Origin: Albidovulum marisflavi
GTDB lineage: Bacteria; Pseudomonadota; Alphaproteobacteria; Rhodobacterales; Rhodobacteraceae
Length of the DNA: 64,000 nucleotides
Direction of reading: 5' to 3'
Assembly: GCF_025751435.1 (NCBI RefSeq)
Contig: NZ_JAOWKY010000003.1
Span: 310,001-374,000 of the forward strand
The position numbers and the translations under genes are program-made. Positions 1 to 64,000 of the stretch are shown here, one piece after another (position 1 is the stretch's first letter; every line of letters begins with the position of its first letter). Below the pieces are notes generated by a model. It saw only the letters and a program-made list of their open reading frames with translations. It was not told the DNA's origin and did no database searches.

Positions 1-137
1 CCGCTTTCGTGATACAACCGTACAGTTTTCGGCTAACCAATTGAAAAATATAGGTAAGCTAAATCGCGCCGAGCCCCTTGACCACGACCTGCCATTCCCC
101 TTAGTTTCCGCAGGATTTGAGCATCGGGAGTCGCGCC

Positions 138-1304
138 ATGCCGCAAAGCCATGAGCCCACCGCAAGACCCACGGCCTGCATCGCGCTTGCCGACGGAACG
201 CTGTTCTTCGGCCATGGTTTCGGTGCGACAGGAGAGACGGTGGCAGAGCTGTGCTTCAACACGGCGATGACCGGCTATCAGGAAATCATGACCGATCCAT
301 CCTACGCGGGACAGGTCGTGACCTTCACCTTCCCCCATATCGGCAACGTCGGCGTCAATCCCGAGGATGACGAGGCAGCAGAACCCGTTGCGGCCGGGAT
401 GGTCGTCAAATGGGACCCGACCGCGCCCTCGAACTGGCGCGCGGCCGAAGAACTGACGGCTTGGCTCACGCGCCGCGGACGCATCGGGATCGGCGGGCTG
501 GACACGCGCCGTCTGACCCGCGCCATCCGGCAGCAGGGTGCGCCCCATGTGGCGCTGGCCCATGACCCGTCCGGTAACTTTGATGTCGCGGCGTTGGTCG
601 CCAAGGCCCGCGCCTGGTCGGGGCTTGTCGGACTCGATCTTGCCAAGGACGTGACCTGCGCACAGAGCTATCGCTGGGACGAAACCCGCTGGGCCTGGCC
701 CGAGGGCTATACGCGGCGGGAGGGCGACGGGCTTCGCGTCGTCGCGATCGATTACGGCGCAAAGCGGAATATCCTGCGCTGCCTCGCGTCGGCGGGCTGC
801 GACGTAACGGTCCTGCCGGCTTCCGCAACCGCCGAGGACGTGCTGGCACTGAACCCCGAGGGCGTTTTCCTTTCGAACGGTCCCGGTGACCCCGCGGCGA
901 CCGGCGAATACGCCGTGCCGATGATCCAGGGCGTTCTGAAGCACGATCTGCCGCTCTTCGGCATTTGCCTGGGCCACCAGATGCTTGCGCTTGCACTGGG
1001 TGCCAAGACGATAAAGATGAACCACGGCCATCACGGTGCCAACCACCCGGTCAAGGACATCGAATCCGGCAAGGTCGAAATCACGTCCATGAACCACGGC
1101 TTCGCGGTCGACAGCCAGACGCTGCCCTCTGGCGTGGTGGAAACGCATGTCAGCCTGTTCGATGGTTCGAACTGCGGCATCCGTATCGCGGATCGGCCCG
1201 TGTTCTCGGTACAGCATCACCCGGAAGCAAGCCCTGGCCCGCAGGACAGTTTCTACCTGTTCGAACGGTTCGCGCAGGCGATGCGGGCACGACGCGCCGC
1301 CTGA
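138..1304 (+). CDS. carA: Carbamoyl-phosphate synthase small subunit
   Basis: Glutaminase subunit of carbamoyl-phosphate synthase; it releases ammonia from glutamine for the CarB subunit in arginine and pyrimidine synthesis, in the cytoplasm. The first half is the CPSase small-chain domain (FNTAMTGYQEIMTDPSYAGQ). The second half is a class I glutamine amidotransferase with the nucleophile Cys in FGICLGHQ and the His/Glu pair in SVQHHPEASPGP. I chose ATG 138 because GGGAG lies 7 bases upstream; an in-frame TTG at 117 would add 7 residues. The product of 388 aa is normal for the family. carB is not in the window. The next gene lies about 60 bp downstream. Confidence 0.97.
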   Translation: MPQSHEPTARPTACIALADGTLFFGHGFGATGETVAELCFNTAMTGYQEIMTDPSYAGQVVTFTFPHIGNVGVNPEDDEAAEPVAAGMVVKWDPTAPSNWRAAEELTAWLTRRGRIGIGGLDTRRLTRAIRQQGAPHVALAHDPSGNFDVAALVAKARAWSGLVGLDLAKDVTCAQSYRWDETRWAWPEGYTRREGDGLRVVAIDYGAKRNILRCLASAGCDVTVLPASATAEDVLALNPEGVFLSNGPGDPAATGEYAVPMIQGVLKHDLPLFGICLGHQMLALALGAKTIKMNHGHHGANHPVKDIESGKVEITSMNHGFAVDSQTLPSGVVETHVSLFDGSNCGIRIADRPVFSVQHHPEASPGPQDSFYLFERFAQAMRARRAA

Positions 1305-1309
1305 TCCCG

Positions 1310-1325
1310 TTAACGCGGCGTTAAC
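1310..1325 (+). promoter_or_regulatory. Candidate CtrA-binding box
   Basis: The sequence TTAA-CGCGGCG-TTAAC matches the alphaproteobacterial CtrA consensus TTAA-N7-TTAAC exactly. It lies just after the carA stop and 42 bases before the preferred start of the glycosyltransferase gene. The same bases form a near-perfect 17-bp palindrome (GTTAACGC, G, GCGTTAAC, 1309–1325), so a short hairpin after carA is an alternative reading. Confidence 0.45.
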
Positions 1326-1366
1326 CGACCGCGTGCAGCATGGCTCTCGTTCCGGACGGAGAAGTC

Positions 1367-3370
1367 ATGCCGCGCTCTAAACGAAGGGTCGTATCCGTTG
1401 CGCGCCCCCCGCTGCCGATGGCCGTTTCCGACGGTCCGCGTGCACGCGAACGCCCAGGTCGACCGCCGCTGGGCCGTATCCTTCTTGAGCGCCGCGCGGT
1501 CGCGCCGGGAAACATGCTCAGGGCGCTTGCGCTGCAAGCCCGCCACGATGCGCGGCTTGGTGACATTCTGCTTTCGCGCCGCTGGGTCAGCGAACATGAC
1601 CTGACCAGGGCCTTGTGCGAACAATGGGGCACCGAAGCGGCAGATCTGTCTGCAGAGCCGCCGGACTCGCGGCTGGTGGACCTGGTGGGACCCGAACGGT
1701 GTTTGGCCGAGGCCGCCGTGCCCTGGCGCCGCATCGGGGCCGTCACCGTGATCGCGACGGCTCGGCCCGAAGACTTCGACAGGGTGCGGCGTGACATGGC
1801 GCCCCTCATCGGGTCCTGTGTCATGGCGATCGCCCCTGAATCAAAGATCCAGGCCGCCATCGCGGATTCGGGCGCGCGCAGCCTGGTCCGCAGGGCCGAA
1901 ACGCGCACGCCCGAACGTGAAAGCTGCCGCGCAATGGGATCGGCACGGGCCGCGCGGGCAGGATGGGTCGTCATCGCCTGCCTGGTCGGCCTTACGTCCT
2001 TCGCGCCGCGCGCGGTCTTTGTCGCATTTGCGCTCTGGGCGATCGTGACGCTTTTCCTGACCTCGGCGCTCAAGGCCGTCGCCTTCTGGGCGGAGTGGCG
2101 TGCCCTTCAGCGACCTCTGCCCCCTTCGGCTGGCCGATCGGACGCGAAGTTGCCCGTCGTATCCGTCATGGTCCCGCTGTTTCGCGAAGACGACATCGCG
2201 CCGCGCCTTGTCGCGCGTCTGGGGCGGATCGACTATCCGAGGGAACTGCTCGACATCGTGCTTGTGGTCGAGGAGGTCGACATTCACACACAGGCCGCAT
2301 TGTCGGCAGCCAAGCTGCCCACGTGGATGCGCGTCGTCCTGGTTCCCGACGGGCCGATCAGAACCAAGCCGCGCGCGTTGAACCTTGCGCTCGACTTCTG
2401 CCGGGGTCGGATCATCGGTGTCTGGGACGCGGAGGATGCGCCAGAACCGGGCCAGATCCGTCAGATCGTTCGCCGCTTCGCTGAAGCAGGGCCACGCGTC
2501 GGCTGCCTTCAGGGCGTTCTTGACTACTACAACGCTGACCACAACTGGCTGACGCGGTGCTTCACGATCGAGTACGCCGCATGGTTCCGCGCGATGTTGC
2601 CCGGTCTTGCGCGACTTGGGCTTGTCGTTCCCTTGGGCGGCACGACCGTCTTCTTTCGAAGGGAGGTTCTGGAGAACCTTGGGGGCTGGGATGCCCACAA
2701 CGTGACCGAGGACGCCGACCTGGGACTGCGGCTGGCGCGGCACGGCTATCGGACCGAGCTTGTGCCGACCGTGACGGAAGAGGAACCGAATTCGCGGGTC
2801 GTGCCGTGGATTCGTCAACGGTCACGCTGGCAGAAGGGCTACGCCATAACCTGGGCCGTGCACATGCGTGATCCGTCCCGGCTGTGGCGCGAGCTTGGCG
2901 CGAAGCGATTCATCGGGATCCAGATCCTGTTTCTGGGTTCGCTGTCCCAGGCTGTGCTGGCGCCGATCCTGTGGTCATTCTGGGCGCTGAGCCTGAAGCT
3001 GCCTCACCCTTTTGCACCGCTGTCTGACAGTGGATGGATGACAGCGCTATGGTCGCTTTTCTTGGCCAGCGAGGCGGTCAGCCTTGTGGTTGCGGTCTGG
3101 TCGCTGAGGGAGCCCAAGCACAGGCACCTGATCAAGTGGGTGCCGCTCCTGCATCTCTACGCGCCACTCGCCTCCCTTTCCTCGTACAAGGCGATCTACG
3201 AGGTGGTGGCAAAACCGTTCTACTGGGACAAGACCGCGCACGGCATCATCGACGGCGCGCCCGGCGCGGGTCCGGAGGCAACGCCGCGGGCCGAGGGCAC
3301 AAGGCCGATCCTGATCCGGCTGCGCGGGCGCGTTCCGACTCCAGCTTCGGCGCTAAAGGACATCGCCTGA
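1367..3370 (+). CDS. GspE-N/MshEN-domain family 2 glycosyltransferase, membrane-bound
   Basis: Probable inner-membrane processive or polysaccharide glycosyltransferase. Residues about 35–155 resemble the N-terminal domain of type II secretion ATPases (LGRILLERRAV, LGDILLSRRWVSEHDL), which in relatives can bind cyclic di-GMP. Hydrophobic segments follow at about 195–240. A GT2 catalytic domain then spans about 265–500, with the acidic pair in GVWDAEDAPEPG, TEDADLGLRLARHG, and QRSRW corresponding to the QxxRW motif of processive enzymes. More membrane segments lie near the C-terminus. ATG 1367 has GGAG close upstream and is preferred over ATG 1340. The gene stands alone, with a CtrA-like box in front. 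The sugar substrate cannot be read from the sequence. Confidence 0.85.
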   Translation: MPRSKRRVVSVARPPLPMAVSDGPRARERPGRPPLGRILLERRAVAPGNMLRALALQARHDARLGDILLSRRWVSEHDLTRALCEQWGTEAADLSAEPPDSRLVDLVGPERCLAEAAVPWRRIGAVTVIATARPEDFDRVRRDMAPLIGSCVMAIAPESKIQAAIADSGARSLVRRAETRTPERESCRAMGSARAARAGWVVIACLVGLTSFAPRAVFVAFALWAIVTLFLTSALKAVAFWAEWRALQRPLPPSAGRSDAKLPVVSVMVPLFREDDIAPRLVARLGRIDYPRELLDIVLVVEEVDIHTQAALSAAKLPTWMRVVLVPDGPIRTKPRALNLALDFCRGRIIGVWDAEDAPEPGQIRQIVRRFAEAGPRVGCLQGVLDYYNADHNWLTRCFTIEYAAWFRAMLPGLARLGLVVPLGGTTVFFRREVLENLGGWDAHNVTEDADLGLRLARHGYRTELVPTVTEEEPNSRVVPWIRQRSRWQKGYAITWAVHMRDPSRLWRELGAKRFIGIQILFLGSLSQAVLAPILWSFWALSLKLPHPFAPLSDSGWMTALWSLFLASEAVSLVVAVWSLREPKHRHLIKWVPLLHLYAPLASLSSYKAIYEVVAKPFYWDKTAHGIIDGAPGAGPEATPRAEGTRPILIRLRGRVPTPASALKDIA

Positions 3371-3388
3371 TCGCTTTGGGCGCCCTGC

Positions 3389-4549
3389 TCAGGCCGCGTG
3401 GCTGATCAGGCGGCGCGCTTCCTCGGCGATCCAGCTTTCCTCATCGGCGGGATGGATCAGCGCCATGATCGGGGATCCCGGTCTATCCAGCCGGCGCGCG
3501 CCTGCGGCGTTGTTCTCGGCATCGTAGGCAAGCCCCATGTAGGCAAGACCGTCAAGGATGCCCGCCCGAACACGGGCCGAGTTTTCACCAATTCCGCCCG
3601 TGAAGACGACCGCATCGCAGCCGCCCATGTCGGCGATCATCGCGCCCGCGTGGTGCACGGCCCAGTGGACGAAGTGATCGAGCGCAAAGGTGGCCTTTGC
3701 AGTCTCGGCGCGCTCAAGAACTCGCATGTCGCTGGCTCCGCCCAGCCCCTTGAGGCCGCTTTCGCGATTGAGAATCTGGGCCGCCCGCTCGATCCCGACG
3801 CGGCGGGCGAGATCCAGCACGGCGTTTCCGTCGATCTCCCCCGTGCGGGTTCCCATCGTCAGCCCGCCAAGTGGCGAATACCCCATGGTGGTCGCCGCCG
3901 ACCGCCCGTCAAGAATGGCGCACAGGCTTGCCCCGTTCCCCAGATGCGCCGCCAACAGACGGCGGGGCAGCTGAACGCCACTCGCCGAAGGCAGGCGCGC
4001 GGCAAGGCTTGCATAGGAAAGACCGTGAAAGCCGTAGCGACGGATGCCGCGCGTTTCCGGAAGGTCGGGCAGGGCATAGCGCCAGCCGATCTCCGGGATG
4101 GTCGCGTGAAAGGCGGTGTCGAAGCAGGCGACCTGACGCAGGTTCGGCCAGGCGCGCCCGATGGCAGCGATGACGGCAAGGGCGGGCGGGTTGTGCAGCG
4201 GGGCAAGCGCCGCCGCCGCCCGAGCGCGCGCAAGCACATCTGGCGTCAGCTCGCACGAAGCTGTCAAGTCGGGCCCACCGTGCACCACCCGATGCGCCGC
4301 CGCGCCAAGGGTCGCCGGGTCGAAACCGTCAGCGCGCGCCGCGTCAAGCAGAGCGGACAGCGCGCCGGCATGATCGGCCAGCGCCGCCGTCCGCGATTGC
4401 CCCCGCAAGACAAGCTGCGAGGTCCCGCCGATCTCGGCGGCGACGCCGGTGAAAAGCGTTGCTCCGCTGCTGTCGAAAATGCGGATCTTCAGGGACGAAG
4501 ACCCGGCGTTCGCGACCAGGATCGGCGCCTTCGCCGGGGCTTCGCGCAT
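3389..4549 (-). CDS. ackA: Acetate kinase
   Basis: Transfers phosphate between acetyl phosphate and ADP/ATP in the cytoplasm. Acetokinase family motifs are complete: VANAGSSSLK at the N-terminus, HRVVHGG, AHLGNGAS, the TMGYSPLGGLTMGTRTGEID block, and FTGGIGENS near the C-terminus. The 386-aa length is slightly short for the family. Its ATG lies 3 bases after the xsc stop, so the two genes are almost certainly cotranscribed and translationally coupled. In this setting it probably turns the acetyl phosphate made by Xsc into acetate plus ATP. The more usual partner of Xsc is phosphotransacetylase, which is absent here. Confidence 0.95.
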   Translation of the reverse strand: MREAPAKAPILVANAGSSSLKIRIFDSSGATLFTGVAAEIGGTSQLVLRGQSRTAALADHAGALSALLDAARADGFDPATLGAAAHRVVHGGPDLTASCELTPDVLARARAAAALAPLHNPPALAVIAAIGRAWPNLRQVACFDTAFHATIPEIGWRYALPDLPETRGIRRYGFHGLSYASLAARLPSASGVQLPRRLLAAHLGNGASLCAILDGRSAATTMGYSPLGGLTMGTRTGEIDGNAVLDLARRVGIERAAQILNRESGLKGLGGASDMRVLERAETAKATFALDHFVHWAVHHAGAMIADMGGCDAVVFTGGIGENSARVRAGILDGLAYMGLAYDAENNAAGARRLDRPGSPIMALIHPADEESWIAEEARRLISHAA

Positions 4550-4552
4550 GGG

Positions 4553-6328
4553 TCAGACCTGCTGAGGGCGCATGTCGGCTGCGTCGATGCCAGCGACCTC
4601 GACGGGCTTCTTCATCGCGTCGCGCCGGAACGGCTCGCCCAGCTCCTGGTTGATCATCGCCTCGATCAGCGTTGTCTTGCCATGTTTCATCTGGTCCTCG
4701 ATCGCTTTTGAAAGTGCCGCGGTCAGTTCCTCCATCGTCCGCGCAACGACGCCCTGAAGTCCGCAGGCCGTGGCGATACCGGCATAGGAAACCTTTACGT
4801 CCAGCTCGGTGCCGACGAAGTTGTCGTCGTACCAAAGGGTCGAGTTGCGCTTTTCCGCGCCCCACTGGTAGTTGCGGAAGACGATCTGGGTAATCGCCGG
4901 CCACTCCTCGCGGCCGATGGCGGTCAGTTCCGTCACCGCGATGCCGAAGGCGCCGTCACCCGAAAAGCCCACGACTGGAACGTCGGGGCAGCCGATCTTG
5001 GCGCCGACGACCGAAGGCAGGCCGTAGCCGCAGGGGCCAAACAGGCCGGGGGCAAGATACTTCCGTCCCTGTTCGAACGACGGATAGGCGTTGCCGATGG
5101 CGCAGTTGTTGCCAATGTCGGAAGAGATGATCGCATCTTTCGGCAGTGCGGACTGGATCGCCCGCCAGGCCATGCGCGGGGACATCCAGTCGGGCTTCGC
5201 CGACCGCGCGCGCTGGTTCCAGGTGGTGCCGGGATCGTCGTCTTCGTGATCCATCGAGGAAAGCTGCTGGGCCCAGGCCGATTTGGTGGTCGCGATCAGG
5301 TCCAACCGGGACTGGCGCCCTTCGTCGCCCGCCGCCGGCGTCAGCCTGTCAAGGATCGCTGTCGCAACCTTCCTGGCATCGCCGACGATGCCGACCGTCA
5401 CCGGCTTGGTCAGCCCGATGCGGTCTGGGTTGATGTCGACCTGGATGATCTTGGCTTCGCGCGGCCAGTAGTCGATGCCGTAGCCCGGCAGAGTCGAGAA
5501 CGGGTTCAGCCGCGTGCCCAGGCACAGGACCACATCGGCCTTGGCGATCAGTTCCATGGCGGCCTTGGATCCGTTGTAACCCAGCGGGCCTGCATGCAGC
5601 GGGTGGGATCCCGGGAAGGCGTCATTGTGCTGATAGCCGCAGCAAACCGGGGCGGAAAGCCGCTCGGCCAGCGCCTTGGACGCCGGAATCGCGCCGCCGA
5701 TGACGACGCCCGCGCCGTTCAGGATCACCGGGAAGCGCGCGTTCGACAGAAGCTCTGCCGCGCGATCAAGCGCGTCCTCGCCGCCCGCCGGGCGCTCGAA
5801 ATCGACAATGGCGGGCAGGGCGATATCAACGACTTGGGTGAAGTAATCGCGCGGCATGTTGATCTGCGCAGGGGCGCTGTTGCGCTTGGCCTGCATGATG
5901 ACGCGGTTCAGAACCTCGGCCACGCGGGTCGGATCGCGCACCTCTTCCTGGTAGCAGACCATGTCCTTGAAGGCCGCCATCTGCTCGACCTCCTGGAAGC
6001 CGCCCTGGCCAATGGTCTTGTTGGCCGCCTGCGGCGTCACAAGCAAAAGCGGCGTGTGGTTCCAGTAGGCGGTCTTCACCGCGGTGACGAAGTTGGTGAT
6101 GCCGGGCCCGTTCTGGGCGATCATCATGCTCATCTTGCCGGTGGCGCGGGTGTAGCCATCGGCCATCATCCCGCCCGACCCTTCGTGCGCGCAGTCCCAG
6201 AAGGTGATGCCCGCCTTGGGGAAAAGGTCGGAGATCGGCATGAAGGCCGAGCCGATGATGCCGAAAGCATGTTCGATCCCGTGCATCTGAAGCACTTTGA
6301 CGAAGGCTTCCTCGGTGGTCATCTTCAT
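4553..6328 (-). CDS. xsc: Sulfoacetaldehyde acetyltransferase
   Basis: Thiamine-diphosphate enzyme that converts sulfoacetaldehyde and phosphate to acetyl phosphate and sulfite, the desulfonation step of taurine and related C2 sulfonate breakdown. The N-terminal PYR domain has FGIIGSAFMPISDL and the activating Glu in HEGSGGMMADGYTRATG. The C-terminal PP domain has the GDGAFGIAVTEL...NYQWGAEK magnesium/ThDP motif. The length (591 aa) and overall sequence match Xsc rather than acetolactate synthase. GGAG precedes ATG 6328. It heads the xsc–ackA operon and is divergent from a MocR regulator at 6488, with candidate operator repeats between them. Confidence 0.96.
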   Translation of the reverse strand: MKMTTEEAFVKVLQMHGIEHAFGIIGSAFMPISDLFPKAGITFWDCAHEGSGGMMADGYTRATGKMSMMIAQNGPGITNFVTAVKTAYWNHTPLLLVTPQAANKTIGQGGFQEVEQMAAFKDMVCYQEEVRDPTRVAEVLNRVIMQAKRNSAPAQINMPRDYFTQVVDIALPAIVDFERPAGGEDALDRAAELLSNARFPVILNGAGVVIGGAIPASKALAERLSAPVCCGYQHNDAFPGSHPLHAGPLGYNGSKAAMELIAKADVVLCLGTRLNPFSTLPGYGIDYWPREAKIIQVDINPDRIGLTKPVTVGIVGDARKVATAILDRLTPAAGDEGRQSRLDLIATTKSAWAQQLSSMDHEDDDPGTTWNQRARSAKPDWMSPRMAWRAIQSALPKDAIISSDIGNNCAIGNAYPSFEQGRKYLAPGLFGPCGYGLPSVVGAKIGCPDVPVVGFSGDGAFGIAVTELTAIGREEWPAITQIVFRNYQWGAEKRNSTLWYDDNFVGTELDVKVSYAGIATACGLQGVVARTMEELTAALSKAIEDQMKHGKTTLIEAMINQELGEPFRRDAMKKPVEVAGIDAADMRPQQV

Positions 6329-6441
6329 GATCTTGTCTCCGGTGTTGCGGTCTTTGCCACAGGTCTGGTGTTTTCAGGGTGGAGATCCGGCCGAATCTGC
6401 CCCGGTCTGCGGGGGACGTTGTCAGACCTGTGCCCGGATCG

Positions 6442-6473
6442 TTATATCCAGAGTGACTTAGATACCGTTCCAG
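6442..6473 (-). promoter_or_regulatory. Candidate TauR/MocR operator in the xsc–mocR intergenic region
   Basis: On the minus strand, CTGGAACGGT (6473–6464) and CTGGATATAA (6451–6442) form a direct repeat with 22-bp spacing, about two helical turns. It lies in the 159-bp space between xsc and the divergent MocR gene. CTGGATATAA resembles the CTGGACYTAA repeats reported (from memory) for TauR at the Rhodobacter capsulatus tpa promoter. The first copy is less conserved. The repeats point toward xsc, as the repeat pair before tpa points toward tpa. Confidence 0.5.
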
Positions 6474-6487
6474 ATCGGGTGGTTGGA

Positions 6488-7972
6488 ATGTCCTCGGCGG
6501 ACCGCATCGCGGCGGAAATGTTCTTTGTGGATCGTCGGGATGGCCGGACGCTGCAGATGCAGTTGGCGACTTCGATCATCGCGACGATTCTCGACACGCG
6601 CGCGGGCGCGGGAACGCGCATGCCCTCAAGCCGCAAGCTTGCTGAATATCTGGGCGTTTCCCGGCTGACCGTGACGCTGGTGTACCAGGAGCTTGTGGCC
6701 CGCGGATACCTGGACGCGTTGCCGCGGTCCGGTTTCGTGGTGTCCGAGCGTGCGCCGCAAAGGCGCATCGACCAGCCCCCGAGGTCGCGTCCGACCCGTG
6801 AGGTGGATTGGAGTGAATGGCTTCCGCGCAGGCTGGCGGCGCGTCGGCAGATCCTGAAGCCGCATAACTGGCGCAGCTACGACTTTCCGTTCGTATATGG
6901 CCAGGTGGATCCCAGGCTGTTCGACCATAGCGCCTGGCGCGACTGCGCCCGCCGCGCGCTTGGCACGCGTGACTTCACGGGACTGGCCGACGATCAGCTG
7001 ACGCAGGACGACCCGGTCCTTGTCGACTACATCCGCAAGAACACGCTGCCCCGTCGGGGCATACGCGCCGCCGCGGACGAAGTCCTTATCACGCTGGGCG
7101 CTCAGAATGCCCTTTGGATCGCAGTGCAACTGCTGGCGCGGTCGGATCGCACCGCTGCCGTCGAGGATCCGGGCTTCCCGGATTTCGCCGAGGCGCTGCG
7201 CTATGCCCGCATGCCGATCGAGTACGTGCCCGTGGACGGGCAGGGGCTTGATCCAGCGGCGCTGTCGGACCGGGTGGGGCTGGTCATCGCGACGCCCAGC
7301 CACAACATCCCCACAGGCGCGACGCTTCCGCGCGCGCGCCGGCTTGATCTTCTGCGGCGCGCGGATGCGCAGGATTTCCTGGTCATTGAGGACGATTACG
7401 AATTTGAGATGAGCTTTCTTGAGCCCCCTTCGCCGGCGCTGAAGTCGCAGGATGCAGGGGGACGCGTGATCTACATCGGAAGCTTCTCGAAGTCGCTCTT
7501 TCCCGGACTGCGGATCGGCTACATGGTGGCCCCGCCAGAGTTCATCCGGGAGGCGCGCGCGCTGCGCGCCATGATGTTGCGCCACGCGCCCGGCCACATG
7601 CAGCGCGTCACGGGCTACTTTCTGGCGCTTGGTCATTACGATGCCCATGTCGTACGCCTGCGCCAGACCTTCCGCCGCAGGCGCGAGGCAATGGTCGCGG
7701 CGCTGGAGAGAACCGATTTCGAGATTCTGGGCGCTGCGCGGCACGGTGGGTCCAGCCTGTGGGTCGCGGCCCCGGAAGGCATCGATAGCGGATTGTTGAA
7801 CCAGCGGTTCAGCGAACAGGGGGTGCTGGTGGAGCCTGGCCATCCGTTCTTTGCCGAACCGCCCGAGCCCTGTCGCTATTTCCGCATGGGCTATTCCTCG
7901 ATCGACGAGGGGCGGATCGCCCAGGGGGTCGCGCGGATGCAGTCATGCTTGACCTCGGCGCTTGCCCGGTAG
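6488..7972 (+). CDS. MocR/TauR-like PLP-dependent transcriptional regulator (copy 1)
   Basis: GntR-family regulator of the MocR subfamily. Residues about 20–85 are a winged helix (MPSSRKLAEYLGVSRLTVTLVYQEL). From about 125 to the end is an aminotransferase fold I domain with IEDDYEFEMSF and the PLP-lysine motif GSFSKSLFPGLRIGY. ATG 6488 begins MSSADRIAAEMFF; the open frame runs much further upstream, but that part is antisense to xsc. Product 494 aa. It is divergent from xsc–ackA and is the obvious candidate regulator of that operon, by analogy with TauR of Rhodobacter capsulatus, an activator of taurine genes. It is clearly paralogous to the MocR at 30216. It converges on the next LysR gene. 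Confidence 0.92.
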   Translation: MSSADRIAAEMFFVDRRDGRTLQMQLATSIIATILDTRAGAGTRMPSSRKLAEYLGVSRLTVTLVYQELVARGYLDALPRSGFVVSERAPQRRIDQPPRSRPTREVDWSEWLPRRLAARRQILKPHNWRSYDFPFVYGQVDPRLFDHSAWRDCARRALGTRDFTGLADDQLTQDDPVLVDYIRKNTLPRRGIRAAADEVLITLGAQNALWIAVQLLARSDRTAAVEDPGFPDFAEALRYARMPIEYVPVDGQGLDPAALSDRVGLVIATPSHNIPTGATLPRARRLDLLRRADAQDFLVIEDDYEFEMSFLEPPSPALKSQDAGGRVIYIGSFSKSLFPGLRIGYMVAPPEFIREARALRAMMLRHAPGHMQRVTGYFLALGHYDAHVVRLRQTFRRRREAMVAALERTDFEILGAARHGGSSLWVAAPEGIDSGLLNQRFSEQGVLVEPGHPFFAEPPEPCRYFRMGYSSIDEGRIAQGVARMQSCLTSALAR

Positions 7973-7985
7973 AAGGGGCCGCCGA

Positions 7986-8882
7986 TCAACCGCCGCCGGG
8001 TGGCGAAGGCTGGACAGAGGCATATCCCAGGATGTGATCCAGAACGCGCGCGGCCACGCTGCCACGCTGCGCGCGGCGGTTGGCGATGAAATAGCTCCAG
8101 GGGCTGGGCGGGCGATGCGGCAGCGGTTCCGCCAGCAGGCCGCGCACGAGGTAGGTCCGGCACAGCGAACTGAGCGCCACCGTCGCGCCGAAGCCCTGCG
8201 CCGCCAGTTCCAGCGATATGTTGGACGAATTGGTCTTGAACGGCGTGTCGATCTCCTGCGAGGTCAACCCCATCGCCTGCGCGAAGATCGACCAGTATTC
8301 CTGCCGCCCCGCCACGAGGATCTTGGGGATCTCGGAAAATCCGCCCGGCCGGGCAAGCGCGGCAGCCAAGGCCGGGGCACAGACCAGTGACAGGGTTTCT
8401 GGCCAAAGCATATGCGCGCCGGACGGGACCGCATCATCGCGATGGACCGAGATCACAAGGTCGGCGATCGGATCTTCGTCGCTTTCCCAGACGGTGCCGT
8501 TGATGACCAGGTCAACGTCCGGGTGATCGGCGTGGAAGGGCGCAAGGCATTCGGGAAGCCAGTTTTCCGCAAGGCTCATCGGACAGGCGATCACGACCGA
8601 GCGGTCGCGCGAGGTCGTCGCGATCGCGTCAGTTGCCGTGTCGATCAGCGCGAGGCCCTGACGCAGCGTGGGCAGAAATGCCTCTCCCATCTCGGTCAGC
8701 TCGATGCTGCGCGCGTTTCGCACGAAAAGATCGCGCCCCACGTATTTTTCAAGCGCGCGGATATGGGTGCTGATCGCGGCTTGGGTATAGCCCAGTTCTT
8801 CCGCCGCCTTGGTGAAGCTCAGGTGACGGGCGGCGCATTCGAACGAGCGGATGAAATTCAGGGGTGGTGGCGGGCGCGACAT
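7986..8882 (-). CDS. LysR-family regulator, GcvA-like
   Basis: LysR-type transcriptional regulator of 298 aa. The N-terminal winged helix-turn-helix spans about residues 9–66 (FIRSFECAARHLSFTKAAEELGYTQ, then ISTHIRALEKYVG). A substrate-binding domain of the GcvA/AmpR type follows (PMSLAENWLPECLAPF). It is divergent from the MmgE/PrpD gene at 9025 across 142 bp, the usual LysR arrangement, so it may control that gene and the flavoenzyme after it. The inducer is unknown. Confidence 0.93.
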   Translation of the reverse strand: MSRPPPPLNFIRSFECAARHLSFTKAAEELGYTQAAISTHIRALEKYVGRDLFVRNARSIELTEMGEAFLPTLRQGLALIDTATDAIATTSRDRSVVIACPMSLAENWLPECLAPFHADHPDVDLVINGTVWESDEDPIADLVISVHRDDAVPSGAHMLWPETLSLVCAPALAAALARPGGFSEIPKILVAGRQEYWSIFAQAMGLTSQEIDTPFKTNSSNISLELAAQGFGATVALSSLCRTYLVRGLLAEPLPHRPPSPWSYFIANRRAQRGSVAARVLDHILGYASVQPSPPGGG

Positions 8883-8936
8883 GGTGACCTCGCATTCGCG
8901 GGCAGAAAACCGTTGGAACGGCCGATTGGCAACGAA

Positions 8937-8947
8937 TAATTTATGAA
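8937..8947 (+). promoter_or_regulatory. AT-rich motif shared by two promoters of the MmgE/flavoenzyme region
   Basis: TAATTTATGAA occurs here between the LysR gene and the MmgE/PrpD gene. A 9-of-11 match, TAATTTGTAAA, occurs at 10432–10442 before the flavoenzyme. Both stand out against the GC-rich background. It could be a LysR site or simply a promoter element; the evidence is only the resemblance and placement. Confidence 0.25.
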
Positions 8948-9024
8948 TAGGGCACGAATTTATCGCGTGATCTGTCCGACGCGCAAAATAGTCTTGCCAA
9001 GACGCTCATACCGGGGAGGTTCCG

Positions 9025-10386
9025 ATGCGCGATGAAGGCAGCCAGGCCGTTCTGAAAAAGGTTCAGGACTTCGTGCTTGGACTGACGCCCGATCAGATCC
9101 CGGAAAGTGCGATGGAACGCGCCGCGCTGATGCTGCTCGACACGCTGGGGATCTGCGCCGCGGCATCGCCGATGGAGGCAGGCCTGATCGCCCGCCGCGT
9201 GGCAACGCAGCTGTATTCGACCTCTGACAGCACGACGGGCGCCCGCATGCTGTTCGATGGCCGAACCGTCAGCCTGGCCGGCGCGGCCTTCGCCGCAGCG
9301 ACGCAACTGGACAATCTTGATGGGCACGACGGCTACAACCCGACCAAGGGACATATCGGTGTCGTGGCCTTGCCCACGCTGGCGGTTCTGGCGCAGCACA
9401 TCCCTGGTCTTGCCGGGCGTGACGCGTTGACCGCCTTGATCGTCGGCTACGAAATCGCGGGACGTGCCGGGATCGCGCTGCATGCGACGGTCAGTGACTA
9501 TCACACCTCCGGCGCCTGGAACGCGCTGGGCGTTGCCGCGATGGCCGCGAGACTGCGCGGGCAGACGCCCGCCATGCTGCGCGAGGCACTTGGCATCGCC
9601 GAATATCACGGCCCCCGCAGCCAGATGATGCGCGAAATCGCGACGCCGACGATGCTGCACGACGGTTCGGGCTGGGGCGCGCTTGCCGGCATGACGGCGG
9701 CGATCCTGGCCGAAGAAGGCTTCACCGGCGCCCCCGCAGTGACGGTCGAAGCGCAGGAGGTCGCGCCCTGCTGGGACGACCTTGGCCGCTTCTGGCAGAT
9801 CGAGCATCAGTATGTGAAGCCTTATCCGATCTGCCGCTGGGCCCATGCCGCGATCGATGCCGCGCGTGAGCTGAAGCTGGCACACGGCTTCACGCACGAG
9901 GACATTGAAGGGCTGACGATCCGCAGCTTCAACTACGCGGTCGAATTGTTCCCTGGCGTTCCCGACACTACGTCGAAGGCGCAGTACGCCTTGCCGTTCC
10001 CGGTCGCCGTGATGCTCGTGCATGGCGAAATCGGCCTGCAACATATCTCCGGTCCCGGACTCGCCGACCCGGAAGTCGCCCGGCTGGTCGGGCTGACCCG
10101 GCTTGAGGCGACGCCCAGGCACGAGGTGCGCTACCCAGGTGGCCGTTGGGCGGATGTGGAAATACGGCTGAAGGATGGACGCGTGCTTCAGTCGGTCGAC
10201 ACGCACGCCCGTGGCGGACCGGAACGGCCATTCGAGCGCCAGGCGGTGCTGGACAAGTTCATGGCCTTTGCGGTTCCCGCTTTGGGTTTCGCGCGCGCCG
10301 AGGCAATCCGCGACGCGACGCTCGCGCTGACCGGACCGGGCAGCCGCTTCGACCGGCTTGGGTCGCTGATCGTCGATCCGCTGTAG
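9025..10386 (+). CDS. MmgE/PrpD family protein
   Basis: Member of the MmgE/PrpD family, which includes 2-methylcitrate dehydratase and several decarboxylases or hydrolases acting on carboxylic acids. Typical features seen are the early MLLDTLGICAAA segment, the LDGHDGYNPTKGHIGVV active-site region, VGYEIAGRAGIALH and the YPICRWAHAAIDAA segment. Length 453 aa is normal. GGGGAGG lies 6 bases before ATG 9025. The substrate cannot be assigned: there is no prpBC nearby, and the neighbour is a sarcosine/dimethylglycine-dehydrogenase-like flavoenzyme, 138 bp downstream on the same strand. Confidence 0.88.
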   Translation: MRDEGSQAVLKKVQDFVLGLTPDQIPESAMERAALMLLDTLGICAAASPMEAGLIARRVATQLYSTSDSTTGARMLFDGRTVSLAGAAFAAATQLDNLDGHDGYNPTKGHIGVVALPTLAVLAQHIPGLAGRDALTALIVGYEIAGRAGIALHATVSDYHTSGAWNALGVAAMAARLRGQTPAMLREALGIAEYHGPRSQMMREIATPTMLHDGSGWGALAGMTAAILAEEGFTGAPAVTVEAQEVAPCWDDLGRFWQIEHQYVKPYPICRWAHAAIDAARELKLAHGFTHEDIEGLTIRSFNYAVELFPGVPDTTSKAQYALPFPVAVMLVHGEIGLQHISGPGLADPEVARLVGLTRLEATPRHEVRYPGGRWADVEIRLKDGRVLQSVDTHARGGPERPFERQAVLDKFMAFAVPALGFARAEAIRDATLALTGPGSRFDRLGSLIVDPL

Positions 10387-10524
10387 CCGGCAGGCCCGGA
10401 CCACGAAATTTCCGGGGCCTATGACGGCAATTAATTTGTAAAGCACTTCCCCCCGGCGGCGCCTATTGTGCCGCCCGAACGTGCCCCCGTGGCGCACTGA
10501 ATCATGTCTTGGAAAGGAAGCCCC

Positions 10525-12942
10525 ATGCGTTCTCATGCACAGGCGGTTGTCATCGGCGGTGGCCTTGTCGGCTGCTCGATCCTCTATCACCTCGCGAAGA
10601 AGGGGTGGACGGATGTCGTGCTTCTGGAGCGGTCCGAGCTGACCTCGGGCTCGACCTGGCATGCCGCGGCCAACATCCACGGCTTGCACGACGTCACCAA
10701 CATTTCGCGCCTGCAGCACTACACGATGAAGCTTTACAAGGAGCTCGAGGCCGAGACCGGCCAGGGCTGCGGCATCTTCCAGCCGGGTTCGCTTTACCTG
10801 GCCCAGACCGAGGCGCGCGAACACCAGTTGCGCATCCAGGCCGCCAAGGCGCGCCGCTACGGCATGAACTTCCACGAAGTCAGCCGGGATGAGGCCGAGC
10901 GCCTGCACCCGCTGGTCGACTTCGACGGCATTCGCTGCATCATGTACGAACCCGATGGCGGCAACGTCGACCCGTCGGGCGTGACCCATGCCTATGCCAC
11001 CGGCGCGCGCCAGATGGGCGCCGAGATCCACCGCTTCACCCCCGTTACCGGAACCGAGCAGCAACCTGACGGCACCTGGATCGTGCGTACCGAAAAGGGC
11101 GACATCGCGACGCCCTGGGTGATCAACGCCGCCGGGCTCTGGGCGCGTGAAGTGGCGAAGATGGCGGGCCTCGACCTGCCGCTCATGCCCACGGAGCACC
11201 AATACTTCGTCACCGAGACCATCCAGGAGATCGCCGACCTTGGCCGCCGCCTGCCGTCGGTCGCGGACCGCGACGGCGAATATTATCTGCGCCAGGAAGG
11301 GCTGGGCCTGCTGGTCGGCGCCTACGAGAAGGACATGAAGTTCTGGGCCGAGGACGGCACGCCCCAGGGCTTCGGACACGAGCTTTTCGCCGATGATCTG
11401 GAACGGATCGAGCCCAACATGATGCGCGCCATCGACCGGGTGCCGGCGGTGGGCGCGGCGGGCATCAAGCGCGTGATCAACGGTCCGATGATCTGGTCGC
11501 CTGACAGCTCTGCGCTTTTTGGCCCGATCCCCGAACTGACCGGCTATTTCTGCTGCAACGGCATCATCCCCGGCTTCTCGCAATCCGGCGGCCTTGGCAA
11601 GCTTGCCGCCGAGTGGATCGTTGAGGGCGAACCGACGCTGGACATGTTCGGCTGGGATCTTGCGCGCTTCGGCAACTGGGCGACCAAGGCCTTTACCAAG
11701 GCTCGGGTTCAGGACCAATACTCCCACCGCTTCAAGATCCACTTCCCGAACGAGGAACGCACGGCCGGCCGTCCGGTGCGCACCCGCCCCGCCTACGAGT
11801 TGCAGAAGGGCATGGGTGCGATCTTCGGCCTGAACTACGGCTGGGAACATCCCCTCTGGTTCGCGGCCGAGGGCGAGCCGGACCATGAAACCTACGGCTT
11901 CACTCGTCAGAACTGGTGGGTTCCGGTGGGCCGCGAGGCCAAGATGCTGCGCGACAGGGCAGGGATCATCGACATCTCGAACTTCGCGAAATACTCGGTC
12001 ATGGGGCCGGGAGCCGAGGACTGGCTGAACGCGCTGTTCGCCAATCGCATGCCAACCCAGGTTGGCCGGTCCTGCCTGACGCCGCTGATCGGCAAGCGTG
12101 GCGGCATCGCTGGCGACTTCACCGTGACCCGGCTGGGCGCCGAGGAATTCCTGATCGTCGGCTCGGGCATGGCGGAGCGCTTCCATCAGCGCTTCTTCCG
12201 CCAGATCCCGCTGCCCGAGGGCACGACTTTCGAAAGCCGGACCGAGGCCATGTGCGGCTTCAACGTCGCGGGGCCGAAGTCGCGCGATCTTCTGGCGCGG
12301 CTCACCAACGCCGACCTGTCGAACGAGGTTTTTCCGTTCATGCGGTCCGCCCGCATCACCGTCGCGGGCGTGGAGTGCGTCGCGATCCGTGTCAGCTTTA
12401 CCGGTGACCTTGGCTGGGAACTGCACTACGACGCCGCCGACCAGGTCACGCTGTATTCCGCGCTGCTCGAGGCCGGCAAGGAGTTCGGCGCAGGCCCGGT
12501 GGGCAGCCGTGCGCTGATGAGCTTGCGTGTCGAAAAAGGCTACGGGTCGTGGGGACGCGACTACAGCCCGGAATACTGGCCGCAGGAAAGCGGTCTGGCG
12601 CGGCTGGTCAAGGCGGACAAGGATTTTCTGAACAAGGACGCCTGGCAGCGGATCGCCGGGGAACCGGCGCGCGACGTGATGACGATGCTTGAAATCGACG
12701 CGACCGAGGCCGACGCGACCGGGGCGGAGCCCGTGTTCCTTGCCGATGGCACTCCGGCAGGGCAGGTCACGTCGGGCGCCTACGGCTATTCCGTCGGCAA
12801 GTCGCTTGCGATCGCCTATCTGAAGGCGGGACTGGCGAAGCCCGGTGATACCGTCGAGGTGGCGATTCTGGGACGGCCGCATACCGCCCGCGTGCTGGCG
12901 GAACCGCCCTTCGACCCCGATGGCAGGCGGCTTCGCGACTAA
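10525..12942 (+). CDS. Dimethylglycine/sarcosine dehydrogenase-like FAD oxidoreductase with GcvT domains
   Basis: Flavoprotein of about 805 aa with the four-part layout of the DMGDH/SDH family. An N-terminal FAD-binding DAO domain (AVVIGGGLVGCSILYHLAKKG) is followed by the SGSTWHAAA motif, whose His is the covalent FAD site in mammalian homologues. A linker domain is near 380–430, then aminomethyltransferase (GcvT) domains cover about 430–800 and would bind tetrahydrofolate. It probably oxidises an N-methyl amine and passes a one-carbon unit to folate. ATG 10525 has AAAGGAAG just upstream and is preferred over ATG 10504. The MmgE/PrpD gene precedes it on the same strand. The exact substrate is unassigned. 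Confidence 0.88.
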   Translation: MRSHAQAVVIGGGLVGCSILYHLAKKGWTDVVLLERSELTSGSTWHAAANIHGLHDVTNISRLQHYTMKLYKELEAETGQGCGIFQPGSLYLAQTEAREHQLRIQAAKARRYGMNFHEVSRDEAERLHPLVDFDGIRCIMYEPDGGNVDPSGVTHAYATGARQMGAEIHRFTPVTGTEQQPDGTWIVRTEKGDIATPWVINAAGLWAREVAKMAGLDLPLMPTEHQYFVTETIQEIADLGRRLPSVADRDGEYYLRQEGLGLLVGAYEKDMKFWAEDGTPQGFGHELFADDLERIEPNMMRAIDRVPAVGAAGIKRVINGPMIWSPDSSALFGPIPELTGYFCCNGIIPGFSQSGGLGKLAAEWIVEGEPTLDMFGWDLARFGNWATKAFTKARVQDQYSHRFKIHFPNEERTAGRPVRTRPAYELQKGMGAIFGLNYGWEHPLWFAAEGEPDHETYGFTRQNWWVPVGREAKMLRDRAGIIDISNFAKYSVMGPGAEDWLNALFANRMPTQVGRSCLTPLIGKRGGIAGDFTVTRLGAEEFLIVGSGMAERFHQRFFRQIPLPEGTTFESRTEAMCGFNVAGPKSRDLLARLTNADLSNEVFPFMRSARITVAGVECVAIRVSFTGDLGWELHYDAADQVTLYSALLEAGKEFGAGPVGSRALMSLRVEKGYGSWGRDYSPEYWPQESGLARLVKADKDFLNKDAWQRIAGEPARDVMTMLEIDATEADATGAEPVFLADGTPAGQVTSGAYGYSVGKSLAIAYLKAGLAKPGDTVEVAILGRPHTARVLAEPPFDPDGRRLRD

Positions 12943-12952
12943 GCCGGCAGAG

Positions 12953-13714
12953 CTAGAACCGCGCGCGCAGTGCCTTCACCCCGTCGGCCAGAACGGCCAG
13001 ATCGACGCCGACGGCGGTGAAGGTGGTGCCAAGCTCCATGCAGCGGCGCGCGAAGGCTTCGTTCAGCGTCAGGATGCCTGACGGCTTGCCGATTTCCTTG
13101 AGCCGGGTGATCGCACCTTCGATCGCGGTAACGACCTCGGGGTGCCCCGGGTTGCCGGGATGGCCAAGGCTGGCGGCAAGATCCGCGGGGCCGATGAATA
13201 TTCCGTCGACGCCCTCGACAGCCGCGATCTCGTCCAGCGCGTCCAGCGCCGCGCGCGTCTCGACCTGCAGAACCAGGCAGATTTCAGCATTCGCGCTGGC
13301 GATGTAGTCGTCGACCGCACCATACCGGCTGGCGCGCGTCATGCCTGCGACGCCGCGAATGCCGGCGGGTGGATAGCGCACGGCACGCACCGCCGCGCGC
13401 GCCTCCTCGGCCGACTGGATGTAGGGGAGAACAAGCGTCTGGGCGCCGAAATCAAGGATGCGTTTTATCAGCACGGGATCGTTGAAGGCGGGGCGCACGA
13501 CCGGGCTGACCTCGGGCCAGGCGGCCATCGCCTGAAGCGCGGGCAGGACCTCTACGGCCTCGACCGGGCTGTGCTCGGTGTCGATCACGACCCAGTCAAA
13601 TCCGCAGCCTGCAAGCAGCTCGGGCACGGTGTTGCCGCCGATCGTGTTCCACAGGCCGATTTGCTGGCGCCCGGCCTGCAACGCCGCCTTGAACCTGTTC
13701 CTCGGGTTCTTCAT
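12953..13714 (-). CDS. HpcH/HpaI-family aldolase
   Basis: Class II pyruvate aldolase of the HpcH/HpaI/citrate-lyase-beta family (4-hydroxy-2-oxoheptanedioate or 2-keto-3-deoxy sugar acid type). It has the TIM-barrel signatures DWVVIDTEHSPV, the metal-ligand Glu in LVLQVETRAALD and the Asp in IFIGPADLAASLGHPGNP. ATG 13714 sits behind AAGGAGG; the open frame extends 14 codons upstream without another ribosome site. Product 253 aa. It lies 38 bp downstream of aroQ on the same strand, which suggests a joint operon. It converges with the flavoenzyme gene. Confidence 0.92.
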   Translation of the reverse strand: MKNPRNRFKAALQAGRQQIGLWNTIGGNTVPELLAGCGFDWVVIDTEHSPVEAVEVLPALQAMAAWPEVSPVVRPAFNDPVLIKRILDFGAQTLVLPYIQSAEEARAAVRAVRYPPAGIRGVAGMTRASRYGAVDDYIASANAEICLVLQVETRAALDALDEIAAVEGVDGIFIGPADLAASLGHPGNPGHPEVVTAIEGAITRLKEIGKPSGILTLNEAFARRCMELGTTFTAVGVDLAVLADGVKALRARF

Positions 13715-13752
13715 GGTCCGCCTCCTTCCATCAACTCCGCCTTGCCCCGCAG

Positions 13753-14193
13753 TCATCCCGCCAGAAGCGTCGCGACCCGCCGGACGGCAAGGGCGTAGCC
13801 TTCGACCCCGCAGCCCGCGATCACACCTTCGGCGCGCAGGGACACATAGGAATGATGCCTGAATGATTCCCGCTTGTGGATGTTCGAGATGTGAACCTCG
13901 ATCACCGGCCCCTCGAAGGTGTTCAGCGCGTCAAGAATAGCGACCGAGGTGTGAGTCAACGCGCCGGGGTTGATGACGATCGCGGCGGCTCTTTCACGAG
14001 CCTCCTGTATCCAGTCCACGATCTGGCCCTCATGGTTCGACTGCCTCAGTTCCACGGACAGGCCGAAGTCGGCGGCGACGGCCGCGCAGTCCTTGGCGAC
14101 GTCTTCAAGGGTGGCGTGGCCGTAGATTTCCGGCTGCCGCTTGCCAAGCAAGTTCAGGTTCGGGCCGTTCAGGATGTGGATGGTCTTGGTCAT
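13753..14193 (-). CDS. aroQ: Type II 3-dehydroquinate dehydratase
   Basis: Dodecameric dehydroquinase that interconverts 3-dehydroquinate and 3-dehydroshikimate. All family motifs are present: [19 protein letters not shown] with catalytic Tyr, [32 protein letters not shown], and the catalytic His in [17 protein letters not shown]. Length 146 aa is typical. The gene overlaps the GntR regulator upstream by four bases and precedes the HpcH aldolase. Because it sits with regulators, a TRAP transporter and a shikimate-dehydrogenase homologue, a catabolic (quinate-type) role is possible besides aromatic amino acid synthesis. Confidence 0.96.
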
Positions 14194-14912
14194 TTCGGTT
14201 CCTCGGGATTGGTCGGCCGGTCGGGGGCGCTGCTGCGGGACGGTGTTCGCTTCGGCGTATAGGTCTGAAAGCGACGCATCAGAAGCGCGCCATCGTGATT
14301 TATCTGATCGCGCAAGAGTTGACGTGCCCGATCGGCGTCGCGCCGCACCGCTGCAGCCTCGGCGATCGCGGCGTACTGGGCGACCATATCATGCGGCGCC
14401 GTATCGCCGCATAGTCGCCGGTAACGTTCGCCAAGTGTCAGCAGCATGCGGCAGAATTCGGACAGAATGGGCAGGCCGGCCCCGTCGACCAGCGTCTGGT
14501 GAAAGTCGGTGTGCGCGCCTTGCCATGATGCAAGTCTTGTCGGATCGGCGCGGTTCAAGCGGTGCAGCGCCGCCATGACCGCCGCCTCCCAATCCAACCC
14601 CGCGGTTTGTGCCGCGATGCCCGCCGCAAGACTTTCCGTCTCGGACCGAAGCCTGGTAATCTCTGCCAGGTTCGCCGCCGAAACCTCGGTTGTGCGGTAG
14701 CCGCGCTGGTCTTCGAACTGGACAAGGCCGGTGCTCGTGAGCCGTGCCAGGGCTTCCCTCAGCGGACTTAGCGAGACGTGATGGCTTTCGCGCATCCGAT
14801 CAAGGTTGAGCTTTGCGCCCGGACGCAGGTCCCCGCTGAGGATGGCCTCGCGAAGATCATCCACAAGGCGGCTTGCCCGCGTTGCCTTGGCTGGATTTTT
14901 CGTCGCCTGCAC
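14190..14912 (-). CDS. GntR-family regulator, FadR/FCD subfamily (first of a divergent pair)
   Basis: Transcriptional regulator of 240 aa. It has an N-terminal winged helix ([38 protein letters not shown]) and a C-terminal all-helical FCD ligand domain with metal-ligand positions near [12 protein letters not shown]. It starts with GTG at 14912. Its stop overlaps aroQ, so it is probably cotranscribed with aroQ and the aldolase and may control them. It is divergent from a second FCD regulator at 15032. Confidence 0.93.
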
Positions 14913-14950
14913 CGGGGCTCTCTGTCCGCTTCACCACACGCTGGTCAGTT

Positions 14951-14998
14951 TAATCGATTTTGGGTCGGATGCTATGATGGAATTGCGTTCTCGGCTAT
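14951..14998. promoter_or_regulatory. Shared octamers in the divergent GntR promoter region
   Basis: Two 8-mers, TAATCGAT (14951–14958) and TCGGCTAT (14991–14998), lie between the divergent GntR genes. Both recur in the next intergenic region, upstream of the TRAP binding protein, at 15708–15715 and 15730–15737. Recurrence of both words in the two control regions of one cluster suggests binding sites for one of the GntR proteins, though the spacing differs (40 versus 22 bp). Confidence 0.3.
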
Positions 14999-15031
14999 CA
15001 ATGTTCGAAGCCCGTTGAAACGGAGAAACCA

Positions 15032-15706
15032 ATGCATCCAAGAACCGAGTCCGGCCTTGTCGGGCAGGACGTCTACCGCGCCATCCGGCGTGACATCATC
15101 TTCGGGCAGCTCGAAGCGGGCGCCAAGCTGCGCCTGGAAAAGATGAAGGCCAGTTACGGCGCCAGCGTCTCGACCATCCGCGAGGCGTTGAGCCGGCTCG
15201 TGACCGAGGGTCTGGTCGAGGCGGCAGGCCAACGCGGTTTCTCCGTGGCCGGCATGTCGGACACGGAATTGCGCGAAATCGCGGATCTCAGGATTCTGGT
15301 CGAAAGTCATGCGCTTGGTCTGTCCATTGCTGCCGGCGACACCGAGTGGGAGGGGGCGATCGTCGCCGCCCATCACAAGCTGAGCCGCATGGAAGAGCGG
15401 ATGGCCGCAGGGGACATGTCGGTCAGGGAAACCTGGAAGCAGTACGACTGGGAATTTCACCAAGCGTTGATCCTCGCGTGCGGGTCGCGCGCGCTGATGG
15501 AGGTGCATGGAACGATTTTCGACAAGTATCTACGCTACCAGATGCGGCGCCTGACATATCGCGGTGAAACTGCGTCAGCCGAACACCGCGCCTTGCTGGA
15601 GGCCGCGCTGGATCGGAATGCACTCCGTGCCCAGGAGATACTGCGCACCCACATCGAGGGCGGCGTCGCCCACAGCCTGAGCCGGAGTGTCGTCCACGGG
15701 AGATGA
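15032..15706 (+). CDS. GntR-family regulator, FadR/FCD subfamily (second of a divergent pair)
   Basis: Transcriptional regulator of 224 aa. The winged-helix part is in residues 8–75 (VYRAIRRDIIFGQLEAGAKLR, VSTIREALSRLVTEGLVE), followed by an FCD domain (YDWEFHQALILACGSRALM). GGAGA precedes ATG 15032. It stands divergent from the other FCD regulator and 143 bp upstream of the TRAP transporter genes, which it probably controls. It is related to, but not a recent copy of, the divergent regulator. Confidence 0.93.
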   Translation: MHPRTESGLVGQDVYRAIRRDIIFGQLEAGAKLRLEKMKASYGASVSTIREALSRLVTEGLVEAAGQRGFSVAGMSDTELREIADLRILVESHALGLSIAAGDTEWEGAIVAAHHKLSRMEERMAAGDMSVRETWKQYDWEFHQALILACGSRALMEVHGTIFDKYLRYQMRRLTYRGETASAEHRALLEAALDRNALRAQEILRTHIEGGVAHSLSRSVVHGR

Positions 15707-15707
15707 A

Positions 15708-15737
15708 TAATCGATGTTTTATTGAAATATCGGCTAT
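15708..15737. promoter_or_regulatory. Second copy of the GntR-region octamers before dctP
   Basis: TAATCGAT (15708–15715) and TCGGCTAT (15730–15737) repeat the pair found between the GntR genes. They lie in a locally AT-rich 143-bp control region before the TRAP binding-protein gene. Confidence 0.3.
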
Positions 15738-15849
15738 AAGCGACTGTGCTCTATGAAATCATATTCACTGGTTGATTGAATCGCGTTTGCCCTTATGCTC
15801 GCTCGAATTCATCGCCCGCGGGGACCGGGCGAATCTCAGGGAGGAACAG

Positions 15850-16854
15850 ATGACAGTCAATTTGAGCCGCCGGATGCTTCTGTCCGTCGCAGCCGCTGCG
15901 ATTGCCGCCGGAACTACCCCGGCCTTCGCGCAGGACAAGATCCGTCTCAGGCTTTCCGCCGTTCAGTCGGAAACCGATCAGCGTTCGGTCGCCATGCTGG
16001 AAAAATTCGGCCCGATGGTCGCGGACTTCGCCGACTTCGAGCCGCACTGGAACGGCACTCTGTTCCAGCAGGGGACCGAGCTTGAAGCCATCGCCTCGGG
16101 CGATCTGGAAATGTCGATCACCTCGGCGCAGGAACTTGCGACTTTCTTCCCCGAGTTCTCGATCTTCACGGCTGGCTACGTCCACCAGAGCGCCGAGCAC
16201 CAGGTCAAGGTCTTCAACGATCCGCTGATGGAGCCGTTCAAGAAGAAGGTCGAAGACGAACTGGGCGTGAAGCTGCTCTCGGTCATGTACCTTGGCCGCC
16301 GGCAAGTGAACCTGCGCATGCCGAAATCCGAACGCACGGTGATGACGCCCGCCGACCTTGCAGGGGTGAACCTTCGCATGCCGGGCACGGACGCATGGCA
16401 GTTCCTGGGCAAGGCGTTGGGCGCGAACCCGACGCCGATGGCGTTCACCGAGGTCTACACCGCGCTTCAGACCGGCGCGGTCGACGGTCAGGACAACCCC
16501 CTGCCGACCGTCGTGGACGCCAAGTTCTACGAGGTCACGAAGCAGATCGTCCTGACCTCTCACCTCGTCGACCTGAACTACATCGCGCTGTCGAAAGCGG
16601 CATGGGACGCGATGAGCCCTGAACAGCAGGCAAAGGTCCAGGAGGCCGCCGATGCCGCCGCCGACTTCGGCCGCCAGAACCAGCTCGCGAAGGAAGGCGA
16701 GCTCGTGTCCTTCCTTGAGGAACAGGGTCTGGACGTCTACGAACCCGATGTGGCAGCCTTCCGCGACCATGTGCAGAAAGCCTATCTTGAATCGGATTTC
16801 GCCAAGGACTGGCCGGCGGGCGTTCTGGAACAGATCAACGCGCTTGGCGGCTGA
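15850..16854 (+). CDS. TRAP transporter substrate-binding protein, DctP family
   Basis: Periplasmic solute receptor of a tripartite ATP-independent transporter, 334 aa. A signal peptide is visible (SRRMLLSVAAAAIAAGTTP, cleavage near AFA|QD). The mature DctP fold contains DLAGVNLRMPGTDAW with the carboxylate-binding Arg, and VDGQDNPLPTV. GGGAGGAAC lies just before ATG 15850; the frame is open 26 codons further upstream without a better start. It is the first gene of dctPQM followed by a shikimate-dehydrogenase homologue. An organic acid is the likely ligand; quinate or shikimate would suit the neighbours but this is inference. Confidence 0.95.
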   Translation: MTVNLSRRMLLSVAAAAIAAGTTPAFAQDKIRLRLSAVQSETDQRSVAMLEKFGPMVADFADFEPHWNGTLFQQGTELEAIASGDLEMSITSAQELATFFPEFSIFTAGYVHQSAEHQVKVFNDPLMEPFKKKVEDELGVKLLSVMYLGRRQVNLRMPKSERTVMTPADLAGVNLRMPGTDAWQFLGKALGANPTPMAFTEVYTALQTGAVDGQDNPLPTVVDAKFYEVTKQIVLTSHLVDLNYIALSKAAWDAMSPEQQAKVQEAADAAADFGRQNQLAKEGELVSFLEEQGLDVYEPDVAAFRDHVQKAYLESDFAKDWPAGVLEQINALGG

Positions 16855-16878
16855 TCCGAAATCGGGACGTGACGCGCG

Positions 16879-17427
16879 ATGAAACGCCTTGCCGCGATCT
16901 TCGCGCGTCTGACCGAGGGCGCGGCGGCCATGATGATGGCCGCCATGTTTGCCACGTTCCTGATCCAGATCGCGGTGCGCTACATCGCCGGATCCGACTG
17001 GTTCATGTTGCATCTTGGCCATGTCGTCGATGCCTCATCCTTTGGCTGGACGCTTGAGTTCTGCCTGGTGCTGTGGCTTTGGATCGTGTTCTGGGGCAAC
17101 GCCTTCGTGGTGCGCGAACGCGACCACGTCACCTTCGACATTCTCTATCTCTGGGTACGGCCGGGGGCCAGGAAGTGGCTTGCCGTGATCGGTGCCGCAA
17201 TCATCGCGGCCGCACTCCTTCTTTCCATCGGGCCGACCTGGGACAAGCTCAAGATCCTGCGGCTTAAGTCCTCGGCGACGCTGCCGGTGAAGATGCTGCC
17301 GATCTATTCGGTCTACTTCCTGTTCCTTGGGGCGGTGGGCCTGCGATACCTATGGCGAATCGTTCAGGTCCTGCGTCACGGCGCGACCGACGACACCCAT
17401 CACCATCCACAGGGCGGCGTGGAATGA
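16879..17427 (+). CDS. TRAP transporter small membrane subunit, DctQ family
   Basis: Inner-membrane protein of 182 aa with four hydrophobic segments, the usual DctQ layout, including the segment ending VVRERDHVTFDIL. It forms the integral-membrane complex with DctM. It starts 24 bp after dctP and its stop overlaps the start of dctM (ATGA), indicating coupled translation. Confidence 0.93.
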   Translation: MKRLAAIFARLTEGAAAMMMAAMFATFLIQIAVRYIAGSDWFMLHLGHVVDASSFGWTLEFCLVLWLWIVFWGNAFVVRERDHVTFDILYLWVRPGARKWLAVIGAAIIAAALLLSIGPTWDKLKILRLKSSATLPVKMLPIYSVYFLFLGAVGLRYLWRIVQVLRHGATDDTHHHPQGGVE

Positions 17428-18719
17428 GCGTCGAATTCCTGGTTTGTCTCGGGTCTCTTTTCTTCCTCGCCGGAATCGGCGTGCCGGTGGCCTATGCGAT
17501 CCTCGTGGCCGCGATCATCTATGTCGGCGCGGGCGGGCAGGGGATCGGGATCGTCGGCAAGAACCTTCTGGACGGCTTGTACCAGAGCTTCCTGTTGCTG
17601 GCCGTGCCGCTGTTCATCGTCGCGGCGAACATCATGAACGCGGGCACGATCTCGGACCGGCTCCTGGGTTTCTGCGTTGCGGTCGTGGGCCGGTTCCGTG
17701 GGGGGCTGGGTCATGTCAACGTCATGGCCTCGCTGATTTTTTCCGGCATGTCGGGCTCGGCTGTGGCGGATGCGGCGGGAATCGGGCGGATCATCATCGA
17801 CATGATGCGCAGGGATGGCCGCTTCCCGCCCGGCTACGCGGCCGCGATCACCGCGGCCTCGGCGACGATCGGGCCGATCATCCCGCCGTCGATCCCGATG
17901 GTGCTGTACGCGCTCGTCTCGAATGCCTCGATCGGCTACCTGTTCCTTGGAGGGATCCTGCCCGGTCTGTTCATGGGGGCGGTGCTGATGGCCATGAACG
18001 GGTGGCTGTCGCATCGGCGCGGCTTCGCGATCGAGGATCCCGTGCCCCTGCGCGCGCTGCCGCGTAAGACCGCGAACGCATTTCCCGCGCTGCTGATGCC
18101 CGCGATCCTGCTTTACGGGATCTACGGCGGGGTTACCACGCCGACAGAGGCCGCGGCGGTCGCCGCCTTTTACGCGCTGCTTCTGGCATCCCTGTTCTAC
18201 CGCGCCTTGTCGCTGCGCGCGCTCTACGCGATCCTGGTGGAATCCGCGCGGTCTTCGGCGGCGGTTGGCCTGGTGATCGGCGGCGCGCTGATCCTGAACT
18301 ACATCGTCGCATCCGAGAACATTCCGAACCTTCTGGCGGGATGGCTGGTTGCGATCGACGTGTCTCCGTTCGCGTTCCTGCTGACGGTGAACCTGCTGCT
18401 TCTGGTCCTTGGATGCTTCCTTGACGCGACGACGATCATTCTGGTCGTGATTCCCCTTTTCCTGCCGACGTGTCGCAACCTGGGCATCGACCTGGTGCAC
18501 TTCGGTGTCGTCGCGGTGGTCAACTGCATGATCGGCCTGATCACGCCGCCCTACGGGATATTGCTGTTTGTCATAAACGCGGTCACTGGGATCCCCCTGC
18601 GCGAGATCATCGCAGAGGTCTGGCCGTTTCTGGCGGTGCTGATCGTGGCCCTGCTGCTGATGATCCTCGTGCCCGAAATCGTTCTCTTCCTGCCGCGCCT
18701 GGCAGGCTACGAAGGCTGA
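17424..18719 (+). CDS. TRAP transporter large permease, DctM family
   Basis: Sodium-driven transport channel of the TRAP system, 431 aa with about 12 membrane segments. The DctM signatures are present: VPLFIVAANIMNAG, SGMSGSAVADAAGIGRI, the PPSIPMVLYALVSN region and the CLITPPYG-like MIGLITPPYGILLF. ATG 17424 overlaps the dctQ stop; a longer open frame upstream lies inside dctQ. The gene is followed 5 bp later by a shikimate-dehydrogenase homologue. Confidence 0.95.
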   Translation: MSVEFLVCLGSLFFLAGIGVPVAYAILVAAIIYVGAGGQGIGIVGKNLLDGLYQSFLLLAVPLFIVAANIMNAGTISDRLLGFCVAVVGRFRGGLGHVNVMASLIFSGMSGSAVADAAGIGRIIIDMMRRDGRFPPGYAAAITAASATIGPIIPPSIPMVLYALVSNASIGYLFLGGILPGLFMGAVLMAMNGWLSHRRGFAIEDPVPLRALPRKTANAFPALLMPAILLYGIYGGVTTPTEAAAVAAFYALLLASLFYRALSLRALYAILVESARSSAAVGLVIGGALILNYIVASENIPNLLAGWLVAIDVSPFAFLLTVNLLLLVLGCFLDATTIILVVIPLFLPTCRNLGIDLVHFGVVAVVNCMIGLITPPYGILLFVINAVTGIPLREIIAEVWPFLAVLIVALLLMILVPEIVLFLPRLAGYEG

Positions 18720-18724
18720 AACCC

Positions 18725-19567
18725 GTGCCAAAGATTCGCCTTGGACTGATCGGTGACAACATCCGCGCCTCACGCTCTCCCGACCTTCATCGGCTTGCGG
18801 GAGTGATGACCGGTCTCGATGTCAGCTACGATCTGTTCATACCGCCAGCGATGGGGATGGCTTTCGACACCGTTCTTGAAAACTGCCGCCGCGACGGCCT
18901 GGTTGGTGTGAACATCACTCTGCCCTACAAGGAGCGTGTTGTGAGCCTGGTGCGCATCGACGATCCCGCCATTGTCAGGATCGGATCGGCCAACACCGTG
19001 CGGTTTACCGACCGGGGCGCGCGTGGGTTCAACACCGATTACTCGGGGTTCGTCTCTGCCTACCGGCATGCGTTCGGAACCGCAGGCCCGGGGCGCGTCG
19101 CGCTGATCGGGGCGGGTGGTGTCGGCCGCGCCATCGCATTCGGCCTTTTGGCGCTAAAGGCCGATGAAATCGTACTTGTCGACACGGATCAGGTCCGCGC
19201 CGGTGCTCTTGCCACCACATTGTCAGCAGATGGCGTCGCGCGTGTGCGTATCGCGGGGATCGAGGCGCTGGCGCAAGCGGACGGTGTCGTGAATGCGACG
19301 CCCCTGGGGATGGTGGGCTATCCCGGATCGCCAGTCCCCGAGGGCATGTTTCCCCGCGACGGGTGGGCCTTCGACGCAGTCTACACCCCGGTGACCACGC
19401 CTTTCCGGGCTCAGGCGCTGGCAGCGGGCGCGCGATTTCTATCGGGATGGGAGCTTTTCTTCTTCCAGGGCATCGACGCGTTCGAGATTTTTACCGGATA
19501 TCGGCCAGACGACCTGCCGGCGCTGAGGCGCGCGCTTGGCGATCCCGGGCTTCGCATTGCGTCCTGA
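18725..19567 (+). CDS. Shikimate/quinate dehydrogenase family protein
   Basis: NAD(P)-dependent oxidoreductase of the AroE/YdiB family, 280 aa. Substrate-domain motifs SRSPDLHRLAG, the catalytic Lys in GVNITLPYKERV and the Asp in FNTDYSGF are intact. The nucleotide-binding glycine motif is GAGGVGRAIAFGL; the acidic residue after it (LVDTD) would favour NAD, as in catabolic quinate/shikimate dehydrogenases. I set the start at GTG 18725, 5 bp after dctM. A frame extension further upstream lies inside dctM. Co-transcription with the TRAP genes and linkage to type II dehydroquinase suggest a catabolic rather than biosynthetic role. Confidence 0.88.
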   Translation: MPKIRLGLIGDNIRASRSPDLHRLAGVMTGLDVSYDLFIPPAMGMAFDTVLENCRRDGLVGVNITLPYKERVVSLVRIDDPAIVRIGSANTVRFTDRGARGFNTDYSGFVSAYRHAFGTAGPGRVALIGAGGVGRAIAFGLLALKADEIVLVDTDQVRAGALATTLSADGVARVRIAGIEALAQADGVVNATPLGMVGYPGSPVPEGMFPRDGWAFDAVYTPVTTPFRAQALAAGARFLSGWELFFFQGIDAFEIFTGYRPDDLPALRRALGDPGLRIAS

Positions 19568-19720
19568 CCGCAGCCGACCGTCTGGTATGGTGTTGCCTTG
19601 GCCGATCGCTGCCGCCTGATCCAAGGTGCTCGCAAGGCCCCATGAAGCCGATTATCGCGCTGCCCTGCCGTTGAACTGCACCTGGAACGGCGTGGCCAAG
19701 CACCGCCATCTGTTTGCGCC

Positions 19721-21403
19721 GTGTTTACCTGTCGTTGCGATGCTTCGCCACGATCTGCGACGGGCGGTGCGACGGTGGCGGGAAGGGATCATAACCGGAC
19801 AGAAGTCTCAACCGGTGGCGCCATCGCCGCTCTGGCGGTCTTTGGCTTGGCCTCGAACATCCTGTCGCTTTCGGCTCCGCTTTTCATCCTGGTCGTCTAT
19901 GACGTCGTGCTGCCCGCCGGTTCGACCGAGACTCTCGCGGCGCTGCTTCTGATGCTGGCGTTTGCCCAGATCGTTCAGTCTCTTGTCGATCTGTCACGCG
20001 CGCGGATCCTTGCCCGGATCGGCGCCCGTTTGCGTCAGGCGGCACCGGCGCCCGCGGTGTTTCATGGCCGGACCGACAGCACGCCCGGCGCCGGCCTCCT
20101 GCAGGGACTGCTCTCATCCCCCGCAGCCTTGCAGGCGCTTGATCTGCCGCTGCTTCCGATCGTGTTGTGCGCGCTTTTCCTGCTTCATCCGCTGATGGGG
20201 TGGCTCGCCGTTTCTGGAATGGTCCTGCTGGCGGCGATTCGCGCGGCAGAATGGCGTCTTGCCGCCGACCCCGCGCAGCGGTTGGAGGTCTTGTCGGCGC
20301 AGTCGGCCTCGGACATGGCGCGGGCCGCGACGGCGGCGCCATTTCTGGCGGCAACCGGACAGGCGTCGGCCACGGCGCTTCGTTGGAAGGCCATCGATAG
20401 CGTTCTGTCCCACGGACATCTCCGGCTTTCTGACATAGGGGCTATGTCGACGATCCTGGCGCGCGGGCTTCGCGGTTTTCTGCAGTCTGCCGCGGTCGCG
20501 CTTGGAGCCTGGCTTGCGATAAGGGGCCAACTGAGCGGCGGCGCGATCGTCGCGGGATCGCTGCTCTTGTCACGCAGCCTCGGCCCGTTCGAACAGGCGC
20601 TGGCCATCTGGCCGTCTGCGTGCAGGGCCTGGCGGTTTTTGCGCCAGAGCGCGCCGGCGCCTACGACGCGGAGACCTTGGCAGGCTGGTGCCGGGATCGA
20701 GGCGCAGGGACTGACAGTGCGGCCAAACGGTCTGTGCATCCTGGATGATATCAGTTTCACCGTCGGCCCTGGCCAAGTCATGCTGGTCCTGGGGCGCTCG
20801 GGTTCGGGGAAAAGCGCGCTGATCAGAGCGATTGCCGGCGCGATGCCGCTGGACCAGGGGCGTTTGACGCTTGGCGGCGCAGCGATCTCGTCATCCGGTG
20901 CCTTCGCGCGGCCAAGCTTGGGATACCTGCCGGAACGACCGGTCTTCGGGCCGGGCAGCGTCGCCGAGGTCATCGCTGGATGGGGGGCGGCCCGATCTGC
21001 CGCGCGGGCGGCGGGGATTGAGGGGGCTATTCTTTCGCTGCCACAGGGCTTTGACACGCCGATATCGACCGCCGAGGATATCCTGTCCGGCGGGCAGCTA
21101 CGCCTTTTGGCTCTTGCCCGGGCCTTGTCCGGGAATCCGGAGGTTCTTTTGCTGGATGACCCCGACCCCGGCGGTGATGCCGAGGCGAGGGCCGTCCTTT
21201 TTGCCGCGTTGCGAGCGGCACGCGAGAGGGGCGCATGCGTCGTCGTGGCTGCGCGGCAGTCTACGCTTCTGCCGCTTTGTGATCTTGTCCTGATTCTGGA
21301 AGGTGGTCGGGCCCGTGCCTTTGGTCCCGTGGCAGAGGTTCTTCGCGACCTGCCGCGCCACCACTGGCAGTCCGCGGCTGGCCCGAAGGCAGGGGCGGCC
21401 TGA
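19721..21403 (+). CDS. Type I secretion ABC permease/ATPase (PrtD-like) with degenerate catalytic residues
   Basis: Fused membrane and ATPase half-transporter of the PrtD/LapB type, about 560 aa. Membrane helices lie in roughly residues 35–300 (the PLFILVVYDVVLPAGSTETL segment is typical). Walker A (GRSGSGKSA) and the LSGGQ signature are intact. However, the Q-loop reads GYLPE instead of GYLPQ, Walker B reads LLLDDP with Asp in place of the catalytic Glu, and the H-loop reads VVAARQS with no His. The GTG start is uncertain: an ATG at 19741 in another frame encodes a PrtD-like N-terminus, so a frameshift near 19800 is possible. The next gene is its HlyD-type partner; no TolC or RTX substrate is nearby. 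Confidence 0.8.
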   Translation: MFTCRCDASPRSATGGATVAGRDHNRTEVSTGGAIAALAVFGLASNILSLSAPLFILVVYDVVLPAGSTETLAALLLMLAFAQIVQSLVDLSRARILARIGARLRQAAPAPAVFHGRTDSTPGAGLLQGLLSSPAALQALDLPLLPIVLCALFLLHPLMGWLAVSGMVLLAAIRAAEWRLAADPAQRLEVLSAQSASDMARAATAAPFLAATGQASATALRWKAIDSVLSHGHLRLSDIGAMSTILARGLRGFLQSAAVALGAWLAIRGQLSGGAIVAGSLLLSRSLGPFEQALAIWPSACRAWRFLRQSAPAPTTRRPWQAGAGIEAQGLTVRPNGLCILDDISFTVGPGQVMLVLGRSGSGKSALIRAIAGAMPLDQGRLTLGGAAISSSGAFARPSLGYLPERPVFGPGSVAEVIAGWGAARSAARAAGIEGAILSLPQGFDTPISTAEDILSGGQLRLLALARALSGNPEVLLLDDPDPGGDAEARAVLFAALRAARERGACVVVAARQSTLLPLCDLVLILEGGRARAFGPVAEVLRDLPRHHWQSAAGPKAGAA

Positions 21404-22704
21404 TGCCGCGAAGGCAGAAATCCCCGGCGCTGCGCGGCAGTATCCTTCTGGGGCTGGTGGCGCTGTCGCTGTTCGTCGGGGCGACGGTCCCCGCCTCGGT
21501 GTTCATGTCGATCGACGGCGCCCTTATTCTGTCCGGACGCGTGCAGAACATGCCGGAGCCGGTGCAGGTTCAGGTTGTGGATGGCGGGGTCTTGCTGGAT
21601 GTCACCGTCTCTCCGGGGCAGCGCGTTCGCCAGGGTGAAACGGTCGCACGGCTGGACGCTAGTTCGCTTGCGGCCGAGCGCGACCTGCTGCGGCGAGAGC
21701 GCTTTGAAGCGGCCCTGCGCCGCGAGGTTTATCTGGCCGAAAAGGCAGGCCGCGCGACGCTTGACCTGACGTGTTGCGGTGACGCGACCGTTTCGGATCC
21801 GGTCTGGGCCTCCGCACGTCGTGCTGCCGCGCTGGATCTGTTCGACGCGCGCCGCGACAGCCGCCGCGCGGACATGGATGTCCTGATAGCGCAGTTGCAG
21901 GACGCCACCAGTCGGCGTGAGGGGCTTGAGGCAGAGCGAACGATCCTTGAACGTCGCGTTTCGCTTGCCGCTCGGGATCGGGCACAGGTCGCGAGGCTCG
22001 CAGACGCCGGGCTTGCACTTGCCTACCGCGTTGGCGCTCTGGAGCGGGAGGAAGCCGATATTGCCGGAGCGATCGCCCGGCTTGACGCGGCAATCCACCA
22101 GGCTCAACGCAACGGGCAGGCGGCCGCGCAAGAGATTGACGCGCGCAGGGCGTCATGGCGGCGGGAAACCGAGGAGTCCTTGGCTGAAGCTGATCACGAG
22201 GCGGTTCTGTTGGGCGCGCGGATTGCCGAAGTTGACCGGCGGATCGCTCGTTCGCGGATCGTGGCGCCGGTCGGTGGAACCGTGGTTGACCAGCCTCCCG
22301 TTCCCGGCGCCGTTCTGGCCGCGGGGCAGGTCGTCGTGACACTCGCCCCCGCCGGGGCAGCGCTGCGCGTGATCGCACCGATTGACCCCGGCGATATGGA
22401 TGCGGTTCGGTCCGGTCAGCCAGCGCGGCTCAGGCTGACGGCGTTTTCCGGCGCGATGACTCCCGAAATTCCCGCACGGCTCGAGAAGCTTTCCGTCATG
22501 CCCCTGACGGACGAACGCAGTGGAAGGCTTTACTACGAGGCCCGTTTCAAACCCGAAGCCGCGGCGTTGGAATCCCTGCCCCGACCGGGCCTTCTGTCCG
22601 CGATGCCGGTCGAGATCTTCGTTCGGACCGAACCGAGAACGCCGCTCACGTTCCTGAGCCGCGCGCTGTCGGACTACTTCGCGCGTGCCCTGCGCGGCGG
22701 CTGA
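21403..22704 (+). CDS. HlyD-family membrane fusion protein of type I secretion
   Basis: Periplasmic adaptor of 433 aa. It has one N-terminal membrane segment (GSILLGLVALSLFVGATVPA), then a lipoyl-like segment (DGGVLLDVTVSPGQRVRQGE), a long coiled coil over about 85–280 rich in Arg, Glu and Ala, a second half-lipoyl (IVAPVGGTVVDQPPVPGAVL) and a beta-barrel C-terminus. Its ATG overlaps the stop of the ABC gene (TGATG), so both are coupled. It would bridge the ABC protein to an outer-membrane TolC encoded elsewhere. It ends one base before the convergent Lrp gene. Confidence 0.9.
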   Translation: MPRRQKSPALRGSILLGLVALSLFVGATVPASVFMSIDGALILSGRVQNMPEPVQVQVVDGGVLLDVTVSPGQRVRQGETVARLDASSLAAERDLLRRERFEAALRREVYLAEKAGRATLDLTCCGDATVSDPVWASARRAAALDLFDARRDSRRADMDVLIAQLQDATSRREGLEAERTILERRVSLAARDRAQVARLADAGLALAYRVGALEREEADIAGAIARLDAAIHQAQRNGQAAAQEIDARRASWRRETEESLAEADHEAVLLGARIAEVDRRIARSRIVAPVGGTVVDQPPVPGAVLAAGQVVVTLAPAGAALRVIAPIDPGDMDAVRSGQPARLRLTAFSGAMTPEIPARLEKLSVMPLTDERSGRLYYEARFKPEAAALESLPRPGLLSAMPVEIFVRTEPRTPLTFLSRALSDYFARALRGG

Positions 22705-23160
22705 TCACATGGTTGGAAGCGCCGCGCGTTCCACCATGCTGCGCAACGCAAAGGACGACCGCACCGACCTGATACCGGGCACTCGCATCAGGCGTTCCTC
22801 GAGAAATCGGTCGAAATCGGCGAGATCGGCGGCAACGACCCGCATGAGGATGTCGCGCGACCCGGTCATCAGATGACACTCCATCACCCGGTCGAAGCCG
22901 CGGATTGCGCGCTCGAACGTGTCGATCGCCTCTTTCGACTGCGTTTCCAGTTCAACCCATATGAATACCGACACCGGCAGGCCCAGGGCCTTCTGGTCGA
23001 TCCGCGCCGTGTAGCCGCGAATGACGTGGTCGCCTTCCAGTCGCGCGACGCGCCGTGCGCAGGGCGTCGGGGACAGTCCGACGGCGTTGGCGAGGTCGGT
23101 CATGCTCATTCGGCCGTCCCGCTGAAGCGTGGCGATGATGCGCCGATCGATGGCGTCCAT
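22705..23160 (-). CDS. Lrp/AsnC-family regulator
   Basis: Leucine-responsive-type regulator of about 151 aa. An N-terminal helix-turn-helix (MDAIDRRIIATLQRDGRMSM, LANAVGLSPTPCARRVARLE) is followed by the AsnC ligand-binding domain with HLMTGSRDILMRVV. I prefer ATG 23160 because GGAG lies 9 bases before it; ATG 23175 would add five residues. It is divergent from the leucine-dehydrogenase gene at 23292, which it probably regulates in response to an amino acid. Confidence 0.93.
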   Translation of the reverse strand: MDAIDRRIIATLQRDGRMSMTDLANAVGLSPTPCARRVARLEGDHVIRGYTARIDQKALGLPVSVFIWVELETQSKEAIDTFERAIRGFDRVMECHLMTGSRDILMRVVAADLADFDRFLEERLMRVPGIRSVRSSFALRSMVERAALPTM

Positions 23161-23291
23161 GGCGGAAATCTCCATACTTGTGTCAAAAAATAGAGAAAAA
23201 CCGCGCTATGTCCAGATTGGCGATCAGAGAACGCCGAAATCCCCCAAAGTCTTGGTGATATACTCTGCACGGGAAGAGTGCGGAGGACACT

Positions 23292-24341
23292 ATGCAAATC
23301 ACCCGGCTGGACATCGACAGCCATGAGGAAGTCTATCGGCTTCGGGATCCGAACAGCGGGTTGACCGGTTTCATTGCGATCCATTCCACGCAACTTGGCC
23401 CCGCGGCGGGCGGTCTGCGCATGCGCCCTTACGAGGACGAGAGCGAGGCGCTGCGGGATGTGCTCCGGCTATCACACGGCATGACCTTGAAGAACGCCGC
23501 GGCCGGGCTCCCGTTGGGGGGCGGCAAGGCGGTGATCATCGGCGATCCGGCAGCCCGCAAGACGCCCGCGCTTCTGCAGGCCGTCGGGCGTGCGGTCGAA
23601 AGCCTTGAGGGGCGTTACTGGACGGCTGAAGACATGGGGATGACGACGGCTGACATGGCCGTCATTGCAACTGAAACACGCCATGTCGCAGGCTTGGCCG
23701 AGGGGCTCCATGGGTCCGGCGATCCATCCCCCGTCACGGCGCGGGGCGTGTTCAATGCGATCCGCACCGCACTTCGCCAGCGTTTCGGCGCCGATGATCT
23801 TGCGGGACGGGTCGTTGCGGTCCAGGGGTTGGGCAATGTCGGACGCAATCTTTGCGCGTTGCTTCACGCCGCGGGTGCCCGGCTGATCGTGGCCGATGTC
23901 GATCCGGTTCGCGTCGTGCAGGCGGTTGAGGACTGGGGGGCAGAGGTGGCCGAAGTGGCCCGTATCCACGCTTCAAGCGCCGACGTATTTGCGCCGTGCG
24001 CGATCGGCGGGATCCTGAACGAACGGACCGTGCCGGAGGTCGCCGCCGCCATCGTCGCGGGTGCCGCGAACAACCAGTTGGCCGCGCCAGGGGACGCCGT
24101 GGCGCTGCATCGGCGCGGCATCCTGTACGCTCCGGATTTCGTCGCGAACGGCGGCGGGATCATCAACGTTGCCGCGGAAATTCTGCGATGCCCCGACCGC
24201 GAAACCTGGGTCGCCGAGAAACTCGCGCGGCTTGACGCGACGATGGGCGCGATCTTGGCACGCGCCGCCGCCGAAAATGTCGGGCCGAACGAGGTCGCGG
24301 AGCGGGTGGTGGCGGAGCGCATGGCCGCGCAGGCCGCATGA
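23292..24341 (+). CDS. Leucine/branched-chain amino acid dehydrogenase family (Glu/Leu/Phe/Val dehydrogenase)
   Basis: NAD-dependent oxidative deaminase of 349 aa. Motifs are GPAAGGLRMRPYEDESEALR, MTLKNAAAGLPLGGGKAVI with both active-site Lys residues, the Asp in WTAEDMGMTTADM, and the NAD glycine motif QGLGNVGRNL. The length fits leucine, valine or phenylalanine dehydrogenase rather than glutamate dehydrogenase (usually above 410 aa). GGAGG precedes ATG 23292. It is divergent from an Lrp-type regulator. Substrate choice among branched-chain and aromatic amino acids cannot be read with confidence. Confidence 0.93.
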   Translation: MQITRLDIDSHEEVYRLRDPNSGLTGFIAIHSTQLGPAAGGLRMRPYEDESEALRDVLRLSHGMTLKNAAAGLPLGGGKAVIIGDPAARKTPALLQAVGRAVESLEGRYWTAEDMGMTTADMAVIATETRHVAGLAEGLHGSGDPSPVTARGVFNAIRTALRQRFGADDLAGRVVAVQGLGNVGRNLCALLHAAGARLIVADVDPVRVVQAVEDWGAEVAEVARIHASSADVFAPCAIGGILNERTVPEVAAAIVAGAANNQLAAPGDAVALHRRGILYAPDFVANGGGIINVAAEILRCPDRETWVAEKLARLDATMGAILARAAAENVGPNEVAERVVAERMAAQAA

Positions 24342-24404
24342 GGGACTTGACCTTGACCGCCGGCGGGTCGATCAATGGCCGGCTTTGAGGCAGGAGGCAA
24401 TGGG

Positions 24405-24602
24405 ATGAAATTCTCGGTTCCCGACATGAGTTGCGGCCACTGCAAGGCGGCGGTCGAGCGTGCCATCGTATCGCAGGACGCTGCGGCCCGCGTTACGGTC
24501 GATCTTGGCGCCCGGGAGGTCGAGGTGGAAGGCGCCCTTGATGCGGACAGGGTGATCGCCGCCCTCGCGTCCGAAGGCTACCCCGCAACCCGGCTTGGCT
24601 AA
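24405..24602 (+). CDS. Small heavy-metal-associated (CopZ-like) protein
   Basis: Copper-chaperone-type protein of 65 aa made of a single HMA ferredoxin-like fold. The metal motif is MSCGHCKAAVE (the family's MxCxxC). AGGAGG lies upstream of ATG 24405; an upstream in-frame start at 24375 lacks one. It probably delivers Cu(I) to a copper ATPase or to other proteins in the cytoplasm. No copper ATPase is adjacent, although a PCuAC chaperone lies 1 kb away. Confidence 0.92.
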   Translation: MKFSVPDMSCGHCKAAVERAIVSQDAAARVTVDLGAREVEVEGALDADRVIAALASEGYPATRLG

Positions 24603-24690
24603 GGCCGGGATTGCCAACGGCGTTCTTGGTGGGCATACTCTCGCGCCGTGAACCATGGCTGGGCTAAAAAGGCCGTGCATAGGGGGCAGT

Positions 24691-25005
24691 ATGAAGATCG
24701 CGCGTCGGGTCGCGGCGATTGCCGCATCGGGTTTTATTTGTGCTGGGGTGGCTCAGGCAGGGCCTGTCGAAACCGCGTGCCTGAAGTCGGGAAGCGCCTC
24801 GGCAAGCCCGGCTATCTGCACCTGCATCCAGTATGTCGCGGACATGACGCTTTCCGGCTCCGACCAGAAGATGGCCGCCAAGTTCATCAAGGATCCCGAC
24901 AGGGCGCAGGAAATTCGCACCTCCGACAACGCCAAGCACGAGGCGTTCTGGCTGCGCTACAAGAACTTCGGTGAAACCGCCGAAACCTTCTGCGCTCAGG
25001 GCTGA
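24691..25005 (+). CDS. Small secreted cysteine-containing protein of unknown function
   Basis: A 104-aa protein I do not recognise. The N-terminus is a clear signal peptide (MKIARRVAAIAASGFICAGV, cleavage near AQA|GP). The mature part of about 80 residues has four Cys residues (ETACLK, AICTCIQ, ETFCAQ), so two disulfides or a metal site are possible, and is otherwise helical and charged. GGGGGC precedes ATG 24691; an upstream start at 24655 would put the signal peptide too far in. Its 3' end overlaps the convergent tyrosine phosphatase gene by 10 bases. Confidence 0.75.
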   Translation: MKIARRVAAIAASGFICAGVAQAGPVETACLKSGSASASPAICTCIQYVADMTLSGSDQKMAAKFIKDPDRAQEIRTSDNAKHEAFWLRYKNFGETAETFCAQG

Positions 25006-25457
25006 GACGCGATCCGATCCAGAAATCCGTCGGCCGCGCGCTCGATCAGATCCAGCGCCGCGTCGAAGTCCCGCGTGAAATAGGGGTCGGGCACCTCGGT
25101 CGCGCCGCAGCCGGGGGCGTGGTCGAGAAACAGCCGGACGGGTGTCTGATTTCCCTTGGGGCGCAGGGCTTCGACCGCCTGCTGGTTCGCGCGATCCATG
25201 ACAAGGACGACGTCGAAGCGCCCAAAGTCCTGCGCCAGGAATTGACGCGCCCTGAGCGGTGCCAGGTCGTAACCGCGAAGCGCGGCGGCGCGGATCATGG
25301 GCGGATAGGGTGGTTGTCCCACATGCCAGTCGCCGGTTCCTGCGCTGTCCAGCGACACCGCCACGCCGCGTTCGTGCGCCTTGGCACGGACGACAGCTTC
25401 GGCCGCCGGTGATCGGCAGATATTGCCGAGACAAACGAAGATAGCATTGAGCGTCAT
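24996..25457 (-). CDS. Low-molecular-weight protein-tyrosine phosphatase
   Basis: Cytoplasmic phosphatase of 153 aa. The P-loop CLGNICRSPAAE (C-x5-R-S) is at residues 9–20 and the general-acid Asp is in DPYFTRDFD near the C-terminus; MDRANQ also fits the family. Members act on tyrosine kinases of exopolysaccharide synthesis or on arginine phosphate, but no kinase partner is nearby. It overlaps the convergent small secreted protein gene by 10 bases. Confidence 0.94.
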   Translation of the reverse strand: MTLNAIFVCLGNICRSPAAEAVVRAKAHERGVAVSLDSAGTGDWHVGQPPYPPMIRAAALRGYDLAPLRARQFLAQDFGRFDVVLVMDRANQQAVEALRPKGNQTPVRLFLDHAPGCGATEVPDPYFTRDFDAALDLIERAADGFLDRIASQP

Positions 25458-25561
25458 GATGTCAGCGCTACGCGAGCGTCCTGACCGATGTCAATTCCGG
25501 CCGCTGGACATGCGGCGGAAACGGGCCTTGCGGGCCCACTCCGCCGCACGATTGCCGGTTC

Positions 25562-25990
25562 TTAGCGGCTGTTGTCGACCGGGATTTCGACCGTGATTTC
25601 ACCGGCCTGTTCGAAGGTCAGAGTGACGGTCAGCGCTTCGCCCGGCGCGTCCTTGAGCCCCATGAACATGAGGTGATCACCGCCGCGGGCCAGCGCATGG
25701 GTGCCGCCGGCGGGGAGGGCGATGCCGTCCTCGATCGCCATCATCTGCATCGTGCCGTCAGCGGTCTGCTTGTGGGTGTGCAGTTCCGCCTTCATCGCCA
25801 CATCCGAGGCTGCGCCGACCAACCGGTCATCGACGTCGGAATGATTTTCGATCATGAAGAAGGCCGCGCCTGCGTTGGACCCCGGCATGATGCGGGCATA
25901 GGCGTCAGAGATCATCATGCCGTCTTCCGCGAAGGCGGGGGTGGCGACGGCGAGGGAAAGCGCGGCAAGCGCGGATTTGAACGTTTTCAT
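25562..25990 (-). CDS. PCuAC-family periplasmic copper chaperone
   Basis: Secreted protein of 142 aa with a signal peptide (MKTFKSALAALSLAVATPAF). The mature domain has the Cu(I) ligand set of PCuAC proteins: an early Met-rich stretch with His (ELHTHKQTADGTMQMM) and HLMFMGLKDAPGE. It probably supplies copper for assembly of the CuA site of cytochrome oxidase. It lies 29 bp downstream of another small secreted protein gene on the same strand, forming a two-gene unit. Confidence 0.92.
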   Translation of the reverse strand: MKTFKSALAALSLAVATPAFAEDGMMISDAYARIMPGSNAGAAFFMIENHSDVDDRLVGAASDVAMKAELHTHKQTADGTMQMMAIEDGIALPAGGTHALARGGDHLMFMGLKDAPGEALTVTLTFEQAGEITVEIPVDNSR

Positions 25991-26019
25991 TGTCTTGTCC
26001 TGTCAGTGAAGTTTGGGTT

Positions 26020-26382
26020 TCAGTTCAGGACAAATCTCGGTGGATCGCGCGCCGTGTTGCCGGGAAGAACGCGCCCCTCGCCGTGGCGGGCCGGGTCGAT
26101 CAAATTCAGGCGTTGCCATAGCTGAAGCGGAGTGGTCTCGGGCGGCGCGGCGGAGAGCGCCGCCAAGAGGTTGGAGGCAAGGTCAGGGCAAAGGTGGCTT
26201 TGTCCGGTCGGGCGGCCCTGCGAATCAAGCGTGATCTGGACCAGGCCGCCGCCCGAGCAAAGGACAACGACCTGGCCCGTCTCGTCGAAGGCCTGGCCGC
26301 GCGCGAATGCCGTTGCGAAGCCTGTCAGCATCAGAACGAGCGACAGGGCAAAGGCGGCAAATGTGCGGGGCAAGGGCGTCAT
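26020..26382 (-). CDS. Small secreted DUF2946-like protein
   Basis: Protein of 120 aa with an N-terminal signal sequence (FAAFALSLVLMLTGFATAFA). The mature part contains VVLCSGGGLVQITLDSQGRP and SHLCPDLAS, which resemble the conserved Cys-containing region of DUF2946 proteins; the second Cys of the usual CPxC pair is replaced by Leu. Such genes often accompany copper genes, and this one precedes the PCuAC chaperone, so a copper-linked role is plausible but unproven. I chose ATG 26382; a TTG at 26409 would add nine residues. No strong ribosome site is visible at either. Confidence 0.6.
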   Translation of the reverse strand: MTPLPRTFAAFALSLVLMLTGFATAFARGQAFDETGQVVVLCSGGGLVQITLDSQGRPTGQSHLCPDLASNLLAALSAAPPETTPLQLWQRLNLIDPARHGEGRVLPGNTARDPPRFVLN

Positions 26383-26432
26383 GCAGATGGGATACAGCTT
26401 TGCGGGCAACTTGCCGAGGGGGCGAAATGAAG

Positions 26433-26457
26433 CGGCCCCGCCTTTCGGTCGGGGCCG
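26433..26457 (-). terminator. Hairpin after rpmB
   Basis: CGGCCCCG (26433–26440) pairs perfectly with CGGGGCCG (26450–26457) around a 9-base loop; outer G·U and A–T pairs can extend the stem. On the minus strand it follows the rpmB stop by about 26 bases and is followed by a moderately T-rich CTTCATTTCG, so it is a plausible intrinsic terminator for rpmB. Confidence 0.6.
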
Positions 26458-26482
26458 TTCGAAACCTGTCGATGGGCTGGCC

Positions 26483-26767
26483 TCAGGCGGCCTGCGCCTT
26501 TTCGATGTCTTTCTTGATCTTCAGCGCCTTGGACGACAGCTCTTCGTCCTTCGCCTTGGCAAGGAAGGCGTCAAGCCCGCCGCGGTGGTCGACCGTCCGC
26601 AGCGCGGCGGCAGAAATGCGCAGCTTGAACGACTGGCCCAGAGCATCGGAGATCAGGGTGACTTCGTTCAGGTTGGGAAGGAAGCGGCGACGCGTCTTGT
26701 TGTTCGCGTGGCTCACGTTGTTGCCCGACATCGGGCCCTTACCGGTCAGTTCGCAGACGCGCGACAT
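26483..26767 (-). CDS. rpmB: Ribosomal protein bL28
   Basis: Large-subunit ribosomal protein of 94 aa, the longer alphaproteobacterial form. It starts [17 protein letters not shown], followed by [15 protein letters not shown], which are diagnostic. I set the start at ATG 26767, preceded by GAAGGAAA; the open frame continues 49 codons upstream without family similarity. It is divergent from the nitrile hydratase genes. Confidence 0.97.
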
Positions 26768-26967
26768 TTTCTTTTCCTTCGTTCGGCTGGACCCGGCGCC
26801 CTTGGCCGAACCCTCATGTCCATAACATTCTGGACGCGGCAGGGGCCACGCCTTGAATTCTGTCGGGCGCTCATACGCGGAATCGCTTTGAGCGTCAAGC
26901 GCGACAGGGTGCATTCACCCACGGCGGCTCTCTGGACAGATGCCATCCGCGCGCGCATCCTGCCGCC

Positions 26968-27582
26968 ATGCCCCACGATCATCACGACCACCCGCATACG
27001 CTTCTGCCTTCCGACCCCGCGCTGCGCGTCAAGGCGTTGGAGACGATCCTGACCCGGAAGGGCCTGGTCGATCCCGCTGCGTTGGATGCGATCCTCGAGA
27101 CCTACGAGAACCAGGTGGGGCCGCACCTTGGGGCCAAGGTCGTGGCGCGGGCCTGGTCCGAGCCGGATTTTCTTGCAGAACTTCGCCAAGATGCCTCGGG
27201 CGCGATCGCGTCAATGGGAATATCGGGGCGACAGGGCGAACATGTCGTGGTGGTTGAAAACACGCCAGACGTGCACAACATGGTCGTCTGCACACTCTGC
27301 TCCTGCTATCCGTGGCCGCTTCTTGGTATCCCGCCCGCCTGGTACAAGTCCGACGCCTATCGCGCCCGCGCCGTGCGCGAGCCGCGCAAGGTTCTGGCCG
27401 AGTTCGGCGTGACCCTGCCCGAAAGCCAGAAGGTCCGGGTTTGGGATTCGACGGCAGAGGTCCGCTACCTTGTCATCCCCATGCGTCCGGCAGGCACCGA
27501 GGGGCTTGGACCCATGGAACTGGCGGACCTGGTCACCCGCGATTCGATGATCGGAACCGGCGTGCCAAGGGCGCCCGAATGA
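26968..27582 (+). CDS. nthA: Nitrile hydratase alpha subunit, cobalt type
   Basis: Catalytic subunit of nitrile hydratase, which hydrates nitriles to amides. The metal claw is at residues 108–113 within [12 protein letters not shown]; Thr between the first Cys pair (CTLCSC) marks the cobalt form, whereas iron enzymes have CSLCSC. Two of these Cys are normally oxidised to sulfinic and sulfenic acids. Length 204 aa is typical. A His-rich N-terminus ([10 protein letters not shown]) is notable. It overlaps the beta-subunit gene by ATGA. Gene order alpha–beta–activator is seen here. No convincing ribosome site is visible upstream of ATG 26968. Confidence 0.95.
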
Positions 27583-28250
27583 CCCGCGTCCACGACATGG
27601 GCGGGCGCTACGGCGACGGGGAAATCGTGCCAGAGCCGCAGGGTATCGTGCCGTTCGAAAGGGAATGGCACCGCACGGCGCTGGCGTTGACGATTGCGGC
27701 CGGTGGTTTGGGCGCCTGGAACATCGACGGATCGCGCCATGCGCGGGAATGCCTCGCGCCAAAGGATTACGCGCGGTTTTCGTATTACGAGAAATGGATC
27801 GCGGCGCTGGCCGATCTGCTGGTTGCCAAGGGGCTTGTCACCGAGGCCGAACTGGCTGCCGGCAGTGCGGACGCTGCCCCCCCCCATCCCAGGCTGTTCC
27901 AGGCCGCGTCCGTCGCGCCCGCGCTGGCCAAGGGCTCGCCTTATGCGCGACAGGGGGGCGCCCCTGCCTTCGCGGTCGGGGACCGGGTTCGGGCGCGTCT
28001 GCCCGCGCGCAACAGCTTTGTTCCCGGCGGCCACACCCGCCTGCCCGCGTATGCAGCGGGGCATGTGGGGACCGTCGTCCTGATGCACGGCGCCCATGTC
28101 CTTCCCGACACGAATGCCCACGGCCTGGGCGAACACCCCCAGCCGCTCTACACGGTCGCGTTCGACGCAGCCGAGCTTTGGGGCGAGCCAGAGAGGGCAG
28201 GCGACGAGGTCACGCTGGACCTTTGGGAAAGCTACCTGGAGCGCGCATGA
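27579..28250 (+). CDS. nthB: Nitrile hydratase beta subunit
   Basis: Structural partner of the alpha subunit, 223 aa. It begins [14 protein letters not shown], the family's conserved start, and contains [19 protein letters not shown]. The C-terminal SH3-like barrel has [20 protein letters not shown] and the [15 protein letters not shown] stretch. ATG 27579 overlaps the alpha stop; a longer open frame upstream lies inside the alpha gene. Its stop overlaps the activator gene start. Confidence 0.95.
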
Positions 28251-28561
28251 CCAAGGATCATGCCCCATTCGACGAACCCTGGCAGGCACAGCTTTTCGCG
28301 TTGACCGTCGCGTTGAGCGAGGCCGGGCATTTTTCCTGGCCTGACTGGACACGCGCCTTCGGCGCCACTCTCCAACTCCACGGCGCGGCGCGGCCGCTTG
28401 ACGGGCGGGACGACTATTGGAACGCCTGGCTGGTCACGCTGGAAGGGATGCTCGAACACTCGGGCGCCGCCGCGCGGGACGAGGCGGAGGCCATCCGCGT
28501 CCTGTGGGAACGGGCCTATCTTTCCACGCCGCACGGCCAGCCGGTGCGGCTGGACCGGTGA
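28247..28561 (+). CDS. Nitrile hydratase activator/accessory protein (beta-like)
   Basis: Small protein of 104 aa homologous to the N-terminal part of nitrile hydratase beta subunits and to cobalt-enzyme activators (P14K/NhlE type). It has FDEPWQAQLFALTVALSEAG, DDYWNAWLVTLEGML and a LSTPHGQPV end. Such proteins carry the alpha subunit during cobalt insertion and cysteine oxidation. It overlaps the beta-subunit stop (ATGA) and is the last gene of the operon, 10 bases before the TauR-type repeats of tpa. Confidence 0.9.
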   Translation: MTKDHAPFDEPWQAQLFALTVALSEAGHFSWPDWTRAFGATLQLHGAARPLDGRDDYWNAWLVTLEGMLEHSGAAARDEAEAIRVLWERAYLSTPHGQPVRLDR

Positions 28562-28571
28562 CCAGGCCGTT

Positions 28572-28604
28572 CTGGACCTAAATTCCGGACGCGCCTGGAC
28601 CTAT
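28572..28604 (+). promoter_or_regulatory. TauR-type operator upstream of tpa
   Basis: Two near-identical direct repeats, CTGGACCTAA (28572–28581) and CTGGACCTAT (28595–28604), start 23 bp apart in the 121-bp space before tpa. They match the CTGGACYTAA repeats that I recall being described for TauR activation of tpa in Rhodobacter capsulatus. This is the best-conserved of the three repeat pairs in the window. Confidence 0.75.
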
Positions 28605-28682
28605 CCCGGCAGCCCGCTTCCGTGTGAACTGGTCGATGATGCCGGCCCCGCCGGCCCTTATTCGCATTGCGAGGGTAGAATC

Positions 28683-30074
28683 ATGACCATTCCCGTACTC
28701 GGAAACGACCTGACCGAGGTGATCGAGGCGGACCGCGCCCACCTCTGGCACCACCTGATCCAGCACAAGCCCTTCGAAACCGTAGACCCGCGGGTCATGG
28801 TCGAAGGCAAGGGTATGCGCGTCTGGGACGCCAAGGGGGTCGAGCGCATCGACGCCGTCTCGGGCGGCGTCTGGACCGTCAACGTGGGCTATGGGCGCGA
28901 GACGATCGCCAAGGCTGTGTATGAACAGCTGGTGAAGATGAACTACTTCGCCAACTCTGCCGGGTCGATTCCCGGCTCGCTCTTCGCCAAGCGCCTGATC
29001 GAGAAGATGCCGGGGATGAGCCGGGTCTACTACACGAACTCGGGGTCCGAGGCCAACGAAAAGGCCTTCAAGATGATCCGCCAGATCGCCCACAAGAAGT
29101 ACGGCGGCAAGAAGTACAAGATCCTGTATCGCGACCGCGACTACCACGGTGGCACGCTGGCAACGATGTCGGCAGGCGGCCAGGACGAACGCGTGATGCA
29201 GTACGGACCGCTGGCGCCCGGGTTCGTGCGCGTGCCCCATTGCATGGAATACCGTCGTCATCAGCAGGACGGCGCACCGGTCGAGAACTACGGCGAATGG
29301 GCGGCCGACCAGATCGAACAGGTGATCCTGCGCGAAGGTCCCGACACCGTGGGCGGCCTCTGCCTTGAGCCGGTGACCGCCGGCGGAGGCGTCATCACGC
29401 CACCGGAAGGCTACTGGGACCGCGTGCAGGAGATCTGCAAGAAGTACGACATCCTGCTGCACATCGACGAGGTCGTCTGCGGCGTGGGTCGCACCGGCAC
29501 CTGGTTCGGCTATCAGCACTACGGCATCAAGCCCGATTTCGTGACCATGGCCAAGGGCGTGGCCTCGGGCTATGCCGCGATCGCCTGCTGCGTCACGACC
29601 GAGGCGGTCTTCGACATGTTCAAGGACAACGCCGACGATCCGATGAACTACTTCCGCGACATCTCGACCTTCGGCGGCTGCACCGCGGGTCCGGCGGCGG
29701 CGCTTGAAAACATGCGTATCATCGAGGACGAGGGCCTTCTGGAGAATACCGTGAAGATGGGCGAGCGTACGGTCGCCAACCTGCGCGCGCTGATGGAAAA
29801 GCACCGGGTTATCGGCGATGTGCGCGGCAAGGGGCTGTTCTGCGGGGCCGAGCTTGTCGCCGACCGCCAGACCAAGGAACCCGTGAGCGAAAAGCAGGTG
29901 GCCGCGGTCGTGGGCGAATGCTTCGCCCAAGGCGTGATCATCGGATCCTCCAACCGCTCGGTGCCGGGGTTGAACAACGTGCTCTGCCTCAGCCCCGCGC
30001 TGATCGCCACGGCCGATGACATCGACGCGATCACCGGTGCAATCGACACGGCGCTTACCAAGGTCTTCGGCTAA
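28683..30074 (+). CDS. tpa: Taurine–pyruvate aminotransferase
   Basis: PLP class III aminotransferase of 463 aa that converts taurine and pyruvate to sulfoacetaldehyde and alanine. Motifs seen are YYTNSGSEANEKAFKM, the DYHGGTLATMSAGGQ phosphate region, HIDEVVCGVGRTGTWFGYQH and the PLP lysine in TMAKGVASGYAAI. The sequence reads as a dedicated Tpa throughout (MSRVYYTNSG, MEYRRHQQDG). GAGGG precedes ATG 28683; the upstream frame extension runs through the nitrile hydratase activator gene. The TauR-type repeats lie 79 bp upstream and a MocR gene follows, so induction by taurine is likely. Its product feeds Xsc, encoded 22 kb away. Confidence 0.95.
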   Translation: MTIPVLGNDLTEVIEADRAHLWHHLIQHKPFETVDPRVMVEGKGMRVWDAKGVERIDAVSGGVWTVNVGYGRETIAKAVYEQLVKMNYFANSAGSIPGSLFAKRLIEKMPGMSRVYYTNSGSEANEKAFKMIRQIAHKKYGGKKYKILYRDRDYHGGTLATMSAGGQDERVMQYGPLAPGFVRVPHCMEYRRHQQDGAPVENYGEWAADQIEQVILREGPDTVGGLCLEPVTAGGGVITPPEGYWDRVQEICKKYDILLHIDEVVCGVGRTGTWFGYQHYGIKPDFVTMAKGVASGYAAIACCVTTEAVFDMFKDNADDPMNYFRDISTFGGCTAGPAAALENMRIIEDEGLLENTVKMGERTVANLRALMEKHRVIGDVRGKGLFCGAELVADRQTKEPVSEKQVAAVVGECFAQGVIIGSSNRSVPGLNNVLCLSPALIATADDIDAITGAIDTALTKVFG

Positions 30075-30096
30075 GGGGCGGGATTGACGAAAAGGG

Positions 30097-30121
30097 GTTC
30101 GCCCGCCCGGCGCGGGCGAAC
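30097..30121 (+). terminator. Hairpin after tpa
   Basis: A perfect 10-bp stem, GTTCGCCCGC with GCGGGCGAAC, closes a 5-base loop 22 bases after the tpa stop. No T-run follows, so it may act as a transcript-stabilising or rho-assisted stop rather than a strong intrinsic terminator. Confidence 0.6.
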
Positions 30122-30181
30122 TCAAGGCAGCCGTCGGATTGTTTCGGCATCAGGAAGGACAGATCGTGCAGGGAAGGATTG

Positions 30182-30213
30182 ATGGAGCCAGATCCGCCGT
30201 GCAATAAGTCCAG
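30182..30213 (-). promoter_or_regulatory. Candidate TauR/MocR operator overlapping the start region of the second MocR gene
   Basis: On the minus strand, CTGGACTTAT (30213–30204) and the weaker CTGGCTCCAT (30191–30182) form a direct repeat with 22-bp spacing. The first copy ends only two bases before ATG 30216. This placement suggests autorepression of the regulator or a site acting at the following genes. Confidence 0.45.
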
Positions 30214-30215
30214 TC

Positions 30216-31694
30216 ATGCCGATCCCGGTCGAAACCTTTTTCCTTGCACCCGATGCCGGCGGAACGCTGCAGCAGCAGATCCGCGCGATGATCGCGGACG
30301 GGATCCTTGCGGGCCGGCTGCGGGCGGGGGACAAGCTGCCCTCAAGCCGGCGGCTGGCGGACCATCTGGGGGTCAGCCGGATCACGGTGACGCTGGCCTA
30401 CACCGACCTCGTGGCAGGCGACTACCTGTGGGCGCGCGGCCGTTCGGGGCACTACGTTTCCGAGACCGCGCCAACCCGGCCCGATGTGCGGCGCCTTCCC
30501 AATGCTCCGGAAAGCGCGGTCGATTGGTCTGCACGGATCGTCGGAGATTTCTCGGGCCATGGCATCGTCGGCCGGCCGGAGGACTGGCGCAGCTATCCCT
30601 ATCCCTTCATCTACGGGCAGGCCGATCCGGCGCTGTTCGATCACCAGAATTGGCGGCAATGCGCGCTGCGTGCGCTTGGCCGGCGGGATTTCGACGCGCT
30701 GACCGAGGACTACTACGAACGCGACGACCCGATGCTGATCGAATATGTCCTGCGATCGCTTCTGCCTCGGCGCGGGATCGCCGCAGCGCCGACCGAGGTG
30801 TTGCTGACGCTCGGCGCGCAAAACGCGCTTTGGCTGGCGACACAGGTCCTGCTGGGGCCGGGGCGCCAGGCAGTGACGGAAAATCCTTGCTACACCGGAC
30901 TTCGGTCCATCCTCGGGCAGACCGCCTCGAACGTTCTTGCGGTCGATGTGGACGAAGAGGGGCTGCCCCCAGATGCAGTTCCCGCAGGGGCGGACGTGGT
31001 CTTCGTGACGCCCTCGCATCAGAGTCCGACGAACGCGACCATGCCGGTCCAGCGGCGGCTGGCGTTGCTCGACCGCGCCGGCCGGGACGATTTCGTCATT
31101 GTCGAGGACGACTACGAATTCGAGATGTCTTTCCTCCGGCCAGCCGCGCCCTCGCTCAAGTCGCTCGATGCCGAGGGACGCGTGATCTACGTGGGCTCTT
31201 TTTCCAAGTCGCTTTTCCCGGGGGTGCGGCTCGGCTACATCGTTGCGCCCGAAGCCTTCGTGCGCGAGGCGCGGGCGCTGAGGGGGGCGGTCTTCCGTCA
31301 TCCCCCCGGCCATGTGCAGCGCACCGTCGCGTATTTCCTGGCGCTTGGTCATTACGACGCCCATCTGAACCGGCTGCATCAGGCCTACCGGCGACGGCGC
31401 GTGGTGATGAACGAAGCCATACGCGCGGCGGGGCTGACGGTCGCGGGCCGCGGCGACTTCGGCGGCTCAAGCTTCTGGATGGCCGCGCCGGAGGGCGTCG
31501 ATTCCGAGGACCTGGCGCAACAGTTGAAAACGCGCGGCGTCCTGATCGAGCCGGGGCGCAAGTTCTTTGCCCCCGGTCGCGACACACGGAACACCTACAG
31601 GATCGCCTATTCGTCGATTGCGCCAGGGAAGATCCCGGAAGGCATCGCGCGCATCGCCGAGGCGATCGGCGAACGGGCGGACGCGGCGCGATAA
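30216..31694 (+). CDS. tauR: MocR/TauR-like PLP-dependent transcriptional regulator (copy 2)
   Basis: MocR-subfamily GntR regulator of 492 aa. The winged helix is at about 20–85 (LPSSRRLADHLGVSRITVTL) and the aminotransferase-like domain at about 125–485, with VEDDYEFEMSFL and the PLP lysine motif GSFSKSLFPGVRLGY. Its position between tpa and soeABC, and the TauR-type repeats before tpa, make it the best TauR candidate. It is plainly paralogous to the copy beside xsc; shared stretches include PFIYGQADPALFDH versus PFVYGQVDPRLFDH. The soeA start follows 39 bp after its stop, so it may be cotranscribed with soeABC. Confidence 0.92.
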   Translation: MPIPVETFFLAPDAGGTLQQQIRAMIADGILAGRLRAGDKLPSSRRLADHLGVSRITVTLAYTDLVAGDYLWARGRSGHYVSETAPTRPDVRRLPNAPESAVDWSARIVGDFSGHGIVGRPEDWRSYPYPFIYGQADPALFDHQNWRQCALRALGRRDFDALTEDYYERDDPMLIEYVLRSLLPRRGIAAAPTEVLLTLGAQNALWLATQVLLGPGRQAVTENPCYTGLRSILGQTASNVLAVDVDEEGLPPDAVPAGADVVFVTPSHQSPTNATMPVQRRLALLDRAGRDDFVIVEDDYEFEMSFLRPAAPSLKSLDAEGRVIYVGSFSKSLFPGVRLGYIVAPEAFVREARALRGAVFRHPPGHVQRTVAYFLALGHYDAHLNRLHQAYRRRRVVMNEAIRAAGLTVAGRGDFGGSSFWMAAPEGVDSEDLAQQLKTRGVLIEPGRKFFAPGRDTRNTYRIAYSSIAPGKIPEGIARIAEAIGERADAAR

Positions 31695-31733
31695 GGCATG
31701 AAGCCCGCGCATGAGACGGGCAGGGGAGGATGA

Positions 31734-34523
31734 ATGACGCGGCACGAACCCAGGCTTGATACCTCGCCCAAGGTGTCCGACGAAATTCGGCGGACCACGT
31801 GCTACATGTGTGCCTGCCGCTGCGGCATCAACGTGCACATGACATCCGGCAAGGTGAGCTACATCGAGGGCAACCGGGATCATCCGGTGAACAAGGGCGT
31901 GCTGTGCGCAAAGGGCGCGTCGGGCATCATGCAGGTGACCGCGCCTTCGCGGCTGACAAGGCCGCTGCGCAGGGTGGGGCCGCGCGGGTCCGGCGCGTTC
32001 GAAGAGATCAGCTGGGACGAGGCTTTGGGAATCGCGACCCAGTGGCTGGCGCCCCTGCGCGCCACCGCGCCCGAAAAATTCGCGTTCTTTACGGGCCGCG
32101 ACCAGTCGCAAAGCTTCACCAGTTTCTGGGCGCAGGCCTTCGGGACGCCGAACTATGCCGCGCATGGCGGCTTCTGTTCCGTCAACATGGCGGCGGCGGG
32201 CATCTACACCATGGGCGGGGCGTTCTGGGAATTTGGCCAGCCCGACTGGGAACGGACGCGGCTTTTCGTGCTTTTCGGGGTGGCAGAGGATCACGATAGC
32301 AACCCGATCAAGATGGGTATCGGGCGGATAAAGTCGCGCGGGGGCCGCGTGATCGGCGTCAACCCGATCCGAACCGGATACAATGCCGTCGCTGACGACT
32401 GGATCGGGATCACACCGGGGACGGACGGGCTTCTGATCCTCTCTCTGATCCATGAGCTTCTGAAGGCGGGAAAGGTGGACTTGGACTACCTTGCCAGCTG
32501 GACCAACGCCCCCTGCCTGATCGATGAGACCGCGGGGGAGGAAAAGGGGCTGCTTCTACGCGACGACCTCGGCAAGCCGCTTGTCATCGACCGACGGACG
32601 GGGGACGCCGTCCCCTACGACACCGCCGGCGTGCGGCCCGACCTTGGGGCAACGCACAACGGGTGCAGGACCGTGTTCCAGCACATGGCGGAACGCTACC
32701 TTCGGGAGGACTACGCACCCGAGGCGGTGGCCGACAGATGCGGAGTTCCGGCCGCGCGCATCCGGGCGCTTGCCGCCGAGATCGCCGAGACGGCATTCAA
32801 CCAGACGATCGAGATCGACCAGCCCTGGACCGATTTCCGCGGAGAGACGCACGAAAGGATGGTGGGCCGCCCGGTCAGCTTCCACGCCATGCGCGGCATC
32901 TCGGCCCATTCCAACGGATTTCAGACCGCCCGCGCGCTGCATGTGCTCCAGATCCTGCTCGGCACGGTCGAGGTGCCGGGGGGCTTCCGCTTCAAGCCGC
33001 CCTATCCGAAACCCGCGCACGCGCATCCGACGCCGCACAGCTACTTCATGCCCGGCCGGCCGCTGGACGGCCCCCACCTTGGTTTTCCGCAGGGGCCCGA
33101 ACACCTTGCGCTGAAGCTGGATGACCAGACGCCGGCGCGGATCGACAAGGGGTTCACCTGGGAAAACCCGCTTTCGGCGCATGGGCTTATGCATATGGTC
33201 ATTCCGAACGCGGTCGCGGGCGATCCCTACCGCATCGACACGCTGATGCTTTACATGGCCAACATGTCCTGGAACTCCTCCATGAACACCCGCGAGGTGA
33301 TGGAGATGCTGACCCGAAAGGACGGCAACGGCGACTACATGATCCCGCGCATCATCTATTCCGACGCCTACGCGTCCGAGATGGTGGCCTACGCCGACCT
33401 GATCCTGCCGGACACGACCTATCTTGAGCGCCACGACTGCATCAGCCTTCTTGACCGTCCGATCTGCGAGGCGGACCATGCGGCCGACGCGATCCGCTGG
33501 CCGGTGGTGGAGCCGGACCGGGACGTGCGCGGGTTCCAGTCAGTGCTGGTCGACCTGGCGGGCCGGCTTGGCCTGCCGGGCTTCGTCACGGACGACGGAC
33601 GCCCCAGGTATCGCGACTACGCCGACTACATCGTCAACCATCAGCGCCGGCCGGGCGTCGGACCGCTTTTCGGGTATCGGGGGCATGGCAAGGACGTGGG
33701 TCGGGGCGCGCCCAATCCCAATCAGATCAATGCCTATATCGCGAACGGGGGCTTCTTTGCCGCCGAGGTTCCGGACGGCGCAAAGTTCTTCAAGCCCTGG
33801 AACCGAGCCTATCAGGACTGGGCGGTCAGCATGGGCTTCTACGATACGCCCCAGCCTTACCTGTTCCAGCTTTACTGCGAACCGATGCGGCGCTTCCAGC
33901 TGGCGGCCGAGGGTTATCACGAACGCCAGCCGCCCGATTTCCTGCGTGACCGCATCAAGGCCACAATGGACCCGCTGCCGATCTGGTACGAGCCCTTCGG
34001 GGAGGAGGTCGGAGCAAGCTATCCGCTGCATGCGCTGACACAGCGGCCGATGGCGATGTATCATTCCTGGGGGTCGCAGAACGCCTGGCTCCGGCAGATT
34101 CACGGCCACAACCCGCTTTACGTGCCCACCACCGTCTGGACGAAGCATGGTTTCAAGGAGGGCGACTGGGCGCGGCTCTCCTCGCCCAACGGGGCGATCG
34201 TTGTGCCGGTTGCGCATATGGCGGCCCTGAATGGGGATACGGTCTGGACCTGGAACGCCATCGGCAAGCGCAAGGGCGCCTGGGCGCTTGACACGGCCGC
34301 ACCGGAAGCGACGAAGGGGTTCCTGCTCAATCACCTGATATCCGAGCTTCTGCCCGACCGGGGTGACGGTCACCGCTGGTCGAATTCCGATCCGATCACC
34401 GGACAGGCCGCCTGGTTCGATTTGCGTGTCCGCATCGAACGCGTCGATCCACCGGACGAAGCGATGCCGGCATTTCCCGCGATCCCCTCACCCGTTCCTG
34501 CCGCGAAAAGGAACCGGCCATGA
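31734..34523 (+). CDS. soeA: Sulfite dehydrogenase molybdenum subunit (SoeA-type, DMSO reductase family)
   Basis: Cytoplasmic molybdopterin oxidoreductase of 929 aa, the catalytic subunit of a three-part membrane-bound enzyme. The N-terminal 4Fe-4S ligands are C23, C26, C30 and C58 (CYMCACRCG ... GVLCAKG). No twin-arginine signal is seen, as expected for SoeA, which faces the cytoplasm. The bis-MGD regions and C-terminal dinucleotide-binding domain (YVPTTVWTKHGFKEGDWARL) are present. Linkage to tpa and TauR argues for oxidation of sulfite released by Xsc to sulfate. Polysulfide or thiosulfate reductase-like activity is the alternative from family alone. It overlaps soeB by four bases. Confidence 0.88.
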   Translation: MTRHEPRLDTSPKVSDEIRRTTCYMCACRCGINVHMTSGKVSYIEGNRDHPVNKGVLCAKGASGIMQVTAPSRLTRPLRRVGPRGSGAFEEISWDEALGIATQWLAPLRATAPEKFAFFTGRDQSQSFTSFWAQAFGTPNYAAHGGFCSVNMAAAGIYTMGGAFWEFGQPDWERTRLFVLFGVAEDHDSNPIKMGIGRIKSRGGRVIGVNPIRTGYNAVADDWIGITPGTDGLLILSLIHELLKAGKVDLDYLASWTNAPCLIDETAGEEKGLLLRDDLGKPLVIDRRTGDAVPYDTAGVRPDLGATHNGCRTVFQHMAERYLREDYAPEAVADRCGVPAARIRALAAEIAETAFNQTIEIDQPWTDFRGETHERMVGRPVSFHAMRGISAHSNGFQTARALHVLQILLGTVEVPGGFRFKPPYPKPAHAHPTPHSYFMPGRPLDGPHLGFPQGPEHLALKLDDQTPARIDKGFTWENPLSAHGLMHMVIPNAVAGDPYRIDTLMLYMANMSWNSSMNTREVMEMLTRKDGNGDYMIPRIIYSDAYASEMVAYADLILPDTTYLERHDCISLLDRPICEADHAADAIRWPVVEPDRDVRGFQSVLVDLAGRLGLPGFVTDDGRPRYRDYADYIVNHQRRPGVGPLFGYRGHGKDVGRGAPNPNQINAYIANGGFFAAEVPDGAKFFKPWNRAYQDWAVSMGFYDTPQPYLFQLYCEPMRRFQLAAEGYHERQPPDFLRDRIKATMDPLPIWYEPFGEEVGASYPLHALTQRPMAMYHSWGSQNAWLRQIHGHNPLYVPTTVWTKHGFKEGDWARLSSPNGAIVVPVAHMAALNGDTVWTWNAIGKRKGAWALDTAAPEATKGFLLNHLISELLPDRGDGHRWSNSDPITGQAAWFDLRVRIERVDPPDEAMPAFPAIPSPVPAAKRNRP

Positions 34524-35257
34524 CGTCTCTTCCTCCCCCCTCCGACAAGAAGCTGGGACTTGTCATCGACCTTGATATCTGTGTCGGGTGCCACGCCTGC
34601 GTGACCGCCTGCAAGGGCTGGAACGACCAGGGCTACGGCGCCCCCCTGTCAGATCAGGACGCCTGGGGCGCGAACCCCTCGGGCACCTTCCTGAACCGCG
34701 TGCACAGCTACGAGATCACACCGGAGGGCGGCGTCCCCCAGCTGGTGCATTTCCCCAAGTCCTGCCTGCATTGCGAAGATGCCCCCTGCGTGACGGTTTG
34801 TCCGACCGGGGCCAGCTACAAGCGGGCCGAGGACGGTATCGTCCTGGTCAATGAAAGCGCCTGCATCGGCTGCGGCCTGTGCGCCTGGGCCTGCCCCTAT
34901 GGCGCGAGGGAGCTGGACCAGGCCGCGGGCGTGATGAAGAAGTGCACGCTCTGCGTGGACCGGATCTACAACGAAAACCTGCCCGAGGTGGATCGCACGC
35001 CGGCCTGTGTCCGCACCTGCCCGACCGGAGCGCGTCATTTCGGCGATCTGGGCGACCCCGACAGTGCCGTCAGCAAGCTGGTCGCGGAACGCGGCGGGAT
35101 GGAGCTGATGCCGGAACAGGGCACGAAACCCGTCAACCGCTACCTTCCCCCGCGTGCCAAGGACCGGCTGGAAGAGACCGCGCCCCTTGCCCCCCTTCTT
35201 GACATTCAGGCGACCGGCTTTGCCGGCTGGCTCGACCGACTTCTGGATCGTATCTGA
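34520..35257 (+). CDS. soeB: Sulfite dehydrogenase iron-sulfur subunit (SoeB-type)
   Basis: Electron-transfer subunit of 245 aa with four cysteine groups for [4Fe-4S] clusters: C21-x2-C-x2-C-x3-C (CVGCHACVTAC), CLHCEDAPCVTVCPTG, CIGCGLCAWACPYG, and CTLCVDR with ACVRTCPTGA. This is the DmsB/NrfC pattern. It would pass electrons from SoeA to SoeC and the quinone pool. It overlaps soeA and soeC starts, showing tight coupling. Confidence 0.9.
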   Translation: MTSLPPPSDKKLGLVIDLDICVGCHACVTACKGWNDQGYGAPLSDQDAWGANPSGTFLNRVHSYEITPEGGVPQLVHFPKSCLHCEDAPCVTVCPTGASYKRAEDGIVLVNESACIGCGLCAWACPYGARELDQAAGVMKKCTLCVDRIYNENLPEVDRTPACVRTCPTGARHFGDLGDPDSAVSKLVAERGGMELMPEQGTKPVNRYLPPRAKDRLEETAPLAPLLDIQATGFAGWLDRLLDRI

Positions 35258-36126
35258 TGCATCCTGCGCCATCCGTAATCATCTTCTCCGTCCTGACCGG
35301 CCTGGGCTTCGGGCTACTTGCGATGCTGGGTTTCGGGCTGGCGCCCGCGACCGGCTGGGCTGCGGTCGTGACCTATGGTGCCGGCTATGCCCTTGCGACG
35401 GCCGGGCTGATGGCCTCGACGTTTCATCTGGGCAATCCACAGCGTGCGCTCAGGGCCTTTACCCAATGGCGCACCAGCTGGCTGTCGCGCGAGGCATGGG
35501 CCTCGGTGGCCGCGATGATGCTCATGGCGCCTGTCGCGGCCTCGGCGGTTTTCGCCGGTCGCCTGATGCCGGTTCTGGGCGCGCTGGCAGCCGTGCTTTG
35601 CCTTGTGACCGTGGTGACGACGTCGATGATCTACACCCAGCTCAAGACCGTCCCGCGCTGGAACCACTGGACCACGCCCGCCCTTTTCCTTGGGCACGCG
35701 ATCGCGGGTGGCGCGCTGCTGGCGGGGCTTGGTAACGCCCCCGTGCTGCTTTTGTTGCTGGGGTTGTTCCTGGCCTTGACCTTCCGCACGGGCGACGGCC
35801 GCTTCGCCGACCGGGGCCACACGCTTGCGACGGCCACGGGCTTGGGCGGCGGGTCTGTGCGGTCCTTCGCGCCGCCGCATACGGGCTCGAACTACCTGAT
35901 GCGGGAAATGATCTTCGTCGTCGGGCGCAAGCATGCGGTGAAACTCAGGACCCTCTCGATCCTGCTGGTTTCGGTGCTACCTGCGCTTGTCCTGCTTGTC
36001 CTGCCCGCCGGATTGATCGCCACCCTGCTGGCTGCGGTCCTGCACCTGATCGGGGCCTTCATCGGGCGATGGCTGTTCTTTGCCGAGGCCGAGCACGTCG
36101 TCGGGCTTTACTACGGGCTGCGCTGA
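35257..36126 (+). CDS. soeC: Sulfite dehydrogenase membrane anchor (SoeC-type, DmsC family)
   Basis: Integral membrane protein of 289 aa with about eight hydrophobic helices, of the DmsC quinone-interacting family. Typical stretches are STFHLGNPQRALRAFTQWRT SWLSREAW (in two parts) and a C-terminal GLYYGLR end. It anchors SoeAB at the inner face of the membrane and delivers electrons to quinone. ATG 35257 overlaps the soeB stop (TGATG). It ends directly against the convergent Na/Pi symporter gene. Confidence 0.9.
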   Translation: MHPAPSVIIFSVLTGLGFGLLAMLGFGLAPATGWAAVVTYGAGYALATAGLMASTFHLGNPQRALRAFTQWRTSWLSREAWASVAAMMLMAPVAASAVFAGRLMPVLGALAAVLCLVTVVTTSMIYTQLKTVPRWNHWTTPALFLGHAIAGGALLAGLGNAPVLLLLLGLFLALTFRTGDGRFADRGHTLATATGLGGGSVRSFAPPHTGSNYLMREMIFVVGRKHAVKLRTLSILLVSVLPALVLLVLPAGLIATLLAAVLHLIGAFIGRWLFFAEAEHVVGLYYGLR

Positions 36127-37791
36127 TCAGCCGCCGTGCGGTTTGGCCAGCCGGCTGGACAGCAGGTCGCCCGTTTCTGAAAGGATGGGATAGGCCACCA
36201 TCGAGAACGCGGTGTTGATCTGCTTCAGTGCCCTCAGCGTTTCCTGGTGGATGTTCGAGGTCTCGATGCTTTCGACCCGGCCCAGCTTGAGCCGGTCCAG
36301 ATGCGACCGCTGGAGATCCTGTTCCAGCGCGCGGACGTGCTCCTTTTCCTCGACCAGGGCCCGCGCGGCGTCGGGGTTGAGCGTCATCAGGACATTCAGC
36401 GCCGACTGTGCATTCGAAAGAACCCGGTCGTGGAAATCGCGGACCTCCTTGCGTCCGGTTTCGGAAAACGCGGTGCCGCTGTCGTTCAGCCGCTTGGCCA
36501 GCCCCACCATCGTGCGCGCGACCGCATCGCCTGCGCTTTCCAGGTTCACCGCCATGTTGGCCAGTTCCAGGCCCTTGTGGGTCACTTCCTCTTCGGCGTG
36601 CGCGCGGTTGAGCTTGGCGAGGTAGAGTTTCGTTTCGAAATGCATCTTGTCGATGTCGGCTTCCTTGGCCGTGATCGCTTCGGCCACCTGGTCGTCCCAA
36701 CGGTCGTAAAGACCGATGACGGTCCGCAGCATCGCCTCGATCCCTTCTCCCATCTGAAGAACTTCGCGCGAGGCGCAGGCCAAGGCGCGATCCGGGTCCG
36801 TCAGGGCTGCGGGATCAAGCGCGCTGACGCGCGACAGGATCGCGGGACTGGAGGGGGGCGTGACGAGGCCGGAAACAAGCCTCAGCACCGGAGCCGTGAA
36901 CGGAAGTGCTGCCAACGCAAGGACAAGGTTGAAGCCCAGGTGCAGGTTGATGACCTGGCGGGCGGGCGACGATCCAAGCAGGTCGGGCGTCAGCAAGGAC
37001 GCCGACACGGACAACAGGGCGATGGCCGCCCCCCCGCCGCGCAGGACAAGATTGGCGATCACGATCCGCCGCGCTTCGATCTCGGCCGTGAGCGTGAGGA
37101 TATAGGCGATGAACGCGCCGCCAAGGTTCGCGCCCAGCACCATCGCCATGCCCGCAGGCACCGGAAGGACGCCCTCTGCTGCCAGCGTGACGAACAGCAG
37201 GACCGCGGCGACCGAGGAATGGACGGCCCATGCGAATAGCGCGCCGATGACGAAGGCGGTCACCGGGTCGCCGCCCAGGTAGCGCATCGCGGCCACCAGC
37301 GCCGGCGCGTCGCGCAAGGGTTCGGTCGCCTCGCGGATCATGCCAAGCGAGACGAAAATCAGGGCAAGCCCGATCAGGACGCGGCCCGCCTGGCGAAACT
37401 CTTTCCGCTCTGCCTTGAGAAACAGGACCACGCCAAGCACCAGCAGCAGCGGCACCGCCCAGTCAGCGCGCGACAGCAGTATCTGCGCCACGATCGCCGA
37501 CCCGACGTCCGCGCCCAGCAGGATCGCAAGGCCCGCCGCCGCGGCCAGCGTTCCTGCGGACACGAAGTTCGAAGTCAGGATCGCCACCGCCGTCGAGCTT
37601 TGCAGAAGGACGGCAGCCCCAAGGCCGGAAACCGCCGCGACCCACCTGTTTTCGCCACCGCGCCGCAGCCAGCGCCGCAATTGCACAGACCAGCCCCGCT
37701 CAACCCCGGTCCTGACCAGCCGCACCGCCCAGATCAGAAGCGCGGCGGCACCCGCGACATGCAGGACGAAGAGAAGAGGGGAGTTTTCCAA
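36127..37791 (-). CDS. Na/Pi-cotransporter family protein with PhoU-like C-terminus
   Basis: Inner-membrane protein of about 554 aa. The first 300 residues hold two inverted repeats of the NptA/PNaS family (LLQSSTAVAILTSNFVSAG, HSSVAAVLLFVTLAAEG), followed by a cytoplasmic helical PhoU-like region from about 340. It probably moves phosphate with sodium. I set the start at TTG 37791 (GAGG about nine bases upstream); the open frame continues to 38187, but that part overlaps the divergent LysR gene and lacks family features. It converges with soeC with no gap. Xsc consumes phosphate, so a link to taurine use is conceivable but speculative. Confidence 0.85.
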   Translation of the reverse strand: MENSPLLFVLHVAGAAALLIWAVRLVRTGVERGWSVQLRRWLRRGGENRWVAAVSGLGAAVLLQSSTAVAILTSNFVSAGTLAAAAGLAILLGADVGSAIVAQILLSRADWAVPLLLVLGVVLFLKAERKEFRQAGRVLIGLALIFVSLGMIREATEPLRDAPALVAAMRYLGGDPVTAFVIGALFAWAVHSSVAAVLLFVTLAAEGVLPVPAGMAMVLGANLGGAFIAYILTLTAEIEARRIVIANLVLRGGGAAIALLSVSASLLTPDLLGSSPARQVINLHLGFNLVLALAALPFTAPVLRLVSGLVTPPSSPAILSRVSALDPAALTDPDRALACASREVLQMGEGIEAMLRTVIGLYDRWDDQVAEAITAKEADIDKMHFETKLYLAKLNRAHAEEEVTHKGLELANMAVNLESAGDAVARTMVGLAKRLNDSGTAFSETGRKEVRDFHDRVLSNAQSALNVLMTLNPDAARALVEEKEHVRALEQDLQRSHLDRLKLGRVESIETSNIHQETLRALKQINTAFSMVAYPILSETGDLLSSRLAKPHGG

Positions 37792-37942
37792 GGTGCCGGA
37801 CCTCGCTTCGCTGGCATGGCAGGTGTTACAAATATGTCTTGAAACCGTCACAAAAGCCGCGCGAAAGCAAGGGCTGTCGGTCACGGGGGCATTGACCATC
37901 ATAGCGGGACTGCGCCTGATGTGACCAGCACAGGAGTTCGGC

Positions 37943-38845
37943 TTGGCATTCACCCTAAGGCAGTTGCAGTTCTTCGTGGCGGCGGCGGAACGTGGCAGCG
38001 TGTCCGGCGCGGCGCGCGCGCTGTCCATTTCCCAGTCGTCGGTGACCGAGGCGATCCAGTCGCTTGAGGACGACCTGGGCGTCATGTTGTTCGAGCGTCG
38101 CGCAAGGGGGCTGGACCTGACGCACAAGGGTTCGCTGTTCCTGCGCCACGCGACGCAGATCCTGGGGGACGTCTCCAACGCGCGCATGGCGTTCCGGGAC
38201 GAGATCAGCAGCGCCTCCGGCCGCCTGTCGCTTGGCGTGACATCCCTTGTCGCCGGTTATGTTCTGTCCGACATCCTTTCGCGGTTCCGTCGCGCCTGGC
38301 CTCAGGTCGAACTGTCCGCGATCGAGGATAACGGCGACTACCTTCAACACCTGCTGATCGGCGGCGAACTGGACGTGGCGGTCATGCTGACATCGACCAT
38401 TCGCGACCGCGCGGCGCTGCAGGTCGAATCCCTTCTGGTGTCGCCCTACCGGCTTTGGCTGCCGCTGGGCCATCGCTTGGCCGACGCCGAGGCGATCACG
38501 CTGGACGATCTTGCCGGCGAGCAGCTGATCGTGCTGACCGTGGACGAGATCGAGGAATCCACCCGCCGCCTGATGGGTGCGCTTTCGGTCAAGCCCGATA
38601 TCGCCTTCCGAACCAGGTCGGTCGAGGCCGTCCGCTCGCTGGTCGCCACGGGCGCGGGGGTGGCGCTGCTGCCATCGCTGGTCTACCGGCCCTGGTCGCT
38701 TGAGGGCGACCGGATCGAGATCCGCGATGTGTCCGGGGATCTGCCCTCGGTTCAGGTGGGTCTGGTCTGGCGCAAGGGCGCGCCCCTGTCCGCCGTGTCG
38801 CGCAACTTCATCCGCTCGGCGCAGGGGGCCGTGCCGGAGCGATAG
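37943..38845 (+). CDS. LysR-family regulator
   Basis: LysR-type regulator of 300 aa starting with TTG 37943 behind CAGGAG. Helix-turn-helix at residues 3–60 (LRQLQFFVAAAERGSVSGAA, SQSSVTEAIQSLEDDLG), then the type 2 periplasmic-binding fold. It is of the CbbR/CynR-like branch. It lies upstream and on the same strand as the polyamine-type ABC operon, and a palindromic T-N11-A box follows its stop codon, so it probably regulates that operon. It is also divergent from the Na/Pi gene. Confidence 0.92.
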   Translation: MAFTLRQLQFFVAAAERGSVSGAARALSISQSSVTEAIQSLEDDLGVMLFERRARGLDLTHKGSLFLRHATQILGDVSNARMAFRDEISSASGRLSLGVTSLVAGYVLSDILSRFRRAWPQVELSAIEDNGDYLQHLLIGGELDVAVMLTSTIRDRAALQVESLLVSPYRLWLPLGHRLADAEAITLDDLAGEQLIVLTVDEIEESTRRLMGALSVKPDIAFRTRSVEAVRSLVATGAGVALLPSLVYRPWSLEGDRIEIRDVSGDLPSVQVGLVWRKGAPLSAVSRNFIRSAQGAVPER

Positions 38846-38848
38846 AGC

Positions 38849-38865
38849 CATCGGTTTTTCCGATG
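38849..38865 (+). promoter_or_regulatory. Candidate LysR-type box before the polyamine ABC operon
   Basis: CATCGG, five T, CCGATG is a perfect inverted repeat whose core TCGG-TTTTT-CCGA fits the LysR T-N11-A rule. It lies 4 bases after the LysR stop and about 145 bp before the binding-protein start. A short hairpin ending the LysR transcript is the alternative. Confidence 0.4.
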
Positions 38866-39009
38866 TCACCTATCTTCCTTTTGATATTGCGAATGATGAA
38901 TGTGGCGCGCAGTCTGTAGGCGACGCGCCGGGGCCCGGTTTCGGTCGGCTGTCCATGCGACGGGCCACAAGTCTGGTTGGCGCGCCCAAACGATAACCGG
39001 AGGTCCATC

Positions 39010-40164
39010 ATGAAATCACTTCTCGTTTCCACCACGGCGATGGCGATGGTCGTCGCCAACGCCGCCGCGGCAGACATGATCACCGAACTGGGCGCCCCTG
39101 AAGGCCAGGTCGATATCGTCGCCTGGCCCGGCTACATCGAACGGGGCGAAACCGATCCCGCCTTCGACTGGGTCACCAAGTTCGAGGAAGCCTCTGGCTG
39201 CAAGGTCAACGTCAAGACCGCGAACACGTCGGACGAGATGGTGGCGCTCATGAACGAGGGCGGCTTCGACCTTGTCACGGCGTCGGGCGACGCATCCCTT
39301 CGCCTGGTCGCGGGCGGCCGCGTCCAGCCCGTCAACACCGACCTCATCCCATCGTGGGCGACGGTCGACGACCGCCTGAAGGACGCGCCCTGGCACACGG
39401 TCGACGGGGTTCACTATGGAACACCCTATATGTGGGGTCCCAACGTCCTGATGTACAACACGACCGTCTTCCCGGAGCCGCCGACCTCATGGTCGGTCGT
39501 GTTCGAGGAGCAGATGCTGCCCGATGGCCAGTCCAACAAGGGGCGCGTTCAGGCCTATGATGGCCCGATCCACGTCGCGGACGCGGCGCAGTACCTCATG
39601 GCGCACAAGCCCGAACTTGGCATCACCTCGCCCTACGAGCTGAACGAAGATCAGTACGCGGCAGCGCTTGACCTGTTGCGCGGGCAGCGCGAACTGGTCA
39701 GCCGCTACTGGCACGATGCCTTCATCCAGATGGACGACTTCAAGAACGAAGGCGTGGTTGCCTCCGGTTCCTGGCCGTTCCAGGTGAACCTGCTGGCGTC
39801 CGAGGGTCAGCCGATCGCCTCGACCATTCCGTCCGAAGGGGCGACGGGTTGGGCCGATACCACGATGATGCATGTCAACGCCGCCCATCCGAACTGTTCC
39901 TACCTGTGGATGGAGCACACGCTGTCGTCGAATCTGCAATCGGATCTGTCGGTCTGGTTCGGCGCCGTGCCCTCGGTCCCGGCGGCCTGTTCGGACGGGC
40001 GCGGCATGCAGACCCAGGAGGGTTGCGACGCCAACGGTCTGGCCGATTTCGAGAAGATCCACTTCTGGACCACGCCGGTTGCGAACTGCAGCCAGGGTGA
40101 GGGTGCCTGCGTTCCCTATTACCGCTGGGTCTCCGACTACATCGGCGTGATTGGCGGCCGGTAA
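39010..40164 (+). CDS. ABC transporter substrate-binding protein, polyamine (PotD/PotF) type
   Basis: Periplasmic binding protein of 384 aa. The signal peptide is MKSLLVSTTAMAMVVANAAA with cleavage after AAA. The mature protein has the PotD-like IVAWPGYIERG opening, DLVTASGDASLRLVAGG, and YGTPYMWGPNVLMYNTTVF. Six Cys residues, five of them in the last 100 residues (for example PAACSDG, QEGCDAN, GEGACVPYY), are unusual and suggest disulfides. GGAGG precedes ATG 39010. It leads an SBP–ATPase–permease–permease–aldehyde dehydrogenase run; putrescine or spermidine is the likely ligand. Confidence 0.9.
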   Translation: MKSLLVSTTAMAMVVANAAAADMITELGAPEGQVDIVAWPGYIERGETDPAFDWVTKFEEASGCKVNVKTANTSDEMVALMNEGGFDLVTASGDASLRLVAGGRVQPVNTDLIPSWATVDDRLKDAPWHTVDGVHYGTPYMWGPNVLMYNTTVFPEPPTSWSVVFEEQMLPDGQSNKGRVQAYDGPIHVADAAQYLMAHKPELGITSPYELNEDQYAAALDLLRGQRELVSRYWHDAFIQMDDFKNEGVVASGSWPFQVNLLASEGQPIASTIPSEGATGWADTTMMHVNAAHPNCSYLWMEHTLSSNLQSDLSVWFGAVPSVPAACSDGRGMQTQEGCDANGLADFEKIHFWTTPVANCSQGEGACVPYYRWVSDYIGVIGGR

Positions 40165-40176
40165 GGCACAACGCCA

Positions 40177-40204
40177 CGCCCTGCCTCCGAACGGGGGCAG
40201 GGCG
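40177..40204 (+). other. Stable hairpin between binding-protein and ATPase genes
   Basis: CGCCCTGCC (40177–40185) pairs with GGCAGGGCG (40196–40204), and inner bases extend the stem. It begins 12 bases after the binding-protein stop and is followed by CCGATTTTCC. Such hairpins protect the upstream message or partly terminate transcription, so binding protein is made in excess over the membrane parts. Confidence 0.55.
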
Positions 40205-40307
40205 CCGATTTTCCGCGCGCCGCGACAGCCGGCGACACGCCCCATAGCCTCTCACCTCTTCGCGGGGGTGGGGCAGGCCAAAACCGCCTTTTCCTTCGGT
40301 AATCCCC

Positions 40308-41300
40308 ATGACAGCTGCCGTCGAATTCCACAATGTCTCGCGCCACTTCGGTACCGTACGCGCCGTGGACCGTGTCGATCTCGCGATCGACGAAGGGTCG
40401 TTCTTTGCCATGCTTGGGCCGTCGGGCTCTGGCAAGACAACCTGCCTGAGGTTGATTTCGGGCTTCGAAAAGCCGACGACGGGATCGATCCGCATCTTCG
40501 GCGAGGATATGGGCGACGTCCCGCCGAACCGGCGGCATGTGAACACCGTCTTTCAGGACTATGCGCTGTTTCCGCACATGAACGTGCGCGACAACGTGGC
40601 CTACGGACTGATGGTCAAGGGGGTGGAGCGCCGAACCCGCCACGAAAGGGCTGAGGAACTGCTGTCCTTGGTCAAGCTCGACGGTTTCGGAGAGCGCAAG
40701 CCCGCGCAGCTGTCGGGCGGTCAGCGGCAGCGCGTTGCGCTGGCGCGTGCCCTGGTCAACGAGCCGCGCGTGCTGCTGCTGGACGAGCCGCTTGGCGCGC
40801 TTGATCTGAAACTGCGCGAGGCGATGCAGGATGAACTGAAGGCGCTTCAGCGGCGTCTTGGAATAACCTTCGTCTTCGTGACCCACGACCAGGGCGAGGC
40901 GCTGTCAATGGCCGACCGCGTCGCCGTGTTCAACGACGGCCGGATCGCCCAGGTCGGAACTCCTTCCGACGTCTATGATCGCCCCGCGACCAGGTTCGTC
41001 GCCGATTTCGTGGGATCATCGAATGTCCTGCCGCCCGACCTGACCCGAAGTTTCGGAGGGCCGAGGCTTTGGGCCAGCCTTCGCCCGGAATCCATACGCT
41101 TTACCGGAGCCTCGGATCCCAAGGCCAAGGGCCGTGTGACCGCCCTGCGCTACCTTGGCTCGGGCACCCGGGTCGCGCTAGAAACCGGCGGGCAGGAGAT
41201 TGCGGTGCTTGTCCCGGCTGGCGCGCCGGTACCGGATATAGGAGAGGTTTCGGGCCTGACCTGGGACCCGGCGGCCCTGCACCTGATGGAGGACGCGTGA
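40308..41300 (+). CDS. ABC transporter ATPase, polyamine (PotA/PotG) type
   Basis: ATPase subunit of 330 aa. Walker [10 protein letters not shown], signature [15 protein letters not shown], Walker [13 protein letters not shown] and H-loop [10 protein letters not shown] are all intact. A C-terminal TOBE domain follows from about residue 245 ([14 protein letters not shown]). It starts at ATG 40308, 143 bp after the binding-protein gene; the ribosome site is weak. It overlaps the permease gene by one base (TGATG). Confidence 0.94.
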
Positions 41301-42232
41301 TGGACAGCGCCCATCCTTCGCGCGGTGTGGCCGACCGTCTGACAGGCGTTTTCTGGAGCCGCCCGAAGCTTCTGACAGCACTTCTGATCGCGCCGCCCCT
41401 TCTGTGGCTGGGAGTGGTCTATGTCGGATCCCTTGCCGCGCTTCTGCTGCAAAGCTTCTATTCCATCGACGAATTCTCGGGCGTCGTCGTCCCGGAGTTC
41501 ACCCTGAAAACCTACGCCGAGCTGCTGAGACCGTCCAATTTCGATGTGATCGTCCGGACGGTGACGATGGCTGCAGCGGTGACGCTGGCATCCGTTGCGG
41601 TCGCATTCCCGATCGCCTTCTTCGCCGCACGCTACGCACGTGGACGCTGGAAGGCGCTTTTCTACCTGGGCGTCATGCTGCCCCTGTGGTCGTCCTACCT
41701 GGTCAAGGTCTATGCCTGGAAGCTGATCCTGGCGAAGGAGGGCATTGTCACCTGGGCCGCCGAGGGGATCGGCGCCGGAAATGTCCTTGGGGCGGTGCTG
41801 GCCATTCCGGTGATCGGCGGCAACTCTCTTTCGACCTCGTACATCGGCACTTTTCTTGTCTTCGTCTATGTCTGGCTGCCCTACATGATCCTGCCGATGC
41901 AGGCGGCTCTGGAACGTGTGCCGGGCTCGCTTCTCGAGGCGTCGGCCGATCTGGGCGCGGGCGGGTGGCGCACCTTTCGCAGCGTGATCCTGCCGCTTGC
42001 GCTGCCCGGGATCATCGCGGGTTCGATCTTCACCTTTTCGCTGACGCTGGGGGATTACATCATTCCCCAGATCATCGGGTCGAGCCGGTTCTTCATTGGC
42101 CAGGCGGTCTACTCGCTGCAGGGGACCGCGGGCAACATTCCCCTGGCCGCCGCCTTCGCGGTCGTGCCCATCGTCATCATGCTGATCTATCTGGCCGTGG
42201 CGCGGAAGATGGGAGCCTTCGATGCACTCTGA
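41300..42232 (+). CDS. ABC transporter permease, PotB/PotH type
   Basis: Inner-membrane permease of 310 aa with six helices. The cytoplasmic EAA loop is [29 protein letters not shown] 41300 overlaps the ATPase stop. A longer open frame upstream lies inside the ATPase gene. It overlaps the next permease by 11 bases. It forms the channel with that protein. Confidence 0.93.
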
Positions 42233-43031
42233 GGCGCGCCCACCCCTGGCTCTGACCCTAGGTGCTGTCCTGGGGCTTCTGTTCCTGCATCTGCCGATCC
42301 TGCTGATCTTCCTCTACGCCTTCACGACCGAGGACCGCAGCTACCAGTTCCCGCCCCCCGACCTGACGACGAAGTGGTTCGGCGTGGCCTGGAACCGTGC
42401 GGACATCTGGCCCCCGCTTTACCTGTCGCTGCGCGTGGCTGCGATCTCATCCGGGCTTGCGCTTGTTCTTGGAACGTTGTGCGCGGCCGCGATGGCGCGC
42501 GCGCGCTTCTTCGGCCGCGACACGATATCGTTGCTTGTCGTGCTCCCCATCGCGCTGCCGGGCATCATCACGGGGATGTCGCTGCGTTCGGCGTTTGCCA
42601 TCGCCGACATCCCGTTTTCGACCTGGACCATCGTTCTGGGGCACGCGACCTTCTGCGTCGTCATCGTCTACAACAATGCGGTGGCCCGTTTCCGGCGTTT
42701 GGGGGCCTCGATGCTCGAGGCGTCGGCCGACCTGGGCGCCAACTCATTCCAGACTTTCCGGCACGTGATCCTGCCCAATCTGGGTTCAGCGTTGCTGGCG
42801 GGCGGTATGCTAGCCTTCGCGCTGTCCTTCGACGAGGTGATCGTGACGACCTTCACGGCCGGCCAGCAGTCCACGCTGCCGATCTGGATGCTGAACGAGT
42901 TGGTCCGACCGCGGCAGCGGCCCGTCACAAACGTGGTCGCCATCGTGGTCTTCAGCGCGACCTTCCTGCCCATCCTCGCGGCCTACTACCTGACCCGAAG
43001 CGGAGAAGAGACCGCAGGCGGCGGCAAATGA
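42222..43031 (+). CDS. ABC transporter permease, PotC/PotI type
   Basis: Second inner-membrane permease, 269 aa with six helices. The EAA loop reads [20 protein letters not shown], and the [13 protein letters not shown] stretch is typical of PotC/PotI. ATG 42222 lies inside the end of the preceding permease gene. An aldehyde dehydrogenase gene follows 13 bp later. Confidence 0.93.
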
Positions 43032-43044
43032 AAGGAGACATGTC

Positions 43045-44484
43045 ATGACCCTGCACATCGATACCGCCCTTCTGATCGGAGACGCGTTCGAAGCGGGACA
43101 GGAGCGGGCCGAAAAGGTGCTGAATCCGCGAAGCGGCGCGCTGATCCTCGAGGTGCCAGAGGCGTCCTCCGATCAGGTGGACCGGGCCGTGGCGGCCGCG
43201 CGTGGGGCATTCGACCACTGGTCGCGGACCACACCCGCCGAACGCTCTGCCGCGCTCTTGAGGATCGCGGACCGGATCGAGGCCGAGGCTGGCGCCTTTG
43301 CCGCACTTGAGGCGCTGAACTGCGGCAAACCGATCAACGCGGCCAAGGGCGATGAGCTGCCGGCTGTGGTGGACTGCTTCCGCTTCTTCGCCGGCGCCGT
43401 GCGCTGCCAGCAGGGAACTGCGGCGGGGGAATACCTGGCTGGCCACACCTCGATGATCCGGCGCGACGCGGTGGGCGTCATCGCCTCGATCGCGCCTTGG
43501 AACTATCCGCTGATGATGATGGCCTGGAAGCTTTGCCCTGCGGTGGGCGGCGGCAACACGGTGGTCTTCAAACCGTCCGAGCAAACGCCGCTGACCGCGC
43601 TGAAACTTGCCCGGATTCTGGCCGAAGAACTACCCGCGGGCGTCGTCAATGTCATTCCGGGCCGGGGCGAGACCGTCGGAAACTACCTGATCAATCATCC
43701 CGGCATCGACATGATCAGCCTGACGGGTGACGTTGCGACCGGCAAGAAGATGCTGGATGCCGCCGCGAAGTCGGTGAAGCGGACGCATCTTGAGCTGGGC
43801 GGCAAGGCACCTGTCGTGGTCTTCGACGATGCCGACGTCTCAGAGGTGGTCGAGGGCATCCGCGCCTTCGGCTATTACAACGCCGGACAGGATTGCACCG
43901 CCGCCTGCCGCATCTACGCGGGCAAGAAGGTCTATGACAACCTTGTCGCGGATCTGAGCGCCGCCGTTTCCACGATCCAGCTTGGCAACGCGGACGACGC
44001 CACGAATGAAATCGGGCCGCTGATCAGCCTTCGACAGCGCGACCGTGTCGCGAGCTTTGTCGAGCGCGCGCGCGAACAGGGCCATATCGAGGTCACCGCG
44101 GGCGGCGGTCTTCTGGGAAATGAAGGCTTCTACTACAAGCCTACGGTCATCGCCGGGGCCCGTCAGGAAGACGAAATCGTGCGGCGCGAGGTCTTCGGCC
44201 CCGTCGTGTCGGTCACGCCGTTTTCGGATGTCGAGCAGGCCGTGACATGGGCCAATGACAGCGACTATGGTCTGGCGTCTTCGGTCTGGACAAGGGACGT
44301 TGGCCGCGCAATGGCGACCGCGGCGAGGCTGCGCTACGGTTGCACTTGGATCAACACCCATTTCATGCTTGCCAACGAAATGCCGCACGGGGGGCTGAAA
44401 CAGTCCGGATATGGCAAGGACATGTCGTCTTTTGCGCTAGAAGATTACACCGTTATCCGGCATGTGATGGTGAAGCACGGTTGA
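43045..44484 (+). CDS. Aldehyde dehydrogenase, gamma-aminobutyraldehyde (PatD) type
   Basis: NAD-dependent aldehyde dehydrogenase of 479 aa. Cofactor motif [17 protein letters not shown], catalytic Glu in [17 protein letters not shown] and nucleophile Cys in [12 protein letters not shown] are intact. The [21 protein letters not shown] stretch resembles PatD/Prr, which oxidises 4-aminobutyraldehyde in putrescine breakdown. AAAGGAG precedes ATG 43045. Position after a polyamine-type transporter supports that substrate. No matching aminotransferase or amine oxidase is in the window. Confidence 0.9.
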
Positions 44485-44586
44485 CGGTCGGTTAACGACC
44501 GGTCAGCTTGCATCGCACGCCGAGACGCGACGCAGCCGCGCGCCTTCGGTCAGGGGCGCGTTCTGGTGGAGCAGGCGCGCCCCGCT

Positions 44587-45279
44587 TTATCCGGCGATCG
44601 CCCTTGCGATGATACCCGGAACAGAGGCATGGACGCCAAGCGGTGGAAGGCAGTCTGCGGCAAAGCCCGCCGCATCCAGAGCCGCGGGCACGTCGGATAC
44701 GACATGGCCCCAACGCGCCACGAAAAGCGGCAGACACAGCGCGCGGCGGTTCGCGTCCTTGGCGGCATCCTCCAGCAACGGGGCTTCTTCGATGAACCCA
44801 AGGCGCAGATCGCCGATCGGCAGCGCGTGGGCGATGGCGTCACGGATCCGCGCCGCGGCCTCCGCCGGCGCTCGGCTTCGGCCCGATCCGTGTGCGGCGA
44901 GGACCACCGTGCTGTCTTCCGCGTTCCAGCCGCGCTGTGAAAGGGCGTCGCGCACGATCTGAACGGCAAGTGCCGCCGCCTCTGGCATCAGGCCGAAGGC
45001 CGGCAGGGTCATGAACCCCTGCGCCCCCGCTGCCGCCAACCGTCTGGGAAGCTCAATCTTGGTGAACCAGCCATCGGACATGAAGAACGGCATGACCCGC
45101 GCCCCGACGACGCCATCGACCGCAGTCTCGAGCGCGCCAGGAGTGGCAAGCGTCGCCGCGCGGATGTGCCAATCCGGGAGGCACCTGGAAACGGCCCTGG
45201 CCACGTTGTCCAAGTCGCGTTCCGCCGGAGCGGGATCGGAGGGTTGGCCATGTGCGACGATCAAGGCGTGTTTGGTCAT
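44587..45279 (-). CDS. CbiX/SirB-like sirohydrochlorin chelatase
   Basis: Two-domain small chelatase of 230 aa. Conserved metal-site His residues are in LIVAHGQPSDP at the N-terminus and VVLAAHGSGRSRAP in the middle, followed by RALCLPLFVARWGHVVSDVP. It would insert Co or Fe into sirohydrochlorin for cobalamin or siroheme. I chose ATG 45279 (MTKHALIV); the upstream open frame lacks homology. No other cobalamin or siroheme genes are adjacent. It follows the modABC genes on the same strand with a 46-bp gap. Confidence 0.82.
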   Translation of the reverse strand: MTKHALIVAHGQPSDPAPAERDLDNVARAVSRCLPDWHIRAATLATPGALETAVDGVVGARVMPFFMSDGWFTKIELPRRLAAAGAQGFMTLPAFGLMPEAAALAVQIVRDALSQRGWNAEDSTVVLAAHGSGRSRAPAEAAARIRDAIAHALPIGDLRLGFIEEAPLLEDAAKDANRRALCLPLFVARWGHVVSDVPAALDAAGFAADCLPPLGVHASVPGIIARAIAG

Positions 45280-45325
45280 GTTTTCTGCGATCCCCGTCTT
45301 TGGCCCGGCTAAAGTGGCGGCAACC

Positions 45326-46381
45326 TCAGTCCCGCGCAAGCGCCACCGATTTGAGGATCGCATGGCAAGCCCGGCCGGGGCTGAGCTCCAAGTTGCGGAC
45401 CGATCTGTGCGTCACGCGCGCGCGAACCCGGCTGCCGTTCATATCCAGGATCACATCGGACGAGGCCGCGTTGACCTGCCCGACCGCATGCACGACCGCG
45501 GGCAGGATGTTCAGCGCCGACAGACCCTCAGGTCGCGCGGCGGCGATCATCACGTCGCGCGCGCGGACGAAAACCCGCACCTTTGCATCCTTCGGCCCCA
45601 CTGGTTCAGGCAACAGGATCTCTCCCCCGGCGAAGCCAAGGCGGCAAAGCCCGTCGTCCGTCATGCCGATCACGCGCGCCGCGATCAGTGATCCGGGTTC
45701 CTCGCCGCCAAAGGCGACCGCGGCTGCGCTGTTCGCAAAGACGTCTTCGGCCGGACCAAGGCTGGCCACGTGGCCCTGAACCATGGCAAGCACATGGGTT
45801 GCCAGTCGCGCGACCTCGCCGACCGAATGGCTGACATAGAGGATGGGAAGCCCCAGCCGGTCGCGCAGGCCCTCGACAAGGGGGAGGATTTCGGCGCGCC
45901 GCGCCTGATCCAGCGCTGAAAGCGGTTCGTCCATCAGGATGAGCCGCGGGCGCGTCAGCAGCGCGCGGGCCAGGGCGACCCGCTGCGCCTCTCCGCCCGA
46001 AAGTCCGCCGGTCCTGCGGGGCAGAAGCGGCTCCAGCCCCAGATCGCGCACCACCGGTGCGATTTCGGCCCCGCTTCTTCGCGCGGCATAGGACAGGTTG
46101 CCGCGCACGTCGAGATGGGCAAAGAGCCTTGGCTCCTGGAACACGGTCGCGACCCGCCTGCGATGCGGCGGCACGAAATGCCCCTGGTCCGACCACACCT
46201 GGTCCCCGAAGGCGATGCGCCCCTCGGCCCGCTCGAAACCTGCAACCAGGCGCAGGAGCGTGGACTTCCCCGCGCCCGAGGGGCCAAAAACGGCGGTCAG
46301 GCCCGATGCGGGCAACGCGGCCTGAACCGCGAGCGAGAAATCGCCGCGACTGTGGCGGATGTCGAGGTCGAGCCCGGTCAT
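45326..46381 (-). CDS. modC: Molybdate ABC transporter ATPase
   Basis: ATPase of 351 aa. Walker A GPSGAGKSTLLR, signature [16 protein letters not shown], Walker B LILMDEPLSALD and H-loop YVSHSVGEV are intact. The last 60 residues form a Mop (molybdate-binding) domain (LNILPAVVHAVGQ, VRARVTHRSVRNLELSPG), which marks ModC. ATG 46381 overlaps the modB stop (ATGA). The protein powers molybdate import for molybdenum enzymes such as SoeA. Confidence 0.95.
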   Translation of the reverse strand: MTGLDLDIRHSRGDFSLAVQAALPASGLTAVFGPSGAGKSTLLRLVAGFERAEGRIAFGDQVWSDQGHFVPPHRRRVATVFQEPRLFAHLDVRGNLSYAARRSGAEIAPVVRDLGLEPLLPRRTGGLSGGEAQRVALARALLTRPRLILMDEPLSALDQARRAEILPLVEGLRDRLGLPILYVSHSVGEVARLATHVLAMVQGHVASLGPAEDVFANSAAAVAFGGEEPGSLIAARVIGMTDDGLCRLGFAGGEILLPEPVGPKDAKVRVFVRARDVMIAAARPEGLSALNILPAVVHAVGQVNAASSDVILDMNGSRVRARVTHRSVRNLELSPGRACHAILKSVALARD

Positions 46382-47049
46382 CCGGCCGCCTCGCGCCGGT
46401 TCGTGCGGAACAGGAGATAGAGTGCGGCGAAGGACAGGGCGACCAGTAGGGCCGACATGCCGTGCGCGGCAGGATAGTCCAGCACTTCGACCCGCTCGTA
46501 GATGGCGATGGCGACGGTCTTGGTCTGACCGGGGATGTTGCCCCCGACCATGAGCACCACGCCGAATTCCCCAAGCGTGTGCGCAAAGGTCAGGACCGCA
46601 GCCGCCAGGTAGCCCCGCCGCGCAAGCGGCACTGCGACGCTCATGAAGGCATCGAGCGGCCCCGCCCCGCAGCTTGCGGCGGCCTCGATCGGTTTGCGGC
46701 CGATCTCGGCAAAGGCTGCCTGAAGAGGCTGGACCGCGAAGGGAAGCGAATAGATCAGCGATGCGACGACGAGGCCGGCGAAGGAAAAGGTCAGGCTTGT
46801 CCCCGTCGCATTCATCCAAAGCCCGCCAAGCGGGGTGGAAGGGTTCAGCGCAACCAGAAGATAGAAGCCCAGAACGGTCGGCGGCAGGACCAGCGGCATC
46901 GCGGTCACCGCCTCGATCATCGGTCGCATGCGACTTTTGCTGTGGGCAAGCCACCAGGCAAGCGGGGTGGCGGCCACCAGCAGGATCGCCGTCACGATCG
47001 CGGCCAGCCGCAGCGTCAGCCAGAAGGGCGCGAGGTCACCGGCGGTCAT
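46378..47049 (-). CDS. modB: Molybdate ABC transporter permease
   Basis: Inner-membrane permease of 223 aa with five or six helices. Typical ModB features are the TAMPLVLPPTVLGFYLLV-like VTAMPLVLPPTVLGFYLLVA stretch and the EAA loop EAAASCGAGPLDAFMSVAVP, followed by HTLGEFGVVLMVGGNIPGQT. It overlaps modA upstream and modC downstream by ATGA. Confidence 0.95.
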   Translation of the reverse strand: MTAGDLAPFWLTLRLAAIVTAILLVAATPLAWWLAHSKSRMRPMIEAVTAMPLVLPPTVLGFYLLVALNPSTPLGGLWMNATGTSLTFSFAGLVVASLIYSLPFAVQPLQAAFAEIGRKPIEAAASCGAGPLDAFMSVAVPLARRGYLAAAVLTFAHTLGEFGVVLMVGGNIPGQTKTVAIAIYERVEVLDYPAAHGMSALLVALSFAALYLLFRTNRREAAG

Positions 47050-47780
47050 GGCCAGGTTCCGTAGCCGGCGGCCGCGATGTCGGCTTTCGCTTGCGCGCTG
47101 GTCAGATAGGCCAGAAAGCCGATGGCGGCCGCATTCTCCTTGCCATGAGCCAACAGGAGCGCGTCCTGACGGATCGGATCATGGGCCTCATCGGGGACGG
47201 GCCAGATGGTTCCGGCGGGCGGCTCCGGCATCACGGAGGACGCCGCCACGAAGCCCGCCTCTGCGGCGCCAGAATGAACCAGCGCAAAGGTCTGACCGAT
47301 GTTTTCTCCCTGCACGATCTTGTCTGCGACCAAGGGCCCGAGACCCAGATGCTCGATCGTCTGGACGGCCGCCAGACCATAGGGTGCAAGGTTGGGATTC
47401 GCGATCGCGACGTGGCGGGCGGCGGTCAGGATCGTTTCGGGATCCGGCGCGACTTCGGGGTCCGATGTCCAAAGCAAAAGACGGCCTATGGCAAAGGTGA
47501 AAAGGCTGCTGGCCTCTGCCAGCCCCGAGTCGACCAGGCGTTCAGGCGTGGCCGCGTCTGCCGACAGGAACGCATCGAACGGCGCCCCATTGGCGATTTG
47601 CGCCGCCAGCTTTCCCGTCGCACCGCCGACAAGGACTATCTGGTGGCCGGAACTATTTGCGAAGTCTGCCGCAAGGTCTTCGGCGACAGTCAGAAAGTTC
47701 GTCGCCACGGCGATCATTGCCGTTTCGGCCCGCGCGGCAGACGCCGTTGCAAAAAGGACTAGCGCGATAAGCAGTCGCAT
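47046..47780 (-). CDS. modA: Molybdate-binding periplasmic protein
   Basis: Binding protein of 244 aa with a signal peptide (MRLLIALVLFATASAARAET). The mature protein has VATNFLTVAEDLAADF and PFDAFLSADAATPERLVDSG, typical of ModA, and the segment VAIANPNLAPYGLAA. GGAAAG precedes ATG 47780. A palindromic Mo-box candidate lies 11–34 bp upstream. First gene of modABC. Confidence 0.95.
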   Translation of the reverse strand: MRLLIALVLFATASAARAETAMIAVATNFLTVAEDLAADFANSSGHQIVLVGGATGKLAAQIANGAPFDAFLSADAATPERLVDSGLAEASSLFTFAIGRLLLWTSDPEVAPDPETILTAARHVAIANPNLAPYGLAAVQTIEHLGLGPLVADKIVQGENIGQTFALVHSGAAEAGFVAASSVMPEPPAGTIWPVPDEAHDPIRQDALLLAHGKENAAAIGFLAYLTSAQAKADIAAAGYGTWP

Positions 47781-47790
47781 CGTCTTTCCA

Positions 47791-47814
47791 CGTCATATCC
47801 AACCGGAGATAACG
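47791..47814. promoter_or_regulatory. Candidate Mo-box (ModE operator) before modA
   Basis: A 24-bp imperfect palindrome with arms CGTCATATCC and GGAGATAACG around a 4-base centre; 8 of 12 positions pair. The outer CGT-x-AT / AT-x-ACG pattern resembles known ModE sites. It lies just upstream of modA and between the modE-like gene and modABC. Confidence 0.5.
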
Positions 47815-47838
47815 GAGCTTTCGCGCGCTTGGCAAGCG

Positions 47839-48213
47839 TTATTTCTTGTCGGACATATCGGCGAGCGAAAGCAGTTCTGCCATGTCGTCCGCGACCGCAC
47901 GGTCGGCGTTTGCCTGCATGGTGCGGAAAAGCCTTAGAACAAGCTGCCCGGTATCCGTCAGCGCCGCTCCGCCATGCCCCGCCCCGCCGCGGCTGGACGT
48001 CACGAGCGGTTCAGCGAACATGTCGTTCAGAACCTCCACCAATCCCCAGGCGCGCTTGTAGCTCATGCCAAGTCTTCGGCCGGCGGCCGAAATGGATCCG
48101 GTTTCCGCGATGCCCTGCAAGAGATCGGCCTTCCCCGGTCCCAGCCAGCTGCCGTCGGGAAGGACGAATCGCAACTTCAGCCCATGCCTTGATGTTTTCG
48201 CCCGTGCGGTCAT
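47839..48213 (-). CDS. ModE-like winged-helix regulator without molbindin domains
   Basis: Protein of 124 aa equal to the N-terminal DNA-binding half of ModE: PDGSWLGPGKADLLQGIAET, ISAAGRRLGMSYKRAWGLVE, then VTSSRGGAGHGGAALTDTGQ. The C-terminal molybdate-binding domains of E. coli ModE are missing, as in many alphaproteobacterial homologues. AGGAAG precedes ATG 48213. It is encoded just upstream of and in line with modABC, so molybdate-linked control of the transporter is likely; how it senses the metal is unclear. Confidence 0.9.
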   Translation of the reverse strand: MTARAKTSRHGLKLRFVLPDGSWLGPGKADLLQGIAETGSISAAGRRLGMSYKRAWGLVEVLNDMFAEPLVTSSRGGAGHGGAALTDTGQLVLRLFRTMQANADRAVADDMAELLSLADMSDKK

Positions 48214-48273
48214 GCCCGTTCTTCCTGCTTCGGCGGAATCATAGGCTTTGGTCCCTTGGTGTGGAAGGCATTC

Positions 48274-49680
48274 CTACTCCGGCGGCGGGCAGCGCGAGGG
48301 CCAGTCCGTCGCGCCGTGATAGGCATGCCCAAGCGCTAGGATTTCGGCATCGGCGCGATGCGGGCCGATCAGCTGAATTCCGGTCGGAAGCCCCTGCGCG
48401 CCGAAACCCGCGGGGACGCAAAGCGACGGCAAGCCGATAAGGCTGACCGGGATCACCACCTCCATCCAGCGGTGATAGGTGTCCATTTGGCGGCCCGCGA
48501 TTTCTCGTGGCCAGCGCCAATCCGCGGGGAACGGCCAGACCTGCGCGGCAGGCAAGGCCAGAACGTCGAACCGGCTGAAAAGGCGGTGCGCCGCCGCATA
48601 CCATTCCGAACGCGCAACCTGGGCCTGATAGACGCTTCGTGCCGCAAGGGTCTGTCCCTGCTCGATCTCCCATATCGTTTCGGGTTTCAGAAGCGCGCGC
48701 TTTGCTGGGTCTTCGTAGTGTGACCGCATCGCATTGCCGTTCAGCATTGCCCGAAGGGTTACCCAGCTGTCCCAGATCCGCTCGGCAGGGAAGGGGGGTG
48801 CCAGAGGTTCGATGATGGCACCCTGGTCTTCAAGCACGCTCAGCGCGCCCTCGCAGGCGTCCAGGAGCCCCGGTTCCATGGCATAGGCGCCGCCCCAATC
48901 AGCCAGCCAGCCGATGCGCAGGCCCTGGATCGGCCGCTCCAGGCGGTCAGCGAAGCTTTCCTTCGGCAGGCAGAAGGGTGTTTCGGGATTCGGCCCCGCG
49001 ATCACCTCGAGTAGGCGGGCAAGGTCTTCGACGGTGCGCGCCATCGGGCCTGCGGTCGACAGCGTGCTGAGGTACGTTTCGCCCGCTGCGTCATGCGGAA
49101 CCCGACCGTAACTTGGCCGAAAACCGTAGACGTTGCAGAAGGCGGCCGGATTCCGCAGCGACCCCATCATGTCCGATCCATCGGCGACAGGAACCAGCCG
49201 CATGGCGAGCGCCGCAGCCGCCCCGCCAGAGGATCCGCCCGCCGAACGGCTTGTATCGTAGGGGTTCAGGGTGGTGCCGAACACCGGGTTGAAGCTGTGC
49301 GATCCCATGCCCCATTCGGGCACGTTCGTCTTGCCGATGAAGATCGCGCCGGCCGCTCTGAGCCGCGCGGCCAGAAGATCATCCTTCGCTGGCACATGAT
49401 CGGCGAACAACGGCGATCCGTGGGTGGTTCGTAATCCTTGGGTTTCGGTCAGGTCCTTTACGGCGAAGGGCAATCCATGCAGCCAGCCCCTGCGCGGGCC
49501 CTCGTCGGCCGCTTTCGCCTCTGCCATCAGGTCCTCGCGCGGACGTGGCGATACGATGGCGTTCACCTTGGGGTTCAGGGCTTCGATCCGATCAAGGAAG
49601 GCCGCCATGACCTCGGTTGCGGAAATGTCGCGGGCGGCAAGGCGGGCGGAAAGCCGTGTGGCAGTCAGATCGGTCAGCAT
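48274..49680 (-). CDS. Amidase-signature family amidase (downstream of tandem pair)
   Basis: Amidase of 468 aa. The Ser–cis-Ser–Lys triad is visible: Lys in PFAVKDLTET, cis-Ser in SAGGSSGGAAAAL and nucleophile Ser in DMMGSLRNPAAFCNVYGF. The usual GGSI before the nucleophile is MMGSL here. I set the start at ATG 49680, four bases after the stop of the upstream amidase; the frame extends 18 codons into that gene. Substrate unknown. It could act on amides from the nitrile hydratase, but the two loci are 20 kb apart. Confidence 0.9.
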   Translation of the reverse strand: MLTDLTATRLSARLAARDISATEVMAAFLDRIEALNPKVNAIVSPRPREDLMAEAKAADEGPRRGWLHGLPFAVKDLTETQGLRTTHGSPLFADHVPAKDDLLAARLRAAGAIFIGKTNVPEWGMGSHSFNPVFGTTLNPYDTSRSAGGSSGGAAAALAMRLVPVADGSDMMGSLRNPAAFCNVYGFRPSYGRVPHDAAGETYLSTLSTAGPMARTVEDLARLLEVIAGPNPETPFCLPKESFADRLERPIQGLRIGWLADWGGAYAMEPGLLDACEGALSVLEDQGAIIEPLAPPFPAERIWDSWVTLRAMLNGNAMRSHYEDPAKRALLKPETIWEIEQGQTLAARSVYQAQVARSEWYAAAHRLFSRFDVLALPAAQVWPFPADWRWPREIAGRQMDTYHRWMEVVIPVSLIGLPSLCVPAGFGAQGLPTGIQLIGPHRADAEILALGHAYHGATDWPSRCPPPE

Positions 49681-49684
49681 CGGA

Positions 49685-51124
49685 TCACAGGGCGATAGAG
49701 GGGCGGCGATGTGCCCAGGGGCGGGCGGCTTCAAGTTCGGCGCAAAGCGACATCAGTTCCTCGTCGGCGCCGAAACGGGCGGCAAGATGAATGCCTAAGG
49801 GCAAGCCCTCGTCGTTCCATACCAAGGGAACCGAGGCGGCGGGCTGGCCCGAAGCGTTGAAGGCGGCACAGAAGGGTGAATAGTCGAAGACCATGCCGGG
49901 GCCCGTCCGGAAATGCACGAAGTCACGCTCCGTATGGGCAAAGCGGCCGATCTTGGCCGGGGGCTCTGCAAGCGTCGCGGTCAAGAGTATGTCCCAGGGC
50001 TGGAAAAATGCCGCAAGCTCACGCCCAAAGGCGTGGATCTTGCCCACAGCCGCCAGGTAATCGGCGCCCGATAGGGTCGCGGCATGGTCGATGGCCCCCA
50101 ACGCAAGGTCTTCCACTTCCCCCGGTTCAAGCGGATGCCCGCGCGCGGCGCATTTCGCCCGGATCGACAGAGCCGTGCCGCAGGCGACGATGTCGGTCCA
50201 CGCCCGCATCATGCCCGTGATGTCGGTGTAGGGCCGCGCCGGTTCGACCTGGTGGCCAAGGTCGTCCAGCAGGCGGGCGGCATCGTGAACGGCGGCGCGG
50301 CAATCCTCGTGGATCGGGCGGCCATCCAGCATGGTGTCGCACAGCGCCACGCGCAGCCGGCGTGGTGGACGCTGAATCGCGGCGAGGTGACCGGCGCCAA
50401 GCGGTGGCGCCCAATAGGGGGCGCCAAGGTCCGCACCGGCACAGGCGTCGTGAAATGCCGCCGCATCTCGGACCGACCGCGTCAGAAAGCCGTCAATCGC
50501 CATGCCGGCCCAACCTTCGCCGACATAGGGGCCGTCGGGTAACCGCGCGCGGGTCGCCTTGAACCCGAAGAGGCCACAGGAAGACGCCGGGATCCGCACC
50601 GATCCACCGCCGTCCGAGCCATGCGCGGCGGCCACGATCCCGGCGGCAACGGCTGCGCCGGCACCCCCCGACGATCCGCCGGGCGTTCTGGATAGATCCC
50701 AAGGGTTCCGTGTTGGGCCGCCATAAACAGCCGATTCCGTCGCCGGACCCACGCCCCCCTCGGGTGCGGTCGTCCGGCCGAAGGCCACGATACCGGTTGC
50801 GCGGATCCGGTCCCAGATCGCGCTATCCACCGGATAGCTCGTGTTCGCGAAAAGCCGCGACCCGTTGTGCGAGGGAAAATCCACGGCCTCGCAACCCAGG
50901 TCCTTCAGAAGGAAGGGCACGCCGCGAAAGGGCCCGTCCGGCAGTCCCCGGCGTATCGCATCCCGCGCGGCGCCTTCCTGCACCAGGACCACCGCGTTCA
51001 GCGCGGGATCAAGCTGTTCGACCTTGCTCAGCGCCGCGTCAAGGAGTTCTTCCGCGCTGGTCTGTCCGTTCTCGACAAGCGCGGCAAGGCCCGTTGCGTC
51101 ATGTTCGGCATAGTCTGCTAGCAT
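49685..51124 (-). CDS. Amidase-signature family amidase (upstream of tandem pair)
   Basis: Amidase of 479 aa with an intact triad: Lys in [10 protein letters not shown], cis-Ser in [13 protein letters not shown] and nucleophile Ser in [26 protein letters not shown] precedes ATG 51124, which I prefer over an upstream start at 51163. The sequence is only distantly related to the downstream amidase, so this is not a recent duplication. The two are cotranscribed. Confidence 0.9.
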
Positions 51125-51313
51125 GTCGGCTCCTGAGAATGGATGCCGATACACTGGCGGCAATTGATGCCGAATGCCAGCGCGACGCGAGCGCCCGCTT
51201 CACATCGAAGCGCGTGCAGACCGGCAGCCCTTGCAGCCCCCGGCACGCGCAACTAAGACTCGGTCAAGGAATTCAGGACAAGACTTCCCCGGCAACAGCA
51301 AGAGGCAGGACGG

Positions 51314-51949
51314 ATGAAGGACCCCATTGATCTTTACATGAACACGCTCGTGCCGATGGTCGTCGAGCAGACCTCGCGCGGGGAGCGGGCCTACGACATC
51401 TTTTCGCGCCTCCTGAAAGAGCGGATCATCTTTCTGTCCGGTCCGGTTCACGACGGCATGTCCACGCTGATCTGCGCGCAGCTTCTGTTCCTTGAGGCGG
51501 AAAATCCCTCGAAGGAAATCGCGATGTACATCAACTCGCCCGGTGGCGTGGTGACGTCCGGCCTGTCGATCTACGACACGATGCAGTACATCCGTCCGAA
51601 GGTTTCGACGCTGGTTATCGGGCAGGCCGCATCAATGGGATCGCTGCTGCTGACGGCGGGCGAAAAGGGCATGCGCTTCTCGCTTCCCAACAGCCGGGTC
51701 ATGGTTCACCAGCCATCGGGCGGCTATCAGGGCCAGGCGACGGATATCATGATCCATGCGCAGGAAACCCAGAAGCTGAAGAACCGGCTGAACGAGATCT
51801 ACCACAAGCATACCGGCAAACCGGTCAAGGATGTGGAAGCGGCTCTGGAGCGCGACAACTTCATGTCGGCGGAAGAGGCGAAGGACTGGGGTCTGATCGA
51901 CGAGATTCTCTCCAGCCGTGACAAGGGAACGGATGAGCCGAAGTCGTGA
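51314..51949 (+). CDS. clpP: ATP-dependent Clp protease proteolytic subunit
   Basis: Serine protease of 211 aa forming the ClpP tetradecamer. Catalytic Ser is in [13 protein letters not shown], His in [14 protein letters not shown] and Asp in [25 protein letters not shown] lies just upstream of ATG 51314. It precedes clpX by 129 bp on the same strand, the usual arrangement. The 189-bp region before it, after the divergent amidase gene, shows no clear element. Confidence 0.97.
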
Positions 51950-52078
51950 CATTGTTTCCTGCCGTCAGGGCAGGAAGGGCGATTTCGCATTGTGATGATG
52001 GTGGGGCTGGCCTAGTCTTAAGGAACAGGGCAGCTTCTGGAATACACGGGAAGCCCGGCTGGGCCTCAGAGGATGACG

Positions 52079-53344
52079 ATGGCGAACAATTCAGGCGGCG
52101 AAAGCAAGAACACCCTCTACTGTTCGTTCTGCGGAAAGTCGCAGCACGAGGTGCGCAAGCTCATCGCCGGTCCGACCGTTTTCATCTGCGATGAATGCGT
52201 CGAACTGTGCATGGACATCATCCGCGAGGAATCGAAGACCACGGGGCTAAAGTCCTCGGACGGCGTGCCAACGCCGCGCGACATCTGCAAGGTTCTGGAT
52301 GACTACGTGATCGGACAGGAGCACGCAAAGCGCGTGCTGTCGGTCGCGGTGCACAACCACTACAAGCGCCTCGCCCATGCGACGAAGTCCGCGGACATCG
52401 AGCTTGCCAAGTCGAACATCCTGCTGATCGGCCCCACGGGCTGCGGCAAGACGCTGCTGGCGCAGACGCTGGCCCGTATCCTGGACGTGCCCTTCACGAT
52501 GGCCGACGCCACGACGCTGACCGAGGCGGGCTATGTCGGCGAGGATGTCGAGAACATCATCCTCAAGCTTCTTCAGGCATCCGAATACAACGTCGAACGC
52601 GCGCAGCGCGGTATCGTCTACATCGACGAGGTCGACAAGATCACGCGCAAGTCCGACAACCCCTCCATCACGCGCGACGTGTCGGGCGAGGGCGTGCAGC
52701 AGGCGCTCCTGAAGATCATGGAGGGCACCGTCGCCTCGGTCCCGCCGCAGGGGGGCCGCAAGCATCCGCAGCAGGAATTCTTGCAGGTGGACACGACCAA
52801 CATCCTTTTCATCTGCGGCGGCGCCTTCGCGGGGCTTGAAAAGATCATCGCGCAGCGTGGCAAGGGGACCGCGATCGGCTTCGGCGCCGAGGTCAAGGAC
52901 CCCGAGGCGCGCGGCGCCGGCGAACTTTTCATGGAACTCGAACCGGAGGATCTGCTGAAATTCGGCCTGATCCCCGAGTTCGTCGGCCGACTGCCGGTCA
53001 TCGCCACGCTGACCGATCTGGACGAGGCGGCGCTGGTATGCATCCTGACCGAGCCGAAGAATGCGCTGGTCAAGCAGTACCAGCGTCTGTTCGATATCGA
53101 GGGCGTAAAGCTGACCTTCACCAGCGATGCGCTGACAGCGATCGCCAAGCGCGCGATCAAGCGCAAGACGGGCGCGCGTGGCCTTCGGTCGATCATGGAG
53201 GATATCCTTCTCGACACCATGTTCGAACTGCCGGGAATGGCTTCGGTGGAAGAGGTCGTGGTGAACGAGGAATCGGTGGACAAGGGCGCAAAGCCGCTGC
53301 TGATCCATTCGGAACCGAAGAAGGGATCCGCCTCGGCTGGCTGA
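52079..53344 (+). CDS. clpX: ATP-dependent Clp protease ATP-binding subunit
   Basis: AAA+ unfoldase of 421 aa. The N-terminal zinc domain has YCSFCGKSQ and CDECVELC. Walker [13 protein letters not shown], pore loop AGYVGEDVE, Walker [12 protein letters not shown], the RKH loop in [10 protein letters not shown] and the arginine finger region are all present. I prefer ATG 52079 ([10 protein letters not shown]) because AGAGG lies six bases before it; ATG 52073 adds two residues. It feeds substrates to ClpP. Confidence 0.97.
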
Positions 53345-53543
53345 GGCGGTATCGATATTCGATCTTTTTGCGCGAAACCACGGCGTCTGGCATGTCCCGG
53401 CGCCGTCGTTTTGATTCGCTTCCGGCTTGATGATCCGGGGCTTGCGGCCCTAAGGGGGCGGTGAACACCCGGACCGCTCCCTTGGCTCTGGACCTCGCCG
53501 TGCCCTGCGCTATAAGGGGGCAGGTCGTCCCGGAGGTTGCCCA

Positions 53544-53918
53544 ATGAAATTCCTGCTGCGTCTCTTGACCTGGTGGAACAGCCAGACGCTCAACACGCAA
53601 GTCTACACATGGCGCAAGGGCGTGAAAGTGGGCGAGGATGCCGAGGGCAACGTGTTCTACCAGACACGCGACGGCAAGCGGCGTTGGGTCATCTACAACG
53701 GCGAATCCGAGGCTAGCCGCGTATCGCCGGATTGGCACGGCTGGCTGCACCACACCTGGGATCAGCCGCCGACCGAAAAGGCCCTGCCGCACAAGGCATG
53801 GGAAAAGCCGCACCAGGAAAACCTGACCGGCACCGACGCGTCCTACGCACCGCCGGGTTCGATCCGCCGCGCGGCGCCCGCCGAGCGTCGGGACTACGAG
53901 GCCTGGGTGCCGGAATAA
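53544..53918 (+). CDS. NADH:ubiquinone oxidoreductase NDUFA12-family subunit
   Basis: Accessory subunit of alphaproteobacterial complex I, 124 aa, homologous to mitochondrial NDUFA12/B17.2. Recognisable parts are [40 protein letters not shown] and [19 protein letters not shown] lies upstream of ATG 53544. It starts a conserved block with mlaD and a DUF2155 gene. About 200 bp between clpX and this gene carry no clear feature. Confidence 0.95.
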
Positions 53919-53919
53919 G

Positions 53920-54387
53920 ATGGCCGAGAATACCGCAGAGGTTCTGACAGGCGCCGCCGTTCTGGCAGCGGCCCTTGGTTTCCTGGTCTACGCGGGCCAG
54001 GGCAGCGGCTTGGCCCCGACAAGTGGCAGCTATGAGCTGAAGGCAAGCTTTCGATCGGTCGAAGGGATTTCCGTCGGCACCGACGTCCGGCTTGCCGGCG
54101 TCAAGGTCGGAACGGTGACGAGCCTTTCGCTGAACCCGCAGACCTTCTTCGCGGATGCCACGATCCTGGTTCAGGACGGCATCGTTCTGCCTGACGATAG
54201 TGCGATCCTGATAAGTTCCGAGGGCCTGCTTGGCGGATCCTTCGTCGAGCTTCAGCCCGGCGGCAGCTTCGAAAACTTTGGCCCCGGGGACGAGATCGAG
54301 GACACGCAGGGCGCGATCAGCGTCGTGAACCTCCTGTCCAAGTTCGTCGCCAACGGCTCGGGCGGCGATGCGGGGACGGAGCAGTGA
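53920..54387 (+). CDS. mlaD: MlaD-family lipid-transport protein
   Basis: Single-pass inner-membrane protein of 155 aa with one MCE domain. The N-terminal anchor is VLTGAAVLAAALGFLVYAG; the MCE part has FRSVEGISVGTDVRLAGVKV and ISSEGLLGGSFVELQPGG. It belongs to the Mla system that moves phospholipids between membranes. It starts one base after the NDUFA12-like stop and overlaps the DUF2155 start (GTGA). The other mla genes are elsewhere. Confidence 0.92.
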   Translation: MAENTAEVLTGAAVLAAALGFLVYAGQGSGLAPTSGSYELKASFRSVEGISVGTDVRLAGVKVGTVTSLSLNPQTFFADATILVQDGIVLPDDSAILISSEGLLGGSFVELQPGGSFENFGPGDEIEDTQGAISVVNLLSKFVANGSGGDAGTEQ

Positions 54388-54758
54388 GGCTTCGCGCCCT
54401 TGCCCTTCTGTGCCTGCTGGCCCAACCGGCCGCCGCGCAAGAGGCATCCGATGCCCCCGGTGCGATCCTTCGCGCCTTGGACAAGGTTTCGGGGCAGGCG
54501 CAGGACATTGAGGTGCATAACGGCGAAAGCGCCTTTTTCGGCTGGATCGAGATCACGCTGAGCGCTTGTCGATACCCGACCGGGGATCCGACCTCGGATG
54601 CGTTCGCGCATGTTTCCGTGTTCGACACGACCGCGCAGGTCACGGCATTCGACGGCTGGATGATCGCTTCAAGCCCCGCGCTTTCGGCGCTTGACCATCC
54701 CCGCTACGACGTCTGGGTGCTGCGTTGCCTGATCCCGGCGACCAGCTCCGACGGCTGA
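54384..54758 (+). CDS. Secreted DUF2155 protein
   Basis: Protein of 124 aa starting at GTG 54384, with signal peptide RLRALALLCLLAQPAAAQ. The mature part has the DUF2155 pattern: ILRALDKVSGQAQDIEV, SAFFGWIEITLSACRYP, FDGWMIASSPALSALDHPRY and VWVLRC. Two Cys residues (ACRYP, VLRCL) could form a disulfide. Function unknown. Its last 55 bases overlap the convergent aat gene, which is uncommon. Confidence 0.9.
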   Translation: MRLRALALLCLLAQPAAAQEASDAPGAILRALDKVSGQAQDIEVHNGESAFFGWIEITLSACRYPTGDPTSDAFAHVSVFDTTAQVTAFDGWMIASSPALSALDHPRYDVWVLRCLIPATSSDG

Positions 54759-55345
54759 GGGGTTCGGGGCGCCGCAAAATCCGCTTCGCCGACCAGGGCG
54801 CGGCCTAACCTGCGGCGGTAGTCCGACCGTGAAATTTCGACCGCGCCCATGGACGCCAGGTGCGGCGTGAGGAACTGCGTATCGAACAGCGTGAAGCCCG
54901 CATTGACCAGGCGATCCACCAGGTAGGCCAGTGCGATCTTGGATCCGCCCGTGCGGGCGGAAAACATGCTTTCCCCGAAATAGGCGCGTCCCAAGGTGAT
55001 GCCGAAGACGCCCCCCGCGAGCGCGCCCTTCTGCCAGACCTCAAGGCTGTGGGCGTGACCCGCTTTGAAGAGTTCGTCATAGAGTTGAATGAGTTCGGCG
55101 TTGATCCAGGTTTCAGGCCTGTTCGCGCAAGCACCGACCACCTCGCGGAATGCCGTGTCTGTTCGGATTTCGTAGTCCGCCCGCAAAATCTGGCGACAGA
55201 GCGTTCTGGAAACGTGGAAGCGTTCCAAGGGGAAGATGCCGCGAAAGCGGGGATCGACCCAATGAAGCGTGTCGGCGTTACGGCCTTCGGCCATCGGGAA
55301 GATGCCCCGCGCGTATCCCGAAAGCATCATTTCGGCCGTCAGCAT
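54704..55345 (-). CDS. aat: Leucyl/phenylalanyl-tRNA–protein transferase
   Basis: Adds Leu or Phe to N-terminal Arg/Lys of proteins, making them substrates of ClpS and ClpAP; cytoplasmic. The family core is GYARGIFPMAEGRNADTLHW, HAHSLEVWQKGALAGGVFG, GESMFSARTGGSKIAL and FDTQFLTPHLASMG. Length 213 aa. GGAGGGG precedes ATG 55345. Its 3' end overlaps the DUF2155 gene on the other strand. Closeness to clpPX is thematically fitting, although ClpX itself does not use N-degrons. Confidence 0.96.
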   Translation of the reverse strand: MLTAEMMLSGYARGIFPMAEGRNADTLHWVDPRFRGIFPLERFHVSRTLCRQILRADYEIRTDTAFREVVGACANRPETWINAELIQLYDELFKAGHAHSLEVWQKGALAGGVFGITLGRAYFGESMFSARTGGSKIALAYLVDRLVNAGFTLFDTQFLTPHLASMGAVEISRSDYRRRLGRALVGEADFAAPRTPQPSELVAGIRQRSTQTS

Positions 55346-55377
55346 TCTGCCCCTCCGCTCCGGCGTCGGGCGCCGGG

Positions 55378-55401
55378 GATCCGGGGGTCGCCCCCCGGAT
55401 C
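55378..55401 (-). terminator. GC-rich hairpin between accC and aat
   Basis: GATCCGGGGG (55378–55387) pairs with CCCCCGGATC (55392–55401) around a 4-base loop. It begins 4 bases beyond the accC stop on the minus strand. No T-run follows, so it may be a processing or rho-assisted stop. Confidence 0.5.
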
Positions 55402-55405
55402 GGCG

Positions 55406-56758
55406 TCAGCCGTAGTGTGCGGCCAGCCACTTCTCCAGCCAGTGGATCGAGTAGTCGCCTTTCTGGATGTCGGCCTCTGCCAGAAGCGCGTGGAACAGCG
55501 GCACGGTCGTTTCTACTCCCTGACCGTCCACGATCAGCTCTGACAACGCCCGCTTGAGCCGTGCGAGCGCTTCGGGGCGGTCGCGGCCATGAACGATCAG
55601 CTTGCCGATCAGGCTGTCGTAGTAGGACGGGATCGTATAGCCGTCGTAAAGGGCCGAATCCATGCGAACACCCAGCCCGCCCGGCGCGTGGAACTGAGTG
55701 ATCTTTCCGGGCCGGGGCGCGAAGTCGGGAACCTTTTCGGCGTTGATGCGCACTTCGATCGCATGGCCCCGCACCTTGAGGTCCTCTTGGCGGAACTCCA
55801 TCGGCAAGCCAGCCGCGACGCGGATCTGTTCGCGCACCAGATCGACGTCAAAGATCGCCTCGGTGACCGGGTGTTCCACCTGAAGCCGGGTGTTCATCTC
55901 GATGAAGTAGAACTCGCCGTCCTCGTACAGGAACTCGATGGTGCCGGCGCCGATATAGTTGATCTTGGCGACGGCGTCGGCACAGATCTGACCGATCCTT
56001 GCGCGGGTCTCGGCGTCGATCACCGGCCCGGGCGCCTCCTCGAAAACCTTCTGGTGGCGGCGCTGCAGCGAGCAGTCGCGTTCGCCCAGATGCACCGCCT
56101 TGCCCTTGCCGTCGCCGAAGACCTGGATCTCGATGTGGCGCGGCCTCTGCAGGTATTTCTCGATATAGACCTCGTCGTTGCCGAAGGCGGCCTTCGCCTC
56201 GCTGCGCGCGGTACGGAATGCGACTTCAAGCTCGTCTTCGGTTCGCGCGACCTTCATGCCGCGCCCGCCGCCGCCCGCGGTGGCCTTGATGATGACGGGA
56301 TAACCGATCTCGGCCGCGACCTTCTTTGCAGCGGCAGTATCAGCCACGCCGCCATCGGATCCCGGCACGACCGGAATGCCAAGGCGCTTGGCGGTGTCCT
56401 TGGCGGTGATCTTGTCCCCCATGATGCGGATATGTTCCGCAGATGGGCCGATAAAGGTGATCCCGTGATCCTCCAGGATCTGGACGAAGCCGGCGTTCTC
56501 GGACAGGAAACCGTATCCGGGATGGATCGCCTGGGCCCCCGTGATCTCGCAGGCGGACACGATCGCGGGGATCGAAAGGTAGCTTTGCGAAGACGGGTTC
56601 GGCCCGATGCAGACGCTTTCGTCGGCCATACGGACATGCATCGCGTCGGCATCGGCGACCGAGTGAACGGCGACCGATTTGATCCCCATTTCCTTGCAGG
56701 CGCGGATCACCCTAAGCGCGATCTCGCCGCGGTTGGCGATCAGGATTTTATCGAACAT
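55406..56758 (-). CDS. accC: Acetyl-CoA carboxylase biotin carboxylase subunit
   Basis: ATP-dependent carboxylation of the biotin on AccB, first step of fatty acid synthesis; 450 aa. The biotin-carboxylase N-terminal domain is [20 protein letters not shown]. The ATP-grasp glycine loop is [15 protein letters not shown], and [36 protein letters not shown] and the C-terminal domain follow. I set the start at ATG 56758, preceded by GAGG; a GTG immediately before could add one residue. Starts 7 bases after accB. Confidence 0.97.
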
Positions 56759-56765
56759 CACCGCC

Positions 56766-57269
56766 TCACTCGATGATCAGGAGGGGTGCTCCGAACTCGA
56801 CGGGCGTTCCGTCCTCGACCAGGATGCGCTTCACTGTTCCGGCGCGGGGGGCCGGGATGTGGTTCATGGTCTTCATCGCCTCGATGATCAGGACGGTCTG
56901 GCCTTCCTTGACCTGCGCTCCGATCGCAACGAACGGATCCGCGCCCGGTTCGGGGGAAAGGTAGGCCGTGCCCACCATGGGCGATGTCACCGCGCCCGGA
57001 TGGCTGGCCGGGTCGCCACCAGCCGCAGGCGCGGCAGAGGCGGCGGGGGCGGCTGCCGCAGGGGCAGCGGCCGCAGGCGCGGCGACCGCAACTGGCGCCG
57101 CGTGATAGGCGGGGGCGGCGGGGGCCGCGTATTTCGACACCTTCACGTTCAGACTGTCGTGTTCGCCGAACTCGCGCTTGACGCTCAGTTCGGCAAGGTC
57201 GTTCTTGTTCAGAAGCTCCGCCAGGGCCTGGATGAAGGCCACATCGCTTTCGTGCGGGGTTTTGCTCAT
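56766..57269 (-). CDS. accB: Biotin carboxyl carrier protein
   Basis: Carrier of 167 aa. The N-terminal part is helical ([20 protein letters not shown]), the middle is an Ala/Pro-rich flexible linker (about residues 60–85), and the C-terminal biotinyl domain has the target lysine in [15 protein letters not shown] chose ATG 57269 (MSKTPHESD); an upstream start at 57311 lacks family similarity. First gene of accBC, divergent from preTA. Confidence 0.97.
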
Positions 57270-57408
57270 TGCCGTCCTCGATCGGTCCTGTCTGACCACC
57301 CGTATTTCCACGCGGGGCCAACCTTGTCCAGCCGCTTATACGCGCGCGTGGGCGCCGTGGCTAGGTTAGATGGCTGATGAATGCGGGTCGCGCGGTCCTG
57401 CGTAAAAA

Positions 57409-57426
57409 TTTTACCGCTTGATAAAA
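57409..57426. promoter_or_regulatory. AT-rich palindrome in the accB–preT intergenic region
   Basis: The arms TTTTACC and GATAAAA around GCTT form an inverted repeat with one mismatch in seven. It stands 50 bp before the preT start in an otherwise GC-rich region. It could be a promoter spacer or regulator site; it does not match the TGACCA/TGGTCA form of E. coli RutR sites. Confidence 0.3.
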
Positions 57427-57476
57427 AACAGATTCGGTGTCAGCGTCTTTCTCAAGAAACAAAGGGGGAGGCCGCG

Positions 57477-58823
57477 ATGACCAACAGCCAGTTGACGCCG
57501 GGTGTGGTGGCCGGGCGCCTTGCGGCAGACGATTACGCCCGCAACTTTTCGGATATCGCGCCAAGGCTTGACCCGCACGAAGCCCGCGTCGCGGCCGATC
57601 GCTGCTATTTCTGCCATGACGCCCCGTGCATGACGGCTTGCCCGACCTCGATCGACATTCCGCTGTTCATCCGTCAGATCGCGACGGGAACACCCGAGGC
57701 GGCGGCCAGGACAATCCTGTCGCAGAATATCCTGGGAGGAATGTGCGCCCGTGTCTGTCCGACCGAAACCCTGTGCGAACAGGTCTGCGTCCGGGAGACG
57801 GCCGAGGGCAACCCGGTCGAGATCGGGCGGCTGCAGCGCTTTGCGACCGACACATTGATGGATAAGGGCGTTCACCCCTTCACCCGCGCCGCGGCGACGG
57901 GTCGGCGTGTGGCGGTGGTCGGGGCTGGGCCTGCAGGGCTGTCGGCGGCCCACAGGCTGGCCATGAAGGGGCACGAGGTAACGGTCTACGATGGGCGCGC
58001 CAAATCGGGCGGGCTGAACGAATTTGGTATTGCCAGCTACAAGACGACAGACGGGTTCGCGCAGGCAGAGGTCGAGTGGCTGCTGCAGATCGGCGGCATC
58101 ACCGTCGAGAATGGCAAGGCGCTTGGTCGTGACATTACGCTTGATGACCTGAGGGCGGGTTTCGACGCGGTGTTTCTTGCGATGGGCCTTGCCGGCGTCA
58201 ACGCGCTGCGCGTCGAGGGCGAGGGGCGCGACGGGGTTGCCAACGCAGTCGACTTCATCGCCGAGCTTCGGCAGACCGCGGACCTTTCCAACCTTCCGGT
58301 CGGCCGCGATGTCGTCGTGATCGGCGGCGGCATGACGGCGGTGGATGCGGCCGTGCAGTCCAAGCTTCTGGGTGCCGAAAACGTCACCATCGTCTATCGG
58401 CGCGGCAAGCAAGGGATGAGCGCGTCGGAGCATGAACAGGACCATGCCGCAAGATGCGGTGTCCGGATCATTCACAATGCGGCCCCGGTCGCTGTGCATG
58501 GCAACGGCGCGGTGCGTGAGGTTGAATTTGCCTACACCAAGCAAACGCCCGAGGGCCTGAAGCTGTCCTCCGAAACCTTCAGGCTGCGGGCGGACCAGGT
58601 CTTCAAGGCGATCGGCCAGACCTTGCAAGGCGTGCCCGAGGGGCTTGCCATCGATGGCGGCAAGATCGCGGTGACCGGGCCGGGGCGGACCTCGGTCAAG
58701 GGCGTATGGGCGGGCGGCGACTGCGCGTCGGGCGGGGAAGATCTGACCGTCACGGCGGTGGCGGAGGGACGCGACGCCGCAGAAGACATTCATGCGAGCC
58801 TGACGGGAGGCCAAGATGGCTGA
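57477..58823 (+). CDS. preT: NAD-dependent dihydropyrimidine dehydrogenase subunit PreT
   Basis: Flavin/iron-sulfur subunit of 448 aa that brings electrons from NADH for reduction of uracil or thymine (first step of reductive pyrimidine breakdown), or runs in reverse. N-terminal [4Fe-4S] ligands are in CYFCHDAPCMTACPTSID and NILGGMCARVCPTETLCEQVC. The FAD motif is VAVVGAGPAGLSAAHRLAMKG and the NAD motif VVVIGGGMTAVDAAVQSKLLG. GGGGGAGG precedes ATG 57477. It overlaps preA by eight bases. The rutR-like regulator lies just past preA. Confidence 0.94.
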   Translation: MTNSQLTPGVVAGRLAADDYARNFSDIAPRLDPHEARVAADRCYFCHDAPCMTACPTSIDIPLFIRQIATGTPEAAARTILSQNILGGMCARVCPTETLCEQVCVRETAEGNPVEIGRLQRFATDTLMDKGVHPFTRAAATGRRVAVVGAGPAGLSAAHRLAMKGHEVTVYDGRAKSGGLNEFGIASYKTTDGFAQAEVEWLLQIGGITVENGKALGRDITLDDLRAGFDAVFLAMGLAGVNALRVEGEGRDGVANAVDFIAELRQTADLSNLPVGRDVVVIGGGMTAVDAAVQSKLLGAENVTIVYRRGKQGMSASEHEQDHAARCGVRIIHNAAPVAVHGNGAVREVEFAYTKQTPEGLKLSSETFRLRADQVFKAIGQTLQGVPEGLAIDGGKIAVTGPGRTSVKGVWAGGDCASGGEDLTVTAVAEGRDAAEDIHASLTGGQDG

Positions 58824-60117
58824 TCTGACGACGAATTTCATCGGGATCAAATCCCCCAACCCGTTCTGGCTGGCCTCGGCGCCGCCCACCGACAAGGAAT
58901 ACAATGTCCGGCGCGCATTCGAGGCGGGCTGGGGCGGGGTCGTCTGGAAGACCTTGGGCGCCGAGGGCCCTCCGATCGTGAACGTGAACGGGCCGCGGTA
59001 CGGCGTCGTCCACGGCGCGGACCGCCGGGTTCTGGGGATCAACAACATCGAACTGATCACCGACCGCCCACTTGAGGTGAACCTGCGAGAGATCAAGTCG
59101 GTCAAGCGCGACTATCCCGATCGGGCGCTGGTCATCAGCCTGATGGTGCCCTGTGACGAAGACAGCTGGAAGGACATCCTGAAGCGGGTGGAAGATACCG
59201 GGGCCGATGGGGTCGAGCTGAACTTCGGCTGCCCACACGGGATGGCGGAGCGCGGCATGGGCTCTGCCGTGGGGCAGGTGCCCGAATACATCGAGATGGT
59301 CACGCGTTGGGTCAAGCAGTTCAGCCGCATGCCCTGCATCGTCAAGTTGACCCCGAACATCACGGATATTCGCCGCCCGGCAGAGGCTGCCAAGCGCGGC
59401 GGCGCGGATGCGGTGTCGCTGATCAACACGATCAATTCGATCACCAGCGTCGATCTCGACAATTTCGCGCCAGAGCCTACCATCGACGGAAAGGGCACCC
59501 ATGGTGGTTACTGCGGCCCGGCGGTGAAGCCCATCGCGCTGAACATGGTGGCGGAAATCGCCCGGTCAGCGGAAACGGCAGGTTTGCCGATTTCCGGCAT
59601 CGGCGGCGTCACCACCTGGCGCGATGCGGCCGAATTCATGGCGTTGGGCGCGGGCAACGTGCAGGTCTGCACCGCTGCGATGACCTACGGCTTCAAGATC
59701 GTCCAGGAAATGATCTCTGGCCTCAGTCAGTACATGGACGAAAAGGGCATGACCTCGACCGCCGACCTGGTCGGTCGCGCGGTCCCGAACGTGACCGATT
59801 GGCAATACCTCAACCTGAACTACGTCACCAAGGCGGTGATCGACCAGGATGCCTGCATCAAGTGCGGCCGTTGCTACGCTGCGTGCGAGGATACGAGCCA
59901 CCAGGCGATCGCGATGTCTGCGGACAGGACATTCACGGTCAAGGAAGACGAATGCGTCGCCTGCAACCTGTGTCTGGATGTCTGCCCTGTCGAAGGCTGC
60001 ATCAGCATGCGCGAGCTTGCATTGGGCGAGGTCGATCAGCGGACCGGCAGAAAGGTCGGGACCTATGCCAACTGGACAACGCACCCGAACAATCCGTCCG
60101 CGCAAGCGGCCGAGTAG
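58816..60117 (+). CDS. preA: NAD-dependent dihydropyrimidine dehydrogenase subunit PreA
   Basis: Catalytic subunit of 433 aa. An FMN-binding TIM barrel of the dihydroorotate dehydrogenase family occupies the first 310 residues (NPFWLASAPPTDKEYNVRRA, VELNFGCPHGM, KLTPNITDI, GIGGVTTWRDAAEF). Two [4Fe-4S] sets follow: CIKCGRCYAACEDTSHQ and CVACNLCLDVCPVEGC. It pairs with PreT. The remaining genes for dihydropyrimidinase and ureidopropionase are not in the window. Confidence 0.95.
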   Translation: MADLTTNFIGIKSPNPFWLASAPPTDKEYNVRRAFEAGWGGVVWKTLGAEGPPIVNVNGPRYGVVHGADRRVLGINNIELITDRPLEVNLREIKSVKRDYPDRALVISLMVPCDEDSWKDILKRVEDTGADGVELNFGCPHGMAERGMGSAVGQVPEYIEMVTRWVKQFSRMPCIVKLTPNITDIRRPAEAAKRGGADAVSLINTINSITSVDLDNFAPEPTIDGKGTHGGYCGPAVKPIALNMVAEIARSAETAGLPISGIGGVTTWRDAAEFMALGAGNVQVCTAAMTYGFKIVQEMISGLSQYMDEKGMTSTADLVGRAVPNVTDWQYLNLNYVTKAVIDQDACIKCGRCYAACEDTSHQAIAMSADRTFTVKEDECVACNLCLDVCPVEGCISMRELALGEVDQRTGRKVGTYANWTTHPNNPSAQAAE

Positions 60118-60130
60118 TTGCGGGCGCGGC

Positions 60131-60160
60131 ACACCGGGGTTGGCCCTGCAGCCCCGGTGT
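60131..60160 (+). terminator. Hairpin after preA
   Basis: ACACCGGGG (60131–60139) pairs perfectly with CCCCGGTGT (60152–60160), 13 bases after the preA stop. A T-run is absent. It lies between preA and the convergent rutR-like gene and may stop transcription from either side. Confidence 0.55.
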
Positions 60161-60235
60161 CTGCCATTCGAAGGCCGCTGACCATGCCCTTGTGAGGGCT
60201 CCGTCCGAATGCGCACCGCAGGTGGCGCCCAAGGT

Positions 60236-60859
60236 TCACGGGGTCAGAAGCTTCGTAAACAAAAGATCAAGGAAATCGTGGGCTTCGGCATATGGGTCGT
60301 GACCTTCGCCCAGGACGGCGCGCACCTGGACCTCGAAGTCGGCGTAGTGCTGCGTCAAGGCCCAGATCGCAAAGATCAGGTGCTGTGGCGGCAGATCTGC
60401 GATCCTGCCCTCGCTGGCCCACTGGCGCAGCACTTCCGATTTTTCATCCACAAGCGCCTTGAGCTTGCCACCCAGAAGTTCCGTCAGCCGGGGCGCGCCC
60501 TGCAGGATCTCGTTCGCGAACAACCTGCTTTCACGCGGAAAATCGCGGCTGAGGTCCAGCTTGCGGCGGACGTATTCAAGGATCTCGGTCTTTGGGTCAC
60601 CCGCCGGATCAAGCGCCCGCAAGGGATCGAGCCAAGTATCCAGCAACTGCGACAGCAGGTCGAGGTGGATCGCCTCTTTCGAAGGGAAATAGTAAAGAAG
60701 GTTCGGCTTCGATAGCCCCGCGCGTTCGGCGATCTGATCCAGCGTCGCGCCGCGAAAGCCCTGCTGCGAGAACACATTCAGCGCCGCCTCCCGGATCAGT
60801 TCGCGGTTGCGTTGCTGAATACGCGTTTTGGCGCGCTGCTTCTGCTGGTCCTCGTTCAA
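60236..60859 (-). CDS. rutR: TetR-family regulator, RutR-like
   Basis: TetR regulator of 207 aa. The helix-turn-helix region is ALNVFSQQGFRGATLDQIAE with RAGLSKPNLLYYFPSKEAIH, and the following LDLLSQLLDTWLDPLRALDP is characteristic of RutR. The C-terminal ligand domain has HLIFAIWALTQHYADFE. RutR senses uracil and thymine in E. coli; placement beside preTA supports the same role. The space upstream (60860–61007) contains TTGGACCAA near 60907, only a partial resemblance to the known site. Confidence 0.88.
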   Translation of the reverse strand: MNEDQQKQRAKTRIQQRNRELIREAALNVFSQQGFRGATLDQIAERAGLSKPNLLYYFPSKEAIHLDLLSQLLDTWLDPLRALDPAGDPKTEILEYVRRKLDLSRDFPRESRLFANEILQGAPRLTELLGGKLKALVDEKSEVLRQWASEGRIADLPPQHLIFAIWALTQHYADFEVQVRAVLGEGHDPYAEAHDFLDLLFTKLLTP

Positions 60860-61007
60860 AACCGTCTCCGGTCCGTCGCCTTTCGACGCTATACTTTCTG
60901 CTAACTTGGACCAACCGTTAACGCAACCTGCGATTGCCCTCTCTGCGGTTTGCCCAGTCCTTATTGTGATAGCTTCCGACGATGCTTGTGCCCTGAATCC
61001 ACCGCCC

Positions 61008-61232
61008 TCATCGGATCAGCGGCGACTTCGCCATCCGGGTCCGCTCAAGTTCCAGTTCGTCCAATCCTGCATCCCGCCGCAGCCGAGCAGGCAGCCGGTC
61101 CGTGCCGTGGCGCGGTCGGACGGTGCGGTTGATGACCGCAAGACTTGCCTTCACGCGCTCAACGAATCCCATTTTCTGTTGCGCGAACGGCGCATCGCAG
61201 ATCTGAAGCTCTTGCAGGTTGACGGGCTTCAT
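61008..61232 (-). CDS. Small DUF1127-like protein
   Basis: Basic protein of 74 aa ending in the DUF1127-type motif LPARLRRDAGLDELELER. GGAGG lies six bases before ATG 61232; the frame is open to 61328 without another good start. DUF1127 proteins of alphaproteobacteria are short Arg-rich proteins, some linked to RNA turnover and phosphate responses. It is divergent from a GcvA-like LysR gene, 104 bp apart, the pattern often seen for LysR and its target. Confidence 0.8.
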   Translation of the reverse strand: MKPVNLQELQICDAPFAQQKMGFVERVKASLAVINRTVRPRHGTDRLPARLRRDAGLDELELERTRMAKSPLIR

Positions 61233-61336
61233 GGTCGCCTCCGTGTGTTCTGATGCCCAGAAGTCTGCCCGACTGCGCACGGCGCGCTCAAACGCCGTTC
61301 CTTGACAGCGATTGTTCCAAAAAGTCACAAAGAGGG

Positions 61337-62388
<1,052 letters not shown>

Positions 62389-62389
62389 T

Positions 62390-62804
62390 TGATCTGCGCC
62401 GGCCTGACGCCCCCGAACCAGCGGACCTTGTGCCGGTGACGGATCAGCGCGTGGTCTTCGTCTGCGGACCCCGAACCTGTCGGAGCTGGGGGAGCTCGCT
62501 CGCCGATTGGGCCTGCCGGACAGCGCGGCCGAAGATGATCGGGTCGCGTCACTGGTAGAACAGGTCTGCCCGGCGGTTCTGGTCAAGGGCGGGCATGCGG
62601 GCCACGGTTCGATCTGCAAGGGGCGTCTCTACTTGCCGCAGGGCCCGACTTGCGGTTCCGGGGGCCGCGCTTTCCCATCGCGCTTCGCGCTTCGCGCTTC
62701 GCGGGACCGGTTGCCAGTTGGCCGGCGCGATCGCCGTCGCGCTTGCCATGCGGAAGGATATTCCAGAGGCGGTGAGGGTCGCGCGCGGCCTTCTTGAGGC
62801 CTGA
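62390..62804 (+). pseudogene. ThiD-like (HMP-P kinase) remnant with frameshifts
   Basis: C-terminal half of a hydroxymethylpyrimidine/phosphomethylpyrimidine kinase, spread over three frames. Pieces are VPVTDQRVVFV then TPNLSELGELARRLG (5 extra bases between them at about 62463), PAVLVKGGHAGHG and GRLYLPQG, then DLRFRGPRFPIALR (one base lost near 62645), then GTGCQLAGAIAVALAMRKDI to the stop. The last shift falls on three tandem copies of GCGCTTC (62680–62700); removing two copies joins FPIALR to GTGCQ in frame. The N-terminal half is missing. Confidence 0.75.
62680..62700 (+). repeat. Three tandem copies of the heptamer GCGCTTC inside the thiD remnant
   Basis: Perfect 7-bp repeats. One copy would keep the ThiD-like frame open across this point, three copies shift it by two bases. 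Confidence 0.9.
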
Positions 62805-63037
62805 TTTCGGGACGCTCAAGCGCAAGCGGGCGGCGCCCTGGCGTGAGCCGGGAGGCCCTGAAGCGGGCTTGCGGCACGAGGCGGTCAACCCGTGCACGAT
62901 GCAACAGGTATCCAGCCCCGAGGTGTGATCAGAGCGCCCTTTGACGCCCAGGGGCGCCTTGGCGATCGCCGGGTTAGTGCAGTGCATTTCGTTCCTTTGC
63001 CGGCAAGTCTTTGGCGGCTGTCGCTTGGACAGGGCCT

Positions 63038-63261
63038 GTGCTCCGGAATCACCCGTAAACGAGAAAACTATTTTCACGAACGCGCATGGCAGGGGTGAGG
63101 TCGACGAAATATGCCATAAATATATGACCGTTATGGATATCCCGTCTTACCGGTCATGCGTTGATTTGGCGTTTTCAAGGTGACTCCAGGAAAAATGAAG
63201 AAAATAATTTACAAAAGCGCAAGTCCGGCTATAGCTTGTGGAAGTGTTCCGGAATCACCCG
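63038..63261 (+). repeat. 18-bp direct repeat pair in the promoter region
   Basis: GTGCTCCGGAATCACCCG (63038–63055) recurs as GTGTTCCGGAATCACCCG (63244–63261) with one mismatch; starts are 206 bp apart. The central TCCGGA is itself palindromic. Confidence 0.75.
63124..63157. promoter_or_regulatory. Inverted repeat ATGACCG / CGGTCAT
   Basis: Perfect 7-bp arms (63124–63130 and 63151–63157) with 27 bp between arm starts, about 190 bp before the binding-protein start. It could bind a dimeric regulator; a hairpin is less likely because of the 20-base loop. Confidence 0.35.
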
Positions 63262-63349
63262 GGCCCCGGATGTCGGAAGAGGAGCCGGCGGGGCTTGACG
63301 GGCGGGCACTTCGCTCGACGGCTGGCCGTCGCAACTCAGGGAGAGAGAA

Positions 63350-64000
63350 ATGTTCTACAGACCCAAGACCGCGCAGGCTACGCGCATCAGCCGCCGCCGG
63401 TTCCTCGAACTTGGCGGCTATGGCGCCACCATGCTGGGCACCGGATCTCTGGCTGTCGGCCTGAACTCCACGATCATGTCCACGCCCGTCCAGGCGGCGT
63501 CTTCGGACGAGGCGAAGTGGAAGCAGTACGCCGGCTCGAAGCTGACCTTCCTGTCGGAGAACACGCCCCCGTCCTTCGCGATCCGCGACAACATCAAGGC
63601 CTTTTACGATCTGACCGGGATCGAGGTCGAGATCCTGACCGACGACCTGCCGGTCGTGCAGCAGAAATGCGGGATCGACCTGCGCTCGGGCAAGTCGGAC
63701 TACACGCTCCAGTACGTTCAGGACAAACCGATCGGTTCGCCCTTCGCCGATTTCTACGTCGACCTCTCGAAGATGTTCGGCGACGAGACCCTGCCGCAGG
63801 ATATGGAAGGCTACGGCGACGACGCCTGGTTCGAGAACTTCCTGTCGGCCTGCGGCCGCTTCTACTCGGGCGAGAAGATCATCGCGCTGCCCTATGACGC
63901 GGCGATCGCGGTCACTTTCTTCCGCCAGGACCTGTTCGAGAAGCACACCAAGGACTTCGAGGCCGAATACGGCTACCGCCTGGAATATAACGCCGACAGC
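63350..64000 (+). CDS. Tat-exported extracellular solute-binding protein (ABC type), cut by the right edge
   Basis: First 217 codons of a periplasmic binding protein. The N-terminus carries a twin-arginine signal (SRRRFLELGG, then a hydrophobic stretch, then TPVQAAS as likely cleavage site). The mature part has KLTFLSENTPPSFAIRDNIK and IIALPYDAAIAVTFFRQDLF, the pattern of family 1 (sugar or polyol) binding proteins. CAGGGAGAG precedes ATG 63350. The rest of the transporter would lie beyond the window. Ligand unknown. Confidence 0.9.
   Translation, partial: MFYRPKTAQATRISRRRFLELGGYGATMLGTGSLAVGLNSTIMSTPVQAASSDEAKWKQYAGSKLTFLSENTPPSFAIRDNIKAFYDLTGIEVEILTDDLPVVQQKCGIDLRSGKSDYTLQYVQDKPIGSPFADFYVDLSKMFGDETLPQDMEGYGDDAWFENFLSACGRFYSGEKIIALPYDAAIAVTFFRQDLFEKHTKDFEAEYGYRLEYNADS

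Follow-up and report, generated by a model that had tools for sequence, protein, structure and literature searches.

The locus described here is part of a 64,000-nucleotide stretch of DNA from Albidovulum marisflavi (the window), a member of the Rhodobacteraceae whose genome comprises 3.82 Mb in 10 contigs. On the forward strand lies carA, which ends with its stop codon at position 1304, followed on the same strand by a 2-kb gene for a membrane glycosyltransferase. The other neighbour of this gene is an acetate-kinase-like reading frame recognised by eye. The interval between carA and the glycosyltransferase gene holds a near-palindromic sequence of the form known as a full site of the response regulator CtrA. 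The features of the locus are collected in Table 1.

Table 1. Features of the carA-glycosyltransferase locus in window coordinates. Protein residues are counted from ATG 1340, and the protein residue equals the residue of the structural model plus 32.
Feature	Position	Strand	Basis and remarks
carA (carbamoyl-phosphate synthase small subunit), upstream neighbour	138..1304	+	Open reading frame; name by eye and from conserved matches
CtrA full site GTTAAC-N5-GTTAAC (TTAA-N7-TTAAC), near-palindromic	1309..1325	+	Sequence GTTAACGCGGCGTTAAC; conserved in orthologous loci
-10-like element CAGCAT (nAnnnT)	1336..1341	+	Box-anchored alignment of loci
Shine-Dalgarno-like GGAGAAG	1358..1364	+	Read from sequence
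MshEN-GT2 membrane glycosyltransferase gene	1367..3370	+	667 aa from ATG 1367; 676 aa from ATG 1340
MshEN 53-residue putative c-di-GMP-binding region (residues 43-95)	1466..1624	+	Two 24-residue motifs and a 5-residue spacer; NF053729
Rest of MshEN domain (residues 96-175)	1625..1864	+	PF05157 match; superposition on MshE 5htl
Two probable membrane helices preceding the GT2 domain (residues about 201-257)	1940..2110	+	Model helices 169-189 and 191-225; hydrophobicity by eye
GT2 catalytic domain (residues 273-500)	2156..2839	+	PF13641, 112.8 bits
C-terminal membrane/interface helices (residues about 521-624)	2900..3211	+	Model helices 489-592; membrane nature by eye

The original prediction had placed an exact CtrA consensus, TTAA-N7-TTAAC, in front of the gene, and this was borne out: TTAACGCGGCGTTAAC matches the pattern at 1310-1325 on the forward strand, ending 41 nt before ATG 1367, and the opposite strand matches it at 1309-1324. 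For a window of 64 kb 0.02 such matches are expected, and two matches occurred in none of 100 shuffles. The box also fits TTAAC-N5-GTTAAC, the form given for the CtrA site of Dinoroseobacter shibae (PMC7232146). GANTC sites are present in the 3-kb locus without excess (7 found versus 14.1 expected).

Conservation of the box and the gene it belongs to

Matches to the glycosyltransferase were obtained in 276 of 296 family genomes, nearly every one of a different genus, with a few weak matches among the 276 that may be other GT2 proteins. Searching for the box before orthologues had been proposed together with the original prediction, and the box proved to be conserved among relatives: taking all distinct orthologous loci of the family, including that of the window (91 + 40 + 12 + 5 = 148), 136 carry it exactly, 10 with one mismatch, and two (L138 and L194) lack it. 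These loci were drawn from several sets. The core set comprises 91 of 110 loci (L019-L128; that of the window is L099), after setting aside two loci with short upstream sequence (L077 and L080), three partial ones (L125, L126 and L127) and 14 duplicates, and was searched over at most 330 bp upstream of codon 44. The box is exact in 85 of the 91 loci, and the remaining six have it with one mismatch, while 100 dinucleotide shuffles of the core set gave a mean of 0.11 boxes and a largest value of 2, which rules out a chance box. The signal is specific in spacing, word and place: TTAA pairs with spacings between 0 and 20 other than 7 reach at most four of the 91 loci, nine other four-letter words at spacing 7 reach at most nine (the highest being CCGG), the remainder of the same loci holds two boxes in 632,716 bp, and an exact box was found downstream of the gene in 0 of 90 regions and upstream of carA in 1 of 72. 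Of the loci set aside for short upstream sequence, L080 does have the box.

The distant set (L167-L206) represents 40 genera, has no locus in common with the core set, and was taken as 40 consecutive rows not yet represented by a locus, from G200 down among the matches listed, the weakest matches lying outside the sample. It yielded 35 exact boxes, two of them (L183 and L206) counted as such only after re-anchoring on the carA stop, four with one mismatch, and one locus without a box (L194). The remaining 17 distinct loci of the family include 16 exact boxes and one locus without (L138), where the best site has two mismatches and the protein is likewise missing the beginning of its MshEN region. 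Twelve of these 17 come from L144-L166, 23 loci with 21 exact boxes and two with one mismatch, 11 of which repeat the core set and the other 12 of which are all exact. The other five come from a last group, in which L130, L131 and L134 repeat the core set, L132, L133, L136 and L137 are exact, and L138 is the locus without a box. Across the loci both TTAA words stay while the seven bases between them and the flanking sequence vary, and each TTAA is usually followed by C. The conservation of the box extends to genera in which the protein is about 45-54% identical.

The position of the box between two genes raises the question which of them it belongs to. carA is present in 101 of the 110 loci L019-L128, and the box follows its stop codon at a median distance of 38.5 bp. 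Six loci have carA without the glycosyltransferase gene beside it (L129, L135 and L139-L142; three of the family and three, L140-L142, of other families), and in none of them does an exact box occur within the 400 bp searched after carA; homologues of the gene lie elsewhere in G045 and G040 of this set, and L143 was not counted because it is not a true carA. Conversely, at L040 and L136 the box lies 628 bp and 569 bp, respectively, after the carA stop and near the glycosyltransferase gene. The box as an element of carA is ruled out by these two observations. In five of the 85 core loci with an exact box carA is absent from the locus and the box is still there. Among 144 genomes searched across the class, 17 outside the family contain a homologue at E up to 1e-30 (L258-L274); these loci contain no exact upstream box, two having one with a mismatch, and no carA in the fetched stretch. 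A diverged paralogue within the family (L277) likewise has no exact upstream box. From this distribution it seems that the gene gained the box along with its position beside carA.

Promoter layout and the link to CtrA

When the 85 core loci with an exact box are aligned on it, a second, weaker peak of conservation appears, with A in 66% of loci at +28 and T in 62% at +32 from the start of the box. The A...T pair at +27/+28, with a shift of one base allowed, is found in 88% of the 85 loci, where other offsets have a median of 10.6%, and in 63% of 35 further loci, where they have 10%. In CtrA-activated promoters the box covers the -35 region, and the weak -10 at a fixed distance indicates that the box does so here. 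The layout is thus that of a CtrA-activated promoter, with the box at -35 and a predicted start site. A scan with the sigma-70 consensus returned nothing at the box, as expected for so weak a -10. The distance from the end of the box to the chosen start codon has a median of 46 nt in the orthologues. The longest reading frame of the window's gene would start at ATG 1340, which is rejected because it overlaps the -10-like CAGCAT; translation is therefore more likely to begin at ATG 1367 behind the Shine-Dalgarno-like GGAGAAG. A search for a terminator in the interval after carA found none, so that read-through from carA is possible.

The genome encodes a CtrA of the Rhodobacterales type (NF045991, 434.6 bits versus a cut-off of 350). 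All 22 gene-bearing genomes examined, which were picked by hand and are mostly assemblies of few contigs, have a CtrA scoring above the cut-off, as do four of five genomes with a weak match only and five of 20 genomes without a match; these last five keep CtrA and show no match to the gene. Fisher's test of CtrA against the gene gives 1.6e-7 (22 versus 20 genomes) and 1.4e-6 when the genomes with a weak match are counted as lacking the gene. This link by presence and absence is taken as supportive only, because some absences may stem from incomplete genomes and because the carA tree has poor resolution. A single change is all that its starred branches require, and independent co-loss of CtrA and the gene is unsupported with such a tree.

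Throughout the genome, TTAA-N7-TTAA occurs exactly at six sites compared with 13 for a reversed-pattern control, and no general enrichment of the box was found; as the genome-wide count is without excess, the case rests on the genes that bear boxes and on conservation. Apart from the site before the glycosyltransferase gene, a box is found in the first part of a cckA-like reading frame, by eye before its true start (L211; the frame is cut, and its best models are CckA of other families with scores below their cut-offs). Another lies between the end of this cckA-like gene and recA, the latter over its profile cut-off (L212), and another between mltG and a terminase gene (Terminase_6N; L209) in a region read as a gene transfer agent-like cluster. 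Further boxes are located between divergent genes for an MltB-type transglycosylase and a response regulator (L208), and after regB and before the gene of a 525-residue PAS-domain protein (L207/L213), which we take to be perhaps DivL. In D. shibae, predicted CtrA sites include ctrA, cckA, gafA and genes associated with gene transfer agents, lexA, and flagellar genes (PMC6473078), and the CtrA targets named in the Rhodobacteraceae literature covered comprise flagella, gene transfer agents, competence and c-di-GMP enzymes (PMC4046655, PMC6473078, PMC7232146), together with pili and quorum sensing. The sites found here resemble this regulon in their form and in adjoining cckA-like, recA and terminase genes, whereas the putative target at this locus, which would be an envelope enzyme, differs from the classes named in these sources. 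In the text covered of the literature on CtrA in Rhodobacteraceae (including PMC4046655, PMC7232146, PMC6473078, PMC8116508, PMC12363192, PMC9426580, PMC9552610 and the preprint PMC13420450), no glycosyltransferase is named as a target, and the same search returned no data on CtrA binding, expression or enzyme activity for this glycosyltransferase.

From the comparison of loci it is strongly supported that the gene is a putative CtrA target, and it is most likely that phosphorylated CtrA activates this promoter. CtrA also represses some promoters, and the site might act as a repressor or roadblock that insulates the gene from carA read-through or silences it as long as CtrA is phosphorylated. 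Such a function would suit a site directly between carA and the gene, close behind the carA stop, with no terminator found in between. We consider it unlikely, since the box stands at the -35 position relative to a -10 conserved in both samples of loci, and since it stays with the gene where carA lies about 0.6 kb off (L040 and L136) or is missing altogether. It is also conceivable that another regulator, for instance a protein of the FNR/Dnr type, reads the palindromic pair of GTTAAC words, as the D. shibae Dnr/Fnr site TTAAC-N4-GTCAA shares a half-site with the CtrA site TTAAC-N5-GTTAAC (PMC7232146). The seven bases between the TTAA words are, however, the spacing of CtrA, other spacings being rare in the core set, and sites of the same form in the genome adjoin cckA-like, recA and gene transfer agent-like genes, which makes this reading very improbable. 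The least credible account, to which we give hardly any weight, is that of a chance match or of shared DNA ancestry in the absence of selection: the 3.8-Mb genome has six such sites in all, a number not above that of the reversed control, but spacer and flanks have diverged around constant TTAA words and the box persists in genera with the low protein identities given above. Activation by CtrA is the reading retained here, and on these comparisons the gene is probably a core member of the CtrA regulon, for which it is a strong candidate.

A GT2 membrane enzyme with an MshEN-like domain

The original prediction described the protein as a GspE-N domain fused to a glycosyltransferase with a QxxRW motif, and both parts were confirmed by profile searches. 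The N-terminal domain corresponds to Pfam MshEN (PF05157, 36.8 bits versus a cut-off of 23.1), the GT2 families of Pfam are well over their cut-offs, and the signatures DAED (363-366), TED (456-458) and QRSRW (493-497) are invariant or nearly so in orthologues; the order of domains is MshEN, membrane, GT2, membrane. An AlphaFold2 model built from an alignment of 54 sequences has a mean pLDDT of 90.7 and a pTM of 0.90, and its Foldseek matches were given a second look with VIA-align. Model residues 193-594 superpose on PcManGT (Z 27.8), and residues 186-615 on c-di-GMP-bound BcsA (4p00; Z 23.4, rmsd 3.4, 396 residues aligned) as well as on hyaluronan synthase (HAS 8snc; Z 23.0). By its predicted fold the protein is a GT2 enzyme of the cellulose- and hyaluronan-synthase type. 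It combines the DxD-like, TED and QxxRW motifs, a GT-A fold and membrane helices as found in GT2 synthases of the processive type, processivity itself being putative, and the term "polysaccharide enzyme" used in the original prediction is retained as putative: judged by fold and motifs only, the protein probably builds a surface sugar chain.

Whether the N-terminal domain responds to c-di-GMP is less sure than the CtrA half of the prediction. The curated MshE-related c-di-GMP model NF053729 matches the window's protein with 44.9 bits against a cut-off of 38; all 54 aligned members match it at E up to 0.001, and its cut-off is passed by nine of 10 orthologues scanned singly, L028 being unlisted at E 1e-8. 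Model residues 9-146 superpose on c-di-GMP-bound MshE (5htl) with Z 17.2 and rmsd 2.4 over 137 aligned residues at 27% identity. The strict c-di-GMP motif, RLGxx(LVI)(LVI)xxG(LVI)(LVI)xxxxLxxxLxxQ in two copies, has been published along with a relaxed form (PMC5013675), and both were compared with 92 rows, in which the window's protein stands twice (WIN and L099) and L096 and L076 have short reading frames. None of the 92 rows conforms to the strict second motif, mostly owing to Trp or Met at position 11, and the relaxed form is present in both motifs of 18 rows, the window's protein not being among them. In the latter, Arg replaces Gly at position 10 of both motifs. The first motif has Pro in place of Arg in 74 rows and Arg in place of Gln in 46, while the second retains R in 70, L in 67, G in 81, L in 85, L in 80 and Q in 83 of the 92. 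In L183, L190 and L206 the 53-residue binding half is apparently lost, with the box exact in L183 and L206 and with one mismatch in L190. In view of the motifs, both in strict and in relaxed form, the domain is only claimed to be MshEN-like.

These data leave two readings of the domain. Binding of c-di-GMP is plausible from the profile and the modelled fold, and control of the enzyme by c-di-GMP appears somewhat favoured. The other, a less probable but substantial alternative, holds that the MshEN domain is degenerate and serves as a structural or protein-docking module, the enzyme being controlled by transcription only. It draws on the divergence of the motifs in the window's protein, on the Pro that mostly takes the place of Arg in the first motif, and on the apparent loss of the binding half in three loci with a box, and has against it that the window's protein and nearly all singly scanned orthologues pass NF053729, that the R-L-G...L...L..Q framework of the second motif is mostly retained, and that the fold superposes on the c-di-GMP-bound state of MshE at 27% identity. 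Of the control at two levels that had been originally predicted, transcript and second messenger, the transcriptional part stands on comparison, namely conservation and geometry of the box, its link to the gene and the presence of an encoded CtrA, and the second-messenger part is plausible, with NF053729 and the fold in its favour and the motifs against it.

A proposed mechanism and its relation to known systems

Taken together, we propose that the glycosyltransferase gene has a promoter of its own, independent of carA, in which the box at -35 serves for activation by CtrA. RNA polymerase would be recruited to the weak -10 by phosphorylated CtrA, transcription would begin near position 1348, and translation would start from ATG 1367. 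The product would reside in the inner membrane, where the GT2 domain would build, and may export, a glycan, and c-di-GMP bound at the N-terminal MshEN domain would raise its activity. Since c-di-GMP reportedly influences CckA and, through it, the phosphorylation of CtrA (PMC9756655), the two inputs are probably sequential: production of the enzyme would fall in the motile state, when CtrA is active, and its activation would follow as c-di-GMP rises upon surface contact. We hold this explanation as a whole, a separate CtrA-activated promoter and a membrane GT2 enzyme stimulated by c-di-GMP, with good confidence.

Compared with known systems, the protein shares its catalytic and membrane fold with BcsA and hyaluronan synthases. 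BcsA probably has more membrane helices, and its PilZ domain has no counterpart among the Pfam matches of the window's protein; the BcsA equivalog TIGR03030 is likewise missed (41.8 bits versus a cut-off of 699.1), as is the PgaC equivalog TIGR03937 (53.2 versus 422.3). NfrB of Escherichia coli, a c-di-GMP-activated GT2-MshEN synthase of the phage N4 receptor pathway (PMC8669469), also unites a GT2 domain with DxD-like, TED and QxxRW motifs, membrane helices and MshEN in one protein, and the N-terminus of the window's protein matches positions 474-580 of the NfrB model NF008411, which as an equivalog is not reached (39.2 bits versus a cut-off of 1170). In NfrB, however, the glycosyltransferase is N-terminal and MshEN C-terminal (PMC8669469), whereas MshEN comes first here, and the neighbours are carA and, by eye, the acetate-kinase-like gene instead of the nfrA/ybcH operon. 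With MshE and PilB the domain has in common the double motif of 24 + 5 + 24 residues and the fold (PMC5013675; PDB 5htl); unlike in these ATPases, it is fused to a glycosyltransferase, and the Arg of the first motif is Pro in most orthologues.

As a functional analogue, the enzyme may be likened to HfsJ of Caulobacter, a c-di-GMP-activated holdfast glycosyltransferase with homologues conserved in Caulobacterales (PMC9980756), in that it would be a c-di-GMP-switched glycosyltransferase in an attachment programme timed by CtrA. The wiring differs: in Caulobacter CtrA binds the promoter of hfiA, the gene of the inhibitor (PMC9980756), while here the box stands before the glycosyltransferase gene itself. 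If c-di-GMP also activates the enzyme, its synthesis and its activation would follow each other in successive phases, by analogy with the Caulobacter holdfast. Rhodobacterales with polar adhesins are described as devoid of known hfs and upp clusters, little being known of how the adhesins are made (PMC9980756, as of 2023), and the gene is a good candidate for making these adhesins, the polar or adhesive nature of its product being putative. A more far-reaching proposal, which we advance as possible but doubtful, is that Rhodobacteraceae share in this gene the synthase of an attachment polysaccharide, possibly a polar one, timed by CtrA and gated by c-di-GMP, as a functional counterpart of the holdfast step in Caulobacter. 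On this view an MshEN-GT2 enzyme, which elsewhere in the class shows neither the carA linkage nor the box, would have gained a CtrA promoter beside carA in the family's ancestor. A near-universal promoter of the CtrA type on a putative surface-glycan synthase would tie the motile and sessile programme of the family to one enzyme and one promoter.

Overlapping CtrA boxes and genomes without a CtrA match above cut-off

At the orthologous loci L177/L256, L123, L124 and L022, two or three CtrA boxes, three in the case of L177/L256, overlap in register at 11-bp steps, and this sequence pattern suggests arrays of CtrA sites. Among the genomes of the family scored for CtrA, sixteen (G034, G070, G099, G128, G138, G145, G168, G190, G192, G197, G223, G230, G241, G243, G293, and G325) contain no protein above the cut-off of the Rhodobacterales CtrA model; the glycosyltransferase match is absent from 15 of these, and G197 has a weak match only.

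Orthologues apparently lacking the c-di-GMP-binding half

In the distant orthologues at L183, L190, and L206 the 53-residue c-di-GMP-binding half is apparently gone, while the linkage to carA and the CtrA box, with one mismatch in L190, are retained. These proteins would offer natural controls for c-di-GMP dependence.

Further boxes and genes in the same genome

The genes flanking the L208 box are transcribed divergently from it and are possible CtrA targets; the best named model for the response regulator is CpdR, with a score below cut-off. The PAS-domain protein at L213 is perhaps the kinase-less DivL of Rhodobacterales.

Features in the window and at two further sites of its genome
Feature	Location	Strand	Remarks
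Exact CtrA box	L208, G000:C2:954465-954479		between genes for MltB-type lytic transglycosylase and single-domain response regulator
PAS-domain protein, 525 residues	L213, 246-1823		adjoins regB; preceded by exact CtrA box
Acetate-kinase-like and ThDP-enzyme-like ORFs	window, 3389-6328	-	named by eye only
MocR-like regulator ORF	window, beyond 3389-6328, end at 7972	+	named by eye only

The ThDP-enzyme-like ORF resembles, by eye only, sulfoacetaldehyde acetyltransferase of taurine breakdown.
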